Origin: an uncultured Latescibacterota bacterium
GTDB taxonomy: Bacteria > Latescibacterota > UBA2968
Reading direction: 5' to 3'
Length of the DNA: 64,000 nt
Assembly (NCBI GenBank): GCA_951812755.1
Contig: OX638329.1
Coordinates: forward strand, 3,294,522 to 3,358,521
Shown here: in pieces, positions 1 through 64,000 of the stretch
How positions within the stretch are numbered: position 1 is the stretch's first letter
Layout of the letters: each line of letters starts with the position of its first letter
Notes under the pieces: model-generated
What the model saw: only the letters and a program-made list of their open reading frames with translations
Databases searched by the model: none
Told to the model about the DNA's origin: nothing
Program-made: the position numbers and the translations under genes

Positions 1-78
1 CGCCTGGCTAACTGGATTCTTGGGACTCAAGTTTCCTCTAAATCCGACGAGGAGGAAATATCTCAAGAAGACGAGTAG
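1..78 (+). CDS. C-terminal fragment of an unidentified protein (cut by window edge)
   Basis: Frame 1 is open from the first base to a TAG at 76-78 and encodes about 25 residues, ending in an acidic tail (DEEEISQEDE). The gene runs off the left edge, so its start and main domains are missing and no family can be named. It converges on the small minus-strand gene that ends at 118. It could be a chance open frame; only the position and the acidic tail, which is typical of a real C-terminus, support it. Confidence 0.35.
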   Translation, partial: RLANWILGTQVSSKSDEEEISQEDE

Positions 79-117
79 CATAATATCGTATTTCATCAGC
101 CGAAACCATTCCGCGAA

Positions 118-369
118 TCACCGACGAACTCCTTTGCGGAAATAGGTTTCAGAGCCAACTCGTTCAAAGAAAATAGGAGAATTCAATCCTTCAGTATTTC
201 TTTGGAGGACAATGTCTCTAATTGAAGAGCCAAACCAAATGCGCCTACTTTTTGGATCAATCCCCGCTGTTTGTCCAATTCGATCCGAGAGATTATGCTG
301 CTTTTGGTATTCTTCCCAGACCTGTTTGGCTTCGCGTGAATCAGCTTGTGTCCAGTCTGAGTGTTTCAT
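118..369 (-). CDS. Small hypothetical protein, 83 aa
   Basis: I do not recognise this family. The start is the ATG at 369 (protein begins MKHSDWTQADS), because AGGAGG lies 8 bases upstream of it. An in-frame TTG two codons earlier sits almost on top of that site and is unlikely. The product is soluble, charged and lysine/arginine-rich, with no signal peptide, membrane segment or cysteine. It lies downstream of the symporter gene on the same strand with a 30-base gap, so the two may be co-transcribed. The strong ribosome binding site is the main reason for calling it real. Confidence 0.55.
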   Translation of the reverse strand: MKHSDWTQADSREAKQVWEEYQKQHNLSDRIGQTAGIDPKSRRIWFGSSIRDIVLQRNTEGLNSPIFFERVGSETYFRKGVRR

Positions 370-399
370 TGTCAAAACCTCCTTTGACTTCGCGCAAAT

Positions 400-1875
400 T
401 TACTGATTAGATGAACCTCGAAACGGATTTAGATTCCCCAGGCGATTATTATAAGCAAGTGGGGTTCCTTCCGTATCGCTCAAAGGCAAGGGTGGATCTG
501 TTTTTGTAGTCGCTTTGGTTATGATGACAAGCGCGAGAAGGCCGATTGGTACTGCGAGGAGATCGGCGGGTTGATCGGGTGCGACTTGAAGCAGAATGAG
601 ATAGGCGACAGCACCTGAAATCATCGACCAGAGGGCGCCAGAGCGATTGGCTTTAGGCCACCAGATACCCGCTGTGAGGGGTACAAAAAGGGTTGCCAAT
701 AATATGGACCAGGAATCGACCATCAGCGTATAAACCGTGTCGTGTGAAAGAGCGAGATAGAGCGCGATGACGCCGAGGATAGGGACACTCAGGCGGCACA
801 GGCGCAGTTGGGTTTGCGCGTCAATATCGGGGCGCAGGTAGCGGATCAGATCGTTGCCGATCACGCTGGCAGGGGCGAGCAAGGCACTGTCCGCACTGCT
901 CATCAGTGCAGAGATCAAAGCACCGATAAAAACGGCCATGCCGAGTGGGGGTAGATAGGTTTCAGCGAGTTTCATCATCACTTGCTCGGGATCTGCCAGA
1001 TTGGGAAATGTGAGAGTGGCTGCAATGCCCAGAAAAACGGGCAAAAGGCCAACGGTCAGATAAATAATGCCAGAGATATATGCGCTGTGTTGGGCGACGG
1101 ATTCGTTCCGGCTGGATAGGCTGCGTTGTAAAAGGTCCTGCCCGGCGAGATTGCCCAGGCCAATTACCAACCAGGCACGCGCATAATTAAACCATGTGGT
1201 CATATCAGCATCGCGGGGATAGAGATAAAATTGGTCATCGGGCAGTTGTGCTCGAATGGCGGCCCATCCCCCCATGTCGCTTAAGAGAAAGGGCGTCATA
1301 AAGATCAGCCCCAGGGTTAAGACAGCCACCTGGATAAAGTCTGTCAGCGTCACAGCCCACATGCCGCCTATTGTTGTATAGATCAGCACAATAACAGCGC
1401 CCAGGCAAGTACCTAACACCGCATCGAGTCCTGTGAGCGCGTGGATAATTTTTCCAAATCCCACCATCAGCGATGCAACCCAGCCGATATAAGCCGGAAT
1501 CGTACACGCAGCAGCGACCACACCGGCTGTTTTGCCAAATCTCCGTTCAAAAAATTCGGCAATGGTTGAAACGCCCATGCGCCGCATCATCCGCACGTAA
1601 AACAGGCCCGCGAGAAACAGACACAGGGCTGCGCCAAAAGGATCGGCAATAACGGCTAAAAAGCCCCCTTTGTAAGCTGCGCCTGCCGCGCCGAGTACTG
1701 TACCTGTACCAAACCATGTGGCGGAAAGCGTGCCCGTAGCCAGCAAGATGCCCAGACGCCGACCCGCAACGACAAAGTCGGCGGAATCTTTGACGCGCCT
1801 GCCAGCATAGACGCCAACCAATAGGGTGAGAAAAACATAGGCACAAAGGCCAATGATAATGGGCATTTGAGACAT
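400..1875 (-). CDS. Sodium:solute symporter (SSS family)
   Basis: This is an integral inner-membrane protein of about 491 residues with roughly 13 hydrophobic segments, the usual size for the SSS/PutP/SGLT fold. N-terminal features typical of the family include the AGRRLG stretch in the first loop and the following GTGTVLGAAGAAYKGG region. Members couple Na+ entry to uptake of a small organic solute such as proline, pantothenate, sugar or a carboxylate; the substrate cannot be read from the sequence. The start is taken at 1875 (MSQMPIII) because GGAGG lies 7 bases upstream; a longer in-frame extension to 1932 lacks such a site. The neighbours give no substrate clue. Confidence 0.9.
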   Translation of the reverse strand: MSQMPIIIGLCAYVFLTLLVGVYAGRRVKDSADFVVAGRRLGILLATGTLSATWFGTGTVLGAAGAAYKGGFLAVIADPFGAALCLFLAGLFYVRMMRRMGVSTIAEFFERRFGKTAGVVAAACTIPAYIGWVASLMVGFGKIIHALTGLDAVLGTCLGAVIVLIYTTIGGMWAVTLTDFIQVAVLTLGLIFMTPFLLSDMGGWAAIRAQLPDDQFYLYPRDADMTTWFNYARAWLVIGLGNLAGQDLLQRSLSSRNESVAQHSAYISGIIYLTVGLLPVFLGIAATLTFPNLADPEQVMMKLAETYLPPLGMAVFIGALISALMSSADSALLAPASVIGNDLIRYLRPDIDAQTQLRLCRLSVPILGVIALYLALSHDTVYTLMVDSWSILLATLFVPLTAGIWWPKANRSGALWSMISGAVAYLILLQVAPDQPADLLAVPIGLLALVIITKATTKTDPPLPLSDTEGTPLAYNNRLGNLNPFRGSSNQ

Positions 1876-1914
1876 ATTTGGTCCTCCGGGATGTGCATAT
1901 TCGAACTTTTCGAT

Positions 1915-2073
1915 ATGCGAGAAGTATCGCACCCTGCCTGGCGCCTGTCAACACCTATCGCTCAAAAGCTCAATCCATATAGCGAGGAGGTCCTGGGCGA
2001 TGATAGGGCGATCCGAGCTATCGAGGAACTATCCAGGTCTCTTGTGCGTTATGAGTATGTAGAAATAGAATGA
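1915..2073 (+). CDS. Possible small ORF or gene remnant, 52 aa
   Basis: An open frame on the plus strand reads into a plausible soluble helical peptide (NPYSEEVLGDDRAIRAIEEL) and ends at 2073. It starts in the divergent region between the symporter and the lipoprotein gene. No ribosome binding site precedes the ATG at 1915. It could be the C-terminal remnant of a lost gene or chance. The same region must also hold the promoters of both flanking genes. Confidence 0.2.
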   Translation: MREVSHPAWRLSTPIAQKLNPYSEEVLGDDRAIRAIEELSRSLVRYEYVEIE

Positions 2074-2102
2074 GTAGAATGACATTCACGAGGAGATAGA
2101 TG

Positions 2103-2933
2103 ATGAACAGCAGACGCCATATTGCAAGATCAGGAGTTCTATTGATCCTCGGGCTCATGACTGCTTGTGGCCTTGCCCCATCACCTACTCCGGATGCCTC
2201 GGAAGTGGTGTGCGGGGCTACAGAGGCGTACTCGAACGACTACCTCATGGCGGTGATTGGCAAAGATGCCGTGCCCACATCGGTTGACGCCATCAACACC
2301 GGCAGTTGCGAGTTTGACGGGACCATTATCGCAGTGCGCGTCCAGCTAACCGGCAACGGGGGTTCACAGACAGCGGTTATAGATTTGCCCGCTCCAACGC
2401 GCGACCTGCCTGTACCTTTCCACAGAATCGTCAATCTACCGCTGATTGACGCAGATTTACCTGAGGGCAGGTACGTCCGCATTGTAACCGGCATCACCGC
2501 TGGCGGTGAGGAAATCGATGTGCCAATCTTCGAGAATGTCCTTCTCGTGCGTGACCCCGGCTCCCAGCAGGCGGATTTGCTCCGTCATCAGGGGCGATGG
2601 GAGCGAAGACGCGTTGCGAACTATGTCTATACAGGCGCGTGGAACTGCTTCTGCCCGATAGACTACACCGCTGACGCGGCGGTAACCGTGCGCGCCGGTG
2701 CAGTTGTAAGCGTCGCCTCTGCCGACCCGGCTGTGCCCAATATTCCCGACCCAGAGCGGTTCGTTCCGGTCAAGGCCCTGTTCGTCCTATTGCAGACCGC
2801 GATAGACGAGAACGCCGCCCGCATCGACGTCACGTACAACGAGGAGTTCGGCTACCCGGAACAATTTTTCGTAGATTACCACGAGAATATTGCCGACGAG
2901 GAAAGGGGCTTCGTCATCCGCAGCCTCACCTAA
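2103..2933 (+). CDS. Hypothetical lipoprotein, 276 aa
   Basis: The N-terminus has a basic start (NSRRH), a hydrophobic core and a lipobox ending in TAC|G, so this is most likely a lipoprotein anchored through the cysteine near residue 22. The rest is a soluble, beta-rich, acidic domain with several cysteines and no family I can name. AGGAG at 2091-2095 is 4 bases before the ATG at 2100 and 7 before the ATG at 2103; the second is preferred. The gene stands alone, between the divergent symporter and the IS605-like remnant that begins a few bases after its stop. Confidence 0.7.
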   Translation: MNSRRHIARSGVLLILGLMTACGLAPSPTPDASEVVCGATEAYSNDYLMAVIGKDAVPTSVDAINTGSCEFDGTIIAVRVQLTGNGGSQTAVIDLPAPTRDLPVPFHRIVNLPLIDADLPEGRYVRIVTGITAGGEEIDVPIFENVLLVRDPGSQQADLLRHQGRWERRRVANYVYTGAWNCFCPIDYTADAAVTVRAGAVVSVASADPAVPNIPDPERFVPVKALFVLLQTAIDENAARIDVTYNEEFGYPEQFFVDYHENIADEERGFVIRSLT

Positions 2934-2939
2934 CAGCCC

Positions 2940-3652
2940 GTGAAGCCCACATGCTTTAGCTGTGGGAGTGTAAGTGGCTCTCCCGTTATAGCTTTAGTGT
3001 ATAACAAGGCTGGAAAACCACCTTGATGATCGAAAATATACTGAGTATATTTCTCAATATGAAACTAACTCTTCAAATACAACTGTTACCGGACGCCACC
3101 ACAGGCCAGAAGCTAAAAGCCACTATTGAGCGGTTCAACGAAGCTGCCAATTGGCTTGCTCCGAAGGCTTATGAGCGCAAGCTGGCGAATAAGTTTGCAC
3201 TACAAAAGCTATACTACTCAGACTTACGCCACTTGTTTGGTCTCTCTGCACAAATGGCTATTCGCTGTATTGCTCAAGTTGTAGAGGCGTATAAGCGCGA
3301 TAAAAAAGTGCAGCCTGCGTTCCGTAAGCATGCAAGCATACCCTATGATCAACGCCTGTATAGTTTCAAGGGCATAGACAGGGTATCTCTGCTTACCCTT
3401 GAAGGCCGCGTGCTTGTGCCAATGTTGATGGGCAACTATCAGCGTGAGCAGTTCGGCTATGCCAAAGGACAGGCAGACCTTGTGCTCCGCAAAGACGGAA
3501 AGTGGTTCTTGCTTGTCTCTGTAGATGTTCCTGATGGCACGCCAATACCTACCACTGACTTTATTGGCGTCGATCTCGGTACAACAAGCCTAAAGTTGCC
3601 GAGTGCATTTATGCACGAGCGACAAGCCCAACTGCTTCAGCGTTGGGTAGTT
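2940..3652 (+). mobile_element. Internally deleted IS605/IS1341-like element with both end hairpins
   Basis: Two 21-base hairpins of identical design bracket a broken tnpB: 2946-2966 (CCCACA, bulged T, GC, TTTA loop, GC, TGTGGG) and 3627-3647 (CCCAAC, bulged T, GC, TTCA loop, GC, GTTGGG). The second is followed by TAGTTGAC. IS200/IS605-family elements carry subterminal hairpins at each end, bound by the Y1 transposase, and the right end overlaps the omega RNA. Here the nuclease gene is cut short and the right end follows about 45 bases later. I read it as a non-autonomous derivative. It sits between a lipoprotein stop and a convergent peptidase stop. Confidence 0.6.
3059..3580 (+). pseudogene. 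tnpB: TnpB RNA-guided nuclease remnant, N-terminal half only
   Basis: The frame from the ATG at 3059 begins MKLTLQIQLLP, followed by a helical N-terminal domain and WED-like region typical of OrfB_IS605/TnpB proteins, and reaches the first RuvC motif GVDLG (Asp at about residue 172). TnpB is normally 350-400 residues and needs RuvC II and III plus a zinc finger. All are missing: after GVDLG the frame turns into unrelated sequence overlapping the element's right-end hairpin and then the antisense strand of the peptidase gene, stopping at 3787. With one of three catalytic acids it cannot be an active nuclease. No tnpA is nearby. Confidence 0.7.
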
Positions 3653-3677
3653 GACTTACCAATAGCTATTCTTGAAT

Positions 3678-4796
3678 TTATCTCCGACCGTATTTTTGAA
3701 GCACCTCAACCAATTTGTCATGCGGCAAAGCGCGTATTGTGCGATTGTCTCGACCCGTCATGGATTCTGCCACGCACATGGCGTTGATAATGGCTTCTTC
3801 GGTGGCTTCGATGGTGGCTTGGAAAATAGCGTTTAGCCGGCCATCGCGCAGTGTGGTAATTGTATCGCGATCGGCGCGGGTGCGAGGCACGCGATAGGCG
3901 GTTGAAAAGGCAATGGCAAAATCCCCGCTGCTGGTGCGAGAGACCGTGCCCGTGCGACCAATGCCCAGGGCAGCGCGTTTACACAGGCGGCGCAATTGAT
4001 GTGGTACAAGGGGTGCATCGGTGGCAATGACCACAATGATTGATCCATCGCGCGTGGGAGAGGTCTGAACGGGCAATTCGCGTCCTACAGGGACGCCATC
4101 AATGATGAGTTTCGGCCTGCGTCCACAGTTGGCATTGACGAGCACGCCTACAGTATGTCCGTCTGGTACAATGCGTGAGGCTGTGCCGATGCCAGCTTTG
4201 AATTGATACGCGCGCATTCCTGTGCCCGCGCCAACAGAGCCTTCAGGCACTGCGCCGCCTGTGGCGTTTTCAATGGCTTCGACAACGTGATCGACTGTGA
4301 CGTGTCGCCCTGCAATATCGTTGAGACCGCCGTCATAACATTCGGCGACTACAGGTAGGGGAACCCTCCCCGTGCCCTGTTTGAGCATGTATGCGACCAC
4401 GCCGCTATAGCCTTCACCCACAGATAGTGTATTCGTAAGTACAACGGGCACTTCGAGTTGTCCGCGTTCATTAATCCACGCCATACCCGTCATTTCACCG
4501 TTGCCATTGAGGGCTTCGGCTGCGGAGAATACATTATTTCGAAAGATATCCTCGCCGTGCGGGACAATGGCTGTGACACCCGTTCGCACGGGACCTTTGC
4601 CCACGACGAGTTCGCCACTGCCTTCTATTAAGGTGACGTGACCGACGAGAACGCCTTCGACATCAGTAATGGCGTTGTATGTGCCTGTGGGCAATGTGCC
4701 AATCTGAATGCCGAGATCCCGGGCACGCGGGCGCTGTGCATGGGACGGCAGGGCGAGCAGCAGGCTGAGGAGACAGAAAAGGATTTTGGTGGTCAT
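3678..4796 (-). CDS. P1 family (DmpA/BapA-like) aminopeptidase
   Basis: An N-terminal hydrophobic segment (MTTKILFCLLSLLLALPSHA) looks like a cleavable signal peptide, so the enzyme is probably periplasmic. The body matches the DmpA/BapA fold of N-terminal-nucleophile hydrolases: an Asn-rich segment (LVNANCG) near residue 220, then Gly251-Ser252 in the motif DGSIIVVIATDAPL. In characterised members the precursor cleaves itself between Gly and Ser, and the freed Ser is the nucleophile that removes N-terminal D-, L- or beta-amino acids from peptides. Length (372 aa) fits the family. GAGGT 8 bases before the ATG supports the start. The gene follows the GT2/radical SAM operon after a 96-base gap with no clear function. 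Confidence 0.88.
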   Translation of the reverse strand: MTTKILFCLLSLLLALPSHAQRPRARDLGIQIGTLPTGTYNAITDVEGVLVGHVTLIEGSGELVVGKGPVRTGVTAIVPHGEDIFRNNVFSAAEALNGNGEMTGMAWINERGQLEVPVVLTNTLSVGEGYSGVVAYMLKQGTGRVPLPVVAECYDGGLNDIAGRHVTVDHVVEAIENATGGAVPEGSVGAGTGMRAYQFKAGIGTASRIVPDGHTVGVLVNANCGRRPKLIIDGVPVGRELPVQTSPTRDGSIIVVIATDAPLVPHQLRRLCKRAALGIGRTGTVSRTSSGDFAIAFSTAYRVPRTRADRDTITTLRDGRLNAIFQATIEATEEAIINAMCVAESMTGRDNRTIRALPHDKLVEVLQKYGRR

Positions 4797-4892
4797 AGGG
4801 TTACCTCATAGTGAACTGGTCTGGTCCCGTGTAGAACCATAACGGGATGGTGCGACCAGTTGTAAACCGTTTCACACTTCTTCCTTCACACT

Positions 4893-6008
4893 TCAGTGAT
4901 CTCGACCTTTCCATGTAAATCCACGCAGGGTTCCCGCGAGGCCGATGAGAATGGTGTAGGGGATTTGTACGATTTCCCAGAACGGAAACATGATGAGCAG
5001 ATCCGCACGCTTGAAGTTATAACCGCCTTTTCCCGCCACGAGCAGATCTACCAGTACTTTCGCGCTCCAGCAGATCAGGGGTAGTGTGTATGTGCCGTCT
5101 GTTATTGAGATGAGAAAAGCAGCGGGAATGAGCGCGTTGGTCAAAAATACCACTGCAATATATGAAAAAAAAATGGGATTGATACGCAGTTGATACGCGG
5201 CGTTAGATGCCCACCGCTTGCGTTGTTGCCACAGCGATGACGGCGTTTCGGGGCGATGGGTGGTTGCATAAGCACCGGGATCAGCGGCAAACGCGATGCG
5301 TCCATCCCAGGCCTGACGCAGTAACTGGAGCAATAGCACATCGTCGCCAGACGGGCGGTGTGCTATATCGCGGAAACCGCCAACTTTTTCAAAGAGACAT
5401 TTGCGATAGGCAAAATTTTGTCCCGAAGCAGCCAGGGGCATGCCCAATCCGGCAGCACCAGCCGCCGCCGCCATGAGAGTGAGAAAATCATAAGCCTGCA
5501 AGCGGTCAAAAAATGAGCGCGATGTAAGTTGCGAAAATCCTATGACAACGCCAGTATCAGCTACCATATAAGACGCCATGCTGGCAACCCAGGTGGGTGG
5601 CACGGTGCAGTCGGCATCGGTAGTGAGGATCCATTTGCCCCGCGCGCGGTGAATGCCAACCGACATCGGTCGTTTTTTTGCCGCCATTTCTGGAAAGCTG
5701 TTATTGACAGGCAAAAGGCGGAGATTGTCCAGGCACATGGAGGCGACAATTTGGGATGTATTATCAGTCGAATCGTCATCAACGACGAGGATTTCAAATC
5801 GGTCGGATGGATAGGTCTGTTGTTTTAGAGAATGGAGGCACAGACCGATATAATCCGCTTCATTGCGTGCGGCAATAACGATGGATATAAATGGCGTTTC
5901 AGCAGTGCGCGGCTGATTGTTCAAGCGGAATAATCCGAAAAAAAAACACAGTGCGACGAGAGTGTAGAGAACTGTAAAGAGCAGCAATAAGTGGAGGACG
6001 ATATCCAT
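4893..6008 (-). CDS. Membrane glycosyltransferase family 2 (copy 2)
   Basis: A hydrophobic N-terminal helix (residues 5-25) is followed by a GT-A domain with the nucleotide-binding signature VVDDDSTDNT and the metal-binding motif TTDADC, then a Q/R-R-W-like element (QQRKRWASN), then two or three C-terminal membrane helices. This is the layout of membrane-attached family 2 transferases acting on lipid or glycan acceptors on the cytoplasmic face. It is clearly a paralogue of the GT2 encoded at 7177-8274, with a radical SAM gene between them. No strong ribosome binding site precedes the ATG at 6008; a palindromic repeat pair lies upstream, suggesting insertion between originally adjacent genes. 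Sugar and acceptor are unknown. Confidence 0.85.
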   Translation of the reverse strand: MDIVLHLLLLFTVLYTLVALCFFFGLFRLNNQPRTAETPFISIVIAARNEADYIGLCLHSLKQQTYPSDRFEILVVDDDSTDNTSQIVASMCLDNLRLLPVNNSFPEMAAKKRPMSVGIHRARGKWILTTDADCTVPPTWVASMASYMVADTGVVIGFSQLTSRSFFDRLQAYDFLTLMAAAAGAAGLGMPLAASGQNFAYRKCLFEKVGGFRDIAHRPSGDDVLLLQLLRQAWDGRIAFAADPGAYATTHRPETPSSLWQQRKRWASNAAYQLRINPIFFSYIAVVFLTNALIPAAFLISITDGTYTLPLICWSAKVLVDLLVAGKGGYNFKRADLLIMFPFWEIVQIPYTILIGLAGTLRGFTWKGRDH

Positions 6009-6017
6009 TAGAGGTAG

Positions 6018-6067
6018 GGGCGAGGCATGCCTCGCCCGATGTGGTAGGGGCGAAAAATCTTTCGCCC
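6018..6067. repeat. Two dispersed palindromes, GGGCGA-type
   Basis: 6018-6037 is a perfect 20-base palindrome (GGGCGAGGCATGCCTCGCCC). 6048-6067 is a second hairpin with 8-bp arms (GGGCGAAA/TTTCGCCC). Both are preceded by GGTAG or similar. The first recurs exactly at 40409-40428. They lie in the gap between the radical SAM gene and the second GT2 gene. This is a dispersed intergenic repeat; no function is evident. Confidence 0.8.
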
Positions 6068-6100
6068 GTCAGTGTGAAGTGATTACACTGCCAAACCATT

Positions 6101-6117
6101 CTTAATTTTTAATTCCT
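6101..6117. repeat. AT-rich dispersed repeat at a 3' end
   Basis: The sequence CTTAATTTTTAATTCCT begins right after the stop of the radical SAM gene. Near-identical runs lie at 32948-32975 and 45043-45064, each also touching the stop codon of a minus-strand gene. It is not a classical terminator because no stable GC stem precedes the T run. Confidence 0.6.
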
Positions 6118-7175
6118 CAGCGCTCGACCTTTTCTATATCGTAAAACATGCCTTTCACGCCTTCTGAGCAGTTGTTGCATATCGGCACAGATTTGCGGTC
6201 TTTGAGGATGGCATTGCGGAAGTCCGTGTATTTTTGACCGGTCCAGATCTGGTCGAAGTCCGATTCGTTGAGAGCATCGCCGAGGCCGTAGTGAACATCT
6301 TTGTCAAAGCAGCAAGGCGATACGGCGCCGTCCCAATTGATGACGGTGCTGTACCAGAGGTGGCGGCAAGTATTGCTGATTTTGCTTTTGGTCGAGAGAT
6401 GATCAGCAGTGTAATCGTAGCGGCTGAATTTCTCGTCAGAAGGCAAGAAAGTCTCTACATCGGATTCGGTATATACCTGGGCTGTTTTGAGCGAGAGGCG
6501 ATCTACGCCTAACTCTCGAGCGAATGCGCGCGCAGCTTCAATTTCGTGTTCGTTGTGTTTCATGATGATAAATTGCAGGTGGATCAGGGGATGGTTGCTT
6601 TGCAGGTCGCGTTTGGCCTGAACGAGCAGGCGGATGCCGTCGAGCACGCGGTCGAAATTGCCTCCTACGCGATATTTGACATAGCTTTCGGGTGTGACGC
6701 CATCCAGAGAGACCACGAGTTCGGAAAGGCCAGAATCGACGATGTCTCGGGCGGTTTCCCGGTTTTTGATGTAGTGGACATTGGTGCTGGTCAGCGTGGG
6801 AACATTGTGCGCGGAGGCCAATCGGATCATGTCGGTGAGGTGCTTGTTGATAAAGGGTTCTCCCTGATTCCACAACATGAGGAGCAGAAGGTGATCGGCC
6901 TGTTGCTCAAAGACATGCTTGAAGTGTTCAAACGGCATAATACCGCGCTCGCGGGTCATGTCGCCATTGCCAGAGGGACAGAGCGGACATTTGAGGTTGC
7001 AGAAATTGGTGGGTTCGACCATGAGCACAAAGGGTTTGCCCATGCGAATATCCCGACGAAACAGATTGGAGAGGGCATAGGACGCGACCACTTTTGAGGC
7101 ATTCCATATCCGCCGGGGCGTGATTGCGCGATGGTATCGCATGAAGGTTTCGGGCAGTAGTTTGATTGACAACAT
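6117..7175 (-). CDS. Radical SAM protein with SPASM domain
   Basis: Residues 59-66 carry the radical SAM cluster motif as C-NLK-C-PL-C, in the context VEPTNFCNLKCPLC. The C-terminal part holds the extra cysteines of a SPASM/twitch domain (SPCCFDKD and CNNCSEG), which ligate auxiliary Fe-S clusters. Members modify peptides, proteins or small molecules by radical chemistry. The start is the ATG at 7175 (MLSIKLLPET), one base after the stop of the upstream GT2 gene, with GGAAA just upstream; a longer reading to 7226 would overlap that gene. The tight spacing shows co-transcription with the GT2, so substrate and sugar acceptor may be linked. No small peptide gene is visible next to it. Confidence 0.88.
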   Translation of the reverse strand: MLSIKLLPETFMRYHRAITPRRIWNASKVVASYALSNLFRRDIRMGKPFVLMVEPTNFCNLKCPLCPSGNGDMTRERGIMPFEHFKHVFEQQADHLLLLMLWNQGEPFINKHLTDMIRLASAHNVPTLTSTNVHYIKNRETARDIVDSGLSELVVSLDGVTPESYVKYRVGGNFDRVLDGIRLLVQAKRDLQSNHPLIHLQFIIMKHNEHEIEAARAFARELGVDRLSLKTAQVYTESDVETFLPSDEKFSRYDYTADHLSTKSKISNTCRHLWYSTVINWDGAVSPCCFDKDVHYGLGDALNESDFDQIWTGQKYTDFRNAILKDRKSVPICNNCSEGVKGMFYDIEKVER

Positions 7176-7176
7176 A

Positions 7177-8274
7177 TTATTTCCATTTGAATGGTGAAAA
7201 TGTGCCGAGCGCGCAGATGATGACAATATAGGGAATGATCAGGATTTCGAGAACTGGAAACCACAGGAGCAATTTCAGGCTTTTGAACTGAATACCGCCG
7301 GAGAGTAGAAAAACGGCATCGGCGATTATTTTTATCGCCAGGCAAGAGCTGACTATATAAAATAATTCGGTGTCGATCCAGAACAGAATGGGTAGCGTCG
7401 CCAGAATGATATGGAATATATACACCGCAAGGGCCAGAATCAAGGTGGGAATGCCGTAGTGGATGGTTTTAGATTGATAGCGCACCTGTCGATTGATGAG
7501 ATTGTCCGGATGAGATGCCGAGGGGACGAATGCATCGACGTCTGCGTTGAACCGAATTTTCCACGCGCTTTTTTGTGCGACTTGCCGCATGAGCAACACA
7601 TCGTCTCCGCCGATGATATGTCCTATGTCGTTAAAGCCGTTGACCTCCTCAAAGGCTTTTCTGCGATAGGCCATGTTGCGCCCCGAACAGGTGAGCGGAA
7701 ATCCAATGCCCGCGCTGCCCGCTGCGAGAGTTGAAACAATGAGTGCCTGGAGGGATAGCAGGCCCGATAGGGCTTTTTCGTTTTTCAAGAGGGGAGCGTG
7801 GCCGATGACCATGCCGACGTCGGGCGCAAAGTGGGGGAGGGTTGACGCAATCCAATTGGGGCCTGGCCGACAATCGGCGTCTGTTGTAAAAATAATATCT
7901 CCACGCGCGTGTTTGATGCCCTGCCACAGGGCGTTTTTTTTTGGACAAGCGCAGTTCTGATGTGTGACAGATGCGCGACTCAGGTTGGGTAAACGGCGCG
8001 TCCATTTGTCGATTCGAGCGGCGGTATCATCGGTGGAGCGATCATCTACTACGATAATTTCCATAAGATCGTCGGGATAGGTCTGTGTAGCCAATGCCTG
8101 TAAACATGCATCAATGTTTGCGGCTTCATTGCGAGCGGGTACAATAACGGAAACAGATACACGCGGGGTATTTACTGACCGCGATCTGCGAAAAAGACCG
8201 AATAACAAAATGGCGGTCAACATGAAGTACACAGCACAAAGGCTTGTGGCAGAATAGATTACAATATCATTCAT
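7177..8274 (-). CDS. Membrane glycosyltransferase family 2 (copy 1)
   Basis: The order is one N-terminal membrane helix (about residues 8-27), a GT-A domain with VVDDRSTDDT and TTDADC, and three C-terminal membrane helices; total 365 aa. The protein mirrors the GT2 at 4893-6008 in length, motif order and topology, so the pair arose by duplication. It is the first gene of the leftward operon GT2 - radical SAM - GT2. Family 2 enzymes use an activated sugar and a divalent metal bound by the DxD motif; what they decorate here is unknown. No good ribosome binding site is seen before the ATG at 8274. Confidence 0.85.
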   Translation of the reverse strand: MNDIVIYSATSLCAVYFMLTAILLFGLFRRSRSVNTPRVSVSVIVPARNEAANIDACLQALATQTYPDDLMEIIVVDDRSTDDTAARIDKWTRRLPNLSRASVTHQNCACPKKNALWQGIKHARGDIIFTTDADCRPGPNWIASTLPHFAPDVGMVIGHAPLLKNEKALSGLLSLQALIVSTLAAGSAGIGFPLTCSGRNMAYRRKAFEEVNGFNDIGHIIGGDDVLLMRQVAQKSAWKIRFNADVDAFVPSASHPDNLINRQVRYQSKTIHYGIPTLILALAVYIFHIILATLPILFWIDTELFYIVSSCLAIKIIADAVFLLSGGIQFKSLKLLLWFPVLEILIIPYIVIICALGTFSPFKWK

Positions 8275-8370
8275 GAGGCGAGTAGTCAGTGGTCAATGGT
8301 CAGTCTGATCAACCCATCAGTTTCTTGTCTAAATTATCACTTTTGAAGGAATGTGCAAAGTGCAAACTTC

Positions 8371-8425
8371 CATTAAAAAATAAAAACCGCACCTGGTTGT
8401 CACTTATGGACACCTGAGCGCGGTT
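8371..8425 (-). terminator. Rho-independent terminator, minus strand
   Basis: Read on the minus strand, AACCGC (8425-8420) pairs with GCGGTT (8390-8385), with an inner GTGTCC/GG-TGTC stem, followed by a T-rich run (TTTATTTTTTAATGG). It lies 31 bases downstream of the small gene ending at 8456. Confidence 0.65.
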
Positions 8426-8455
8426 CTGTCTGTTCATGAATAGGTATAGGAAGGC

Positions 8456-8707
8456 CTATGCTAAACTGTGTCTCCCTTCATTCCATTTCTCGTCGTCTTC
8501 TAGATCTATAACGAGCCGCAATTTGATAACTTGAATCCCAGAGAAGCAGCGTTTAACAAATTTCTGTGCCAGGTCCAAGGCCCCTGAAAGGTTGTTTTCG
8601 ATACAAAATTGTTGAACTTTAGGAGGAATTCCTATCCCTTGTGTTTTCGCTCTTTTTAACACCAATGGTGACTCTATAGGATTAGCAATAGCTTCTGGCG
8701 AACTCAT
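8456..8707 (-). CDS. Small hypothetical protein, about 83 aa
   Basis: The frame encodes an acidic protein with the segment PPKVQQFCIENNLSGALDLA and then a beta-like stretch (IQVIKLRLVIDLEDDEKW). This loosely resembles small uncharacterised proteins of cyanobacteria and planctomycetes that end in an acidic, tryptophan-containing strand; I cannot name a function. Two starts are possible: ATG at 8707 with GGGGA 6-7 bases upstream, or TTG at 8770 without a site. The gene is monocistronic and ends in a good terminator, which supports its being real. Confidence 0.5.
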   Translation of the reverse strand: MSSPEAIANPIESPLVLKRAKTQGIGIPPKVQQFCIENNLSGALDLAQKFVKRCFSGIQVIKLRLVIDLEDDEKWNEGRHSLA

Positions 8708-8916
8708 GTTACGTCCCCTTTGGGCAATTTCTGTGTCTAAATCAAGTAATTCCTGTAAGATCTCTAACAATTCATTGACTGGCAGTGTTCCTTAAATTTT
8801 CAGAAGAAAGCTTATGGTTGGGAATATAGATCAGGAAACGATTAACAAAGTGAAAAGAGAAATGAAACTTGTCAAGTTTTTTGTTTTATAAAGGAGCCCC
8901 AGGACCTCAAGTCGCC

Positions 8917-9384
8917 TTAGTACTCAATGCGATCCACCTTTTCCTGCCACTCTCTGAAGACCACTAACGCCTGATCGCGCAGCAATTGCTGGGAGGGGAT
9001 TTGGCGTTTGGCCCTCGGCATTTGCAATTCCTGGTAAAAGAATTGGTCGTCGAATCCAATATCCCTGGCGTCTTCGGCGGTATTGGCGAAATAAATTTTC
9101 TCGATTCTGGCCCAGTAGATGGCGGCGAGACACATGGGACAGGGTTCGCAACTGGTGTAGATTTCGCATCCCACGAGGTGGAAGGTGTCGAGCTTGAATG
9201 TCGCCTTTCTGATGGCCATGATCTCCGCGTGGGCTGTGGGGTCTTTGCTGGAGACCACCTCGTTATATCCTTCCGAAATAATTTCTCCGTTCTTGACGAT
9301 GACCGCACCGAATGGGCCGCCTTTTCCCGCCCTCATATGCTCTCGCGAGAGTTCTATGGCTCTACCCATGAATTTTTGCTGCAT
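8917..9384 (-). CDS. guaD: Guanine deaminase-like nucleoside/nucleobase deaminase
   Basis: 155 residues with the cytidine/deoxycytidylate deaminase zinc site: His52-Ala-Glu54 (proton shuttle) and Pro-Cys82-Pro-Met-Cys85. The surroundings (YTSCEPCPMCLAAIYWAR and IGFDDQFFYQEL) match the small GuaD type seen in Bacillus rather than TadA, which lacks the FDD segment. The predicted reaction is guanine + water to xanthine + ammonia in the cytoplasm. AGGGGAT lies about 6 bases upstream of the ATG at 9384. It is separated from the upstream lipoprotein gene by a strong terminator, so it has its own promoter or relies on readthrough. Confidence 0.82.
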   Translation of the reverse strand: MQQKFMGRAIELSREHMRAGKGGPFGAVIVKNGEIISEGYNEVVSSKDPTAHAEIMAIRKATFKLDTFHLVGCEIYTSCEPCPMCLAAIYWARIEKIYFANTAEDARDIGFDDQFFYQELQMPRAKRQIPSQQLLRDQALVVFREWQEKVDRIEY

Positions 9385-9399
9385 CCCAATATCCCCTTT

Positions 9400-9427
9400 T
9401 AAAAAAGGTGGGCACGAATGCCCACCT
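9400..9427 (-). terminator. Rho-independent terminator with UUCG loop
   Basis: On the minus strand, AGGTGGGCA (9427-9419), loop TTCG, TGCCCACCT (9414-9406), then TTTTTT. The 9-bp perfect stem with a UUCG tetraloop follows the stop of the large lipoprotein gene at 9482 and precedes the guanine deaminase gene. Confidence 0.88.
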
Positions 9428-9481
9428 CATGTTCACTCAGGGCACCGAGGCACCGCCATTGGTATCTGCCCCTGTCCAGCC

Positions 9482-11569
9482 TCAGAGGCATCCGTTTACT
9501 TTGTGATTTGGATCGTCGGGCAAACCGGCGTGGTCAAGATTCGCATCGGCACCACCGGAAACTGCCGTGATGGTGGACCTCTTGAACTGGACAATCTGAT
9601 TTGGCTCAATCGATATTCCGGTTCTATCTCGATCGCTCCTGGCAACGCAGTATTCAAAGACCAGCCTCTCTGTGCCCGATCCGGACTTGTAGGGAGCGGT
9701 TTCCCATAATGGATTCGAGTCCATTTCGAAAACCAGAAACGGTATGCCTGTTACCTCTACGGGCATGTCGAAGGCCACTTCTACCTTTATGATCTCTCCG
9801 CGACCATAGGTGGTACCCCTCTCGGGAGTAGAAATTATCTGGATCCCCGTGATTACTGGTATTGATTCCTTCAGGGACACCTCTGCAGTGGCTGGCGTTT
9901 CCGGAGTCACATTCTTTGGCAGGTCACCGAAGTTTAGCTGGATAGCTTCTCCACCTTCATCGGGGTCGCTATCCACCATAGCCGTCAAAGTGAAGGCCTG
10001 CATGCTTTCGCCTGGTGCGAAAGTGATACTTGAAGGTACGCCGGAATAGTCTTCAGGACCAGCCCCTTCTTTCTCTACCACAGAAATGGGGACCGTGATC
10101 GGCAAAGTGCCTGCCGCCGGGTCCAGATACACCGCAATCTCGGCACCTGAGGGATCTCCTTCCACAGCGGTATAATGCGATGCCATAAAGCAAATAGTGC
10201 GTTTAATCTTCCTGGCTTGTATTGCCGATGACCAGGCTCCGCTACCTTCACTATTGTTGGCTCGTACCTGAATGTCGTAGGCATCTTCCGTCATATTCTC
10301 TAACGTGATGGTCGTCGCCACCAGAGGGGGATCTGTCACTTCCGTCCAGGTTGCTGTTCCTGATGGTCGGTAGCGATAGTCGTAATCGATAACTTCAAAT
10401 CCTGTTGGGAATGCTACCAGGGTACCGTTTTCGCTGAAGCCTCCGGATGCGATCCAGTTCACGTCTATCATCGTGTCGTCTGTTTCCCGAAATCTACCTT
10501 CCACCTGTCCTGGCGGCATCGGGACCCCTACGTCTTTGACCCGTATGCTCACGTCAAGTACCGACCCACTGCACCCTGTTGGGGAGCCTTCACCCCCCAG
10601 ACGATGGATGTTGTGTGTGTTTACGACGCGCACCTGATAATCGTTGTCCGCATTGCTGTCATCAGGTGTTTCATAGTCCGGCACCGTCTTGAAGGTCAAA
10701 GATACAGTTCCCGATGTTGCCCTCTCTTCTGAATTTAGAGAGAATAGGGTATTGTCATCGCCACCATCCGGGAACGTATATACATCGTAGGTATTAACGA
10801 CCTCACATCGGATACGGGGCGGCGACCAGTTGAATCCCCAATCCCGGCGCGCTGCTGTAACTGCTGTCCAGGTGGGCAACTGCCCAGTCTCGAGCATCGT
10901 TGTTCCTTCGTACATCTCTATGGGAGTAGAAATCTCCCAACGTTGGTCTCCTATGTATTCGGCTGGAGCCGAGAACTGGGCTGAGCCGTCGTAAACCAGG
11001 TGTATATTGAAACCCTCAGGATCGCTTTCATCGGTCCCATCGCTTGCGTAGATTGCGGATAGCAGGGTAGGAATGGTGGCGTCTTCTCCATAGACGGAGG
11101 TGAACTGGGCTGGGGTTATATCGCCGTTTCCCCCGAACGCAAAGTTGTTGCCTTCTCGCGTGATTCGCAACAAGGCTTCTGCTGGGCTTTGAATACCCGA
11201 AAGACCAGTTACTGCGAACGCAAACCGGTAGGAGACCGTGTCTCCATCAGGATCCGTCGCTGGCTCACTGTTAAACTTCAGTAGAGCAGTGGGACCGTGC
11301 GGGAGCAAGAGGGTCAGATTGTGAGGGGAACTGTTGAAAGTAGGGGGGTGATTACCTTCGTGGTTCCTTGCTTCTGTAGTGGAACCAGCGTTGATACCGG
11401 CGGGCTTGGTGCGGACAGATCCGACCGGGACACTGGGTGATAGATCACTGGATTGTAAATTCCCGGTTGACCTAATAACCGCTCTTTCCGGGGCGGTAGG
11501 CATGCTATGGCCTCCACAGCCCCATAAACTAACGATGAATGCGAGTAGTGCTGCTACACGAATCGACAT
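9482..11569 (-). CDS. Large surface lipoprotein with cadherin-like, FN3 and Calx-beta domains
   Basis: The start is the ATG at 11569 (MSIRVAALLAF), 9 bases after GAGGAG. A signal sequence with lipobox (LWGC|G) predicts lipidation at Cys18 or so. Next come a cadherin-like module (DPDGDTVSYRFAF, near residue 100), a long beta-rich region, an FN3 domain (about residues 370-460, ending WSSAIQARK), a Calx-beta domain (about 465-570, SGVPSSITFAPGES) and a C-terminal Ig-like module beginning VITGIQIISTP. The total is 695 aa. Such arrays are extracellular adhesion or binding proteins. Three operator-like palindromic sites and a micro-ORF lie upstream, so expression is probably controlled. Confidence 0.82.
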   Translation of the reverse strand: MSIRVAALLAFIVSLWGCGGHSMPTAPERAVIRSTGNLQSSDLSPSVPVGSVRTKPAGINAGSTTEARNHEGNHPPTFNSSPHNLTLLLPHGPTALLKFNSEPATDPDGDTVSYRFAFAVTGLSGIQSPAEALLRITREGNNFAFGGNGDITPAQFTSVYGEDATIPTLLSAIYASDGTDESDPEGFNIHLVYDGSAQFSAPAEYIGDQRWEISTPIEMYEGTTMLETGQLPTWTAVTAARRDWGFNWSPPRIRCEVVNTYDVYTFPDGGDDNTLFSLNSEERATSGTVSLTFKTVPDYETPDDSNADNDYQVRVVNTHNIHRLGGEGSPTGCSGSVLDVSIRVKDVGVPMPPGQVEGRFRETDDTMIDVNWIASGGFSENGTLVAFPTGFEVIDYDYRYRPSGTATWTEVTDPPLVATTITLENMTEDAYDIQVRANNSEGSGAWSSAIQARKIKRTICFMASHYTAVEGDPSGAEIAVYLDPAAGTLPITVPISVVEKEGAGPEDYSGVPSSITFAPGESMQAFTLTAMVDSDPDEGGEAIQLNFGDLPKNVTPETPATAEVSLKESIPVITGIQIISTPERGTTYGRGEIIKVEVAFDMPVEVTGIPFLVFEMDSNPLWETAPYKSGSGTERLVFEYCVARSDRDRTGISIEPNQIVQFKRSTITAVSGGADANLDHAGLPDDPNHKVNGCL

Positions 11570-11675
11570 GACGTGCTCTCCTCTCATTGTTTAGAGTTTG
11601 CACGGTTTCAATTCTGTCCCGCTCCATCAAGCGATAGTCGGCCGTATCTATCCTGCTTAGAGGTAGCGGGGTGGA

Positions 11676-11699
11676 TTAAAGCAATAAAGGTATGTGCAT
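11676..11699 (-). CDS. Candidate leader micro-ORF (7 codons)
   Basis: AAAAGGAG lies 6 bases before an ATG at 11699 that opens a 7-residue frame (MHIPLLL) ending at 11676, about 110 bases upstream of the lipoprotein start. The ribosome binding site is one of the best in the region, yet no longer frame follows. It could be a translated leader, or the decayed start of a lost gene. Confidence 0.3.
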   Translation of the reverse strand: MHIPLLL

Positions 11700-11776
11700 G
11701 AAATTCTCCTTTTATAAAAGATTAGCTACCCTTTAGGACGATTCACCGACCCTCCAGTTCCAGCTATTCCCGAATT

Positions 11777-11837
11777 AAAGACGATATATCGTCTAAAGGG
11801 CGAAGTATAAAATAGAAAGACGAGGTATCGTCTAAAG
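11777..11837. promoter_or_regulatory. Paired operator-like palindromes upstream of the lipoprotein gene
   Basis: Two 22-base sites, 11777-11798 and 11816-11837, share the form AAAGACGA-nn-TATCGTCTAAAG or near it, with cores GACGATATATCGTC (perfect 14-base palindrome) and GACGAGGTATCGTC. Their spacing is 39 bases. A third, inverted half-site (CTTTAGGACGAT) lies at 11731-11742. On the minus strand TATACT lies between the two full sites and could be a -10. This looks like a cluster of sites for a dimeric regulator acting on the gene at 9482-11569; the regulator is not identified. Confidence 0.55.
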
Positions 11838-11963
11838 ATGCGCTACGTAAAATTCAATTAGAATTTTATTTTTTTTTATCCCAATTAAAAATAATACTTT
11901 AAAAATATAAGTATTTGAAGTAATCCATATTGGCACACATGTTGCAGTATCTATTCAATGTAG

Positions 11964-12102
11964 TCGTTTTCTTTTTATCCTGAATTTGAAGGTCACTAAC
12001 ATTTAGTAATAGTGGTTCTCTGTCATGATTGATGCCACCCCCGGGTGTCAATCGTGCGAAGGCGGCACTGGTGAAGGACATTGCCAGTGCCGTCTTTTTT
12101 TA
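11964..12102 (+). ncRNA. Candidate small RNA or leader ending in a terminator
   Basis: A weak promoter-like pair (TTGGCA 11930-11935, 16 bases, TATTCA 11952-11957) precedes a stretch holding two successive hairpins: 12028-12052 (ATTGA/TCAAT with inner CACC/GGTG) and the terminator 12061-12101. No protein frame in between is convincing and no plus-strand gene lies upstream, so the terminator must end either a small RNA or an aborted leader. The downstream methyltransferase has its own promoter. Boundaries are inferred. Confidence 0.35.
12061..12101 (+). terminator. Rho-independent terminator without an upstream gene
   Basis: GGCGGCACTGG (12061-12071) pairs with CCAGTGCCGTC (12084-12094) around a 12-base loop, followed by seven T. 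The 11-bp stem has one G-U pair. Confidence 0.8.
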
Positions 12103-12165
12103 AATGGACAGATTGAGAATAACAGATGGAATGAGATATTCACGCGTCTCATTGATACAAATCGG

Positions 12166-12194
12166 TTGACAGGTGTTTATCTGGCGGGTATAAT
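12166..12194 (+). promoter_or_regulatory. Consensus sigma-70 promoter
   Basis: TTGACA at 12166-12171, a 17-base spacer, and TATAAT at 12189-12194: both hexamers match the consensus exactly. Transcription would start near 12201, giving an untranslated leader of about 130 bases before the methyltransferase gene. Confidence 0.8.
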
Positions 12195-12330
12195 CGGGTT
12201 GAATTTTGGTAAACAAGTGTGTATAAATGCGATATGTAATGTCAAAGTAGAAATGGATCCGAAATCAGTATTTGATTTTGTCGAATAAAATTCATTAGAT
12301 TATTTGTATAACTAACTGCGCTGGAATGGG

Positions 12331-13815
12331 TTGAGAGGAATGTGTGTAAGCAATTTACACGGTGTTGAGGTCGGGCAGGTCTTTACTCCGATTAAATGGG
12401 CAGAATGGCTTATCGAGCGGTGGGGTATTTTCGATGCGTGGATTGATGGGGCTTCTATTTGTGATCCGACAGCAGGACAGGGCGCTTTCGCGCTCGCGCT
12501 GTTCCGTCTCGCCAGATCGAGAGGTGTGCGGGTGTCGTCAGAGCTTCTTTCGCGGCTGACTTTGATCGAAGTAGATGCGTCACATCACCATGCGTTCCAG
12601 CTTAAAGCGCGTCGGAAATTTGAGATTGATTTCCCCACATCTCAGCTTCTCGCCTTAGATGTGATTACAGATCCTCCAAATACGGAGTACGATATTTTAT
12701 TTGGCAACCCGCCGTGGGCAAATTTTACGGATTTGTCCGATTCATATAAGGAGAGACTCAAGCCTTATTTTTTGGCAGAAGGCCTGGTTCCCGATAAAAA
12801 ACAGGTTCTTCTCGGTTCTTCTCGCACCGATATAGCGGCTCTGGTTTTGAAGGTCGTGCTGGGTAACTTGCTGCGGAAGAATGGGATAGGGTGTTTCTAT
12901 GTGCCACTCTCTCTCTTCTCTGGTGATGCTCATAAGGGATTCAGGGACTACATTGCCAGTGGTCGGAAATTTACGGTGGATGAGGTCTGTGAGTTTACTG
13001 CGACAGAGGTGTTCGAAGGGATAGGTACATCTTATTGCTGTGCCAGGTTTCGCATGGATGTGCCACACAAATTCCCCGTCAGGTATTTTAGAGAGCGCAG
13101 TGGTGAGTGGATCGAACACCGTGCGGTTCCTCTCAAGGCATCTGACGATCAATGGCGCGTTCTTCAACACGGAGATACTGCTGATCTCGATAGCTCCATC
13201 AAAGTCAAACTATCTCCTGACCAGAAACCGCGTCAGGGCGTGAATACTTGCGGCGCGAATGCGATTTTCATGTTCGAGGATAAGCCAACGCATCTGCCCG
13301 GGGAATTTCTCTTTCCGCTTGCAACAAAGGAGATCTGGAAAAATGGGGATATGGTCCCGCATAAATGGATTTTGCTTCCATACAATAGAAATACAGGACG
13401 ACCGCTTTCGTGGGACCGTATTGAGCAATATGCCGAATTGAGACAATATCTCATTGAGGTTAGAGGCAAACTGGAAGGTCGGAGAGGTACCTTGATCCGA
13501 TCTGCTATTGCCAAAGGCGTCTGGTGGTCGCTGCTCGGCGTTGGCCCGTATTCTTTTGCACCCTATAAGATTATCTGGGAGGCTTATGGCAAGAATCACT
13601 TCCATCCGGTGATCTTAAACAGGGAGGAGAGACAGGTGTGGCAGGCGAATCAAGCGATGCAGGCGTTTATCCCTTGTTGGAACAGAGCCGATGCAGAACG
13701 GATTTGCTCTGCACTGCAACATCCGGGTATTCCCACTTTGTTGAGACAACTCAACGGAGAGGGAAAATGCAACTGGGCACAGCCGGGAAAGATCAGAAAG
13801 ATTCTTTCATTGTGA
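12331..13815 (+). CDS. Orphan N6-adenine DNA methyltransferase
   Basis: The protein opens with GQVFTP, typical of N6-adenine methylases, then the SAM-binding motif I (DPTAGQGAF, about residues 45-53) and the catalytic motif IV NPPW (about residue 130). The C-terminal half (from about 280) resembles target-recognition regions of Eco57I/TaqI-like enzymes. Predicted role: transfer of a methyl group to adenine in a specific DNA site. No restriction nuclease, specificity subunit or phage-defence partner is adjacent, so it is either a solitary regulatory methylase or a restriction-system relic. The start is unclear: TTG 12331 with GGAA upstream, or ATG 12340 directly abutting AGAGGA. A consensus promoter lies at 12166-12194. 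Confidence 0.85.
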   Translation: MRGMCVSNLHGVEVGQVFTPIKWAEWLIERWGIFDAWIDGASICDPTAGQGAFALALFRLARSRGVRVSSELLSRLTLIEVDASHHHAFQLKARRKFEIDFPTSQLLALDVITDPPNTEYDILFGNPPWANFTDLSDSYKERLKPYFLAEGLVPDKKQVLLGSSRTDIAALVLKVVLGNLLRKNGIGCFYVPLSLFSGDAHKGFRDYIASGRKFTVDEVCEFTATEVFEGIGTSYCCARFRMDVPHKFPVRYFRERSGEWIEHRAVPLKASDDQWRVLQHGDTADLDSSIKVKLSPDQKPRQGVNTCGANAIFMFEDKPTHLPGEFLFPLATKEIWKNGDMVPHKWILLPYNRNTGRPLSWDRIEQYAELRQYLIEVRGKLEGRRGTLIRSAIAKGVWWSLLGVGPYSFAPYKIIWEAYGKNHFHPVILNREERQVWQANQAMQAFIPCWNRADAERICSALQHPGIPTLLRQLNGEGKCNWAQPGKIRKILSL

Positions 13816-13844
13816 TGTTCGTTATGTGATATAGAGGAGGCTTT

Positions 13845-14417
13845 ATGAAAAAAATAATCTGGATCGCGTTGCTGGTGGTATTCGGTACTTTTGGATGGGG
13901 GCACGCGCAATTGCCCGATGCGCCGAATAAGGTGCGTCCCCTGATGGTTGGCGATGAAGTCCCCGCGCTGACGCTCGCTGATGCGAATGGGCGGGCGTTT
14001 GACCTGGGCGCGCACAAAAAGCCGACGATTTTGATTTTTTATCGCGGATACTGGTGACCGCATTGCCGACGGCAGTTGGGACAACTGCAGGAACTGAAGT
14101 CAGAGTTGGATGGTTTGGGATTTGAAATTATTGCTATTGCGCCCGATCCGCCTGAAAAATTGGCTGAGGTGCGCGATCGCGTGGGTCTCGAGTTTTCACT
14201 ATTATCGGATGTAAAATTTGAGGCAGCAAAGGCTTATGGCGTTGCGTTTATGAATAACAGAAAACGCTCTTTACCCGTGCCATCGGTCTTTGTGATTGCC
14301 CCCAATCGCAAGATCCAATTTCAATATATTAATCCCAATTATCGCGAACGCATCGACAACGATGTTCTCGTGGCGATGGCAAGGGCGGTGGCGCGTGATT
14401 TTGAGATTGGGCGGTAA
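13845..14417 (+). CDS. Exported peroxiredoxin-like selenoprotein (in-frame UGA as Sec71)
   Basis: Reading through the TGA at 14055-14057 gives one 190-residue protein. It has a signal peptide (MKKIIWIALLVVFGTFGWGHA), an AhpC/TSA-Redoxin start (GDEVPALTLADANGR), the active site FYRGYW-U-PHC, and an intact thioredoxin fold to a normal C-terminus (LPVPSVFVIAPNRKI). Relatives have FYRGxWCPxC, so UGA falls exactly on the first, catalytic cysteine: Sec71-Pro-His-Cys74. A 17-base stem-loop at 14072-14088 meets the bacterial SECIS rules. GAGGAGG precedes the ATG by 4 bases. Role by family: thiol peroxidase or disulfide reductase, here probably periplasmic. Alternative: a nonsense mutation of a TGC/TGT cysteine codon. 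No selABC or selD lies in this window. Confidence 0.78.
14055..14088 (+). promoter_or_regulatory. UGA codon with candidate bacterial SECIS element
   Basis: UGA at 14055-14057 is followed, after 14 bases, by GCAGTT (14072-14077), loop GGGAC (14078-14082), AACTGC (14083-14088). The distance from UGA to the apical loop is 20 bases and the loop begins GG. This fits the published bacterial rule of 16-37 bases and a G among the first two loop bases. SelB-bound Sec-tRNA would be recruited here. Confidence 0.6.
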
Positions 14418-14493
14418 AAAAGTGGAGGCTGTCGCGATAGATGATATCCTCCGCGCTTTAAGGGTTGGATTATTTTAGGTTTGAAACTCGACC

Positions 14494-15783
14494 ATGCGCA
14501 TTAGAAGAACGGGAAAATTTGTCATCTCCTTTCGAGGGTCCCTTGCCCCTTTGGGCAATCGCGGCTTTCGCAATCTGCTCCTGAGCAACACGCTCTGGTG
14601 GCAGGCCATGTGGATGGAAATGATTGTCGTGGGATGGCTCGTTTTTGAGATTACCCACTCTGCGTTTGCCGTCGCACTGATTGGATTTTACCGATCTATT
14701 CCTCTGGTGCTCATCGGTTTTATCGCCGGGCCATTGATCAATAGCGTTGGGCGCGTTCGCATCGTGATTTTTTCGCAATGGATCAGCGTACTGGTCCTCG
14801 CAGCCATTGGCATGCTGATCTGGACCAATCAACTGGCACTCTGGCATCTCGCGATTGGCGCGGTGTTATTTGGCATCTCGTGGTCCCTCAACTGGACTGC
14901 TCGCCGTGCTCTGGTACCCGATCTGGTCGGCAAGCAGCGCACGGTTGAAGCGATGATGCTCGAAAGCTTTACCCAAAATATCGCCCGCATGGCCGGTCCT
15001 TTTTCAAGCGGATATATTTATGCTTTATATGGCGTACTGGACTGTTATCTTACTATTTTTTGTATTTCCCTCGTCTCATTCCTGATCATGCTTCGCGTCA
15101 AAGTGCCGCGTCATCCCGCGATTATCAAAACCTCTCCGTGGACGCTGATGCGCGAAGGCTTGCAATACATACGCACCAGCCAGCCAATTATGGGGACGTT
15201 GCTCATTACTGTGATCATGAATTTTCTGGCGTTTCCCTACCAGACCATCCTGCCCGTTTTTACACACGATATTCTTCATAAGGGTCCACTCGAATTTGGC
15301 ATACTGGGCGCGTGCAATGGTATTGGTGCGTTTTTTGGCCTTTACGCGGTCAGTGTGTTGCGCTCGCGCCTCAGCCGCGGCTGGATATTTTCCATTGGAT
15401 CGATTTTCCAGTCCCTCGCGCTGTTTGTTTTCGCCTTTAGCACATCGTGGATCGGTGCACTTACCCTGTTTGGCACGTCGGTTGCCTTTCCACTCGCCAT
15501 CTTTCTCCTCATACTTGCCGGCCTGGGGCATGCATTTTTCAGTGTGATGCAAAGCTCAATTATGCTTATCGCTGCTCGCGATGATATGAGAGATCGCGCT
15601 ATGGGTACACTCGTCCTCGCCATTGGCGCAGGACCGCTTGGCAGCCTGCAAATTGGCAAACTCACCGAAGTCTATGGCGCGCCTATCGCCCTTGGCTTAC
15701 ACACCAGTGTCGCCATGGTTACAACTGCACTGGTAACAGCTCTTTTGCCCGGGTTCCGAGCGCGTTTGGATGAGATAAAATAA
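14494..15783 (+). CDS. MFS transporter (EntS-like, MFS_3)
   Basis: A 429-residue protein with about 12 membrane helices and a short cytoplasmic N-terminus (PLGNRGFRNLLLSN). The NRxFR start and the loop WTARRALVPDLVGKQ match the MFS_3/enterobactin-exporter branch, whose members export siderophores, macrolides or other small molecules by proton antiport. It lies 76 bases after the selenoprotein gene on the same strand, with no terminator between them, so co-transcription is possible. A hairpin with weak T run follows the stop. The substrate is unknown. Confidence 0.85.
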   Translation: MRIRRTGKFVISFRGSLAPLGNRGFRNLLLSNTLWWQAMWMEMIVVGWLVFEITHSAFAVALIGFYRSIPLVLIGFIAGPLINSVGRVRIVIFSQWISVLVLAAIGMLIWTNQLALWHLAIGAVLFGISWSLNWTARRALVPDLVGKQRTVEAMMLESFTQNIARMAGPFSSGYIYALYGVLDCYLTIFCISLVSFLIMLRVKVPRHPAIIKTSPWTLMREGLQYIRTSQPIMGTLLITVIMNFLAFPYQTILPVFTHDILHKGPLEFGILGACNGIGAFFGLYAVSVLRSRLSRGWIFSIGSIFQSLALFVFAFSTSWIGALTLFGTSVAFPLAIFLLILAGLGHAFFSVMQSSIMLIAARDDMRDRAMGTLVLAIGAGPLGSLQIGKLTEVYGAPIALGLHTSVAMVTTALVTALLPGFRARLDEIK

Positions 15784-15811
15784 AAGCCTCACAGAAAATT
15801 CTACGAGGCTT
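15784..15811 (+). terminator. Hairpin after the MFS gene
   Basis: AAGCCTC (15784-15790) pairs with GAGGCTT (15805-15811). The T run is poor (TGCTC), so termination may be weak. The stem begins directly after the TAA of the MFS gene. Confidence 0.5.
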
Positions 15812-15925
15812 GCTCAAAAAGGGGATGATTTGTACAGTAATATTTTCAGTTTGTCAATTTTCATATGGCACAATGTAGAGAACTGTATATATCATGTCAA
15901 TGCACATATTTTGGGGAGGTAACAC

Positions 15926-16240
15926 ATGGCACAAGAAACGACGTTGCATGTAAAACTCGACAGTGAGATGGATGAAAGACTCCAGCTATTGGCAAAATCT
16001 CGGCGTAAAAGCAAAGACCAACTCGTACGCGAGGCGCTTTCGGCATGTTACCAAATTTCATTTGTCGATCTGCCCCTGCATCAAAGCCAGGCACTTGTAG
16101 CTTATCAAGGTGGATTCATTAGTCTTGGTAAACTGGCGCGTGTGATGGGAATGCACATTTTACAATTGAGGCAGTGGCTCAAGGAACATGGGATTGATCA
16201 GAACAGTGCGTATGCCAATGAGGATACGGTCAATGCCTGA
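15926..16240 (+). CDS. Antitoxin: ribbon-helix-helix plus UPF0175-like domain
   Basis: Residues 1-45 form a ribbon-helix-helix DNA-binding unit (TLHVKLDSEMDERLQLLA). Residues 60-92 (YQGGFISLGKLARVMGMH) look like the helix-turn-helix of UPF0175 antitoxins. GGGAGG lies 6 bases before the ATG. The gene's last codons overlap the start of the downstream PIN-domain gene by 8 bases, the classic antitoxin-first arrangement with translational coupling. It should bind and neutralise the toxin and repress its own promoter in the 140-base gap upstream. The two-domain make-up is unusual but not unknown. Confidence 0.75.
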   Translation: MAQETTLHVKLDSEMDERLQLLAKSRRKSKDQLVREALSACYQISFVDLPLHQSQALVAYQGGFISLGKLARVMGMHILQLRQWLKEHGIDQNSAYANEDTVNA

Positions 16241-16742
16241 AGACATGTCTCATTATTACTTTGACACAGTGACATTATGCAATTTTGCACTGACAAATCA
16301 TCTGGATTTGTTGATCGCGCGTTATGGTTCCAGGATTCAGATTACATCTCCTGTTTTGGATGAAATTACCGATGGTATTATGGAAGGATATCATGCATTG
16401 CGAGAAATAGAAGATGCTGTCAGGACAGGTGTGTTTGCTCAAGCGGACATTTTGAAAGGTCGGGAAAGAGAAATATTTCGTGATTTATTGCGAATCTTGT
16501 CACCGGGCGAAGCTTCCTGTATTGCCTGTGTGCAAAGCCGTGGTGGAATTGTCGCTACAGATGATAAGGCTGCCAGAGACTGTTGTGTAGAACGGAATGT
16601 GCAATTTACGGGAACAATTGGTATTCTCAAAGTGTGTTGCCGTGATGAGATATTAACACCCCAAGCGGCTGATGCTGTTCTTCAAGCTATGGTTGATGCA
16701 GGATACTTTTCACCTGTTCAGAATATTAGCGAACTTCTTTAA
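16233..16742 (+). CDS. PIN-domain ribonuclease toxin (DUF3368/VapC-like)
   Basis: The ATG at 16233 (MPEDMSHYYFD) overlaps the antitoxin stop; GAGG lies 9 bases upstream. The 169-residue product has the acidic PIN pocket: Asp11 in YYFDTVTL, an acidic LSPGEAS segment near the middle, and ATDDKAARD. The C-terminal part (RGGIVATDDKAARDCC) fits the DUF3368 group of PIN proteins usually paired with UPF0175 antitoxins. Such proteins cleave RNA with Mg2+. Together with 15926-16240 this is a type II toxin-antitoxin module. It immediately precedes the heparinase gene. Confidence 0.78.
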   Translation: MPEDMSHYYFDTVTLCNFALTNHLDLLIARYGSRIQITSPVLDEITDGIMEGYHALREIEDAVRTGVFAQADILKGREREIFRDLLRILSPGEASCIACVQSRGGIVATDDKAARDCCVERNVQFTGTIGILKVCCRDEILTPQAADAVLQAMVDAGYFSPVQNISELL

Positions 16743-16860
16743 ATGGGTATTTTCAATGCTCCGATGTCTATTGCAATGGCAGAATACCGGTGGATGGCTG
16801 TCAATATCAATACGCATGCTTATTCTGATTACAATCCAAATTCTCACAGGAGTATTGGCT

Positions 16861-19497
16861 ATGCAAGCCATTGAACGTCCGGTTTACCAGGTGAATTTAA
16901 CTGAGAAGGAAGTTGCGCGTTTGAAGCGGCGTGTGCAAGTGGTGATGGCACTTCCTGAAGCAGAAATGGTGGCGTTGATCCCGGATAAGACGGGGTTTCG
17001 ATTTGTGGGATGCCCCGATTGCGATGCGGGTGCTCAAGAAGGGCAGTTGCGCTGGTCAGTTAAAGATCCACATCGCGTGCAATGTCGCTATTGCGAGATG
17101 GTATTTCCCAATGAGACATATCCCGATGATCAGGTGCTACAAGTCGTCAACCCGGTGGGTGAGAGGGTGACATATCCGTTTTGGGAAGATGAAACGGGAT
17201 TTCGATATTACTTTCGGGCAAAGGCATGGCGGGAGGCGCGTGTGTATTTTGCGGCGATTGCGGAAGATTTGGGGCAGTTGTACCAGGCGACCGGCGATGC
17301 GATGTATGCGCGGCGCGCGGCACTGATTCTGGACGCATTCGCGCGGTATTATCCGGGTTTTCTGGTGAGTTATGATCGGGCACACGAACAAAAGGGTTTT
17401 GTGTTTGAACCACCCTATCCAAATTTTGGGGGAAAGTGGGGGCGGTGGCGCGCAGATGAAATGCCGACCAATCTGGTTATAGCCTACGATGCGATTTATA
17501 CAAGTGGTGAACTGGAGCGATTATCCGATGCGATTGGGGTTGATGTCAAGCAACGGATTGAGGACGATTTTTTTCGCGGGGCTATTCGCCAGGAAGGTTT
17601 TCACGAGATTACCTATGGCAATGCAAGCCCTCGAATTTACGTCGGGTATGCGGTAATTGGTCGCGTTTTGGGTGATCCAGAACTCGTACACGAAGCCATT
17701 CGACGCAGTCTCGGGCTGTTTGAGCGTCAATTTTATGCGGATGGATTCTGGCATGAAGGCAGTTTGGGGTACCACCGGATGACAATGGCCGGTATGCAGG
17801 GAGTTTTTGATGCGCTAAAGGGGTATTCCGACCCATTGGGTTATGTGTCGGATGATGGTGTGCGATACGACAACCTGGATTTAGAGCGAGATATTGCCAT
17901 CGTAAAAAAGGCAAATCAGCTTCTGGATATTTGCAGATATCCCGATGGACGATGGATTCCCATGCACGATGCCTGGGCGCGGTTGGATAGTCGGCGGGTT
18001 GATCCCAATGTGAAACCACTTGAACAATCGCATGCGACATTGCTGCCGGGTGTTGGGCATGCGTGGTTGGGGAGGGGAAATGGCGAACATCAAGTGCAGG
18101 TACATCTGCACTTTTCGGGGGCTTATGGGCATGCCCATGCGGATAATTTGAATCTGATGCTTTTTGCCAGAGGGCAGGAACTACTCTCCGATGTGGGCTA
18201 TACCCATACCCGATACCGAAGCTGGGCAGCGAGCACCTTGTGTCACAATACTGTGTTGATTGATGAAAAAGAACAGCACACTGACAGAAGAGACATAACA
18301 GACGGTTCTCTACTGGCGTTTGAAGCCGCATACCCCTCTGTGCAATGGGTGGAAGCGAGTGGAGAGGATGTGTATCCCGAACTTGCCGAAGAATATCGGC
18401 GATTGGTCATGCTCGTAAATGCAGGGGGAGAGGATCACTATGTGGTTGACCTCTTCCACGTTCGGGGCGGAGAACAGCGCGATTGGGTCATGCACGGAAG
18501 CGCGGATGTCGATATGCGGACAGAGGTCAATGTGCCTTTGCAGCACTATGGTGAAAATCTGCTACCGGGTGTGAAGGTGCGATTTCCAGAACACGAGCGC
18601 GACCGGGGGGATGCAGAGGGGCGAAACGTCGCGCTTGCATTTTTTCAGAATGTGTTACATAGCGATCATGCAGAGAATGCGCGTGTCACATTTCACGGGG
18701 ATGATGCCGTTGCCGTGCGTATTCATCTTGTAGGGTTGAAGGAAAGCGAACTTTTTGTGGGTGACGCGCCCTCTGTGCGGCGCGCAGACGAAGACGAACC
18801 GCTGCTCGATCACTTTCGCATGCCCATGTTGATGGTTCGGCAAAAAGGTCGATCACCGAGTCGATTCATTGCTGTTCACGAACCGTTTCAGAATGAGGCG
18901 TTTATCGATTCTGTTGAGGTGGAGGATATTGGCGCGCGTGGCGTGTATCTGAAAGTGCGCTACCGGGGGGTTACGGATCATATTGTTTTGCAATCCGGGA
19001 CAGAAGTTTTTCACAAGGGCGATCTCACTTTTCAAGGCGAAGTGGGGTTTGTGCGCGAACAGGATGGAGAGGCGCGAGTTATGGGCTTATGGGGCGGAGA
19101 GAAGATGCAATGGCAAAACACTCACTTAACAGGTGGAGGTATCTATACAGGGTGGGTTATAGATGTATTGCGAATACAGGATGGCGTGCCGTATCATGCA
19201 TTGGTCGTAAATAGCACGTCTGAAATAGATGACATAGATGGGGCTATTGCTATGGTGATATTTGGCGATGGCACAACGCGCGGATTGCGCGTTCAACGCA
19301 TGGAGGGTGAGCATGTCATTCTCGAAGACGATCCCGGTTTTCGCATTACAAATACGGGAATGGCACATTGCTTTTTTCCGCTTCGAGAGATTGAGGGCAC
19401 AGTGCAGTTGCAGATTCGGACATCGGCGTTTGTGACCATTCGAGATGGGGGGGTGGAACGACGTGCGGTTGGTTCGGGTGATTTTGAGATGAAATAG
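16861..19497 (+). CDS. Heparinase II/III-like polysaccharide lyase
   Basis: The fold is an N-terminal alpha/alpha toroid followed by the C-terminal heparinase II/III beta-sandwich. Near residue 419 is the family signature around GHAHADNLNLMLFARGQELL, with the His/Asp pair seen in these lyases. Near residue 45 are two CxxC pairs (GCPDC and CRYC), a likely structural zinc site. AGGAG 9 bases before the ATG at 16861 supports that start (878 aa). An upstream in-frame ATG at 16816 would add a hydrophobic, signal-like segment (MLILITIQILTGVLA) and may be the true start if the protein is exported. It heads a rightward run of catabolic genes. Substrate: probably a uronate-containing polysaccharide. 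Confidence 0.8.
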   Translation: MQAIERPVYQVNLTEKEVARLKRRVQVVMALPEAEMVALIPDKTGFRFVGCPDCDAGAQEGQLRWSVKDPHRVQCRYCEMVFPNETYPDDQVLQVVNPVGERVTYPFWEDETGFRYYFRAKAWREARVYFAAIAEDLGQLYQATGDAMYARRAALILDAFARYYPGFLVSYDRAHEQKGFVFEPPYPNFGGKWGRWRADEMPTNLVIAYDAIYTSGELERLSDAIGVDVKQRIEDDFFRGAIRQEGFHEITYGNASPRIYVGYAVIGRVLGDPELVHEAIRRSLGLFERQFYADGFWHEGSLGYHRMTMAGMQGVFDALKGYSDPLGYVSDDGVRYDNLDLERDIAIVKKANQLLDICRYPDGRWIPMHDAWARLDSRRVDPNVKPLEQSHATLLPGVGHAWLGRGNGEHQVQVHLHFSGAYGHAHADNLNLMLFARGQELLSDVGYTHTRYRSWAASTLCHNTVLIDEKEQHTDRRDITDGSLLAFEAAYPSVQWVEASGEDVYPELAEEYRRLVMLVNAGGEDHYVVDLFHVRGGEQRDWVMHGSADVDMRTEVNVPLQHYGENLLPGVKVRFPEHERDRGDAEGRNVALAFFQNVLHSDHAENARVTFHGDDAVAVRIHLVGLKESELFVGDAPSVRRADEDEPLLDHFRMPMLMVRQKGRSPSRFIAVHEPFQNEAFIDSVEVEDIGARGVYLKVRYRGVTDHIVLQSGTEVFHKGDLTFQGEVGFVREQDGEARVMGLWGGEKMQWQNTHLTGGGIYTGWVIDVLRIQDGVPYHALVVNSTSEIDDIDGAIAMVIFGDGTTRGLRVQRMEGEHVILEDDPGFRITNTGMAHCFFPLREIEGTVQLQIRTSAFVTIRDGGVERRAVGSGDFEMK

Positions 19498-19511
19498 CAA
19501 AGGAGTTTTCA

Positions 19512-20543
19512 ATGGCATTAAAAGTTGCATTTTTAGGTTGCTGGCACAGTCATACGGGTATGCACTTGCGCGAAGCTGCGCGATTGCCCGATGAGGTTCA
19601 GTTCATTGGCATGTACGATCCCGATCTCGAAGTGATTGCGATTCGGCAGGAAAAGAGCGAGGAAGAGGGTTTAGATATTCCCGTTTTTGATTCGGTTGAC
19701 GCTGTTTTAAACAGTGAGGCCGATGCTGTTATTGTCGAAGGACATGTCTATCAGAATTTGGATTATGCCGAACAAGCACTCATAGCCGGCAAGCATGTAT
19801 TGCTGGAAAAGCCCGCGGGTGTTAATCTGGATCAGTTTAAACGCATCCAAAAATTGGCGTTGGACAAACAATTGGTCCTCAATTTAGCCTATATGTGGCG
19901 TTATAACCCGGGCGTTCACGAGATTATTCGATTGGCAAAGCTGGGGGTGTTGGGTGATATTTACGCTTACCGCGGGCATATCCCAAAGCCCCACAGTTGG
20001 CGCACAGAGTTAGAGGAAGAGAACGGCATTTATCACGGGGGGATTTATTTTGAAATGGCGGGACATCTCGTAGATATTATGGTGGCTCTGATGGGTCGTC
20101 CGACAGATGTACATCCCATTCTCCGAAAACATTACGGCAAACGAACTGTCGTTGACAATGCGGTTGTGGTACACGATTTTGAATGCGGTCTCGGCACGAT
20201 TGACATGGCCGCTATGCAGGTGGGTATGGCGCGGCGGATTGAGGTTCACGGGACGGCGGGAACAGCGATTCACGCGCCCATTGGCTCCAATAATCTGAGT
20301 CTGTGTTTGGAAGAGGAAGCCGAAGGGTATCAGATCGGCTGGCAAGAATTGGAGATTGAACCTCCCGATAGTTTTCCAACGCTGTTGAGGGAAGTGAGGG
20401 CGTGTATGAATGGCGAGAAAGAACCCGATTATTCTCAGGCACACGATTTGACCGTGCAAGAAGTGTTGTTGGCCGGATGCCAGGTGACAGATGGAAATGC
20501 CCTGTCTTCTGATCCACAGATGAACGCAGATAAACGCAGATGA
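19512..20543 (+). CDS. Gfo/Idh/MocA family NAD(P)-dependent oxidoreductase
   Basis: A Rossmann-type N-terminus (KVAFLGCWHSHTG) and the family motif EKPAG near residue 97 identify a Gfo/Idh/MocA dehydrogenase of about 343 residues. Members oxidise or epimerise sugars and polyols with NAD(P). AAAGGAG lies 6-7 bases upstream, and the gap to the heparinase gene is 14 bases, so the two are co-transcribed; processing of a sugar released by the lyase is a reasonable inference. The last dozen residues (SSDPQMNADKRR) are encoded by a dispersed repeat at 20511-20542 and are probably not part of the ancestral protein. Confidence 0.85.
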   Translation: MALKVAFLGCWHSHTGMHLREAARLPDEVQFIGMYDPDLEVIAIRQEKSEEEGLDIPVFDSVDAVLNSEADAVIVEGHVYQNLDYAEQALIAGKHVLLEKPAGVNLDQFKRIQKLALDKQLVLNLAYMWRYNPGVHEIIRLAKLGVLGDIYAYRGHIPKPHSWRTELEEENGIYHGGIYFEMAGHLVDIMVALMGRPTDVHPILRKHYGKRTVVDNAVVVHDFECGLGTIDMAAMQVGMARRIEVHGTAGTAIHAPIGSNNLSLCLEEEAEGYQIGWQELEIEPPDSFPTLLREVRACMNGEKEPDYSQAHDLTVQEVLLAGCQVTDGNALSSDPQMNADKRR

Positions 20544-20640
20544 AAGGCGAAGCAGGGCAAAAACGACGTAGGAGCGGTGCCTCTGCGCCTGTCCAACCAC
20601 CCAATAATCCGCGTTATCCGTTTCATCCGTTTCATCCGCG
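20511..20640. repeat. Dispersed repeats: CAGATGAACGCAGAT type and TTTCATCCG type
   Basis: 20511-20542 holds tandem units of the form GATCCACAGATGAACGCAGA and continues into the stop of the Gfo/Idh gene. The same family recurs at 44928-44960. At 20611-20640 TTATCCGTTTCATCCGTTTCATCCG forms a second, pentamer-like repeat. Together they fill most of the 117-base gap before the PhyH gene. Confidence 0.6.
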
Positions 20641-20660
20641 ATCAATCAATGGAGGAAAAG

Positions 20661-21536
20661 ATGGCAGACTACTCACATATTAAAAAGCCCGATTTGGGCT
20701 ATCGCTATGAGTTTGCGACAGATGAACTCGATGCAATGTCCGAGTGTTTGGAAGCGCACGGGTTTGCGATTATTAAAGACGTGTTGCCAGATGAGATTGT
20801 TGAAAAGCTCAAACAGGCAGTATATGACGGCACAGATCCAGACGGGACGTTAGAGCGTGGGCAGAGTCGCACGCGACATGCGTGGATCGAATCAGGACCA
20901 GGTGCATGGGAGCTTTTGGAATACGAGCCATTTATGGATATTCACCAGTATTTGATTGGTACAGATGATCTGACTGTCCATCGTTCTGCCGCGATTATCC
21001 GCATGTCGGGGTCTCAGCCCGTGGGGTGGCATACGGATTGGTGTGGTTTTTCCAATAGAGTTTTGAACTCGGGCGATGTGTTGAATCGCGGACTCTGGCC
21101 GTCGGGCAAGTGGTTTTATCTGACGGGATCGCGTCCGGTTCACGGTGGTCTGTGCGTGATCGAAGATTCTCATGTGGAGGGCTGGGAAGGCCCTGAGGGA
21201 TTTAAGATGACTGCGGACCGACGCTCATTTTATCCCGAAGGTGAGGAAGAACATCGCTACGCGGGATTTGATATTCCGGGGTTGGTGCCTCTGTTTACAA
21301 ATGGGGGAGATATGATTGTGTTTGCCCACCGCACGTACCACGGGGCATTTCCGAATCAGTTGGACGAGACGCGCCTTTCGTGCGCGATTGGGTTTAGGGA
21401 TCGCAATCACAGGATTGATATTCCGTGGAAGATACCGGAATCAGGACAGTGGTTCTTGAAAAATATACCGGACCATTTGAAGCGATATACTGATGGGTAC
21501 ACGAGTATTGATATCGGTTGGCGGGGGGCGCAATGA
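20661..21536 (+). CDS. Phytanoyl-CoA dioxygenase (PhyH) family protein
   Basis: The iron site of the 2-oxoglutarate/Fe(II) dioxygenases is visible as His124-Thr-Asp126 (VGWHTDW) with a distal His in FAHRTYHGAFPNQ and a following Arg (DETRLSCAIGF). The start is ATG 20661 (MADYSHIKK) with GGAGG about 6 bases upstream; the frame is open further upstream but through repeats. About 291 aa, the usual PhyH size. The reaction is hydroxylation of an unknown substrate; bacterial homologues often sit in carbohydrate or osmolyte degradation clusters. The stop overlaps the next gene's start (ATGA), showing translational coupling. Confidence 0.82.
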   Translation: MADYSHIKKPDLGYRYEFATDELDAMSECLEAHGFAIIKDVLPDEIVEKLKQAVYDGTDPDGTLERGQSRTRHAWIESGPGAWELLEYEPFMDIHQYLIGTDDLTVHRSAAIIRMSGSQPVGWHTDWCGFSNRVLNSGDVLNRGLWPSGKWFYLTGSRPVHGGLCVIEDSHVEGWEGPEGFKMTADRRSFYPEGEEEHRYAGFDIPGLVPLFTNGGDMIVFAHRTYHGAFPNQLDETRLSCAIGFRDRNHRIDIPWKIPESGQWFLKNIPDHLKRYTDGYTSIDIGWRGAQ

Positions 21537-22552
21537 ACGCATTTACACTCTGGGCCGGTGGGGATGCACATGTGGGAACGGATTTACGGCGGGGGCGTAA
21601 GAGTTTGGAAACAGCTATTTTGCAGGCAGAGCGGGATTTTGAATGGGATGTGATGCTCGATATTGGTGATCTATCAGGTGCGCAGGAACCGCCCGACGAT
21701 GAGGAAGGCGAGGAGGTGGTTCGACAATACCGGGTATCGACCAGGCATCCACGATCGCATTTTTACAATATCGTGGGCAATCACGATGCGAGTGGTCCTG
21801 ATGAGGAGACGCAGTGGTGGTTTCAGAAATGGGTGGATCCGATGGGTGTGAACACCGAATATTCGGGTGTTTATGCCGATCAACGGCCGTATTCCGTAAC
21901 CGGGCAGTGGGATCGGTATTCTTTTGAGGTGGGGAATATCCTGTTCTTGTGTATGGGGGATCGCAATGATGGTGGGCCGCCTGTGGGGCGGGGGAAAAGG
22001 GGTGGTTATCCCGCAGGTGCAGTCAGGCAGGAGACATTTGAATGGTGGCGCGATATGGTGCTTTCTCACCGGGATAAAATTATCATTTCCGCACATCACC
22101 ATATGTTAAAGGAGACGACGGTTGCTTCGCTCGATTGGGTGGGGGTGGATGAAGGCTATCACGGTCGTTTTGACGATGGCGCGCCTATTGGAGCTTCGTA
22201 TCTCTACTGGGTGGGGGGCAAACCAGATAGTGGACAGTTTGAAGGTGTTCTGGCAGATAATCCCGGTGTTTGTGATATCTGGCTGGGCGGGCACACGCAC
22301 ACAAATCCCGAAGATACGACTGGCGGGCGTTCGCATGTGGAACAGAAGTGGGGCGCGACATTTATTAACGTCGCTGCGATTTCAAAATTTCACGGGCAAA
22401 AGAACGTGCCGATGAGTCGCGTTTTGACCTTTACAGAGGGGTGTGATCGGGTAGATGTAAAATGCTATTTGCATTCCGATCATTTTGCCCCTCAGGGATG
22501 GTACGAGCCTGCGCAGCGAACCGTGCCTCTGAAGATGCCCTTTTCTTTTTAG
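21533..22552 (+). CDS. Calcineurin-like metallophosphoesterase
   Basis: The dimetal site motifs occur in order: GGDAHVG (an Asp-x-His near the start), DIGDLSG, VGNHDAS, SAHHH and GGHTHTN. About 339 residues. Enzymes of this fold hydrolyse phosphomono- or diesters; the natural substrate is unknown. The ATG at 21533 overlaps the PhyH stop by four bases, so the two are made together. A G-rich run (GGGGGG) serves as ribosome binding site. No signal peptide is apparent, so the protein is probably cytoplasmic. Confidence 0.83.
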   Translation: MNAFTLWAGGDAHVGTDLRRGRKSLETAILQAERDFEWDVMLDIGDLSGAQEPPDDEEGEEVVRQYRVSTRHPRSHFYNIVGNHDASGPDEETQWWFQKWVDPMGVNTEYSGVYADQRPYSVTGQWDRYSFEVGNILFLCMGDRNDGGPPVGRGKRGGYPAGAVRQETFEWWRDMVLSHRDKIIISAHHHMLKETTVASLDWVGVDEGYHGRFDDGAPIGASYLYWVGGKPDSGQFEGVLADNPGVCDIWLGGHTHTNPEDTTGGRSHVEQKWGATFINVAAISKFHGQKNVPMSRVLTFTEGCDRVDVKCYLHSDHFAPQGWYEPAQRTVPLKMPFSF

Positions 22553-22558
22553 GTGACC

Positions 22559-23278
22559 ATGCCCGATCTCCTGATCGTCCTGACAGCTACGGCTTATGAG
22601 CAGCAGCGTTTGCGCGACAGCCTTCAACAGGTGACGACACAGCGCAGGGGACATCGCGCCTGGGTTCGCGGTGTGATTGGCATCAGGCCCGTTGTCCTGA
22701 TTGAAACGGGTATTGGCGCGGTCAATACGGCGCAGGCTCTGACTGTTGCACTGCAAGAAATCGATCCCGAACTCGTCTTGCAAATCGGCATTGGCGGTGC
22801 TTATCTCGGCAGTGGCCTGGACAAGGGCGATCTCACACTTGCGACCGAAGAAAATTATGGCGATTTAGGCGTTATCACATCTGCTGGCTGGTTTCCCGCT
22901 GATGAGATCGGTATTCCTGTCCTATCGACAGACGGCGATTATTACAATACGTATTCTCTCGATCCCACGCTTGTCGCCAGAGCGCAACACATACTCGAAC
23001 AATCGGGTGAACATGTTGTGCGAGGTCCTTTTGTCACGGTGCAACAATGTACGGGGCGCGAGGATATTGGAAATGAACTGGCAGCGCGTTTCAAGGCGAT
23101 ATGCGAAAATATGGAAGGCGCAGCCGCGGCGCATATTAGCACCCTTTATTCGGTTCCTTTCCTCGAATTGCGCGCTATCAGCAACCGCGTGGAAGATCGC
23201 AACAAAGACGCCTGGGATATTCCACTCGCTGTCCAGAGCGTACAAATCGCAGCGCAAAAATTCATTGAAGCTCTATGA
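22559..23278 (+). CDS. mqnB: Futalosine hydrolase
   Basis: This is a nucleoside phosphorylase/nucleosidase fold: ETGIGAVNTAQAL, LQIGIGGAYLGSGL and the purine-binding segment CENMEGAAAAH match MqnB. The enzyme splits futalosine into hypoxanthine and dehypoxanthinyl futalosine in the alternative menaquinone pathway. The ATG at 22559 lies just after the metallophosphoesterase stop, with AGGTGA 3-5 bases upstream; a GTG two codons earlier is less likely. mqnD follows after a 13-base gap, which strengthens the assignment over other nucleosidases such as MTA/SAH hydrolase. Confidence 0.85.
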   Translation: MPDLLIVLTATAYEQQRLRDSLQQVTTQRRGHRAWVRGVIGIRPVVLIETGIGAVNTAQALTVALQEIDPELVLQIGIGGAYLGSGLDKGDLTLATEENYGDLGVITSAGWFPADEIGIPVLSTDGDYYNTYSLDPTLVARAQHILEQSGEHVVRGPFVTVQQCTGREDIGNELAARFKAICENMEGAAAAHISTLYSVPFLELRAISNRVEDRNKDAWDIPLAVQSVQIAAQKFIEAL

Positions 23279-23291
23279 CACGAGGTTTACC

Positions 23292-24122
23292 ATGTCCCGC
23301 ATTTCTCTCGGTTATTCTCCTTGTCCCAATGACACGTACATTTTCTACGGTCTGGTTCACGGGAAAATTGATGGCGCGCTCAGATGCCGCGAGATTCTCG
23401 AAGATATCGAGACCCTGAATCGCATGGCTATGGCTGGTAAATTGGATATGACCAAGATATCATTCCACGCGCTTGCACTTATGCGCGACCGGTATTGCCT
23501 GCTGCATTCAGGAGGGGCATTGGGACGTGGATGTGGCCCGCTTGTTATCGCGTCTGATGCCCTCGATTCTTGCGATCTGTTGGGAAAACGCATCGCTATT
23601 CCCGGCAAACTCACCACGGCCGCGCTCTTGCTGCGCCTTTTTAATTCCGCGCTTGACGACCTTGTCGCGATGCCTTTTCACGAGATAATGGAGGCTACGC
23701 AAAAAGGCGATGTTGATGCAGGTGTGATCATCCACGAATCGCGATTTACCTATCCCGATTATGGCTTGCACAAAGTTATCGACCTGGGCGAATGGTGGGA
23801 GGCTTCTACGGGGCATCCCATTCCGCTCGGTGGTATTCTTGCCCGACGCGATCTCGGCAAAGAAAAAATTCAACAGATTGATGTATCTCTTTGCGCCAGT
23901 GTGAAATATGCACATTCGAATCCCGGTGTGGTTAAAAATTACATCCGTCAGCATGCACAGGAGATGGACGAAGCCATTATGCAGCAGCACATCGATCTCT
24001 ACGTCAATGAATACACGTTGGATTACGGCGCAGATGGCGAGGCTGCGCTGGTCGATCTTTTTGCACGCGCGGAAGAAGCGGGTATTGTACCGCGATCCGA
24101 TCAGCCGTTGTTTATCGACTGA
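23292..24122 (+). CDS. mqnD: 1,4-dihydroxy-6-naphthoate synthase
   Basis: The N-terminus (LGYSPCPNDTYIFYGLVHGKI) and the segment VIIHESRFTYPDYGLHKVIDLG are characteristic of MqnD, a periplasmic-binding-protein-like fold that acts in the cytoplasm. It converts cyclic dehypoxanthinyl futalosine to 1,4-dihydroxy-6-naphthoate. 276 residues from the ATG at 23292; GAGG lies 7-8 bases upstream. It is co-transcribed with mqnB. The other futalosine genes (mqnA, mqnC, mqnE) are not in this window. A catalytic His is expected in this family and HESR near residue 150 is the obvious candidate. Confidence 0.9.
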   Translation: MSRISLGYSPCPNDTYIFYGLVHGKIDGALRCREILEDIETLNRMAMAGKLDMTKISFHALALMRDRYCLLHSGGALGRGCGPLVIASDALDSCDLLGKRIAIPGKLTTAALLLRLFNSALDDLVAMPFHEIMEATQKGDVDAGVIIHESRFTYPDYGLHKVIDLGEWWEASTGHPIPLGGILARRDLGKEKIQQIDVSLCASVKYAHSNPGVVKNYIRQHAQEMDEAIMQQHIDLYVNEYTLDYGADGEAALVDLFARAEEAGIVPRSDQPLFID

Positions 24123-24137
24123 AAGAGGAAAATATCT

Positions 24138-25061
24138 ATGAGTAGATTAGAAAAGAGCCTGTGGATAAGCCAGCGGATTATGGGGGTGGTTTTTTTGGTG
24201 GCTGGCCTGACTAAGATATGGGATCCCATACTCTTTTTTTGGGAGGCTGTGGTGCCTGCCCAGATTTTTGTTGGGCGCGAGACAGTGGAAATGGTCGCCC
24301 GTTTGGCACTGTTGCTCGGTCCGCTGGAATGCCTGGTGGGGCTGGCGCTTCTGGTGGATTGGAAGCCGCGTCTCGTTTTGCCTATAGGCGTAGTGATGAT
24401 GGTTTTTTTTATCGCGATTACCGCTCATGCATGGCATCGGGGGATGGGGGAGAGTTGTGGATGTTTTGGCACTCTAATCGATCGATCGCCGGTTGAGGCG
24501 ATGGTGGAAAATTTTCTCATGCTGGGGTTGCTGGTCTTTTCTTGGTGGGGGATACGCCAGCGGTCTGTTGCGCTATGGGCCTGGGGGCGATGGGTGGTTC
24601 TGGTCGGTGGATTGGTTGCTCTGGCTGTGCTGGGTTTTCGATATATGCCCGAGCGCGATCGGATAGCTGATTCAGACTTGCAGGTGGGTGATCATCTGAA
24701 AGGTTTGTCACTGTTAGATGCGGATATCGATTTGACGCGGGGAGCCTATCTGATTGAGTTGTTCAGTCCAAGTTGCGGCTATTGCCAACAGGCCGTGCCC
24801 AAGCTCAATATTTGGGCTGCCGATCCAGAGGTGCCCAGATTGATTGCTTTGAGCCAGTATCCCAAAGATCATCGCGTGACCGCGCAGTTCAAAATGCAGT
24901 TTCGACCACGCTTTACCATCGCCACTATTTCTCTCGCTGATTTCAAGCGTTTGACCTATGGGCATGGCTACCCGCGACTGGCCTATATCGTGGATGGCGT
25001 AATCGTGCGGGTGTGGGAGCGTCATGCGTTTCCCTCGCTTATGGAGTTGAAGAAGTTGTAG
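24138..25061 (+). CDS. MauE/DoxX-like membrane protein fused to a thioredoxin domain
   Basis: The first ~150 residues form four or five membrane helices of the MauE/DoxX type with the conserved cysteine pair CGCFG near residue 108. After a further membrane helix comes a thioredoxin-like domain (about residues 185-307) with FSPSCGYCQQ as active site. MauE-type proteins pass reducing power across the membrane for disulfide formation or reduction; fusion to a thioredoxin domain gives donor and acceptor in one chain. GAGGAAAA lies upstream of the ATG. It follows mqnD by 15 bases, so a quinone link is plausible but unproven. Confidence 0.75.
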   Translation: MSRLEKSLWISQRIMGVVFLVAGLTKIWDPILFFWEAVVPAQIFVGRETVEMVARLALLLGPLECLVGLALLVDWKPRLVLPIGVVMMVFFIAITAHAWHRGMGESCGCFGTLIDRSPVEAMVENFLMLGLLVFSWWGIRQRSVALWAWGRWVVLVGGLVALAVLGFRYMPERDRIADSDLQVGDHLKGLSLLDADIDLTRGAYLIELFSPSCGYCQQAVPKLNIWAADPEVPRLIALSQYPKDHRVTAQFKMQFRPRFTIATISLADFKRLTYGHGYPRLAYIVDGVIVRVWERHAFPSLMELKKL

Positions 25062-25166
25062 ATGTCTCTTATGAGAAGTAAAAATGAACAAGTCATGAGT
25101 GTCCGCGATAGTTTTTTGCCGATTGAAGTTGAGGAATGGGAGGCAGGCGATTATATTTACCGCTGA
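25062..25166 (+). CDS. Possible 34-aa micro-ORF
   Basis: An ATG directly after the stop of the MauE-thioredoxin gene opens 34 codons ending at TGA 25164-25166 (tail VEEWEAGDYIYR). There is no independent ribosome binding site, so it would depend on translational coupling. No family is recognised. It may be a gene remnant. Confidence 0.2.
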   Translation: MSLMRSKNEQVMSVRDSFLPIEVEEWEAGDYIYR

Positions 25167-25208
25167 CCGCAGGATAAGAGAAACTATCTATTGAAAGGGA
25201 TTTAATAC

Positions 25209-26108
25209 ATGTCGAAACCAAAAATTGGGTTTATCGGTCTCGGAATCATGGGCAAGCCGATGGCCGGTCATTTGATAGATGCTGGATATGAACTCGTTGT
25301 ACACAACCGCAATCGAGATGCGGTTGATGAACTCGTCGGCAAAGGGGCTGCAGAAGCATACTCTGGTAAGGAAGTGGCAGAGCAAAGCGATATCCTTATC
25401 ACTATGTTGCCCGATTCACCCGATGTTGAGAGTGTCGTTTTGGGCGAGGGCGGCATTATTGAAGGGGCGCACGATGGCCTGATTTTCGTCGATATGAGCA
25501 CGATCGCGCCCAGTGTCACCACACAGGTGGGGGAGGTACTCGCAAAAAAAGGCGTTCAAAGCCTCGATGCACCCGTCAGCGGTGGTGACATCGGTGCCCA
25601 AAACGCCACGCTTTCCATTATGGTTGGCGGCGATGAAGACACGTTCAACACGGTCAAGCCACTCTTTGACGTTATGGGCCAAAGTGCGATTTTGTGTGGA
25701 CCTCTCGGCGCAGGGCAAACTGTGAAAGCGTGTAATCAAATTCTCGTTGCCGTCACCATTGCCGGCGTGTCCGAAGCCCTCACAATGGGTACTAAAGCGG
25801 GTGTTGATCCAATCAAAGTTGTTCAAGTGCTCAGCGGAGGCCTCGCCCGCTGTGGGGTTCTTGAAAACAGGGGCGAGCGCATGGTCAATGGCGATTTTGA
25901 TCCCGGCTTTCGCATTCGTCTGCACTATAAAGACCTCAATATCATCCAGAAAACGAGCAATGATTTTGGCGTGCCCTTGCCCGTTACCAGCGAGGTTTTT
26001 GAGCTTTTCAAGACTGCAATGGTCAAAGGCCGCGGCGAACTCGACCACTCGGGGTTGCTCACGATTATTGAAGATATGTCGAATATTCAAGCGCGGACGG
26101 GACAATAG
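25209..26108 (+). CDS. garR: 2-hydroxy-3-oxopropionate reductase-like (beta-hydroxyacid dehydrogenase)
   Basis: GFIGLGIMGKPMAGHL is the NAD(P)-binding start of the beta-hydroxyacid dehydrogenase family. DAPVSGGDIGAQ and the catalytic-lysine region GAGQTVKACNQI follow at about residues 120 and 170. Tartronate semialdehyde reductases (GarR/GlxR) have this length (299 aa) and sequence pattern; 3-hydroxyisobutyrate dehydrogenase is the main alternative. GAAAGGG lies about 7-8 bases before the ATG. Predicted reaction: tartronate semialdehyde + NAD(P)H to D-glycerate in the cytoplasm, which would fit the sugar-acid catabolic genes upstream. A shared terminator separates it from the convergent UPF0175 gene. 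Confidence 0.82.
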   Translation: MSKPKIGFIGLGIMGKPMAGHLIDAGYELVVHNRNRDAVDELVGKGAAEAYSGKEVAEQSDILITMLPDSPDVESVVLGEGGIIEGAHDGLIFVDMSTIAPSVTTQVGEVLAKKGVQSLDAPVSGGDIGAQNATLSIMVGGDEDTFNTVKPLFDVMGQSAILCGPLGAGQTVKACNQILVAVTIAGVSEALTMGTKAGVDPIKVVQVLSGGLARCGVLENRGERMVNGDFDPGFRIRLHYKDLNIIQKTSNDFGVPLPVTSEVFELFKTAMVKGRGELDHSGLLTIIEDMSNIQARTGQ

Positions 26109-26133
26109 TCCATGCGTAAAAATCTTAAAAAAT

Positions 26134-26167
26134 AAAATAGCGATCTCACAAATGAGATCGCTATTTT
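26134..26167. terminator. Bidirectional terminator between convergent genes
   Basis: AAAATAGCGATCTC (26134-26147) pairs perfectly with GAGATCGCTATTTT (26154-26167) around a 6-base loop. A and T runs flank both sides, so it can end the garR-like gene rightward and the UPF0175/dsr cluster leftward. Confidence 0.9.
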
Positions 26168-26209
26168 TGGCCCAAAAATCGTAGAAAAAGATATTGTAGT
26201 GCAGATGTA

Positions 26210-26476
26210 TCAATCACGCATCTTTCTGGCACTCTCGAAGTCCTTTTTCAACTCTTTATGGGTTAAATTTGCGACAGATACTTTGTACGACTTCAACATA
26301 TCAAAAAAAGCTACCCTGCCCAAGCCTGCAAGTTCTGCGGCTCGTCCTGAGGATAAGCGACCAATTTCATATAGCTTTACTGCCAAAAGTATCCGTGCTT
26401 CCCGTGCAAATTCATCAGGGGTTTCTTTTAGCGCATCCAGAATGTTGGCAGGGCATTCAATCTTTATAGACGACAT
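26210..26476 (-). CDS. UPF0175 family antitoxin-like protein
   Basis: The ATG at 26476 (MSSIKIECP) has GAGG about 7-8 bases upstream. The 88-residue protein contains the UPF0175 helix-turn-helix (YEIGRLSSGRAAELAGLGRVAF). Such proteins are usually antitoxins for PIN-type (DUF3368) toxins. Here no toxin gene follows: the next feature is a terminator. It is either an orphan or acts with the toxin at 16233-16742. It is the last gene in the leftward dsr-like cluster, 39 bases after dsrC. Confidence 0.75.
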   Translation of the reverse strand: MSSIKIECPANILDALKETPDEFAREARILLAVKLYEIGRLSSGRAAELAGLGRVAFFDMLKSYKVSVANLTHKELKKDFESARKMRD

Positions 26477-26515
26477 TTTTGGCCTCATTTATAGTCTTAT
26501 TCTTTTGTTTAACGA

Positions 26516-26839
26516 TCACGTACACCCCGTAGGCGTTGGTAATCCCGCGATTTTACACGCGCCATCTGCGGGACCTGCAGAAAACAGGTCGTAAATTGTA
26601 TCGATATCTTTCTCTGTCTCTTTGCACAGACGGCGGATCAATGGGGCAATTTCAAATTTCAACCAATAATTGCGGATATAATACACCACTTGCCAGTGAT
26701 CTTCGCTCATCTCCTCAATGCCATCTTGTTGGGCCAGATCGCGCGCCACAGCTTCGTCCCAAAGCTCGGGCTGTTGGATAAACCCATCTTCATCCACCTC
26801 AATTTCTTTGCCTCCCAGCGTCACAATTTCATAGGCCAT
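26516..26839 (-). CDS. dsrC: DsrC/TusE-type sulfur carrier
   Basis: 107 residues. The C-terminal arm reads ACKIAGLPTPTGCT, with Cys95 and the penultimate Cys106 eleven positions apart, exactly the CysB/CysA arrangement of true DsrC; TusE proteins have only the last one. The N-terminal part (EVDEDGFIQQPELWDEAVA) is also typical. DsrC carries sulfur as a trisulfide or persulfide and is reduced by the membrane DsrMK(JOP) complex. It is encoded 15 bases after a cysteine-desulfurase-like gene and in line with dsrK- and dsrM-like genes. No dsrAB lies in the window, so sulfite reduction cannot be assumed. Confidence 0.88.
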   Translation of the reverse strand: MAYEIVTLGGKEIEVDEDGFIQQPELWDEAVARDLAQQDGIEEMSEDHWQVVYYIRNYWLKFEIAPLIRRLCKETEKDIDTIYDLFSAGPADGACKIAGLPTPTGCT

Positions 26840-26854
26840 TCCGCACCTGATCTT

Positions 26855-28030
26855 TTATACACTACTTCGCCCGTGTCGTTTGGAAATATCGCTCAAGCCC
26901 TCAATCACAGTCTCAATCTGTGCTTCGGTATTGAAGGGCCCCAACGAAATACGCACCGTCCCCTTCATCGCTTTCGTGCCCAGGGTTTCATGTACCTTTG
27001 GCGCGCATTGCAGTCCCGTGCGCGTTGCCATATTGAACTTTACATCCAGCAATGTCCCCACATTGTTCGCTGTCATCCCTTCGATATTGACCGACAGTAC
27101 AGGTACGTGTTGATCGAGATTTTCAGCGCAATACAAAATGGTCCCATCGACTTCGCGCAGGCCATTGACCAGTTGTTTGAACAAAGCCATCTCGCGTGCA
27201 TGAATATTTTCCACGCCTTCGCGTTGCATCCATTTCTGCGCGTATAGCAGTCCCGCAATGCCCATCAGATTGCCCGTGCCACACTCCAATCGCCAGGGAT
27301 ACTCCTCCAGGTGATCGGGATACTCAGACCGCACACCCGTCCCGCCGTATCGCAGCGGTGCAATTGTCACCCCTTCGCGTACGTACATCCCACCAGTCCC
27401 CGTTGGCCCCATGAGTGACTTGTGCCCGGTAAAACACAGAATATCGGCCTGCATCGCCTCCATATCAATGGGTAACATGCCCGCTGTTTGCGCCACATCA
27501 ACGCAGAAAATCACATTGTGTGCGCGGCAGATTGCGCCGACTGCTGCTACGGGTTGTACAGTGCCCAGTACGTTGGATGCATGGGTCATCACGACGAGTT
27601 TTGTATTTGGCCTGATCGCTCTGGCAATATCCTCCGGGTCGATAAAGCCATCCGCCCCAAAGCCCACATAGGTCGCCTCAATTCCTTCATATTTTGAGAG
27701 ATGGTAAATCGGGCGCAAAACCGAGTTGTGATCCAGAAGCGTTGTAATTACGTGATCGCCGGATTTCAACGTGCCCTGAATCGCAATATTCAACGCGTCC
27801 GAGGCATTGTGTGTAAACACAAGCTGATCGGAACTACCTGTAGCCCCCAAAAACGAGGCGAGTGATGCACGCGCCTCGGCAACCATAGCCTCAGCCTCTC
27901 GTGCCAGATCCGTACCGCTCCGCCCGGGATTTACCCCGTATTTTCGATAAAACGCCAGCGCGTCTTCCAGCACATTGGGGGGCTTTGGAAACGTCGTCGC
28001 CGCGTTGTCCATGTAAATTAAATGAGACAT
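26855..28030 (-). CDS. Class V aminotransferase, cysteine desulfurase-like (EGC subfamily)
   Basis: MDNAATTFPKPP at the N-terminus, Asp178/Gln181 that contact pyridoxal phosphate (CVDVAQTAG) and Lys204 in TGHKSLMGPTG define a class V PLP enzyme. Cys342 lies in RTGLQCAPKVH, where desulfurases of the NifS/SufS type have their loop cysteine in another motif, so this belongs to the less-known branch typified by RTGLHCAP. Proposed reaction: release of sulfur (or selenium) from cysteine (or selenocysteine). It sits between dsrK and dsrC with gaps of 10 and 15 bases, which points to feeding persulfide sulfur to DsrC. Aminotransferase-only activity cannot be excluded. Confidence 0.82.
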   Translation of the reverse strand: MSHLIYMDNAATTFPKPPNVLEDALAFYRKYGVNPGRSGTDLAREAEAMVAEARASLASFLGATGSSDQLVFTHNASDALNIAIQGTLKSGDHVITTLLDHNSVLRPIYHLSKYEGIEATYVGFGADGFIDPEDIARAIRPNTKLVVMTHASNVLGTVQPVAAVGAICRAHNVIFCVDVAQTAGMLPIDMEAMQADILCFTGHKSLMGPTGTGGMYVREGVTIAPLRYGGTGVRSEYPDHLEEYPWRLECGTGNLMGIAGLLYAQKWMQREGVENIHAREMALFKQLVNGLREVDGTILYCAENLDQHVPVLSVNIEGMTANNVGTLLDVKFNMATRTGLQCAPKVHETLGTKAMKGTVRISLGPFNTEAQIETVIEGLSDISKRHGRSSV

Positions 28031-28040
28031 GAGCTATCGG

Positions 28041-29393
28041 CTATTCCAGTATAATCGCATTGTTTACCAACTCGTGTACACCCGTAATTCTTAGTGGCAT
28101 TTTGTGATAGCGCGCAATTTCTTTGAGCTGTGTGCGGCACTGCAAACAAGAAGTGGATACGATCTTCGCATCGGTCTCGCGCATTTGCTCTGCTTTCTTT
28201 TTTCCCGAGACGTCCATCCGAAATGCGCGCACCGAGCGCAGTGCCGACAATCCGCCGCCACCACCGCAACACCACTGCGTGTACCCGCCATCGGGCATCT
28301 CGCGGTAATCGGCACAGGCCGCTTTCAAAATTTCTCTTGGCTCCTCGACAATCCCACACCCAGCAGCAAATTGGCAAGCGTCGTGATAGGTCACAGAATC
28401 GGAATTTTTACCCGGGTCCAATTTCAGTTTGCCCGTGCGAATAAGTTGTGCCGTATATTCAAACCCACTGGTAATCTCAAAAGGCAATGTACCCCACCAG
28501 TGCCCTTCGCTGGCCATGAACTTCATCACCCGATAGGCATGCCCGCATTCACCCATCACCATGAGTTTACATCCCAATTTTTCGCACGCGTCGATGTAGT
28601 GCTTGTTCTCGTACTTCATCGAAAAGTTGTTGCCGGTCGTAAATCCGAAATTCGATCCGTCAAATGCCCGCGAACTCATCGTCCAATTGGCACCGATAGC
28701 GTGAAAAATTTTCGCCATGCCCATTAGATTTTCAGCATAAACCAGCACATCGCCCGACGGTGGCAGAAAGAAAATTTCCGCGCCTTCGCGGTCTAAGGGA
28801 ATTGAAATATCCCGTCCTGTTTCTTCCCTGAGTTCCTCTTCAATAAATTGAATCGTATCCAAAAATGCTTCGGGCGATGCACCTTCCAAATTGCCCGTTT
28901 CAAACGAATTGTGCGTGCCCTGTGCAAGGGATGGTGGCGTCAGTCCCATCAAATCGACAAGCGAGCGTCCAACGCGGGAAACCACCGAATGATCGATTCC
29001 CACAGGACAAAATGCCGCACACCGCCGACAGGTCAAACACTCGTACATGCGCTCGGAAAACAACTCGGCATCGTTATTTTCAAAATCTGGCTTTGGAAAG
29101 ATGGCGTTCCAGAATCGCCCCCAAAATGTCGTGTACTTTTTGTATAAACGAATCACTTGCCGGGAGCGTTCCACAGGGTGCATGCGCTTATCGGGCTGCC
29201 CGTAATACACCGGACATTCCTGCGCGCACACCCCGCATTTGGTACACGTATCCATATACAAACGCAATGCCGAAGGTTCATCTTGAATCTCGCGGACAAA
29301 CGGATCCGATTCAGCAATGCGCCGCATATACGTGCCAACCATGCCTGGTGGAATGTACTTTTTTTCGCGTTCTATTTGATCTGGATTTTCCAA
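28041..29393 (-). CDS. dsrK: DsrK/HdrD-like iron-sulfur disulfide reductase subunit
   Basis: Two ferredoxin-type 4Fe-4S motifs occur at residues 50-60 (CTKCGVCAQEC) and 119-129 (CLTCRRCAAFC). A single C-terminal CCG domain has the pattern C-x34-CC-x39-C-x2-C, which in HdrB/HdrD/DsrK binds the special 4Fe-4S cluster that reduces disulfides. 450 aa. Predicted role: cytoplasmic catalytic subunit that takes electrons from the quinol-oxidising DsrM and reduces DsrC trisulfide or another disulfide. Upstream neighbour is the cytochrome b-like gene. The apparent start is TTG at 29393 without a clear ribosome binding site; a later ATG (codon 18) is possible but would drop conserved residues. Confidence 0.83.
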   Translation of the reverse strand: MENPDQIEREKKYIPPGMVGTYMRRIAESDPFVREIQDEPSALRLYMDTCTKCGVCAQECPVYYGQPDKRMHPVERSRQVIRLYKKYTTFWGRFWNAIFPKPDFENNDAELFSERMYECLTCRRCAAFCPVGIDHSVVSRVGRSLVDLMGLTPPSLAQGTHNSFETGNLEGASPEAFLDTIQFIEEELREETGRDISIPLDREGAEIFFLPPSGDVLVYAENLMGMAKIFHAIGANWTMSSRAFDGSNFGFTTGNNFSMKYENKHYIDACEKLGCKLMVMGECGHAYRVMKFMASEGHWWGTLPFEITSGFEYTAQLIRTGKLKLDPGKNSDSVTYHDACQFAAGCGIVEEPREILKAACADYREMPDGGYTQWCCGGGGGLSALRSVRAFRMDVSGKKKAEQMRETDAKIVSTSCLQCRTQLKEIARYHKMPLRITGVHELVNNAIILE

Positions 29394-29429
29394 TTTTCTG
29401 ATTCTCGAGTGGTTAGTGGTTAGGGGTTT

Positions 29430-29504
29430 TTCATCCTTTAATCCTGAAAATCCTGATTCTATAGTTTTTCATCCTGTTCATCCTTTAATCCTGAAAATCC
29501 TGAT
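29430..29504. repeat. 28-base direct repeat, two copies
   Basis: A 28-base unit made of TTCATCC and two AATCCTGA-like words lies at 29430-29457 and again, identical, at 29477-29504 (period 47). It fills the gap between the dsrK- and dsrM-like genes, and the second copy forms the last codons of the dsrM-like gene. It is a short dispersed repeat of the kind seen at 20611-20640. Confidence 0.75.
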
Positions 29505-30262
29505 CCAAAATCCCCCGCAAATGTATCGGATGTGCCCAGAAATTCGCGGCTCAAAAAAATCCCACCCAAATGCAACAGATGGGAAAATGGGATCACAATC
29601 AACAATAGCTGGGCGGCAAGTAGGTGCCAGACAAACATGCGTTGCACTTCAATAACTGCCGTTGTGCCCGTCAATAGGCCAGATACATAGTGGCGCAAGG
29701 CTTCGGATGAGACGCCGCCATATAATACGACGAGAAATGCTGTCGCAGAAAAGGACAGGAGGATAAACTCCGCCAGATAGTCCCGAAAGTCCGTAATTTC
29801 TCGTACGCGCTGCACGATTACCCGACGAAGCAACAAATATGTGCCCGATACAGTCATCAGTCCACTACCGATCAATGCGACGCGCAAACAGATCGGCTCC
29901 AGGTCAGGCGGCAAAATCACACGGACATGGGCAACGATTACCAGAAATAGCCCCAAATGGAGCGACCAGGAACCCAGCCATAGTACTTTGTCGCGCTTGT
30001 ATAGACCGGTAAAAAAAACAAAGCCCTTTATTGCGCGCTTCCATTCCGTTCTCTGTGAGCGAGATCCTGGGAAAATATGAATGGTTGGGCGGTACTGCTG
30101 CTTCCACACGCCATATACAGATCCTCTGGCGCGTGGCAATAGCTTGAGCGCGGGGTTGTAAAACCGCATCCACACCCATATTCGCACGCCCAACATGATG
30201 AGATAGAAAGGTAATGCAAAATAGGGCAGGCGATAGAGGACGAAAAATTCAAAACCATTCAT
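29459..30262 (-). CDS. dsrM: DsrM/NarI-like membrane cytochrome b subunit
   Basis: About 267 residues with five or six membrane helices and paired histidines suited to two b haems (LHLGLF and AHV; WHLL and SHLLHLG). The helices are split by a long cytoplasmic loop near the N-terminus, as in DsrM/HmeC and the nitrate reductase gamma subunit. It would oxidise menaquinol and pass electrons to the DsrK-like protein. The ATG at 30262 lies 12 bases after the nitroreductase stop; an in-frame TTG overlaps that stop. The tail (SGFSGLKDEQDEKL) is encoded by a dispersed repeat. DsrJ, O and P are absent, so the minimal MK form is predicted. Confidence 0.78.
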   Translation of the reverse strand: MNGFEFFVLYRLPYFALPFYLIMLGVRIWVWMRFYNPALKLLPRARGSVYGVWKQQYRPTIHIFPGSRSQRTEWKRAIKGFVFFTGLYKRDKVLWLGSWSLHLGLFLVIVAHVRVILPPDLEPICLRVALIGSGLMTVSGTYLLLRRVIVQRVREITDFRDYLAEFILLSFSATAFLVVLYGGVSSEALRHYVSGLLTGTTAVIEVQRMFVWHLLAAQLLLIVIPFSHLLHLGGIFLSREFLGTSDTFAGDFGSGFSGLKDEQDEKL

Positions 30263-30273
30263 GGTTAGCGGAG

Positions 30274-30843
30274 TCAATCCGTCCAGCTCAGCACTTCTTC
30301 GAGGGGTTTTCGCCTTGGTTTTGGAATTTCATCGGGATATCCTGTATAGAAAAATCCGATGATGTATTCGTTCTCGGTATCTACTCCCAGCAATTTGTAG
30401 GTGTTTTCTTCCAGTGTAATCGGCCCTGTGCTCCACTGCATGCCAACCCCTTCTGCCCAGGCAGCCAACTGGACATTTTGCATGGCGCAACACGCGGCTG
30501 CATAATCTTCTCTGTTCTTGATTTCATCGCCATCTTGCAAACACGCCACCGCAATAATTGTGGGCTTTGACATGAACTTGGCATAACCGGCTTCTTTTAA
30601 TATTCGCCTGGCCTCATCACTCGCGCCTTCAGCCGCTTTATCTTCCTGAATTTCGCTGTAGCGTTGTGCCAGTATTTCTTTGGTCTCTTCTCCCAGAACG
30701 ACAAATCGCCAGGGTTCTGTCAAATGGTGATTGGGTGCCCAAAGACCGGCTTCATAAATTTTTTCAATCACATCTTTGGGCACACCACCCGGTTTGAATT
30801 TAAAAATTGTGCGCCGCGTGTGAATAGCTTCCAAAACGTCCAT
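30274..30843 (-). CDS. Nitroreductase family flavoprotein
   Basis: The ATG at 30843 (MDVLEAIHTRRT) is preceded by AGGAGG at a 6-base distance; the frame is open further upstream without such a site. 189 residues with the nitroreductase FMN-binding start (HTRRTIFKFKPG) and the glycine-rich VGMQWSTG region. Enzymes of this fold use NAD(P)H and FMN to reduce nitro groups, quinones, enones or flavins. It leads into the dsrM-like gene with only 11 bases between stop and ATG, so it belongs to the dsr-like operon, though no Dsr link is established for the family. Confidence 0.85.
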   Translation of the reverse strand: MDVLEAIHTRRTIFKFKPGGVPKDVIEKIYEAGLWAPNHHLTEPWRFVVLGEETKEILAQRYSEIQEDKAAEGASDEARRILKEAGYAKFMSKPTIIAVACLQDGDEIKNREDYAAACCAMQNVQLAAWAEGVGMQWSTGPITLEENTYKLLGVDTENEYIIGFFYTGYPDEIPKPRRKPLEEVLSWTD

Positions 30844-30891
30844 CGCTTGCCTCCTGTTGGGTCTCATTAAAAGTGACTTGATAAAAAGCAT

Positions 30892-31125
30892 TCATCGTCC
30901 GTACTCATCTCTTTCTTTTATAATCATATCAGAAACAGAAATACCTCTTAGCCTGATCGGTTCAATACACCGCTTCCAGGAAGGCACAGAGTTGTCAGTT
31001 TTTACAGGTGTTAGATCAGCGACGGGCTTGCCGTGCCGCAAAATGCGAAACGGTTCACCTTGTTCAACGGCATTTAAATACACCGCCACATGCTGACGAA
31101 ATTCAGTGAATGTCACCGTTTTCAT
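30892..31125 (-). CDS. Phd/YefM-type antitoxin, apparently without a toxin
   Basis: MKTVTFTEFRQHVAVYLNAV is the start of the Phd/YefM DNA-binding fold; AAGGAG precedes the ATG at 31125 by 6 bases. 77 residues. The next gene in the same direction is a nitroreductase, not a RelE/Doc/PIN toxin. A short palindrome upstream (31147-31158) suits autoregulation. It may be a solitary antitoxin or a regulator that now heads the dsr-like cluster, as no terminator separates it from the nitroreductase (48-base gap). Confidence 0.78.
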   Translation of the reverse strand: MKTVTFTEFRQHVAVYLNAVEQGEPFRILRHGKPVADLTPVKTDNSVPSWKRCIEPIRLRGISVSDMIIKERDEYGR

Positions 31126-31146
31126 TTTTTCTCCTTTTAGATTACG

Positions 31147-31158
31147 TACATCAATGTA
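31147..31158. promoter_or_regulatory. Palindromic operator candidate upstream of the Phd-like gene
   Basis: TACATCAATGTA is a perfect 5+2+5 palindrome located 22-33 bases upstream of the Phd-like start. On the minus strand it overlaps a TATACA/TACATT sequence that could serve as a -10 (with TTGATT upstream). Phd-type antitoxins bind such short palindromes. Confidence 0.4.
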
Positions 31159-31197
31159 TATAACAACTTCAGACAAATCAAGTTTTGGCGTCAAATA

Positions 31198-31235
31198 AAA
31201 AAAGCCTCTGAAGACATGCGCTTCAAAGGCTTTTT
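31198..31235. terminator. Terminator between the sigma factor gene and the Phd-like gene
   Basis: AAAAGCCTCTGAAG and CTTCAAAGGCTTTT pair around ACATGCG, followed on either strand by T-rich runs. On the minus strand it lies 22 bases after the sigma factor stop at 31257. Confidence 0.85.
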
Positions 31236-31256
31236 ATTTTTTTGGGATATAATAGG

Positions 31257-32105
31257 TTAGCCGGCTTCTGCATACGCGATGAGTTTGCGGCCTCGAGAGG
31301 GATGACGCAATTTGCGCAGGGCTTTTTCTTTGATCTGGCGCACGCGCTCGCGCGTGAGGTTATATTTGTTGGCTATGGCCTGAAGTGTCCAACTGGCGCC
31401 ATCGAGGCCAAAATAGAGACGGATGACATCGGCTTCACGATTATCCAGGGTATGGAGCAGATCGTTGACTTCATCTCGCAGGGCATTGTGAAATATTGCA
31501 GCATCTGGTGGGACCTGGTCTTTGTCGTGCATCAAATCGATGAGGGTCGTATTTTCGTCGTGAATCGGTTTGTCCAAAGAAAATACGATCGGGCTGTGAG
31601 ACAGCATATCGATGACCTGGTCTTCTGTGATGTGAAATTCATTGGCGATTTCTGTTTCTGTGGGCATGTGGCCTTTATTGCATTGATACTGATCGCTAAA
31701 GTTTTTAATTCGACGCAGCAGATCCAGTCGGTTGATGGGCAAACGGATCATACGCCCCTGTTCGGCGAGCGTTTGTAGAATAGATTGGCGAATCCACCAG
31801 ACAGCATAAGAGATAAATTTGAAACCGCGCGTTTCGTCAAAACGTTCGGTGGCTGTGATGAGGCCCATATTGCCGGCGCTGATCAGATCGGCCAGAGCCA
31901 CACCATGATTGCGGTATTTCAGAGCTACGTTGACCACAAAACGCAAGTTGGCCTTGATCAGGCGATCGCGCGCTTTGAGGTCACCGCGCTTCATTTTGAC
32001 GGCGAGTTCAAATTCTTCTGCCGCAGAGAGAGGGTGAGAATGAGAGAGTTCTTTGAGATAGTATTCGAGGCTGGTATCTGATTGTTTGGACGGGGTGTTG
32101 ACCAT
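31257..32105 (-). CDS. Sigma-70 family RNA polymerase sigma factor (RpoD-like, no region 1.1)
   Basis: 282 residues with region 1.2 (LEYYLKELSHSHPLS), region 2 (NLRFVVNVALKYRN, SAGNMGLITATERFD and FKFISYAVWWIRQSIL, the -10 reading helix), region 3 and region 4 (TRERVRQIKEKALRKLR, the -35 reading helix). Region 1.1 and the large non-conserved insert are absent. That resembles the short primary sigma of Bacteroidetes/Chlorobi or a group 2 (RpoS-like) factor; the sequence alone does not decide. AAGGAG lies 7 bases before the ATG. It is monocistronic, ending in a good terminator. Confidence 0.88.
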   Translation of the reverse strand: MVNTPSKQSDTSLEYYLKELSHSHPLSAAEEFELAVKMKRGDLKARDRLIKANLRFVVNVALKYRNHGVALADLISAGNMGLITATERFDETRGFKFISYAVWWIRQSILQTLAEQGRMIRLPINRLDLLRRIKNFSDQYQCNKGHMPTETEIANEFHITEDQVIDMLSHSPIVFSLDKPIHDENTTLIDLMHDKDQVPPDAAIFHNALRDEVNDLLHTLDNREADVIRLYFGLDGASWTLQAIANKYNLTRERVRQIKEKALRKLRHPSRGRKLIAYAEAG

Positions 32106-32203
32106 AACCCAACTCCTTGCTGAACGGGACGCAGAATAATGATACTAAAAAATAAGGTACCATTGTTTCTTCCGTATTAAGCGTAAGTGAAGATTGGGTT
32201 ACA

Positions 32204-32716
32204 TTAAATAGAAAAAGAGAATATAAAAGAGATAGTCCTTGAGGGCTTTAATTGCTGCGGCAAAAGTCGGATCTTCGGTTTTTTATTGGCATCACCATGT
32301 TCAAATCGAAATGTTCGGGCACGTTCAATTGACAGCAACCCATCTAAAAATCCAACTGAAGCCCCAACGGTTCCGCCCAATAGAATACCGAAAAGCATTT
32401 CATCTGTGGCAGATGAGCCTTCAAATGACAAACCCGCGAGTAATCCCGTAATCCCGCCCAGAATGCCGTACTTCATGCCGCTCCGAATTGTCTTGGTTAC
32501 AATCCGTTTGCCTCCGCGCGGGGCAATGCGAATCTGGTCAATTACCTCCATTTGGATTCGCCGAAATCCCAGGGGCGTGTTGATGAGCATTTGCCCCTCT
32601 TCCATCATTGGCAAGAGTTCACCTTTTATTTTTTCGCCATCTGTCAGGGCCATTTTCACTTGCAATCGCTCATAGGCGCGATAAACAGGTGATATTATTT
32701 CAGCTGACAACAACAA
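32204..32716 (-). CDS. Hypothetical membrane-associated protein, possibly the frameshifted body of the upstream ORF
   Basis: The frame encodes up to 170 residues. The first part (LQVKMALTDGEKIKGELLPM) looks like a small beta domain of the SH3/carbohydrate-binding kind. Then come two glycine-rich hydrophobic segments (GGITGLLAGL and GILLGGTVGASVGF) resembling glycine-zipper membrane hairpins. There is no good start codon or ribosome binding site: the frame opens at a TTG inside a 48-codon ORF that has both a strong site and a signal-like sequence. A single-base indel near 32705-32712 would join the two. No function can be assigned. Confidence 0.5.
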   Translation of the reverse strand: MLLSAEIISPVYRAYERLQVKMALTDGEKIKGELLPMMEEGQMLINTPLGFRRIQMEVIDQIRIAPRGGKRIVTKTIRSGMKYGILGGITGLLAGLSFEGSSATDEMLFGILLGGTVGASVGFLDGLLSIERARTFRFEHGDANKKPKIRLLPQQLKPSRTISFIFSFSI

Positions 32717-32846
32717 CTGTGCCTGTCACTTCACTCACCGTCACCACAGCCCAGCTATCCTCCGCCCAGGCGCGCAACATCTGTGACTTTTCCGCCGCGC
32801 CCACAGAAACGACTAATGCCAAAAGAATGCCAGTAACTTTTCCCAT
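32700..32846 (-). CDS. 48-aa ORF with strong ribosome binding site and signal-like N-terminus
   Basis: AAAGGAG lies 7 bases before the ATG at 32846. The product starts MGKVTGILLALVVSVGAAEK, a likely secretion signal, continues for about 28 more residues and stops at TGA 32702-32700, seventeen bases inside the next frame. It is probably the true 5' end of the gene at 32204-32716, separated by a +1 frameshift within a GTTGTTGTTGTC run. Less likely, it is a separate small exported protein. Confidence 0.5.
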   Translation of the reverse strand: MGKVTGILLALVVSVGAAEKSQMLRAWAEDSWAVVTVSEVTGTVVVVS

Positions 32847-32947
32847 ATTGCGTCTCCTTTAAGTAGCCAGTTGTCAGTTCGCCAACTCCAGCCCCAAGCA
32901 GTCAGCGGTCAGCCCGCGCCGCTTCCGACCCTTAATGAACTGCTCCT

Positions 32948-32975
32948 AATTTTTAATTTTTAATTTTTAATTCTT
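32948..32975. repeat. AT-rich dispersed repeat at a 3' end
   Basis: Three successive TAATTTT-type units, almost identical to those at 6101-6117 and 45043-45064. It lies just beyond the stop of the GWxTD gene on the minus strand. Confidence 0.6.
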
Positions 32976-32976
32976 T

Positions 32977-35070
32977 TCACCACATCACGCGAAACTGCGT
33001 TGTAGAACGCGCCGTTTCCAGAGTTTGCAAATCTTCGACCACCACGCGCAGTGCTTTGGGACCTGGCATGGTTTTTTCCAGTGCCAGTGCCAAGAACAAT
33101 GGCTCCCAGTCGCTATTGCCGCGTTGTTCGTAAGACACAGCTGTTACCCAATCCGCGTGCTCTACATCGCCGGCATCGCTCAGTGCTCGCACTTGAAAGG
33201 TGAGCTTGTAATGGGTCGCGCCAAACACATCGCGCTGTAAGTTGTAAATTTCAAAATACACCACGGCTTGACCGTTGTGTTCATATTGTCGCAAGGGATT
33301 TGACAATATGAGAAAGCGATTGCGACCAGGGGGGCGGTCTTCGCGCTCGACCACGCGCCGTGCGATCAATAAATCGCTGATGTCCAGTTGCTCTTTTGAA
33401 AATTGTCTCACCTCGAGCGTATCTCGAAATGTTCCCACAGATTTTTTGATAAGGTCTTCGACTTCTGCCGATAAATAATAACGCCCGGCTTTCAAATTGA
33501 GGCGATCACCCGCCAGCAAATAGCCCGAGCCGAGTGCGTCGTACTTCACGATGGGCATGCGCTGCACCCGGCCTATATCTCGACGCAACGTATCCCATTG
33601 GGCATCAAAAAGGAACAGGCCCTGGCGCAAATTGACGCTTTTTACACCTGCGCGGAGGTCTTTTGTTTCGACCTCATCGGCGTCCAGAGCATAATACACT
33701 TCAACACGCGCTTTGTCGTCTTCTCCGCGAAACTGCGCGATCTGATGTGGCGCATTGTACCGCTCGTGCCAGTACGGGTCCTGAAAATGGTCGGGATTGC
33801 GCTCGACAAACATCTTAAAGCCCAGGGGATTCATTTCAGAATCCAACCAGCCCAGGCGAAAATTCCAGTGATCGCGCGTGTCCGTATTTTCAAAAATGAT
33901 GGTAAAGCCTTCGTATCGCCACAATTCTTTCCGGTGCTCGTAATTATGTGACATCATCTGCCAGCGCGCCCGCCAGGCCAGATAATCCTGCATATATCCG
34001 GGCAAATCCACACCTGTATGAAACTCTGCAGGTCTCGCGACCAGAGATACTGGATGACCATAGCGGATATAAACCTGTCCTTTATCCGTTGTCCATCCGG
34101 GAATGCCTTTGAGGGGATCGCCAAATCGCAAATTGGCATACGCTACGCGCCGACAGTGTTCGAGTAATCGCTCGTTGTATTCGGTCAAAAATAACGGGTC
34201 TCGCCCTGTCCAGAATTTGCGAATCGCCGCGCGGTCTGGCGCAGTTGAGTCGGGGTCGGCGAGTATGAATACACTCATCATAAAGCGTTGTTCCTTTCCT
34301 GACATGCGTGCAAGCCCCCTGGTGTAGGCCGCATACGCATCCTGCAACCGGTCTTCAGCTTGATAACCCAATCCCACAAAAAAATGTGCATGGGCATTGT
34401 CGGGATGCCGTTGCACATAATTTTCAAATAGAGGAATTAATTCACGCGCCATCCGGCCTTCGTAATAGACCAGCCCCAATAAGTGATGCGAGGGCCAGTG
34501 GTCTGGGTGTTTGTCAATTGCACGCGTCAAATATCCAATGGCCGCATCGCGCGCTTCAATGCCGTAATTTTCCAAACTCAGTGTTCTGACGGTTCTCCTG
34601 TATCTATTGAAATCCGAACCATAATTCACAATTTTGCGCTCGCCATCGAGATACCGCGTCATATTCCACATTTCAAAGCGCGCCGCCCAATACAATGGTC
34701 CCACATTGTCGGGATCGCGTTCAATACCTCGCCTGGCATATACGATTGCGGTTGTTCGCCGCCCGATGCGCCAGTAATACTCGGCCAGCGAGGTCAAAAT
34801 ATTCCCATTATTCGGCTGTTTTTGCATCGCCCTTTTCAACCACCGCTCTGCACTGTGTACATGACTTTTGCCCTGCAACATATATAATTCACCCAGCGCG
34901 TGGGCCGCGCGTCCCGCTGGGTCGCTTTTTGTAGCCTCTTTTAAGAGCGACTCGCGTTCATCAAACGCCTGCGTCGTATCTGAGGCCGCAATGAGCAAAG
35001 AATCGATATTCGCCCCTGCTACATTTATTGGTGTGACGAATATGAGAATTAATAGCATTCGCAATATCAT
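32977..35070 (-). CDS. GWxTD domain-containing TPR protein, exported
   Basis: A signal peptide (MILRMLLILIFVTPINVAGA) precedes several tetratricopeptide repeats (about residues 25-290, for example AERWLKRAMQKQPNNGNIL), then the GWxTD core GWTTDKGQVYIRYGHP (around residue 325), then a beta-rich C-terminal half. 697 residues. GWxTD proteins are uncharacterised envelope proteins common in Acidobacteria, Latescibacteria and related phyla. It is followed by an AT-rich repeat, and the upstream 79 bases to the next terminator hold its promoter. Location is probably periplasmic; the function is unknown. Confidence 0.8.
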   Translation of the reverse strand: MILRMLLILIFVTPINVAGANIDSLLIAASDTTQAFDERESLLKEATKSDPAGRAAHALGELYMLQGKSHVHSAERWLKRAMQKQPNNGNILTSLAEYYWRIGRRTTAIVYARRGIERDPDNVGPLYWAARFEMWNMTRYLDGERKIVNYGSDFNRYRRTVRTLSLENYGIEARDAAIGYLTRAIDKHPDHWPSHHLLGLVYYEGRMARELIPLFENYVQRHPDNAHAHFFVGLGYQAEDRLQDAYAAYTRGLARMSGKEQRFMMSVFILADPDSTAPDRAAIRKFWTGRDPLFLTEYNERLLEHCRRVAYANLRFGDPLKGIPGWTTDKGQVYIRYGHPVSLVARPAEFHTGVDLPGYMQDYLAWRARWQMMSHNYEHRKELWRYEGFTIIFENTDTRDHWNFRLGWLDSEMNPLGFKMFVERNPDHFQDPYWHERYNAPHQIAQFRGEDDKARVEVYYALDADEVETKDLRAGVKSVNLRQGLFLFDAQWDTLRRDIGRVQRMPIVKYDALGSGYLLAGDRLNLKAGRYYLSAEVEDLIKKSVGTFRDTLEVRQFSKEQLDISDLLIARRVVEREDRPPGRNRFLILSNPLRQYEHNGQAVVYFEIYNLQRDVFGATHYKLTFQVRALSDAGDVEHADWVTAVSYEQRGNSDWEPLFLALALEKTMPGPKALRVVVEDLQTLETARSTTQFRVMW

Positions 35071-35148
35071 TTAGGGTCTCCTCGGGTGGGGGGAAGGGGT
35101 ATTTTTATTTTAACCGTTAAGATGCACAGAAGTTGCCTTAAAAGACAC

Positions 35149-35177
35149 AAAAAAACCGCCCGTTGTGTCGGGCGGTT
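35149..35177 (-). terminator. Rho-independent terminator after the sulfatase gene
   Basis: On the minus strand AACCGCCCG, loop ACACAA, CGGGCGGTT, then a run of T. The 9-bp GC-rich stem lies 23 bases beyond the sulfatase stop at 35200. Confidence 0.9.
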
Positions 35178-35199
35178 GGGATGGAAGGTTGGTGATTCC

Positions 35200-36645
35200 T
35201 CACAAATACGGGTAGGTCGCTTCGGGAGTGTAGCCCGGCAGGAGTTCTTCGTGGGGCTGGCCGGGGATTAAACGCGTGCCATCGGTAAAACCTTCTGGAC
35301 GGTCTTTGAGGACTTCGATGAGGCGATTTCGCCAGGGTTGTATTCTAATTTCAGAGTTGGGATCACGCGTGATGTCGCGCATTTCGTGAGGGTCTTCATC
35401 GAGGTCGAAAAGGTGTTCTTCGCCCGTTTGGGAATACCAGATGTATTTGTAGTGGCCATCCGTGATATAGTGATTTCCGTGATCGCGGGCATAACAGCCT
35501 GCGTGTTCTCCGTGTAGAAATTTCCGGACGCGATCGGTGTCGTCTCGCATGATGGGCAGGAGGCTTTTGCCCGTGCAGGTATCGGGGATGTCGATGCTGG
35601 CCGCATCGAGGATAGTGGGCATGATGTCCTGAATGCCGACGGGACTTTTGGAGGTGATTTCTTCGGGGTATCCCCATTTTTTTGGGGCGCGTATGAGAAA
35701 TGGAATTCGGGCAGACGCTTCATAGGGCCAGGTTTTGCGAAAGAGATTGTGGTCGCCCAGCATTTCGCCGTGGTCGGATGTGAAGATGGTCAAACAGTTG
35801 TTGAGACCACCAGTATATTGGATGAGGCGGCCGATCTGATCGTCTATAAAGTTGATCATGCCGTAATAAGCCGCGCGAGAACAGCGCATGTCGTGTTCGT
35901 CAAGGCAAATTTGCCAGGCATTGGGGTCGAGGCCCTTTTGGGGACCGTCGAATTCGGGTGCCCAGTCTCCGATGACGGGATCGGGCAAGTTCCGCTGGAT
36001 ATAGCGATCGTAATAGAGGGCAGGGGGGGTAAGCGGGGGATGGGGGTCGATAAGGGATATGTTGAGAAAAAATGGGACTGTGGGATCGCGTTTTTGGAGA
36101 AAGTTCATTGCTCTGTCGATACACCAGAAGGTATGCATCTGTTCTTCGGGCAAGTGGTGTGGACGGCCAATCCATCCGTTGGAGGAAATACCGTGGGCCA
36201 TGCCGGGGTGTACTTCATTGCGGTTGTGGTATTGCTGTAGCCATTCGACATAGTCGTTTTGGTCGCCCCGAGTAGCGTCGGCCAGTTGCATGTGGTCGAA
36301 GCCATAGCGCCTGCGTTTGGGGTTCAGGTGGAGTTTGCCTATCATTTCTGTTTGGTATCCCGCCCTGGACAATTCGCCGGCCAGAGTGTGTGGTGGGTGC
36401 CACTGAGCGCTTTTGAATCCGACAACACCATTTGCTGCGGGTGCTGTGCCAGTCATGAGGCAACGACGAGCGGGTATGCAACTGGGGCATTCGGAGTATC
36501 CGCGATGAAAGTGCGTGCCAGTACGGGCAATCCAGTCCAGGTTGGGTGTTTGCAGACATGGGGGACTATACGGGTCAAGGCCGATACAGTCGCCGCGTTG
36601 CTGGTCGGTCATGATGAGCAGGATATTTGGTTGAGGATCTGACAT
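35200..36645 (-). CDS. Type I sulfatase (formylglycine-dependent)
   Basis: From the ATG at 36645 (MSDPQPNILLIMTDQQRGD; GGAGAAT upstream) the protein has 481 residues. The active-site motif is Cys56-Ile-Pro-Ala-Arg60 followed by RCLMTG, the Cys-x-Pro-x-Arg type whose cysteine is oxidised to formylglycine by a maturase (FGE or anSME; none is in the window). Metal ligands are visible in LLIMTDQQ and in FTSDHGEMLGDH. It removes sulfate esters from sugars or small molecules. No signal peptide is seen, so it may be cytoplasmic. It is 22 bases downstream of the CocE-type hydrolase gene, in the same operon. Confidence 0.88.
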   Translation of the reverse strand: MSDPQPNILLIMTDQQRGDCIGLDPYSPPCLQTPNLDWIARTGTHFHRGYSECPSCIPARRCLMTGTAPAANGVVGFKSAQWHPPHTLAGELSRAGYQTEMIGKLHLNPKRRRYGFDHMQLADATRGDQNDYVEWLQQYHNRNEVHPGMAHGISSNGWIGRPHHLPEEQMHTFWCIDRAMNFLQKRDPTVPFFLNISLIDPHPPLTPPALYYDRYIQRNLPDPVIGDWAPEFDGPQKGLDPNAWQICLDEHDMRCSRAAYYGMINFIDDQIGRLIQYTGGLNNCLTIFTSDHGEMLGDHNLFRKTWPYEASARIPFLIRAPKKWGYPEEITSKSPVGIQDIMPTILDAASIDIPDTCTGKSLLPIMRDDTDRVRKFLHGEHAGCYARDHGNHYITDGHYKYIWYSQTGEEHLFDLDEDPHEMRDITRDPNSEIRIQPWRNRLIEVLKDRPEGFTDGTRLIPGQPHEELLPGYTPEATYPYL

Positions 36646-36667
36646 ATTATTCTCCGCTTGATGGGTA

Positions 36668-38344
36668 CTATGCCGAGGGAATGACGGGCAGTGTGATGTG
36701 GGACGGGTATGCTTTCGAGTGATAGACAGTCTGATGGGCCTGGCGCATCTCGGTCTCACGTCCCAGCGAGCCACCTGTATTGAGATTGCGGTCAAACCGG
36801 GGGAAATTGGAAGAAGATATTTCGAGGCGGATGCGGTGGCCTTTTTTGAAGACGTTGCCGGTTACACCGAGGTCAATTTCATAGGCATAGATGCTGCCGG
36901 GTTTGAGCAGGGTGGGATTGGTGAGGCTTTCCCGAAAGCGCGCACGCAGGATGCCGTCACAGAGGTTCATAGCATATCCGGTGGGCGATACATCGACAAG
37001 TTTGGCGGTCCAGTCGGTGTCTGCGCAGTCGGTGGCGGCATAGATGACGGCTTTGATGGGCCCCGTAACTTCCAGAGCTGTTTCGAGGGGGTCGCTGGTG
37101 TAACAGAGTACGTCGCTGCGCATTTCTACGGGACGCTGGTCATAGGGTCCCCACGGTACGATGTGGGGTGAGCAACAGTTGTTGCCGCCCATCGTCGGGG
37201 TGGGGTAGCGCGGGTCATAAGTGTAGTGATCGGGCGATTCGCTCTCTGGTGATGTTGTGGAGAGCGTACCGTTGCCGAGCAGGGTATTGGCACTGCCGCC
37301 CGAGTGCAGGTGCCATTTTTGCCATTGGGTTCTCGCAAGCGGCCATTCGCATTCGTCGCGCCACTGGTTGATGCCCATAATAAAGAGGCGCAAAGGGGGT
37401 TCATCCGCAATGCCGTTATCAATACCTTTGAGCCAGTGATCGAACCAGCGCTGTTCAAGGCTTTCCAGATCGACCATTGATGGTGCGCCAAAGTCAATAT
37501 CGCCAGTTTTTGGCGATAGGCTGAGAGAATGCGGCCAGGGGCCGACGATGAGTTTGCTCTTTTTTGCTTCTTCGGTGCGACCGTGCAGGCGCAAGCCGTT
37601 GAAGTTGGTGAAGGTTTGTGCCGCGTACAAATCGTACCAGCCGCCCATGTTGAACGCGGGGACGGCAATTTCATCCCATTTGGTTTCGTCATTGAATTGT
37701 TCCCAGTAATCGTCGTAAGCGGCGTGTTCGACCCAGTCTTTCCAAAAATTCAGGTTGCGGCCTGCCTGTTCGTCCATTTCTATGAGGGGCAGGGCGCGGA
37801 AGGCTTCGGTCCAGTTGTGGAATTCAATGGTTTGCGCGGTGCGGGCATTGGTGCGCATGCCCCAGGTCATCATGACGTTGAGTTGGAAAGCACCACCGGG
37901 GTGGACGAGGCCAGAGTAATAGTCCGTGCATATAACGCGGGGTGTGATGCATTTGAGGTATTGGCTGCGATACGGCGCGCTGCGCCACTGGACCGTGCCG
38001 CCATAGGAACTGCCGGCCATGCCGATTTTGCCATTGCACCACTCTTGTTTGCCGATCCATTCCTGGGTGTCGTACCCATCTTCGCCTTCCCGAAAGGCGT
38101 AATATTCCCCTTCTGAGTCCCATCGCCCGCGGCAGTCTTGAATAACGCAGGCATAGCCATTGTTGGCAAGCCGTCTGGCTCTTTCAACCATGTTGTCGGC
38201 GTTGTTGCTATAAGGCGTTCGCATGAGCACGGTGGGAAATTTGCCGCGTGCTCGGGGCAGATAGATATCGGCAGAGAGATTGATACCGTCTCGCATGGGC
38301 ACTTTTACGTCTAATTGCATGTTGACGTCGTAGTTGGTCTGCAT
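36668..38344 (-). CDS. CocE/NonD family (S15-like) hydrolase
   Basis: The start is ATG 38344 (MQTNYDVNMQLD) with GGAGG 5 bases upstream; 558 residues. The order is an alpha/beta-hydrolase domain with nucleophile Ser113 in GSSYGG, a helical cap, and a C-terminal jelly-roll domain (from about residue 380; GPIKAVIYAATDCADTDW). This is the layout of cocaine esterase, alpha-amino-acid ester hydrolases and glutaryl-7-ACA acylases. The substrate is an unknown ester or amide. It is probably cytoplasmic. A degraded ORF lies just upstream and the sulfatase gene follows. Confidence 0.85.
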   Translation of the reverse strand: MQTNYDVNMQLDVKVPMRDGINLSADIYLPRARGKFPTVLMRTPYSNNADNMVERARRLANNGYACVIQDCRGRWDSEGEYYAFREGEDGYDTQEWIGKQEWCNGKIGMAGSSYGGTVQWRSAPYRSQYLKCITPRVICTDYYSGLVHPGGAFQLNVMMTWGMRTNARTAQTIEFHNWTEAFRALPLIEMDEQAGRNLNFWKDWVEHAAYDDYWEQFNDETKWDEIAVPAFNMGGWYDLYAAQTFTNFNGLRLHGRTEEAKKSKLIVGPWPHSLSLSPKTGDIDFGAPSMVDLESLEQRWFDHWLKGIDNGIADEPPLRLFIMGINQWRDECEWPLARTQWQKWHLHSGGSANTLLGNGTLSTTSPESESPDHYTYDPRYPTPTMGGNNCCSPHIVPWGPYDQRPVEMRSDVLCYTSDPLETALEVTGPIKAVIYAATDCADTDWTAKLVDVSPTGYAMNLCDGILRARFRESLTNPTLLKPGSIYAYEIDLGVTGNVFKKGHRIRLEISSSNFPRFDRNLNTGGSLGRETEMRQAHQTVYHSKAYPSHITLPVIPSA

Positions 38345-38369
38345 AAACACCTCCGGCAGTGGAGTGAAA

Positions 38370-38549
38370 TTAAATGAGCACCGGACCCTGTATATCCCTA
38401 TTGTCCGGGAGAAAAATTTTGGCGCGAATTTCGTTGGCGTAGCTCCAGTCGCCAATTTCCGTAGAGAGGTCGGCGTGTTCACCCTGTTAGGCTTCAGAGA
38501 GCATCCACTCGGCGCGAATGGTATCGGCCTGAAATTTGAAGAGATCCAT
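38370..38549 (-). pseudogene. Small gene broken by an in-frame TAA
   Basis: AAGGA precedes an ATG at 38549 that opens 20 codons (ending RAEWMLSEA) to a TAA at 38489-38487. The same frame then continues with protein-like sequence (GEHADLSTEIGDWSYANEIR) to a second stop at 38372-38370. Reading over the first stop gives about 59 residues of plausible soluble protein directly upstream of the CocE-type gene. The stop is TAA, so selenocysteine is ruled out; this is best read as a nonsense-mutated small gene. I do not recognise the family. Confidence 0.4.
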
Positions 38550-38596
38550 GGTGTTTCCTTAATGGGAATGAAGGGCTAAAGACAAACGCCCAACTT

Positions 38597-38697
38597 GTTA
38601 TTCCTGCAGGCTTGTAGCGGGAATCCAGAAAAAAACACTGGATGACGACGTTGTGCTTGCGCGTGCCTATTTTCACAGGAATGACGATCTTTATTGG
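38597..38697. repeat. Dispersed GGAATCCAG/CAGGAATGAC-type repeat
   Basis: Imperfect inverted arms built from TTATTCCTGCAGGC, GCGGGAATCCAG, CACTGGATGACG and CACAGGAATGACG span about 100 bases. Sequences of this type are widespread short intergenic repeats in environmental genomes. No coding capacity. Confidence 0.5.
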
Positions 38698-39181
38698 AAC
38701 TCTTAATCTGTGTCAAAATATAAAACGTCACAGCCACAAAGTCAGTTACATTTTTTGGTGGAAAGCCGTAGCGAGCGAGAATATTGTGAATCAGGAAGCG
38801 CGTGGGGGAACAGTATTGAATGACTCTAAACAGTAAAAAAGTGGACACTGGGACAAATTTTGAACTTCATGACAAACTTTAGGGAGTGAAATCGTCAGAC
38901 CAATTGTTTATCTTAAAGGGTTATCAGTAGATTCGATAGGACTTACGCAGCAGCAATAGCCCAGAATGTGCAAAAGCCTGAAATGGACATCAAGTTGGCT
39001 GATAGACTATCGCATGAGTGTGGGCGATTTTTCGCGGTTGAGCACATCGGCATAAAGGCTGTCTGGACTTGTTTATGCACATCCCTCAATTATATTATAC
39101 CAAAGGATTGAAATAATTTATGCGGGGTTTTCGTTTAATGTTCGACGGATCTCACCGATCCCATTGCAAAGGAAAAGAGAA
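38698..39181. other. Intergenic stretch without a recognisable gene
   Basis: About 480 bases between the repeat and the beta-propeller gene. I see no supported reading frame. Phrases such as AAAAAAGTGGACACTGGGAC near 38835 and AGGACTTACGCAGC near 38939 resemble ends of insertion sequences, but no transposase fragment or matching partner end is visible. The promoter of the gene at 39182 must lie in the last 150 bases; TATATTATAC near 39094 is a possible -10 region. Confidence 0.4.
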
Positions 39182-40264
39182 ATGACCTGTTGTAATTCTG
39201 TGCGGCGGATCTTCTTGGCCTCCCTCTATCTGGGGGTGGCTCTGCTTCTTATCCAGTGTCAGGGCATTCCGTGGTCGTTGCTTCGGACGCCGCCCGATGC
39301 GGATGTCACTATCGTCGAGACCTTTCTCACCGAGCGCCGGGAAGCGGACGACATCGACTCTCCGGCGGTCTGGCACGGCCCCGGAGGCCGCCACTGGCTC
39401 ATCTCCACCGCCAAGTCGGCGCACCAACTGATCGTTCACGACGCGGTCAATGGAAAGCTGATCCGCCGGGTCGGCGGTCCGGGTACCGAGGCAGGTCAGT
39501 TTCAGCGCCCCAACGGCATCGTCGTGATCGGTGACTTCGTCATCGTCGTCGAGCGCGACAATCATCGTCTGCAGGCCCTGTCGCTGCCGGACTTGGAGCC
39601 GGTCGCCCTTCTCGGAGCCGAAGTGCTACGCGCGCCGTATGGAATCGCCGCGGCCCATGGTGAAGACGGTTGGGACGTCTGGGTCACCGACAGCTATGAA
39701 CCGAAATCGTCCTCGGCGCCAGCTGCGGAGATGGGAGAGCGTCTGCGCCGATTCCGTCTGCAGGTGTCGGAGACACAGCTAACTGGGGAGTACGTCGGTG
39801 CTTTCGGCGACACCACTAAGGACGGCTACCTGAGGAAGGTTGAGTCGGTCGCGATGGACCCCCTTCTCGGCAGGATGCTGGTTGCCGATGAGTCGGAAGG
39901 GGTGATCAAGGTCTATGACCTCGAGGGACAATTCACCGGCCAACTCGTCGGAGACGGGGTCTTCTACCGCCAACCGGAAGGCGTGGCACTGCTGGAATGC
40001 GCGGAAGGCCGCGGCTACTATCTCGCCACCGACCAGGATTATGTGAAAAACCGCTTCCTGATTTTTGATCGGGAGAATCTCGCCATCCGGGGCACCTTCT
40101 CAGGAGCCGTCACCGTCAACACCGACGGCGTTGCCCTCACTGGCCGCAGCTTCGGCCCCTTCACCCGGGGTGCCTTCTACGCCGTGCATGACGATGGCAA
40201 TGTCGCCGCCTTCGATCTGGCGGAGATCATCGCGGCCTTCGGCCTCGACTGCGGCCCTCGATAA
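39182..40264 (+). CDS. Beta-propeller lipoprotein, phytase-like
   Basis: A signal sequence with lipobox (LLLIQC|Q) predicts a lipoprotein. The body shows repeated propeller blades: DDIDSPAVWHGPGGRHWLI near residue 50, VESVAMDPLLGRMLVADESE in the middle and PEGVALLECAEGRGYYLATD later. These resemble beta-propeller phytases, which hydrolyse phytate with calcium, more than NHL proteins, though NHL-like blades cannot be excluded. About 360 residues from ATG 39182; AAGGAAAAGAGA lies upstream. The gene is markedly richer in G+C than its neighbours, which suggests recent transfer. A strong terminator follows. Confidence 0.68.
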   Translation: MTCCNSVRRIFLASLYLGVALLLIQCQGIPWSLLRTPPDADVTIVETFLTERREADDIDSPAVWHGPGGRHWLISTAKSAHQLIVHDAVNGKLIRRVGGPGTEAGQFQRPNGIVVIGDFVIVVERDNHRLQALSLPDLEPVALLGAEVLRAPYGIAAAHGEDGWDVWVTDSYEPKSSSAPAAEMGERLRRFRLQVSETQLTGEYVGAFGDTTKDGYLRKVESVAMDPLLGRMLVADESEGVIKVYDLEGQFTGQLVGDGVFYRQPEGVALLECAEGRGYYLATDQDYVKNRFLIFDRENLAIRGTFSGAVTVNTDGVALTGRSFGPFTRGAFYAVHDDGNVAAFDLAEIIAAFGLDCGPR

Positions 40265-40314
40265 CAGCTATTTTTCCCCCTATCTTTTCGGCCGCCCGCG
40301 GTCAATCGAATTGC

Positions 40315-40355
40315 AAAAGACACGCCCCGCAGGAAAATGCCGGGGCGTGTCTTTT
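40315..40355. terminator. Strong bidirectional terminator
   Basis: AAAAGACACGCCCCG (40315-40329) pairs perfectly with CGGGGCGTGTCTTTT (40341-40355) around an 11-base loop, with T/A runs on both sides. It separates the convergent beta-propeller gene and purL. Confidence 0.92.
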
Positions 40356-40408
40356 TGTAGTGATGACGACAGAGGTAGGGCTTGAATACACCTCTTGTAT
40401 CTTAAAAT

Positions 40409-40428
40409 GGGCGAGGCATGCCTCGCCC
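40409..40428. repeat. Second copy of the GGGCGAGGCATGCCTCGCCC palindrome
   Basis: Identical over 20 bases to 6018-6037 and likewise flanked by CCTAC. It lies between the terminator and the purL stop. Confidence 0.8.
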
Positions 40429-40449
40429 CTACATCTTACGTCTCCCGTC

Positions 40450-43400
40450 TTACGTTTTACCTTCGCACCACTCGCGGGCGTTTTGGAATAGTTGAAGCCA
40501 CGGAGAGGCTTGAAGATCGCGTTTCCAGTGGTTTGGCATATAGCCCCATTGCCACTTGAGAAAGGTGCGTTCGGGGTGGGGCATCATGGCGAGGTGGCGC
40601 CCATCGGGGGAGCAAAGGCCGGCAATACCGTGCGGGGAACCATTTGGGTTGAAGGGGTAGGCTTCGGTCGCGGTATTATTGTCATCGACATAGCGCACGG
40701 GGCAGAGATTTTCGCCTATGACGCGGTCGAGTACGTCTGCGCGGGGAAAAAATGCGCGGCCTTCGCCGTGCGCGACCCACACGCCGAGGGATGCGCCAGC
40801 CATGTTTTTGAACATAATTGCTGGACTATCCTGAATTTGCACAGTGGAAAAGCGGGATTCAAAACGCGCGGATTCGTTGCGAATAAACCGGGGTTGTGCC
40901 GTATTGGAAAGGCCGGGGAACGGAACCCAGCCGAGCAGGGCCATGAGCTGGCAGCCATTGCACACGCCGAGGCTGAAGGTATCGGGGCGGTTGTAGAAGT
41001 CATCGAATTGGGCGCGAAGGCCATCGTTGAAGCGAATCACACCAGCCCAGCCTTTGGCCGAGTCGAGTACATCGGCATAGCTGAATCCGCCCACAAATAC
41101 GACGCCTCTGAATTGGTGGTCGAGCGCGAGGGTCCCAGATAGGAGATCGCTGGTGGTTACATCCCAGGGTTCAAATCCCGCTGCGAAAAACGCAGAGGTC
41201 ATCTCGCGGTCTCCATTGCTGCCCTCTTCGCGCACGATGGCGACTGCGGGTTTGCTACTGGCATTGAGAATGGCGGGCGGTGTGGGCATTGGAGTGAAGG
41301 GCACGGTGAATTTGGGACCTGTGCGCGCGTGTAGAGAAGCCTCTTCTTGCTCGACACAGGATGGATTGGTTTGCTGGCGTTCGAGCTGGAAACTCGTGGC
41401 TTCCCACAGGTCGCGCAATTCGGGCATGGGAATTTTGAGAACGCGCTGATTGTTGACAGAAATTTGGATGTCGGAACTGGATGTCACTTTTCCAATGGTT
41501 TGAATAGGCACGGCAGCTTTTTCAAAAATTTCTCGCACGATCATCAGATTTTTTGAACGCACTTCAAAGACGAGGCCGAGTTCTTCGGAAAAGAGCGCGG
41601 GGATCACATTGGCGCAGGTTTGAAGATCGATTTCAATACCACAGTTGCCGGCAAAAGCCATTTCCAAAAGCGCGGTGACGAGGCCACCATCGCTGCGGTC
41701 GTGTCCCGAGGCAATATAACTTTTTGCGATGCAGGATTGAAGTGCGCCAATTGCGCGTTTGAGCAGGGCCGGATCATCGACATCTGGCGACTCGTCGCCG
41801 AGTTGCCCATACACATGGGCGAGAGAAGATCCGCCGAGGCGGTGTTTGTCTGCGCCGAGATCGACGTAAAGTATGATACCTTCTTCGGGATATTTCAAGT
41901 CGGGCGTAACGATCTGCGTGATATCCGGGCTGGTGACATAGCCCGATATGACAAGTGTGCCGGGTGTTTTGACGGTTTCATCCCCATCATTTCCCGGCGC
42001 GATTGCGGCCATCGATAGGCTGTCTTTACCCCCATCTATGGCAATGCCCAATTCGAGCAGAATATCTGTGAGGGCACGGGCTGCATCGTAAAGCGCCGCG
42101 CCTTCTCCGGGCAATTTGGCCGCCCACATCCAGTTGCCAGAGCATTTGATGTCTTCGATGGCACTCAGGCGTGCCCAGGCGATGTTGGTGAGCATTTCGC
42201 CCACGCACAAGCGTCCCATTGCCGCAGGATCGATGAGGCCCTTGATGGGTTGCTCGCCAATGGCAGTGGCGGCGCCAGTCGTGCCAAAATGGCTTTGTGC
42301 AATGACAGCGACATCTGCTGCGGTTAGCTGGAGCGGTCCCACGCATTGTTGTTGCGCGACAAGCCCGGTCACGCAGCGGTCAACTTTGTTGGTGAGAAAT
42401 CGCTTGGAACCTACGGAGACGAGGCGAAGCACGTGGTCGAGTGCTTTTTCAACGGTCAGGTTCTCGGGCAGGGTGAGCGGTTCTGTGCGGATGGGGAAGC
42501 GGTCGAGTTTGAATGGCTTCTGCGGCATATCGCCGAGGACTTTTTCCAGATCGAGGTCAACCGGTGTGGTATTGTCTTTGCTATCGAAGACAACCACCTG
42601 TCCATCGCCGGTCACTTCGCCGACAAAAGCATAGATGACCTTTTCGCGTTTGCAGAGGGCGTCAAAGAGATGGGCGTGTTCGGGGCGGATAAGCAGAGCA
42701 TTGTTTTCCTGATATTCAGCGCCCCAGATTTCGAGCACAGATAGGGTTTCATCCCCAACGGGCACGGCGCGAATATCGATGCGAGCACCTGCTGGTTCAA
42801 CGATTTCTTTGAGGACATTGCAGTTGCCACCCGCGCCCTGATCGTGGATGCTGACAATGGGGTTTTGATCGCCGAGTTCGACACAGGCGCGGATCACGCG
42901 ATTGAGTTTTTGTTCCATTTCTGCGTCGCCGCGCTGCACGGCGTTGAAATCGAGTTCGGCTTCGTTTTCACCCTGCACCATGCTCGAAGCAGCGCCGCCG
43001 CCCATGCCAATGCGATAGGCCGGGCCACCGATTTTGGTGACGAGCATTTGGGGTTCTGGCTCTTCTTTATGTGTATGACGCGCGTCCATTTGACCGATTC
43101 CACCGCTGAACATAATGGGTTTAATCCATTCTCTGCGTTCTCCATTGGGCAGGCGCATACCATAGGATCGCGTGTAGCCCTGTATGAGTGGTTCGCCGAA
43201 TTTGTTGCCGTAATCCGAGGCCCCATTGCTGGCTTCAATTGCGATTTGCAAGGGGGTGGCGAGGTTATCGGGATATTGAAATTCAGGATTTTCCCAGGGC
43301 AGGTCGTATCCGGGAATATACAAATTGCCCACGCAATACGCCGCTGTACCCGCTATAACGAGCGCGCCACGGCCCGTGGCCTGCACATCTCGGATGCGTC

Positions 43401-44355
43401 CACCAGTACCTGTTTCTGCACCGGGAAAAGGGGCAACACCCGATGGAAAGTTGTGTGTTTCCGCGGTGAAGATGATGTCGCAAGTGCGGTCTGAGAATGC
43501 AAATGGGGATGGGCTACCGATAGTAGTGGGCACAATGGTGCGAATCGGATACCCGCGAATGGCACTGGAATTGTCTTTGAAGGCGATGGTGCTGTTGTTG
43601 GGGTTGGCTTTGAGTGTCGATTGGATCATGGCGATGAGGTGGTCGGGCATCTCTTCGCCGTCGATGATGAGGCGGCCTTTGAAAAACCAGTGTCTGCAAT
43701 GTTCGCTGTTGGATTGGGCAATGTCAAAGCATTCGACGTTGGTGGGGTTGCGTCCGATCTGATCGAGGAATAGGTCTGTGTAATAATTGAGGTCCCATTC
43801 GTCGAATGCCAGGCCCATGGTGCGATTGATTTTTTCGAGGGCGCGGCGACCTTCTTCTATGAGGGGGATCTCGGATACGGGTTCTGGTTTTGCGTCGGAG
43901 TCAAAGGAGATGAGGGGATGAGGGTACGGGCATTCGGTCATGCGGTCGTGTACGAGAGACAAAAAGATATTCTGCTGATCCAGGGTCAGGGCGGGCCTGA
44001 TGAGGTAACGCCGCGACCGTTCGATGCGCGAAATTTGCGTAATACCACAGGCATGGCATATTGCCGTGGCATTTGTGGACCATGCCGTAGAAAAATTCAT
44101 GCGCGGCCCCACTTCGAGGATCGTGCCAGGTCCCGTAAGAAAGGACTGCTCTGCAAATTGAGCCGCCTCAAAAGTTTCGGATAGCAAATAGATGAGCCGG
44201 TTTTGCTGGTCGGCAGAAAGTAGATTGTCCGTTTGTACGTTGAAACAGTATTCAGCTTCAATATCGTGAATATGTGCAGAGACGTGTTGCTGTGACAATT
44301 GGAGCAGGGTGTGTTGCTGTGTGGGGGATGTGCGAAAAAAATGCTTCAGGCTCAT
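40450..44355 (-). CDS. purL: Phosphoribosylformylglycinamidine synthase, single-chain form
   Basis: 1301 residues, the size of the proteobacterial single-chain PurL. The central synthase halves (GAETGTGGRIRD, GGGAASSMVQG, SIHDQGAGGN and DGGKDSLSM) are followed by a C-terminal class I glutaminase with nucleophile Cys in LGVCNGCQLMALLGW (around residue 1130) and the His-Glu of PHPERTFLKW (around residue 1258). It converts FGAR, glutamine and ATP to FGAM in purine synthesis. GAGGA lies 5 bases before the ATG. It is 7 bases downstream of rfbC and in the same leftward run as purB, so a mixed purine/sugar operon is likely. Confidence 0.97.
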   Translation of the reverse strand: MSLKHFFRTSPTQQHTLLQLSQQHVSAHIHDIEAEYCFNVQTDNLLSADQQNRLIYLLSETFEAAQFAEQSFLTGPGTILEVGPRMNFSTAWSTNATAICHACGITQISRIERSRRYLIRPALTLDQQNIFLSLVHDRMTECPYPHPLISFDSDAKPEPVSEIPLIEEGRRALEKINRTMGLAFDEWDLNYYTDLFLDQIGRNPTNVECFDIAQSNSEHCRHWFFKGRLIIDGEEMPDHLIAMIQSTLKANPNNSTIAFKDNSSAIRGYPIRTIVPTTIGSPSPFAFSDRTCDIIFTAETHNFPSGVAPFPGAETGTGGRIRDVQATGRGALVIAGTAAYCVGNLYIPGYDLPWENPEFQYPDNLATPLQIAIEASNGASDYGNKFGEPLIQGYTRSYGMRLPNGERREWIKPIMFSGGIGQMDARHTHKEEPEPQMLVTKIGGPAYRIGMGGGAASSMVQGENEAELDFNAVQRGDAEMEQKLNRVIRACVELGDQNPIVSIHDQGAGGNCNVLKEIVEPAGARIDIRAVPVGDETLSVLEIWGAEYQENNALLIRPEHAHLFDALCKREKVIYAFVGEVTGDGQVVVFDSKDNTTPVDLDLEKVLGDMPQKPFKLDRFPIRTEPLTLPENLTVEKALDHVLRLVSVGSKRFLTNKVDRCVTGLVAQQQCVGPLQLTAADVAVIAQSHFGTTGAATAIGEQPIKGLIDPAAMGRLCVGEMLTNIAWARLSAIEDIKCSGNWMWAAKLPGEGAALYDAARALTDILLELGIAIDGGKDSLSMAAIAPGNDGDETVKTPGTLVISGYVTSPDITQIVTPDLKYPEEGIILYVDLGADKHRLGGSSLAHVYGQLGDESPDVDDPALLKRAIGALQSCIAKSYIASGHDRSDGGLVTALLEMAFAGNCGIEIDLQTCANVIPALFSEELGLVFEVRSKNLMIVREIFEKAAVPIQTIGKVTSSSDIQISVNNQRVLKIPMPELRDLWEATSFQLERQQTNPSCVEQEEASLHARTGPKFTVPFTPMPTPPAILNASSKPAVAIVREEGSNGDREMTSAFFAAGFEPWDVTTSDLLSGTLALDHQFRGVVFVGGFSYADVLDSAKGWAGVIRFNDGLRAQFDDFYNRPDTFSLGVCNGCQLMALLGWVPFPGLSNTAQPRFIRNESARFESRFSTVQIQDSPAIMFKNMAGASLGVWVAHGEGRAFFPRADVLDRVIGENLCPVRYVDDNNTATEAYPFNPNGSPHGIAGLCSPDGRHLAMMPHPERTFLKWQWGYMPNHWKRDLQASPWLQLFQNAREWCEGKT

Positions 44356-44362
44356 GGGGTCC

Positions 44363-44917
44363 TCAGTAAATGAAATTGTTGTCTGCTTCTTTGAGCGGGG
44401 GGAGGTTTTGGTCGCGCCTGGAAAGGATTGGATTTTTTATGGGCCAGGAAATATCTAAGTCGGGATCGTCCCAGGAAATACCGCGATAGGTCTCTGGTGC
44501 ATAGATATCCGTACATTTATATGTGAAGTCCGCCACCTCACTGAGAACGCAGAAGCCGTGTGCAAAACCGGGGGGTACATACAGGAGTTCGGATCGCGCC
44601 TCGGAAAGATGAATGCCGATCGACTGACCATAAGTGGGGGAGCCCCGACGAATATCGACCGCAACATCGTATATTTCGCCTTTGATTACCTGGATGAGCT
44701 TGCCCTGTGCGCGAGGGGCTTTTTGGTAGTGCAATCCGCGCAGCACGCCGCGGGTAGAGCGAGAGAGGTTATCCTGAACGAACATTTCTAAAATGCCGTT
44801 GGCTTCGAATTCGTCTCGTTTGTACGTTTCAACAAAAAAGCCGCGATCGTCGGGAAATCGCTTTGCGCGAACGAGGATGACGTCGGGGATGGCGAGGTGC
44901 TCAAATTCAAAGGGCAT
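44363..44917 (-). CDS. rfbC: dTDP-4-dehydrorhamnose 3,5-epimerase
   Basis: 184 residues from ATG 44917 (MPFEFEHLAIPDV). The RmlC cupin motifs are present: GVLRGLHYQ with catalytic His63, the VAVDIRRGSPTYG strand, VPPGFAHGF, and FTYKCTDIYAPE with the catalytic Tyr region. It converts dTDP-4-keto-6-deoxyglucose to dTDP-4-keto-rhamnose for O-antigen or other surface glycans. rfbA, B and D are not in the window. No clear ribosome binding site is seen; a CAGATGGACGCAGAT-type repeat lies directly upstream, perhaps inserted into the former leader. Confidence 0.93.
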   Translation of the reverse strand: MPFEFEHLAIPDVILVRAKRFPDDRGFFVETYKRDEFEANGILEMFVQDNLSRSTRGVLRGLHYQKAPRAQGKLIQVIKGEIYDVAVDIRRGSPTYGQSIGIHLSEARSELLYVPPGFAHGFCVLSEVADFTYKCTDIYAPETYRGISWDDPDLDISWPIKNPILSRRDQNLPPLKEADNNFIY

Positions 44918-44927
44918 GGTGAAGTGT

Positions 44928-44960
44928 GATCCGCAGATGGACGCAGATGGACGCAGATAA
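44928..44960. repeat. CAGATGGACGCAGAT-type dispersed repeat
   Basis: Three tandem units of the form CAGATGGACG preceded by GATCCG. It matches the repeat at 20511-20542 apart from a few bases. It sits 10 bases upstream of the rfbC start. Confidence 0.65.
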
Positions 44961-45042
44961 AAAAGAGGATCTGGGGATGTGCGAAGGTAGGGACAAGCCC
45001 CCAGGCTCTCTTGCATCTCTCCTGCTGTTGATTCTTAGCCGC

Positions 45043-45064
45043 TTTTAATTTTTAATTCCTAATT
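45043..45064. repeat. AT-rich repeat forming the end of purB
   Basis: TTTTAATTTTTAATTCCTAATT, near-identical to 6101-6117 and 32948-32975. The last purB codons (ELGIKN and stop) are read from it on the minus strand. Confidence 0.65.
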
Positions 45065-46409
45065 CACAAAGTTGTGGGGCAAGTCCTATATATGATTGAG
45101 GCGTTAGATTTTTCAGATGTTTGAGGTCTGCTTGTGGGAGATCGAGAGTATTGAGAAAGTCGTTGAGATCATCCTGCGTAATTACTGTACCTCGGGTGAG
45201 GTCTTTCATCAGTTCGTAGGCATTTTCATATCCGGCTTTTCGCATGACAGTTTGCACGGCTTCGCCGAGAATTTCCCAGGCGTTTTCGAGATCGCTGGCA
45301 ATGGTCTGTTTGTCGATGGCGACCTTGCCTATGCCGTTCAGAAGGGATTTTAAAGCGAGACACGCATGGCCGATAGCCGGGCCAATATTGCGACTGGCTG
45401 AAGAGTCAGACAGGTCGCGCTGAAGGCGCGAGACGGGTAATTTGGTCGATAGATGTTCGAGCAGGGCTGTACTGATACCTATATTGGCTTCGGCATTTTC
45501 AAAATCGATGGGATTGACTTTGTGAGGCATGGTCGAGGATCCGACTTCTGTGGCGACTGTTTTCTGGCGGAAATAGGATAGGGATATGTAGGTCCACATG
45601 TCGCGGGCAAAGTCAAGTGCGATAGTGTTGAATCGGATGATCAGGTGAAAGACTTCGGCCATATAATCGTGCGATTCAATCTGTGTGGTGAGGGGATTGA
45701 ATGTGAGACCGAGGCGCTGGACGAAATCGCGGGAGAGGTCATGCCAGAGCACTTCGGGATAGGCCGCGACATGCGCGTTGTAATTGCCGGTGGCACCATT
45801 GAATTTGCCGAGGTATTCGAGCTGTGTCGCCTGTTTGATTTGTCGCTGCCAGCGATAGATAAATACTGCGAGTTCTTTGCCCATCGTGGTCGGGGTGGCG
45901 GGTTGCCCGTGTGTGCGCGCGAGTATAGGAAGGTTTTTGGTGTTTTGTGCGAGCTTTGAAGTGATTTGGATAACTTGCTGTGCCAGTGAAAGAAAGACAT
46001 CTTCGACAGCGGATTTGAGCATGAGCGCGTGAGAGAGATTGTTGATATCTTCAGAGGTGCAGCAAAAATGCACGGCTTCGCTTATGTCGGCGAGCGATGT
46101 TTCCGCGAGGCGTTCTCTGACGTAGTATTCGACGGATTTGACATCGTGATTGGTGACTCTTTCGATTGCGACAACGCGCTGAGCCTGCTGTTCATCGAAA
46201 GTGTCTATCCACGATTTTAACATCTGATGTTCAGCGTCGGTAAATGCGCGGACGTGTGTGAGTTCGGGGCGCTCTGATTGAAAGCGCAACCACTCGATTT
46301 CGATCTGTACGCGATAGGCTATTAGTGCAAAATGCGAGAGACAGGGAGCGAGGTCTGTCAAGCGACTCGTGTAGCGATTGTCGAGGGGTGAGAGTGCGGT
46401 GAGGGTCAT
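45045..46409 (-). CDS. purB: Adenylosuccinate lyase
   Basis: 454 residues from ATG 46409 (MTLTALSPLDNRY; AAAGGAA upstream), the length of the E. coli-type enzyme. The fumarase/aspartase superfamily signature SSTMPHKVNPIDFENAE carries the catalytic serine loop; RTHGQPATPTTMGKEL supplies the other substrate-binding motif. It releases fumarate from SAICAR and from adenylosuccinate in purine synthesis. It lies upstream of rfbC and purL on the same strand with a 127-base gap containing two dispersed repeats. The C-terminal residues ELGIKN are encoded by an AT-rich repeat. Confidence 0.96.
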   Translation of the reverse strand: MTLTALSPLDNRYTSRLTDLAPCLSHFALIAYRVQIEIEWLRFQSERPELTHVRAFTDAEHQMLKSWIDTFDEQQAQRVVAIERVTNHDVKSVEYYVRERLAETSLADISEAVHFCCTSEDINNLSHALMLKSAVEDVFLSLAQQVIQITSKLAQNTKNLPILARTHGQPATPTTMGKELAVFIYRWQRQIKQATQLEYLGKFNGATGNYNAHVAAYPEVLWHDLSRDFVQRLGLTFNPLTTQIESHDYMAEVFHLIIRFNTIALDFARDMWTYISLSYFRQKTVATEVGSSTMPHKVNPIDFENAEANIGISTALLEHLSTKLPVSRLQRDLSDSSASRNIGPAIGHACLALKSLLNGIGKVAIDKQTIASDLENAWEILGEAVQTVMRKAGYENAYELMKDLTRGTVITQDDLNDFLNTLDLPQADLKHLKNLTPQSYIGLAPQLCELGIKN

Positions 46410-46419
46410 GGAGATTCCT

Positions 46420-46614
46420 TTACTGATCTTCTGGATCGCCGTATTCGAGGGGGTCGTCATCATCGGGAAATTCAAAAACATAGCCGCACGGGCATATCGG
46501 ATGATCGGATTCGCGCGGGGTATTGCATTCGGGACAGCGTTCAACGGGTTTGTAGAGATATTTGACCGATATGACAATAATGAGGACGATGGCAAATATA
46601 GTGGTGTAGAACAT
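46420..46614 (-). CDS. Small membrane-anchored zinc-ribbon protein, 64 aa
   Basis: An N-terminal membrane helix (FYTTIFAIVLIIVISVKYLY) is followed by a short cytoplasmic zinc ribbon CPEC...CPCG and an acidic tail (DDDDPLEYGDPEDQ). The stop is 11 bases upstream of the purB start, so the two are co-transcribed. No ribosome binding site is clear before the ATG, and a terminator hairpin for the upstream gene lies immediately 5'. The function is unknown; the zinc-ribbon domain and the anchor are clear from the sequence. Confidence 0.65.
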   Translation of the reverse strand: MFYTTIFAIVLIIVISVKYLYKPVERCPECNTPRESDHPICPCGYVFEFPDDDDPLEYGDPEDQ

Positions 46615-46618
46615 TGTG

Positions 46619-46655
46619 TAAAAAAAATAACAGGCGGGAAGAATACCCGCCTGTT
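46619..46655 (-). terminator. Rho-independent terminator after the 58-aa coiled-coil gene
   Basis: On the minus strand AACAGGCGGG, loop TATTCTT, CCCGCCTGTT, then ATTTTTTTT. The 10-bp stem is perfect. Confidence 0.9.
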
Positions 46656-46666
46656 TATTTGTGTGT

Positions 46667-46843
46667 TCAGGTCGTGCCCATATCGCCTTCGCTCGTAACG
46701 GCTTTGACTGGTTTTTGTCGCGCGTTGGTGATGAGTTGGTCTATACGGTCCTGAAGGGTTCTAATGTCTTGCTCGAAATCGTCGAGTTCTTTGACGAGGT
46801 CATCGAAATCGAGCTTGATCGCGTTCGCCTTCCTCAAACCCAT
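46667..46843 (-). CDS. Small coiled-coil protein, 58 aa
   Basis: AAAGGAA lies about 6 bases before the ATG at 46843. The 58 codons encode a highly charged helix with heptad-like hydrophobics (LDFDDLVKELDDFEQDIRTL), then a flexible tail ending GDMGTT. It is followed at once by a strong terminator, giving a complete small transcription unit (start, stop, terminator). No family is recognised; a structural or adaptor role through coiled-coil pairing is only a guess. Confidence 0.65.
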   Translation of the reverse strand: MGLRKANAIKLDFDDLVKELDDFEQDIRTLQDRIDQLITNARQKPVKAVTSEGDMGTT

Positions 46844-46936
46844 TAGGTTTCCTTTCTGATACGGGATGGCATCAGGGAGAGAGGGGGAGGGAGTCTGGGA
46901 AAGGGAATAGAAATATAGGACAAGGCAGGGATGTCG

Positions 46937-47851
46937 TCAAGGAAGATTCGCCAACAGCGCATCGATTTGATCTCGGCTGGGGATCGCGGGTTGGGCACCT
47001 GCTTTGCCGACAGTGAGAGTGCCTGCAGCACACGCAAAGCGGATGGCGGTTTCGAGAGATTGGTTTTCACTTAAAGCGCAGGACAGCGCGCCATTGAAGG
47101 CATCGCCGGCACCTGTGGTATCTATTGATGTAGTCTTAAAAGCCGGTATGTGCAGGGTTTGATCGGGCGTAGCCAAAAACGCGCCCTGTGCCCCCAGGGT
47201 GATAATGGCGTTTTTAGCGCCTTTTTGGAGGAGTATCTCGGCTGCTTTTGCGATATTTTTCGGGCTATTGGGAGGGATGCCCGTAAGGTGTTCGGTTTCG
47301 ATTTGATTGGGTGTAATGAGAAATAGATGAGGCCAGATTTCTTCTGGGAGGTCTGCTGCTGGTGCTGGATTGAGTACGACGCGGGTTTTGTTTTTGGTCG
47401 ATAGAGATGCGGCATGGACGACGGTTTCAAGCGGGATCTCGAGTTGAAGTAAGCATATTTCTGCGTTTTCATAGACTTGATCCTGAATTTGACCAGGGGA
47501 TAGAGCTGCATTCGCACCGGAAGCAACCACAATGCTGTTTTCTCCGCGCTCATCAACGAGGATAAAGGCAACGCCTGATGGTAAATGAGGGTCGGACACA
47601 ATCCACTGGGTGTCAATACCTTCGCTTTGAAAGGCCGATAGAGCTTGCGTCCCAAAATCATCACACCCCATGCGCGCTATAAATGTGACCTGTGCTCCTG
47701 CGCGGGCTGCGGCAACGGCCTGGTTGGCGCCTTTACCACCTCCGGCAACAAAAAATGTGCCGCCGAGTATTGTTTCTCCCGGCGATGGCAATTTGCTGGC
47801 GCGAATAATTAGATCGGTGTTGGAACTCCCGATGACGAGGACGCGGGGCAT
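46937..47851 (-). CDS. rbsK: Ribokinase
   Basis: 304 residues from ATG 47851 (MPRVLVIGSSNTDLI) with GAGAGG upstream. PfkB-family signatures are present: the N-terminal GGGKGANQAVAAARAG (about residues 38-53) and the C-terminal DTTGAGDAFNGAL with the catalytic Asp. It phosphorylates D-ribose with ATP to ribose-5-phosphate in the cytoplasm. PfkB relatives such as adenosine or fructose kinases are possible, but the GGGKGANQA motif favours ribokinase. No ribose transporter gene is nearby. Confidence 0.87.
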   Translation of the reverse strand: MPRVLVIGSSNTDLIIRASKLPSPGETILGGTFFVAGGGKGANQAVAAARAGAQVTFIARMGCDDFGTQALSAFQSEGIDTQWIVSDPHLPSGVAFILVDERGENSIVVASGANAALSPGQIQDQVYENAEICLLQLEIPLETVVHAASLSTKNKTRVVLNPAPAADLPEEIWPHLFLITPNQIETEHLTGIPPNSPKNIAKAAEILLQKGAKNAIITLGAQGAFLATPDQTLHIPAFKTTSIDTTGAGDAFNGALSCALSENQSLETAIRFACAAGTLTVGKAGAQPAIPSRDQIDALLANLP

Positions 47852-47951
47852 GGAGTACCTCTCAGGTTTTTGTTTAGACACTTAACATTCATGCGAAAGT
47901 CTCTTGTGCAAGTCAAGCGGTCATGGCTTGCTTTTCACCAGGTCGTGATTC

Positions 47952-48042
47952 TTGACTTGATAGGTGGGTTTGCTTATGTTGTGAAAGTCTTATATTTTAA
48001 AGAAGTTTGAAATCAAGCGCGAAAAAAACGCGCCCTTTTTTG
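47952..48042 (+). ncRNA. Possible short transcript: promoter-like pair and orphan terminator
   Basis: TTGACT (47952-47957), 17 bases, TATGTT (47975-47980) is promoter-like. GCGCG-A7-CGCGC followed by CCTTTTTT (48017-48042) is terminator-like. Nothing coding lies between, and the plus-strand gene bamD starts 92 bases later. The hairpin could instead be fortuitous within the rbsK/bamD divergent region. Confidence 0.2.
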
Positions 48043-48134
48043 TTTCAGAAACTGGGGAACATTACAGAATCTGCATCGTTTATCAGACAGGACGATACCT
48101 TAACAGTTCTTTGGATCATGCAGATTGGCGGATT

Positions 48135-48899
48135 ATGAGACGATTTTTATATATTTGTTGTGCGTGTCTGATCGCGTTAGGGGTGGGATGTGCACAAAAA
48201 AAATATCGGCGAGTGAGCCCAGAGGTTTATTACGAAGACGCGCAACAGGCACTAAAAAATAAGAAGTGTTACGACGCCGAGTTGCTGTTTAGAAATATGC
48301 TATCGGATTTTCCCGGATCTCATTTGTCAGATGAGGCGCAGTTTGGGTTGGGCAAAGCTTTTCAGTGTCAAAAAGATTATGTGACGGCTATTTTTGAATA
48401 CGAACGCCTGCTCAACGAATATCCCGTGAGTCCCTATGCCGCCGAAGCGCGGTTCCAAATTGGCGAGTGTTATTATCAGGATGCGCGCGATATTCACCAC
48501 GATCAGGATGAAACGCACAAGGCAATTCGAGAATTTGCGCGGTTTATCGAAGACTATCCACAAAGCGATTTCGTATCTCGGGCAGAGGAAAGAATTAACG
48601 CATTGCACAATCAACTGGCCCGTAAGGAAGTCATGATTGCATACGATTATATTCTGTGGAAGTATTATACTTCGGCCAAACTCTACGCCGAAGGTGTACT
48701 GAAGGAATACCCCGATACAGAAGCTGCTTTAGAGGCGCGTTTTATTATTGCACAGGTCAATTTGAAGACTGGGGCACTTGATGAGGCTCTCAATGAACTC
48801 ACATTGCTGATGGGACAGGATTTGCCAGAGAAGCTGAAGGAAAAAGTCATTGAAGAGATGGAAAAAATAAAAGCCAAATTGCATGTTGAAAAACCTTAG
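48135..48899 (+). CDS. bamD: Outer membrane assembly lipoprotein BamD
   Basis: A signal sequence with lipobox (LIALGVGC|A) is followed by five TPR-like repeats (for example YYEDAQQALKNKKCYDAELL, ALKNK-type helices, AAEARFQIGECYYQ and EARFIIAQVNLKTG). 254 residues, the family length. BamD is the essential lipoprotein partner of BamA that inserts beta-barrels into the outer membrane, which shows a two-membrane envelope. The ATG at 48135 has a weak GGCGGA site. The stop overlaps nadD by 17 bases. Confidence 0.85.
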   Translation: MRRFLYICCACLIALGVGCAQKKYRRVSPEVYYEDAQQALKNKKCYDAELLFRNMLSDFPGSHLSDEAQFGLGKAFQCQKDYVTAIFEYERLLNEYPVSPYAAEARFQIGECYYQDARDIHHDQDETHKAIREFARFIEDYPQSDFVSRAEERINALHNQLARKEVMIAYDYILWKYYTSAKLYAEGVLKEYPDTEAALEARFIIAQVNLKTGALDEALNELTLLMGQDLPEKLKEKVIEEMEKIKAKLHVEKP

Positions 48900-49482
48900 C
48901 CTGGCAAGGCACATTGGCATTTTCGGCGGGGCATTTGATCCCATTCACATTGGGCATTTAATTATTGGGCAGGAAATCATGCTCCAATGCGCGCTCGATC
49001 GGGTTGTGTTTATGCCGTCGGGCGAACCGCCGCTCAAACGCACTATGGCTTCGGCTGAAGACCGCGCGATGATGGTCAGCCTGGCCGTGCGCGATTATCC
49101 GGGATTTGAACTGAGTCGATTTGAGTTGTCGCGCCCTGGGAAATCCTATACGATTGATACCTTGCGTCACTTGCGCCGAAATATGGGTGAGAATACAAAG
49201 ATATTCTTGATCATTGGTGCCGATAATGCCGTTGAAATGGGCGACTGGTTCGACCCTGAAGGCGTGTTGGATTTGGCTCATGTACTCGTTGCTGAACGCT
49301 CGGGTTTTGAGCGAGAGCGCGTTGATCCCGTTTTTAAATCCAAGATGCGGTTTGTTGAAACGCCTCTGCTGGATATTTCGTCAACGGCGATTAGAGAGCG
49401 CGTACGCACAAAAAAACCGATTTCTTTTTTTGTTCCCGACGCTGTTGCAGATTATATTAGAACCCACGGTTTGTATCTTTAA
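48883..49482 (+). CDS. nadD: Nicotinate-nucleotide adenylyltransferase
   Basis: GIFGGAFDPIHIGHL at residues 12-26 is the nucleotidyltransferase GxFdPxHxGH signature, and SSTAIRERV near the C-terminus is the ISSTxxR motif of NadD. 199 residues. It makes deamido-NAD from nicotinate mononucleotide and ATP. It overlaps the bamD 3' end by 17 bases and has no ribosome binding site of its own, so translation is probably coupled. Confidence 0.93.
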   Translation: MLKNLSLARHIGIFGGAFDPIHIGHLIIGQEIMLQCALDRVVFMPSGEPPLKRTMASAEDRAMMVSLAVRDYPGFELSRFELSRPGKSYTIDTLRHLRRNMGENTKIFLIIGADNAVEMGDWFDPEGVLDLAHVLVAERSGFERERVDPVFKSKMRFVETPLLDISSTAIRERVRTKKPISFFVPDAVADYIRTHGLYL

Positions 49483-49500
49483 TTTTTGACTGGTTTTGTT

Positions 49501-49752
49501 ATGGACAAAGAAAAACATGAAACCGAATGTCCCAGACTTGGGGGAATTCCCGAAGCGCGGATTCAGCGTTATTTCTGTGTGGATGACGACAAGTGTCACG
49601 CGCTGGCGCGTGTGTCAGAAGATGCCAAAGTTATTTCAAAAGAAACCAGAGAAATAATTGTGAGAGGTGAGGTCGTCAAAGGATGGATTGTAGAATTGGA
49701 AGTGCCTGCTACCGATGGCGTAGTTCGCATGGACCTTGTGGCAAAGCCGTGA
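49501..49752 (+). CDS. Small hypothetical protein, 83 aa
   Basis: The frame from ATG 49501 begins MDKEKHETECPRLGGIPEAR and ends in a beta-rich segment (EIIVRGEVVKGWIVELEVP). Two cysteines (ECP and KCHALAR) could bind metal. No family is recognised and no good ribosome binding site is visible; it lies 18 bases after nadD and probably belongs to the bamD-nadD-zapA transcript. Confidence 0.5.
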   Translation: MDKEKHETECPRLGGIPEARIQRYFCVDDDKCHALARVSEDAKVISKETREIIVRGEVVKGWIVELEVPATDGVVRMDLVAKP

Positions 49753-49824
49753 TCATAGTGCGGGGTGGGGTAGTTGGGTGATCTGACTGCTGCACACGCA
49801 GCACAACGTAAGTAAAGTTATATT

Positions 49825-50121
49825 ATGTCCCATTCTGATGATTTACATAAGACCAAGGTGATGATCTTTGGCTCTGAATATGTACTCAGCAGTGAGGAAT
49901 CGGAGGAATATACCTCTAAAGTTTCAAAATTTGTCAATAAAAAAATGCATGAAATCGCCAGGACCGAAAATATAGGTGATACCACGCGGATTGCACTGAT
50001 GGCAGCATTTGATATTGTCGATCAAATTGCACGTCACAGCACTCGGCATAGAGAAGACCGCATTCGCATAGATGAAGCACTCAAGCGTTTGGAACAGCAT
50101 ATAGATGACACAAAGAAGTGA
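49825..50121 (+). CDS. zapA: Cell division protein ZapA
   Basis: 98 residues: KVMIFGSEYVLSSEESEEY forms the N-terminal beta-hairpin, followed by a long coiled-coil helix (ALKRLEQHIDD). IGDTTRIALMAAFDIVDQI is the conserved stretch of ZapA. The protein bundles FtsZ filaments at mid-cell. It is the last gene of the bamD-nadD run and converges on a GT2 gene ending 19 bases away. Confidence 0.85.
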   Translation: MSHSDDLHKTKVMIFGSEYVLSSEESEEYTSKVSKFVNKKMHEIARTENIGDTTRIALMAAFDIVDQIARHSTRHREDRIRIDEALKRLEQHIDDTKK

Positions 50122-50140
50122 AGAAGGGCCCTCTCATATC

Positions 50141-50833
50141 TCACCTCGTAAACCAATACCTGAAAATTGTAAATAAAATTTTCCACCCTGCCTTGAGGGT
50201 ACCTTTTAGAGTGCCAGTAATTTTGGAAACGCCGATGCGTTTTCTATAACTTACTGGCATTTCTTGTATTTTTAACGCCTGTTTTGCTGCCTTGACCTGC
50301 ATTTCTACTGTCCATCCAAAAGTTTTATCCCGCATATTTAAGTCCATGAGTGCCCGATAGCGAATCGCCCGAAACGGTCCCAGATCTGTGTAGGATACGC
50401 CAAAGAGGATTTTGATGAGGCTGGTGGCCAGACGGTTGCCAAAACGCGCCTGAATCATCAGCGCACCGGGTTCGCTATTGCCCAAAACGCGCGAACCAAT
50501 CACGAGGTCAGCGCAATTTTCCTGGATGGGCGCTATCAAGTCTGACATTTCATTGGGGTGATCGCTGTAGTCGCCATCGAGAAAGACGACGATGTCTGGT
50601 TCCCGGGTTGCTGCTATGCCCGCAAGGCAGGCAGAACCGTATCCCCTGCGATTTTCTCGAACAATGCGTGCGCCCATTGCGGCGGCTAATTTTGCGGTTT
50701 GGTCAGTAGATCCATTATCCACGACGATGATTTCGGTGGGTAAATGACTGGGAATATCGCCAATTACTTTTTCTATAGCATCCTGCTCGTTAAAAACCGG
50801 AATAATAACTGAGATGCGTGGGGGGGCGGGCAT
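50141..50833 (-). CDS. Glycosyltransferase family 2, DPM1-like
   Basis: 230 residues from ATG 50833 (MPAPPRISVIIPVFNE); GAGGA lies about 9 bases upstream. The GT-A domain has VVDNGSTDQT and FLDGDYSDHP (the metal-binding Asp-x-Asp) with an RENRRGYGSACLAGI motif close to dolichol-phosphate mannosyltransferase-like bacterial enzymes. Unlike the two GT2 proteins near the left end it lacks N- and C-terminal membrane helices, except for a hydrophobic C-terminus. It probably transfers a sugar to a polyprenyl phosphate. Single gene, divergent from the radical SAM gene at 51105. Confidence 0.85.
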   Translation of the reverse strand: MPAPPRISVIIPVFNEQDAIEKVIGDIPSHLPTEIIVVDNGSTDQTAKLAAAMGARIVRENRRGYGSACLAGIAATREPDIVVFLDGDYSDHPNEMSDLIAPIQENCADLVIGSRVLGNSEPGALMIQARFGNRLATSLIKILFGVSYTDLGPFRAIRYRALMDLNMRDKTFGWTVEMQVKAAKQALKIQEMPVSYRKRIGVSKITGTLKGTLKAGWKILFTIFRYWFTR

Positions 50834-51005
50834 GAGGTGTGTCCTCTTCAAAAGTGGGTTATCCGTTCATATATTAGCAAAGGGGATAACCTACCTTGTT
50901 GACCGAAGAATTTTTTTTTGTATTTTGATTATATTCAAGATAAGGAGATGCTCTGAATTTGTCAGATATTAAATTTTTTGGCATAGTGGGGAATCGGCTT
51001 TTTTC

Positions 51006-51034
51006 TTGACCTTGTTTTCGCTTTATCGTAAGTT
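51006..51034 (+). promoter_or_regulatory. Sigma-70-like promoter for the DUF512 gene
   Basis: TTGACC (51006-51011), a 17-base spacer and TAAGTT (51029-51034). It lies 70 bases upstream of the ATG at 51105 and is the likely promoter of the DUF512/der/merR run. Confidence 0.45.
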
Positions 51035-51104
51035 CTGACAATTTGGAAATATTTCTAAGTTATTCTAATATCACATTGTCTAACAATCAATTACAGGAAT
51101 TGAA

Positions 51105-52529
51105 ATGGATGTTATAAGAGGGGCACAGGTCGAGGGGCGACGCAGTGTTGAACGCGGTGAGACCGGTTTGCAAATTCGCCTGGTACATCCCGATGGTATT
51201 GGAGAATCGATTGGGTTGCAGCGCGGAGATGTCGTAGAAACGATCAATGGACATCCCGTGCGCGATCCCATTGATTACCGTTTTTACATGGGTGAAGAAG
51301 ACGTATTGACCTTAGTGCGGCGAGGCGAGGATCGCTTTTTATTTGAGATTGAAAAAGATATTGAAGACGACCTGGGCGTGGATTTTGAAGATATGCCCAT
51401 TCTCAAATGCGATAACAAGTGCGTTTTTTGCTTTTTGCATCAAATGCCCAAAGGGCTGCGTAAAACGCTGTATTACCAGGATGACGACTATCGATTGTCT
51501 TTTCTACATGGGGCTTATGTCACGCTGACGAACCTTTCTAAGGATGAATTTCAGCGCATTATTGACCAAAAGTTGAGTCCAATGTACATCTCGGTTCACG
51601 CCACGGATCCCAAATTGCGAGCCGAGTTACTCGGTCGCAGACAGGCAACACCTGTTTTGGATCGGATTGATATCTTAGCCAGGCAGGGGATTCAGATGCA
51701 CGCGCAAGTGGTATTGTGCCCGGGTATCAACGACGGCCAGGCACTCAAACAGACGGTTTTTGATCTTGCGGCGCGTCATCCACGCGTTGAATCTGTGGGG
51801 GTTGTGCCACTGGGCTTGACCAAATTTCGCAAAAATCTTCCCAGGTTGAACCGCGTGACGCACGCCGATGCAGCCATGGCAATCCGCCAGATAACAGCAT
51901 GGCAGGAAATGCTCAAAAAACGCCTGGGCACACGCTTTGTGTATTTGGGCGATGAAATGTATTTGCTGACGGACCAATCTGTGCCGCCGCAATCTGAATA
52001 CGATGGATTTCCACTTGTCGAAAACGGAATTGGCATGGTTCGCCGCTTTGTCGATGGATTTGAGAATAGGATTGGGGAACTCCAAAATTTAGCGTTGCCA
52101 CCGCAGCGTTTTGTTCTTGTAACGGGTATGTTGGGGACGCATTTTTTAGATGCAATGGTCAAACGCTTGAACCAAATTTCCTGGATAGATGCTCGCGTTG
52201 TGCCAGTCGTCAATCGTTTTCTTGGCAAGGGCATAACGGTTTCTGGATTGCTGTCGGGCAATGATATCGGTCACGCTCTTATAGATGCCCATGTCAGAAG
52301 CAATGAGACCGTTCTTTTACCTCCCAACTGCTTGAATCACAATGGTCTATTTTTAGATGATCTCTTGCTCAGAGATCTGGAGCAGCAGGTGGAATGTCGG
52401 GCGGTTGTGGGCACTTACGATCTGGTGGAGACCATTCAAAATGCCGTTGGTGGTATGTCGGCTTCTGTGGGCGCAGGCAGTGAGATTGTGGCGCATCCGT
52501 ATATTTCCTCACATCAGATGGAGAATTAG
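51105..52529 (+). CDS. DUF512 radical SAM protein with PDZ domain
   Basis: 474 residues. A PDZ-like domain (about residues 25-75, GESIGLQRGDVVETINGHPV) is followed by the radical SAM motif Cys102-x3-Cys106-x2-Cys109 (KCDNKCVFCF) and, in the C-terminal third, the DUF512 domain. This architecture is widespread next to der (engA) and is uncharacterised. AGGA lies 7 bases before the ATG. The der gene begins 3 bases after the stop, so the two are co-expressed, hinting at a ribosome-assembly link. Confidence 0.9.
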   Translation: MDVIRGAQVEGRRSVERGETGLQIRLVHPDGIGESIGLQRGDVVETINGHPVRDPIDYRFYMGEEDVLTLVRRGEDRFLFEIEKDIEDDLGVDFEDMPILKCDNKCVFCFLHQMPKGLRKTLYYQDDDYRLSFLHGAYVTLTNLSKDEFQRIIDQKLSPMYISVHATDPKLRAELLGRRQATPVLDRIDILARQGIQMHAQVVLCPGINDGQALKQTVFDLAARHPRVESVGVVPLGLTKFRKNLPRLNRVTHADAAMAIRQITAWQEMLKKRLGTRFVYLGDEMYLLTDQSVPPQSEYDGFPLVENGIGMVRRFVDGFENRIGELQNLALPPQRFVLVTGMLGTHFLDAMVKRLNQISWIDARVVPVVNRFLGKGITVSGLLSGNDIGHALIDAHVRSNETVLLPPNCLNHNGLFLDDLLLRDLEQQVECRAVVGTYDLVETIQNAVGGMSASVGAGSEIVAHPYISSHQMEN

Positions 52530-52532
52530 GCA

Positions 52533-53837
52533 ATGGGCGTCGTGGCAATTGTGGGGCGGCCAAATGTCGGTAAGTCAACGCTTTTTAATCGGCTGATTGG
52601 CGAGCGCAAAGCTGTGGTAGATGATTTTCCCGGTGTTACGCGCGATCGCAACTATGCACAGTGTACCTGGAATGGCAGGACCTTTACGTTAGTCGATACG
52701 GGTGGATATGTGCCCAATTCAGGCGAAATGATCACCGATCTGGTTTCCCGACAGGTCGAGCTTGTCCTTGGGGAAGCAGACCTGTTGCTCTTTGTGGTTG
52801 ATGCACAGACGGGTCCTACGGATTACGATGCAATTATGGCGCGCAAGATCCGGGATTTGGGCGCACCTTATCGGCTGATTGTCAACAAAGTCGATAAAGA
52901 TGAGAACGAAGCCGATGGCACGGCCTTTTACGGTCTCGCACTTGGCGATCCGCTATACGTTTCTGCTATTAATGGGCGGCAATCGGGTGACTTGCTGGAT
53001 GAAATCCTCACATGTTTGCCAGAAGAAGCAGGCGATGCACGAGAAGAATTGCCTCCTCGAATTGCGGTATTGGGCCGCCCGAACATGGGCAAATCCACCT
53101 TTGTGAATCGCTTGCTCGGGCGGGAGCGGGTAGTGGTGAGCGAGATTCCAGGAACGACACGCGATGCGATTGACCTCTCGATGGAACGCAGTGGACGGCC
53201 ATTTATTCTGGTTGACACAGCGGGTTTGAGACGGCGAACGCGCGTTAAAGAGCAAGTCGATTTTTACAGTTCGCTGCGTACCGTAGAAAGTCTCGAGCGA
53301 TGCGATGTGGCGATTGTGCTGGTTGATGCAGTGGAAGGGTGTACAGTACAGGATGTCAAAATTTCAGAACGCGCTGTCGCGCTGGGCAAAGGGCTGATCG
53401 TGGGCATCAACAAATGGGATCTGGTTGAAAAAGACGGCCACACAGCCGACAAAACAGCTCAACAAATCCGCTCGCGCTTTGTACATCTCGAAAACTATCC
53501 CATTGTTTTTCTCTCGGCACTTACGGGGCAACGCGCGTGGCGCGTTATTGATATGGCTTTGGATGTAGCACAAAAACGTCGGCATCGGATTTCAACGGGC
53601 GATTTGAACGACTTTTTGACGCATCTCAATGCAACAACGGCTCCGCCTACAAAAAATGGACGGGTCTTTCGCATGTCTTTCTGCGTTATGCCGCGCAGTG
53701 CACCGCCAACCATTCTCTTTTTTACCGGGCGCCCCAAGGATGTTCCCGTGCACTATCGTCGGTTTTTAGAGCGCAGGCTCAGACAGGCATTTGACTTTTT
53801 CGGCACACCTATCCGTATCTTGTTTAAAAAGAAGTGA
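52533..53837 (+). CDS. der: Ribosome assembly GTPase Der (EngA)
   Basis: Two tandem G domains: Walker A GRPNVGKST at residues 8-16 and GRPNMGKST at 181-189, each with DTGG/DTAG and NKVD/NKWD motifs. A C-terminal KH-like domain follows (about 350-434). 434 residues, the standard size. Der is essential for 50S subunit maturation. It directly follows the DUF512 gene and overlaps the region of the merR start. Confidence 0.96.
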   Translation: MGVVAIVGRPNVGKSTLFNRLIGERKAVVDDFPGVTRDRNYAQCTWNGRTFTLVDTGGYVPNSGEMITDLVSRQVELVLGEADLLLFVVDAQTGPTDYDAIMARKIRDLGAPYRLIVNKVDKDENEADGTAFYGLALGDPLYVSAINGRQSGDLLDEILTCLPEEAGDAREELPPRIAVLGRPNMGKSTFVNRLLGRERVVVSEIPGTTRDAIDLSMERSGRPFILVDTAGLRRRTRVKEQVDFYSSLRTVESLERCDVAIVLVDAVEGCTVQDVKISERAVALGKGLIVGINKWDLVEKDGHTADKTAQQIRSRFVHLENYPIVFLSALTGQRAWRVIDMALDVAQKRRHRISTGDLNDFLTHLNATTAPPTKNGRVFRMSFCVMPRSAPPTILFFTGRPKDVPVHYRRFLERRLRQAFDFFGTPIRILFKKK

Positions 53838-53842
53838 TATCT

Positions 53843-54217
53843 ATGCGTTTAAGTGGTATAAAAAAGCTCTATTATTCGATTCGCGAGGTATCGGAACTCA
53901 CCGGTGTAGAATCTCATGTCCTGCGGTTTTGGGAAAAGGAATTTGCTCAACTGAATCCCAGGCGCAGGTCGGGCAATCGCGCATATACAGAGCGAAACAT
54001 CAAGGTCATTTTGGCAATTAAGGATTTGCTCTACGCCCAGAAATACACGATTCAAGGAGCGGTTGAAAGGCTGAATATAGACCGCAGTTTATGGGAAAAT
54101 CAGAATATTGAAGGCGCGACGTCTAATGTTGAAAATCCACTGGTTGAATTGCGGCGGATGTTAGTTGAACTTAAGCAATTAATAGAAGGGGATAAGGCAT
54201 CGGATGCGAGGAAATAA
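53843..54217 (+). CDS. MerR family transcriptional regulator
   Basis: YYSIREVSELTGVESHVLRF is the winged helix-turn-helix of MerR regulators and NRAYTERNIKVILAIKDLLY its second half. A C-terminal coiled coil (VELRRMLVELKQLIEG) serves dimerisation. 124 residues from ATG 53843; a GTG three codons earlier overlaps the der stop. No metal-binding cysteines are present, so this is of the HspR/MlrA-like ligand-independent type. It is commonly found near der in FCB-type bacteria; its targets are unknown. A terminator follows. Confidence 0.82.
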   Translation: MRLSGIKKLYYSIREVSELTGVESHVLRFWEKEFAQLNPRRRSGNRAYTERNIKVILAIKDLLYAQKYTIQGAVERLNIDRSLWENQNIEGATSNVENPLVELRRMLVELKQLIEGDKASDARK

Positions 54218-54263
54218 AACTTGCATTATACTATATAATTTTCTATATTTAGTTTCTGATTAT

Positions 54264-54288
54264 AGAGTGGGCTTCTGCCCACTCTTTT
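54264..54288 (+). terminator. Terminator after the der-merR operon
   Basis: AGAGTGGGC (54264-54272), loop TTCT, GCCCACTCT (54277-54285), then TTT. A TATAAT-like box lies just upstream near 54234, so it could also act as an attenuator for the rimP operon. Confidence 0.75.
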
Positions 54289-54361
54289 GAGTATATGGGG
54301 TGAAATTAGAACCGCCAGTGTAGCCACCAGACGCGGTAAAGCGGCAGTCTTGAGTTATCCA

Positions 54362-54802
54362 ATGCTTATCAAAGACACCCTGACCCATCTGATTCTTCCG
54401 CTTCTCAATCGTCGGGATGTCGAGTTGGTTGAGCTGGCTGTTTCTGGCGGTCACAGACGAAAAACCGTACGCATCTTTGTCGATCGTCCCGATGGGATTA
54501 CAGTTGGTGAATGTGCTGCGCTTAGTCGGGATATTGCAGATATATTAGATACGCGCGATCCAATTGATGGCACATATCTGCTCGAAGTTTCATCCCCGGG
54601 CCTGACGCGGCCCTTAAAGACAGACCGAGATTTTGAGCGGGTAGTCGGCAAATCACTTCGCCTTGTTGTAGATGGCCTCGGTGTTGCAGTTGGAACGCTC
54701 TTACAGGTCAAAGCCGATCATCTCGATGTCGAGTTACAAGGTGAACGAACCATTATTGAACGCGCGAAAATTCAGAAAGCCACTATGCATTTTGAGTTGT
54801 AA
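54362..54802 (+). CDS. rimP: Ribosome maturation factor RimP
   Basis: 146 residues from ATG 54362 (MLIKDTLTHLILPLL). VELVELAVSGGHRRKTVRIF and GTYLLEVSSPGLTRPLKTDRDF are the RimP signatures, with a C-terminal SH3-like domain. It helps 30S subunit assembly. No strong ribosome binding site is seen; in-frame TTG 54287 is an alternative but would overlap the terminator. The stop overlaps nusA by one base, in the conserved rimP-nusA-infB order. Confidence 0.9.
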   Translation: MLIKDTLTHLILPLLNRRDVELVELAVSGGHRRKTVRIFVDRPDGITVGECAALSRDIADILDTRDPIDGTYLLEVSSPGLTRPLKTDRDFERVVGKSLRLVVDGLGVAVGTLLQVKADHLDVELQGERTIIERAKIQKATMHFEL

Positions 54803-56163
54803 TGGTCGAGGAGGATCCTCACTTGAATTACGAAGTTCTCGAAGCGTTAAGGCAAATTGCCCAGGAAAAAAATGTCAACCGCGATCTTGTTATCGAAACC
54901 CTTGAAATGGGGTTAATCTCTGCGGCAAAAAAGCGGTTTGGAACCGGGGATAATGTGGAAGTCAACTTCGACAACAACTCTGGAGAGATCGTCGTCGAAG
55001 CAGTAAAAGAAATCGTTGCCGACGGCTCGGTTGAAGACCCGGGAATCCAAATTGGCGTGACACAAGCGCGCAAATCAGACACAGATGCGAAGGTTGGTGG
55101 AGAATTGAGACTCCGCCTCAATTTTACCGATTTTGGGCGCAATGCGATTCAAACGACAAGGCAGGTACTCGTACAACGAGTCAGGGAAGCTGAGCGCGAG
55201 AAAATCTACGAAGATTATCAGGGACGCATCGGAGAAATTGTTTCGGGAACTGTGCAACAAATCAGTCGGGGGGATATTCTCGTCAACCTGGGGCGAACAG
55301 AAGCGATTATTCCGCTTAAAGAGCAAATCAGAAAGGAACGCTATCGACAGGGGGATCCCATTCGCGCCTACTTGCTCGATGTTTTGCGTACCGCCAAAGG
55401 TCCCCAGGTGGTGTTGAGCCGCACACATCCCGTATTTCTCGAAAGGCTTTTCCAGCTTGAAGTTCCTGAAATTTATGAAGGCGTTATAGAAATAAAAGCC
55501 GTTTCGCGCGAACCGGGTGTGCGGGCCAAAATTGCCGTTTATTCCAATGATGCGCGCATTGATCCCGTGGGTGCTTGTGTGGGCATGAAAGGCTCACGCG
55601 TACAGGCTGTGGTGCGCGAATTGAGCAGTGAACGCATAGATATTGTCCCCTGGAGTGACGACGAAGCGATCTTTTTGTCGCGTGCTTTGAATCCTGCCAC
55701 AGTTCGCCGCGTGGTGATTGACCGACGCGAAAAACGCATGTCGGCTATAGTTGATGATGATCAGCTTTCTCTGGCTATAGGCAAAGAGGGGCAGAACGCC
55801 CGTTTGGCATCGCAGTTGACTGGCTGGCATGTCGATATCATGACAGAAACCCGTTATGACGAAATACAAGTCGAACGCCAGGCTACAACAGTGCCATTGG
55901 CCGAAGTAGCCGGTACGGGGCAAGTGACGCGAGACCGCCTTGAGGCCGCGGGTATTTTGTCTGCTAATGACCTCGTCCGCGTTTCCTTCAATACGTTGCT
56001 CAAAGTGCCAGGTATCGGCGAAACAACGGCTGAGAAATTGCGAGAGACCGCGCAGGAAATTGTCAATGTAAAAGTATCTGCTTACCGCGAAGAACAATCG
56101 CGTTTGCAAGCAGAGGCAGAGGAAGCAAAATCTACTGAAGAGACATCTGAAACTGACAAGTGA
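54802..56163 (+). CDS. nusA: Transcription termination/antitermination factor NusA
   Basis: The order is an N-terminal RNA-polymerase-binding domain (EALRQIAQEKNVNRDLVIETL), an S1 domain (EIVSGTVQQISRGDILVNLG, about residues 135-200), two KH domains (DPVGACVGMKGSRVQAVVRE and LSLAIGKEGQNARLASQLTG) and one helix-hairpin-helix unit (LLKVPGIGETTAEKL). 453 residues. It binds RNA polymerase and controls pausing and termination. The ATG overlaps the rimP stop by one base. Confidence 0.96.
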   Translation: MVEEDPHLNYEVLEALRQIAQEKNVNRDLVIETLEMGLISAAKKRFGTGDNVEVNFDNNSGEIVVEAVKEIVADGSVEDPGIQIGVTQARKSDTDAKVGGELRLRLNFTDFGRNAIQTTRQVLVQRVREAEREKIYEDYQGRIGEIVSGTVQQISRGDILVNLGRTEAIIPLKEQIRKERYRQGDPIRAYLLDVLRTAKGPQVVLSRTHPVFLERLFQLEVPEIYEGVIEIKAVSREPGVRAKIAVYSNDARIDPVGACVGMKGSRVQAVVRELSSERIDIVPWSDDEAIFLSRALNPATVRRVVIDRREKRMSAIVDDDQLSLAIGKEGQNARLASQLTGWHVDIMTETRYDEIQVERQATTVPLAEVAGTGQVTRDRLEAAGILSANDLVRVSFNTLLKVPGIGETTAEKLRETAQEIVNVKVSAYREEQSRLQAEAEEAKSTEETSETDK

Positions 56164-56179
56164 TTCGGAGGTGAGCTTA

Positions 56180-58612
56180 TTGGCGAAGGCAAAAGTCAAA
56201 ACAGCAGCTAAGAAAAAACGAGTTTACGAGATTGCGCGCGAGTTCAATTTGTCGAGCGTCGCAATGGTTGAGCAGATTAGAAGCCTCGGTTTTGAAGTCA
56301 AAAACCACATGGCGGTTTGTACGACTGCCATGGTCGAAGCGGTGCGAGAGAAATTTGATTCAGAGCGCCAGGCAACGCGACGAAAACTCAGGCGCAAGGA
56401 TGATGAAAGAAAAAAACGCGAGATTCACAAGCAAAAGCCTCGCGTGAGCCGGCCCCGTTCGGTTCAATCTGATGAAAAGACTGAGACCAGAGTCGAAAGA
56501 AGGCAACGCCCGCGGCGCAGAAGACGCCGAACGGATTATCCAACTGTTGTCGTAGAAGATGTCAGTCAGACACCGGTGCAGAAACCCGAAACAAAAGCAC
56601 CGAAAACCGAGCCCAAAAAACCCGTTGTCCAGGACGAGGCTAAGCCCAAAGAAAAACCCGTACAGGAAGAGAAAAGCCGCACGCGGTCTCCACGAAAACG
56701 CCGTCGCAGGCGCAAGCGTCCTGTCGTTGATAAGCGCGAAGTATCAGAAAATGTGCGTCGAACACTGGCGCAAATGTCGAGTGGCGCAGCATCATCACGG
56801 GTGCGCCGTCGCCGTCGTCAAGATAGTGAAAAGCCAGAAGACGAGACCACAGGCGGACAAGTTCTCAAAGTCAATGAGTTTACAACCATTGGCGAACTCG
56901 CTTCACAGATGGATGTGCGCCCCACAGAAGTCATCACACAATGTCTCAAACTGGGCATGGTGGTGACCATCAACCAGCGCCTTGATATGGATACCATCAC
57001 GCTTGTTGCCGATGAATTTGGTTTTGGCATTGAGCAACTCGAAGAATATGGTGAAGAGATATTGGAAGGTCTGGAGGTAGAAGTATCTAAAGATACCCTG
57101 AAACCAAGGCCCCCAGTGGTGACAATTATGGGGCATGTGGATCACGGTAAAACATCTCTTTTGGATTATATCCGAGAGACCAATGTGATGGAAGGTGAAG
57201 CTGGCGGCATTACGCAGCATATTGGTGCGTATCACGTTGAACTCGGTAATGGTCGTGAAATTTGTTTTCTCGATACGCCAGGGCACGAAGCTTTTACGGC
57301 AATGCGCGCCAGAGGTGCCAGCGTAACCGATGTCGTCGTTCTGGTCGTGGCGGCAGATGATAGTGTGATGCCACAGACGGTAGAAGCCATCGATCATGCC
57401 AAAGCGGCCAATGTGCCCCTCGTCGTTGCAATTAACAAAATCGATTTGCCCACTGCCGATTCCGCCAAAATCAAACGGGAGTTGACTGAGCACAATGTCG
57501 TCGTAGAAGATTATGGCGGTAATGTTCAAGTTTGCGAAATTTCCGCCAAAACGGGACATAATGTCGATGCTTTGCTCGAGCTGTTGGCTCTTGAAACAGA
57601 AATGCTCGAACTTATGGCAAATCCCGATAAGCGCGCCAAAGGCACCATTGTAGAATCAAAACTCGACCGCGGACGAGGAAATATCGCAACAGTGCTCGTG
57701 CAAGAAGGTAGGTTACAAGTCGGTGATCCTTTTATTACGGGCATGTTCAGTGGGCGTGTCCGCGCAATGCTCGATGAGCGCGGTATCTCTGTGACAACTG
57801 CTGGTCCTTCTCGTCCGGTTCAGGTTCTCGGTCTGGCCGGGTTGCCTCAGGCGGGAGATACGTTTCATGTGGTTGAAAATGAGCGCGAAGCCCGCGATAT
57901 CAGCCAAAAACGGCAGCAACTCAGGCGCGAACAAGAATTTCATCGGGTACGTCGTGTATCATTGACCGACATTCACAACCAGATTGAGACGGGCAATATA
58001 GAAGAATTGCGCCTGATTATCAAAGGCGATGTCGATGGGTCTGTCGAGGCTCTGCAAGACGCGCTTTTGCAAATTGAGCACGAAGAAGTGAATCTATCGG
58101 TGATTCACCGCGCTATAGGGGCCATCTCCGAATCTGACATTTTGCTCGCATCCGCTTCAGATGCCATCATCATCGGATTCAATGTGCGTCCCGATGCAAA
58201 TGCAAGAGAAGTTGCTGCACGAGAACGCGTTGATATTCGTTTGTATCGCGTGATTTACGAAGTCGTCGAAGACATTCGCGCTGCCCTTTCTGGTTTGCTG
58301 GCACCCAAAATCGAAGAAAGTGTGCAGGGCGAAGCGCAGGTGCGCGAACTTTTCCCTGTGCCACGCGTCGGCACGATTGCCGGATGTCTGGTTTCTCAAG
58401 GACTCATCCACCGCACGACCAACGCGCGCGTTTTGCGCGATGGCGTTGTTATTTACGAAGGTCGCATTGGGTCCTTGCGGCGTTTTAAGGATGATGTTCG
58501 CGAAGTACAAAACGGCTTTGAATGCGGCATTAGTATCGAAAATTTTAACGATGTCAAAGTCGGCGATGTTATTGAAACTTACGAACTTATTGAAACTACT
58601 CGCACAATCTAA
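56180..58612 (+). CDS. infB: Translation initiation factor IF-2
   Basis: The start is probably TTG at 56180 ([12 protein letters not shown]), because GGAGG lies 8 bases upstream; a GTG at 56171 is flush against that site. Order: IF2_N module ([20 protein letters not shown]), a long basic linker rich in arginine, a second IF2_N, the G domain (GHVDHGKTS near residue 317, [14 protein letters not shown]) and domains II-IV. About 810 residues. It recruits initiator tRNA to the 30S subunit. The next gene overlaps its stop by one base. Confidence 0.96.
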
Positions 58613-58893
58613 TGACCATTGGTTTTTGCCATCTCGATCTGTATTTGCCCGAATGCGCCTCGCTGAAACAGAAACGCAGCGTGCTCAAGAGCATCACGAC
58701 GCGCGCGCGCAACAAATTCAATGTCTCTGTTTCTGAACTGGGCGATAATGACCGCTGGCAAAGAGCGCAATTAGGTGTTGCAACAGTTGCCAACGACTCG
58801 CGGTATGCCAATCAGATATTGTCAAAGGTGGTAGATTTAATCGAGCGCGAAGATCGCCTTATTGTGGTTGACTATTCGCTGGAGTTGCTCTGA
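58612..58893 (+). CDS. ylxP: DUF503 (YlxP) family protein
   Basis: 93 residues: HLDLYLPECASLKQKRSVLK and FNVSVSELGDNDRWQRAQLG are typical of DUF503. The family has a ferredoxin-like fold and usually lies between infB and rbfA, as here. A role in ribosome or RNA metabolism is assumed from that position. The ATG overlaps the infB stop. Confidence 0.9.
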   Translation: MTIGFCHLDLYLPECASLKQKRSVLKSITTRARNKFNVSVSELGDNDRWQRAQLGVATVANDSRYANQILSKVVDLIEREDRLIVVDYSLELL

Positions 58894-58894
58894 C

Positions 58895-59236
58895 ATGCCA
58901 TCTTATCGACCGGAAAGTGTGGGAAAAGCCGTTCAGGTTGCCCTGAGTGAAATTTTGCATACGGAAACCCGTGACCCCGGTCTTGCCGAAGTCACGATTA
59001 CGGCTGTCAAGATGTCTCGTGATCTGCGCACGGCCAGGGTTTACGTCAGTGTGATGAGTGACTCTGGGGCGCAAACACAGGTGCTCGAACGCCTGATGGG
59101 GGCGATGTCTTTTTTGCGCCGTGCGCTCGCTCAGCGCGTTCAATTGCGACATGTGCCTGAGTTGGTCTTTGCCTGGGATGATTCCATCACTCATGGGTCG
59201 CATATCGAGCAGTTGCTCAATAGTCTCAATACATAG
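58895..59236 (+). CDS. rbfA: Ribosome-binding factor A
   Basis: 113 residues from ATG 58895 (MPSYRPESVGKAVQVALSEI), one base after ylxP. The KH-like RbfA fold is evident in ILHTETRDPGLAEVTITAVK and RVQLRHVPELVFAWDDSI. It matures 16S rRNA and works with RimP in the same operon. truB follows directly. Confidence 0.93.
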   Translation: MPSYRPESVGKAVQVALSEILHTETRDPGLAEVTITAVKMSRDLRTARVYVSVMSDSGAQTQVLERLMGAMSFLRRALAQRVQLRHVPELVFAWDDSITHGSHIEQLLNSLNT

Positions 59237-60112
59237 GTGGTGCCAATAAACGGCTTTCTGGGTATAGACAAACCCGCTGGCTGGACTTCTCAAGATGTCG
59301 TCAGTTGGGTACGTAAGCACTTTGGGATAAAAAAAGCAGGACACACAGGCACCCTTGATCCCATGGCAACGGGCGTTTTGCTACTTTGTCTGGGGGCTTA
59401 TACACGTCTGAGTTCCTATATTACGGACGGTGACAAACAATATCGCGCGGTTGTGCGTTTGGGAATGACGACCGACTCTCTCGATGCCGATGGTGTGATT
59501 ACCAGCAGATCGTGGGATATTCCAACCGATTATGCACAAGTCCAGGCCGCCGTTGCCGAATTTAAGGGTGTGATTGCACAAATCCCGCCTATGTATTCGG
59601 CCATACGCATGGGGGGGCGCAGGCTTTATGAACTCGCCCGCAAAGGTATTGAGGTAGAACGCCCAGCGCGTAAAGTATGCGTACACAAGCTCGACATTGC
59701 GGCTTATGCACCACCGCTCTTGCACCTCGACGTACATTGTTCTAAGGGCACTTATATTCGGTCGCTTGCAGACGACATCGGTAAACGGCTCGGATGTGGT
59801 GCTCACCTATCAACGCTTCGCAGAACCGCGGTTGGGTGTGTTGAATTGGGGCAATGTGTTGCGATTTATGATCTCGAGCGTGCAGAATGTATTTCTGATG
59901 TGTTGCTCAATCCCCACGCTGTTTTATCCCATCTGTCTTCGGTTTGTTTGACAGAGGTACAGCAGGGGAGATTTTTAAATGGCAATCCCGTGACCGATAT
60001 GTTATTAGATGTCCAGGATATTGTGAAAGTGCAAAATTCCCGGGGTATTTTGCTCGGTCTCGGTCATATCGTTGAGGGCGTCTTGAAGCCTATTCGCGTG
60101 TTCCAGAATTGA
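59237..60112 (+). CDS. truB: tRNA pseudouridine-55 synthase
   Basis: 291 residues. GFLGIDKPAGWTSQDVV and GHTGTLDPMATGVLLLCLG with catalytic Asp41 are the TruB motifs, followed by GDKQYRAVVRLG. The enzyme makes pseudouridine 55 in the T loop of tRNA. The start is a GTG (59237 or 59240) immediately after the rbfA stop. The C-terminal PUA-like part is present. The stop overlaps ribF. Confidence 0.95.
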   Translation: MVPINGFLGIDKPAGWTSQDVVSWVRKHFGIKKAGHTGTLDPMATGVLLLCLGAYTRLSSYITDGDKQYRAVVRLGMTTDSLDADGVITSRSWDIPTDYAQVQAAVAEFKGVIAQIPPMYSAIRMGGRRLYELARKGIEVERPARKVCVHKLDIAAYAPPLLHLDVHCSKGTYIRSLADDIGKRLGCGAHLSTLRRTAVGCVELGQCVAIYDLERAECISDVLLNPHAVLSHLSSVCLTEVQQGRFLNGNPVTDMLLDVQDIVKVQNSRGILLGLGHIVEGVLKPIRVFQN

Positions 60113-61065
60113 TGATGCGTACCATAACGCTTGAAGAACCGATCGCGCTTGCCCACCCGGTGGTCACTGTTGGAACATTTGACGGCATTCACATCGGGCA
60201 TGTCTCTGTTATTAAAGCTATGATCGATATGGCACGGGCGTGTGGGGGAACATCTGTTGTCGTCACTTTTGATCCACACCCCCGCCAGTTTATCGACGGT
60301 GCCGATGCTCCCGGGGTGTTGACATCGTTTGAGGAGAAACAGCATTGTCTCGCCGCCTTAGGGGTGGATATTCTGGCTGTTGTTGAATTCGATGATGCAC
60401 TCCGACAGATGTCTCCCGAGGCATTTGTCAGATGCTTCCTAATTGATAGACTCAGTGCCAGGTCTGTGATCATAGGTTACGATCACGGTTTTGGAAGAGG
60501 TCGTCAGGGCGGTTTTGAAACGATGAAAAGGTTGGGAAAACAATTTGGCTTCTCTGTTTTTTCTCCACCTGCTGTGTGTGTCGCCGAAAAACCTGTGAGC
60601 AGTACTCGTATTCGCAATGCACTCTTAGAAGGAGACATGGATGCGGTTGTCCAGCTTCTGGGGCATCCATACCCATTGTGGGGGCGTGTGGTAGAGGGGG
60701 AAAGGCGAGGTAGAGCACTTGGTTTTCCCACTGCCAATCTCCTATTTGAGACGCAGGGAAAGCTCTTGCCATCGCCGGGTGTTTATGCAGGTATTGCCAG
60801 GCTGGATCAGATCCATATCGCCGTTGTCAATTACGGCAAACGCCCGACATTTGGGGGGCAGGCAGCACTTTGTGAAGTACATTTGCTCAATTTTTCACAA
60901 GATCTCTATGGAACAATTTTGCCCCTTGAGATCTGGTATCGCATTCGCGGCGAGCGTGAATTTGGCAGCAAAGAAGCGTTGATCGAACAGATTCAAGCAG
61001 ATATACAGTCCGCGAAAGATATGCTTTCGCGGCGTCATACCTATGGAGGTAAATTTTGGCTTTAA
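60112..61065 (+). CDS. ribF: Bifunctional riboflavin kinase/FAD synthetase
   Basis: An N-terminal adenylyltransferase domain with [18 protein letters not shown] and a C-terminal riboflavin kinase domain ([11 protein letters not shown] and [14 protein letters not shown]). About 317 residues. It makes FMN and FAD from riboflavin. Two ATGs in tandem (60112, 60115) overlap the truB stop. The last 10 bases overlap rpsO. Confidence 0.95.
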
Positions 61066-61325
61066 CAAAGGAGAAAAAGGCCGAGTTGATCGCACAATAC
61101 GGGCGAAAAGAAGGCGATACGGGATCGCCACAAGTCCAGATTGCGCAACTTACAGAGCGTATTGTGCAACTGATCGGACACTTTCAAACCCACAAGAAAG
61201 ATCATCACTCGCGTCGAGGGTTGCTCAAACTGGTTGGGCGTCGTCGCCGGCTGTTGCGGTATTTGCGGCGCGTAGATTTAGAAGGTTATCGTAGCTTGAT
61301 TGCGGCACTGGGTATTCGCGGTTGA
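61056..61325 (+). CDS. rpsO: 30S ribosomal protein S15
   Basis: 89 residues beginning (L/M)[19 protein letters not shown] and containing [20 protein letters not shown], standard for S15. The start codon is TTG at 61056: GGAGG lies 7 bases upstream and no ATG is available. The gene overlaps the ribF end by 10 bases. S15 binds 16S rRNA early in 30S assembly; the rpsO-pnp order is conserved. Confidence 0.96.
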
Positions 61326-61416
61326 GTTTTTTATTATTCCAGCAGTTGGTCGTATCTCTGGCCTTTTTTGTCAGGGCGCTGGGATAGATGTGTTTTAAGT
61401 AAATAGAGGAGAAAGA

Positions 61417-63534
61417 ATGATAGCAAAAGTAGAGCTTGAATATGCTGGTCGTCCGTTGTCCATTGAAACGGGTCGGGTGGCCAAACAGTCACATGGAGCG
61501 GTGTGGATGCAGTACGGTGAAACCATTGTACTGGTGGCTGCCGTTTCCGATAATAGACCTTCGAATTTTGACTTTTTTCCGCTTCAAGTCGATTATCGCG
61601 AAAAAATGTATGCAGGTGGTCGCATTCCGGGCAATTTTTTTAAGCGAGAAGGCGCGCCTTCAACAACGGAAAAATTGCATGCGCGTTTGATCGATCATCA
61701 AATCAGGCCCCTATTTCCGGGGACTTATGACTTTGAAACGCAGGTTTATGTCACGGTGTTGTCTTTTGATGGTGAAAACGATCCTGCGGTGCTCTCAATG
61801 ACGGGTGCTTCGGCTGCACTGTGCATTTCTGACATTCCGTTTGACGGCCCCATCGGTGCTGTGTGCATTGGACGGGTTGGTGAAGAATTTAAGATCAATC
61901 CCACACTTTCCGAACTCGAAGAAAGCGATATCCACCTGATGGTATCGGGCAATCGCGAGTCGATCATTTCAGTTGAAGGCGATTTTCACGAAGTACCCGA
62001 TGGCGATGTTGTCGAAGCACTGCGCGTCGCCCAGGAAGGGATTGTGCAACTGATTGAATTGCAGGATGATCTGATTGCCCGCGTGGGAAAACCCAAGCGG
62101 TCTTTTGACGAGCCTGAAGAAAACGAGGCTCTTGTCACTGCTGTTGCCGAACGCGCTTCAGAACAGATTCACGCAGCCAATCGCATGCCGGATAAGATGG
62201 CGCGCGCAGAGACGTTGTCCGCGATTCGTGCCGAAGTGCGAGAGGCACTTGCAGAGCACTTTGAAGATGTCGAAATTGGCAGTGAAATCGATCGATTGAT
62301 CAAGAAGGATATGCGCGCGATGATCCTCGCGGAGAATCAACGTATTGATGGACGAGATCTCAACCAAGTTCGGCCCATTGACATCGATATGAGTATATTG
62401 CCGCGCACACACGGGTCTGCTGTTTTTACGCGCGGGCAAACGCAAGCTTTGTGCGTTGCGACGCTCGGAAGCAAGATGGACACCCGGATGGTAGATGATC
62501 TCGAAGGCAAATCGTTCAAGAGCTTTATGCTCGATTACAACTTTCCCAACTACAGTGTGGGTGAAACGGGGCGGATCGCAGCGCCCGGCCGGCGTGAAAT
62601 CGGTCACGGTGTTTTGGCCGAAAAAGCACTCGAGCCTGTTGTGCCCGGTGAAGAGCATTTTCCTTATACGATCCGGCTGGTTTCCGAGATTTTAGAATCC
62701 AATAGTTCGTCTTCAATGGCCACGGTATGTGGCGGTTCTCTCGCTTTGATGGATGCGGGCGTGCCCATTAAAAGCCATGTTGCCGGGGCTGGCGTAGGGC
62801 TGGTCATGGAAGGGGATCAGTGGGCGGTTCTCACAGATATTTTAGGCGAAGAAGATCATTTGGGCGATATGGATCTCAAAATTGCGGGAACGCGCTCGGG
62901 GCTGACTGCGATTCAGATGGATATTAAGATCGGCGGTATCAGTTTTGAAATTCTCAATACGGCATTTGCTCGCGCCCGAGATGCATTAAATCACATTCTC
63001 GATCTTATGGAAGAAGCTATTCCTGTGCCGAGAACGAGCTTGTCGGAATACGCACCGCGCATATTGTCCATCCGGATTGATCCGGCAAAAATCGGTGCGG
63101 TTATTGGCCCGGGCGGCAAGACCATTCGCAGCATAGAAGAGACAGGCGCAACGGTTTCAGTCGAGGACGATGGGCTGGTTACGGTCACTTCTTTAGACGC
63201 GCAAGCCGGAGAAACCGCAATGGGTATGGTTGAGGCACTCGTAGAAGAGGCAGAAGTTGGACGAATCTATGAAGGCACGGTGCGCCGGATCACAGATTTT
63301 GGCGCATTTGTCGAGATTTTGCCCGGCAAGGATGGGCTTTGCCATATTTCCGAGCTTGAACATCACCGGGTGCGCAAGGTGAACGACGTGCTCAGTGAAG
63401 GCGAAAAAGTTCAGGTCAAAGTGATCGCTATTGACGATCAGGGTAAAATTCGACTGAGTCGCAAAGTACTTATTGACAGACCCGACGGAGATTCAAATCA
63501 GCAGGGTAGGCAACGCCCCCCCCGAAGGTCGTGA
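61417..63534 (+). CDS. pnp: Polyribonucleotide nucleotidyltransferase (PNPase)
   Basis: 705 residues: two RNase PH-like halves (for example [20 protein letters not shown] and [20 protein letters not shown]), a KH domain ([18 protein letters not shown], about residue 555) and an S1 domain ([20 protein letters not shown]). It degrades RNA phosphorolytically from the 3' end. GAGGAG lies 6-7 bases before the ATG. It follows rpsO after 91 bases and is closed by a terminator. Confidence 0.97.
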
Positions 63535-63550
63535 GATTTGCTACACACGT

Positions 63551-63608
63551 AAAAACACAAGACGATCGGTGGGCAAGCAGGTGATACCCGGTCGTCTTTC
63601 GTGTTTTT
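63551..63608 (+). terminator. Terminator after pnp
   Basis: AAAAACAC (63551-63558) pairs with GTGTTTTT (63601-63608), and AAGACGA with TCGTCTT inside, giving a long interrupted stem ending in TTTTT. Confidence 0.75.
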
Positions 63609-63626
63609 ACTCTCAGGGAACGATAT

Positions 63627-64000
63627 ATGCCAGATATCATCAGGATAAACGACGTAAGTGCATGGGAAGACAAGGAAGTTGTGATCGAGGGATGGTTGTA
63701 CAATAAACGATCAAGTGGAAAATTGCACTTTCTTCAGGTCAGAGATGGCTCTGGTACGATTCAGTGCGTGGTCTTTCAGGGCGATGTATCGCCAGACGTT
63801 TTTGAAAGGGCTTCAGATCTGGGGCAAGAGTCGTCCCTTCGCGTGATGGGAACAGTTCGGGCCGATGCGCGTTCGTCCATCGGCTTTGAAATTGGCGTCA
63901 GCGATATCGAAATTGTGCATCGTGCGGAGGATTATCCGATTACGCCCAAAGAACACGGCACGGCATTTCTGATGGATCATCGCCATTTGTGGCTGCGCTC
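63627..64000 (+). CDS. asnS: Asparaginyl-tRNA synthetase, 5' part
   Basis: ATG 63627, with AGGGAA 7 bases upstream, opens a frame that runs to the window edge (124 codons seen). An OB-fold anticodon-binding domain (VVIEGWLYNKRSSGKLHFLQ and RDGSGTIQCVV) leads to YPITPKEHGTAFLMDHRHLW, which is typical of AsnRS rather than AspRS. The catalytic domain lies beyond the window. A terminator separates it from pnp. Confidence 0.9.
   Translation, partial: MPDIIRINDVSAWEDKEVVIEGWLYNKRSSGKLHFLQVRDGSGTIQCVVFQGDVSPDVFERASDLGQESSLRVMGTVRADARSSIGFEIGVSDIEIVHRAEDYPITPKEHGTAFLMDHRHLWLR

Follow-up and report, generated by a model that had tools for sequence, protein, structure and literature searches.

Selenoproteins of the peroxiredoxin-like (Prx-like) type with a UxxC motif have been known since about 2005: they are present in the Sargasso Sea survey (PMC1088965), were counted as Prx-like 1 in the GOS survey (PMC2398784), and are listed, with PF00578 and a UxxC or UxxU motif, as the Prx-like thiol:disulfide oxidoreductase selenoprotein family (PMC13188914; PMC9312934). 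The gene described here lies in a window of 64,000 nucleotides, the whole stretch of Latescibacterota DNA that was analysed, and its product resembles this family by its PF00578 domain, a thioredoxin-like UxxC in place of TxxU, a bacterial SECIS directly downstream of the UGA and the existence of Cys homologues. It differs by the sequence FYRG(Y/H)W-U-PHC of its clade and by a predicted signal peptide; its assignment to the family, whose listed representative is WP_010940744.1, is made by domain and motif.

Other described systems are close in fold but differ at the active site. TxxU peroxiredoxin selenoproteins (Prx, PF00578) belong to the same fold family, but their Sec occupies the peroxidatic position, whereas that of the window protein stands three residues earlier. 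The cd02970 (UxxS) and Redoxin PF08534 (UxxC) selenoproteins (PMC13188914) share the redoxin fold and have Sec as the first residue of the motif, the comparison with the PF08534 form being made by description and domain match; the cd02970 form has UxxS where the window protein has UxxC. Exported thiol:disulfide oxidoreductases of the ResA/TlpA type are similar in fold, in the position of CxxC and in export, which is predicted for the window protein, but identity is only about 20%, Sec replaces their first Cys and no membrane anchor is established. Finally, the Cys-form 'FYRGYWCPxC' peroxiredoxin-like proteins of Bacteroidota have the same motif at about 24-37% identity, with TGC or TGT at the Sec position, but they contain Cys and lack an in-register SECIS hairpin, with 2.70 of 6 pairs kept. 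The initial annotation presented a secreted UxxC form as a novelty, which is overstated, as UxxC Prx-like selenoproteins form a catalogued family. Our literature search on Latescibacterota and selenoproteins returned nothing on point, a weak negative with most subscription journals outside the search, and within this limit the Latescibacterota lineage, the FYRG(Y/H)W-U-PHC clade and its export appear unreported.

The gene occupies positions 13845-14417 of the forward strand and is preceded by a consensus ribosome-binding site, AGGAGG, at 13835-13840 (+), 4 nt 5' of the ATG, as read directly from the sequence. When its single in-frame TGA, codon 71 at 14055-14057 (+) within FYRGYW-U-PHC, is read as a residue, the frame runs intact from ATG to TAA and gives one complete protein of 190 residues, as initially annotated, with the same ends in 10 genus orthologues. 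The expectation that annotation pipelines would split the gene in two is plausible, the standard code giving a 70-codon piece and a 113-codon ORF with a TTG start. Residues 1-21 (13845-13907, +) look by eye like a signal peptide, with MKK, a hydrophobic core and GHA|Q, a stretch that is also found in the aligned orthologues; the pLDDT of the structural model is low at residues 1-20. In the window, neither Rfam at the gathering score nor ARAGORN returned a match or a tRNA, respectively.

The neighbourhood of the gene is conserved. In 7/7 public orthologue records, a methyltransferase-like gene of NPPW type is found upstream and an MFS-like gene downstream. The upstream gene (12331-13815, +), which has an NPPW motif and keeps its place beside the selenoprotein gene throughout the genus, probably encodes an N6-adenine DNA methyltransferase. 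Further downstream, two small overlapping genes at 15926-16742 (+), by eye UPF0175-like and PIN-like, could form a toxin-antitoxin pair; among the public orthologue loci, which span only about 3 kb on each side, a single one matches them.

The TGA is strictly conserved among close relatives. The source genome, assembled in one contig of 6.53 Mb, is 99.6% complete, and all 10 other genus genomes searched have TGA exactly at codon 71 and end after codon 190. The phylum search likewise recovers full-length copies, 77-99% identical and with exactly one TGA each, in 11/11 genus genomes, none of which (0/11) has TAA, TAG or any other codon at position 71. TGA at codon 71 is also found in seven public records (L024-L030), which are largely of the same clade as the genus set; their titles name Latescibacterota or Latescibacteria, apart from one that names Gemmatimonadota. 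A reading of TGC or TGT in the raw data, which had been named as a refutation, is thus countered by TGA in eleven genus genomes. Homologues with Sec that are about 40-49% identical also keep the codon, and in the class the phylum search reveals two more subfamilies with Sec, of the forms FYRGFF-U-xxC and YRSASW-U-GFC (L086-L093 and L088, L095, L097), with SECIS in the same register at about 30-36% identity to the window protein. As initially proposed, the other homologues have cysteine at this position: all 38 of those found in the contig homologue search, mostly from Bacteroidota, have TGC or TGT. In one homologue, G019, the reading frame is broken within its own contig, and the Cys copy of G027 contains several stops. 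In the tree, three label changes appear, a number that is overstated since L053 is labelled Sec only through a stop elsewhere in its matched segment, its codon 71 being TGC; because the root is arbitrary, we claim no Sec-to-Cys direction. Among the genus orthologues, pooled pN/pS is 0.19 over the 119 codons 3' of the TGA and 0.22 in the mature part 5' of it: the downstream codons are under purifying selection.

The source genome contains the complete selenocysteine machinery, whose absence the initial annotation had put forward as a refutation. Profile searches find SelA at C1:4889670-4891019 (580 bits), with SelB adjacent at 4887760-4889640 (385 bits), and SelD at 5934980-5935903 (365 bits), beside which lies a tRNA-Sec with anticodon UCA (5934782-5934875, 73 bits). 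The SelD gene has one in-frame TGA of its own, in SCGG-U-ASKL. In the phylum, tRNA-Sec is found in 45 of 64 genomes and in 27/27 of those whose homologue has TGA (hypergeometric 2e-6, a descriptive value since the genomes are related).

A SECIS check of the stretch after the TGA had been suggested, and we find there a hairpin, GCAGTT-GGGAC-AACTGC, at 14072-14088 (+). The bSECIS model specifies a loop of 3-9 nt with G in its first two positions, a stem of 4-16 bp, a distance of 16-37 nt from the UGA and an MFE of at most -7.5 kcal/mol (PMC13188914). The window hairpin agrees with the model throughout, having a 5-nt loop (GGGAC) that begins with GG and starts 20 nt after the TGA, a 6-bp stem, and an energy of -8.8 kcal/mol for the 29-nt segment. 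On its own it is unremarkable, as 5.7% of random synonymous recodings have 6/6 pairs; the weight of the SECIS case rests on the covariation between clades. Across 18 distinct sequences representing three subgroups with Sec, 97.2% of the cells of the six pairs are intact, and three pairs show changes on both sides, in 19 cells; these covariation counts, like those of co-occurrence with tRNA-Sec, are drawn from related genomes and are not independent events. None of 500 shuffles reaches the observed percentage paired, number of both-sides-changed cells or covariation score, and the pairing is destroyed when the partner is slid. Silent changes suffice for two of the three compensations, as seen when CAG-TTG-GGA-CAA-CTG of the window clade is compared with CAA-CTG-GTC-GAG-TTG of L080, where the amino acid stays the same at both Leu codons and at the first Gln codon. 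Sec copies keep 5.86 of 6 pairs, as opposed to 2.70 in Cys homologues. When the full 57 nt are folded for minimum energy (MFE), a competing helix usually wins and most sequences do not show the SECIS; a named-structure test was used instead, since the proximal arm of the competing helix should be occluded by the ribosome. Hairpins are found at about the same distance in selD and in the other redoxin-type TGA genes of the source genome.

All these results support the initial proposal of a probable selenoprotein, and two other readings of the in-frame TGA have to be weighed against it. The gene could be a pseudogene, cut short at codon 71 by a nonsense mutation or a sequencing error, with only the relic of a frame downstream. 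A bare in-frame stop is all that speaks for such an accident, which is strongly contradicted by the clean and selected 119 codons downstream, by the identical TGA throughout the genus, by the coordinated changes in the SECIS and by the tRNA-Sec present in every TGA carrier; we regard it as having practically no chance of being right. Hardly more probable is a read-through without selenium, whether by a general code change or by near-cognate suppression with Trp, Cys or Arg. It draws on the fact that the inserted residue is deduced here from sequence, but TGA is an ordinary stop next door, where the gene just upstream terminates with it at 13813-13815, and the genome has a complete selA/selB/selD/tRNA-Sec set. 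Moreover, SelD and other redoxin genes have TGA at known Sec positions, the hairpin has the loop G of a SECIS, and the other homologues have Cys at codon 71, all of which point to selenocysteine.

The remaining question is the role of this selenocysteine, which the initial annotation had placed at the peroxidatic cysteine. The AhpC/TSA fold that it had assigned stands: AhpC-TSA (PF00578) matches residues 35-159 (13947-14321, +) with E 2.7e-27 and 95.6 bits for a cut-off of 26, PF08534 (Redoxin) matches too (E 9.5e-20), and no NCBIfam model scores above its cut-off for the protein. The export that it had also assigned depends on the signal peptide recognised by eye. The AlphaFold2 model, in which Sec is modelled as Cys, has a mean pLDDT of 90.2 and places residue 71 directly before helix 72-82. 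The best folds found by Foldseek are Bcp/PrxQ, AhpE and ResA, the ResA CPHC variant 3c71 being the fourth-best match. The domain matches and the rank of the Bcp/PrxQ and AhpE peroxiredoxins would fit a genuine peroxiredoxin selenoenzyme whose peroxidatic residue is Sec, but the alignments oppose it. Compared with the TxxC peroxiredoxins of the phylum, U71 aligns with Thr (ACT in L096, ACG in L098) of the PxxxTxxC motif, and it is Cys74 (TGC, 14064-14066, +), invariant in the 22-sequence alignment, that aligns with the peroxidatic Cys. Similarly, SPVC of the PDB match 2cx3 lies over UPHC, with Ser at U71, and in thioredoxin and ResA the counterpart of U71 is the first Cys of CxxC. The TxxU peroxiredoxin of the same genome (STGG-U, L100), moreover, has its Sec at that other position. 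We thus consider a peroxidatic Sec71 unlikely, although less so than either of the readings without selenium. Because U71 aligns with Thr or Ser and Cys74 with the peroxidatic Cys, U71 opens a thioredoxin-like UxxC motif and is not the peroxidatic residue. W-U-P-H-C corresponds to the UxxC of the Prx-like thiol:disulfide oxidoreductase family, and neither the TxxU arrangement, with Thr three residues before a peroxidatic Sec, nor the UxxS of cd02970 is found. The protein is thus a thioredoxin-like UxxC member of that family.

Taken together, the recoding of the UGA and its machinery are supported by computation, as are SECIS, fold and motif; selenium incorporation itself, export, substrate and electron donor are inferred. 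The gene very probably encodes an exported selenoprotein, a thioredoxin-like UxxC redox enzyme with Sec71 inserted by SelB and SECIS. In the mechanism that we propose, SelB with Sec-tRNA(UCA) would recognise the hairpin at 14072-14088, and selenocysteine would be put in at the UGA at 14055-14057. The mature enzyme would have a thioredoxin fold of peroxiredoxin/TlpA type, in which Sec71, just before helix 72-82, could be the attacking residue of the U-P-H-C site, and Cys74 its partner, resolving it via a Se-S bond. The most likely role suggested by the motif is that of a thiol:disulfide oxidoreductase or a thiol-dependent peroxide reductase, which would work outside the cytoplasm. The result mends a gene model that annotation would break in two, and gives a phylum for which we found no described selenoproteome a well-supported Sec enzyme that is probably exported.

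Other selenoprotein candidates are present in the source genome. A TlpA/ResA-like protein with WASW-U-GC (L021, C1:5936287-5936631, -) is encoded directly next to selD and tRNA-Sec. Three exported redoxin-type proteins have an in-frame TGA, in HN-U-GTC, WS-U-GSC and YG-U-PSC, each with a hairpin after the TGA; their genes, L111 and L112 among them, lie at C1 about 5527200-5528700 (+) and 5758500-5762500 (-). Scans of two of the three proteins show HYDIN/ASH Ig-like domains and a weak match to a dockerin-like or EF-hand C-terminus. One possibility, for and against which we see the chances as evenly balanced, is that the exported redoxin-fold selenoproteins used by Latescibacterota form an expanded set, comprising the UPHC protein, the WASWUGC TlpA-like protein and the secreted UGTC, UGSC and UPSC redoxins with HYDIN/ASH Ig-like and dockerin-like modules. 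If true, the lineage would be set apart by a thiol chemistry that is based on selenium and takes place outside the cytoplasm. A classical Bcp-type TxxU peroxiredoxin, with STGG-U-T and Sec at the peroxidatic site (L100, C1:6466655-6467026, -), is encoded in the genome as well. In a single genome, one protein thus has Sec as the last residue of the four-residue redoxin motif (TGGU) and another has it as the first (UPHC), a pair that offers a natural test of the contribution of Sec at each position.
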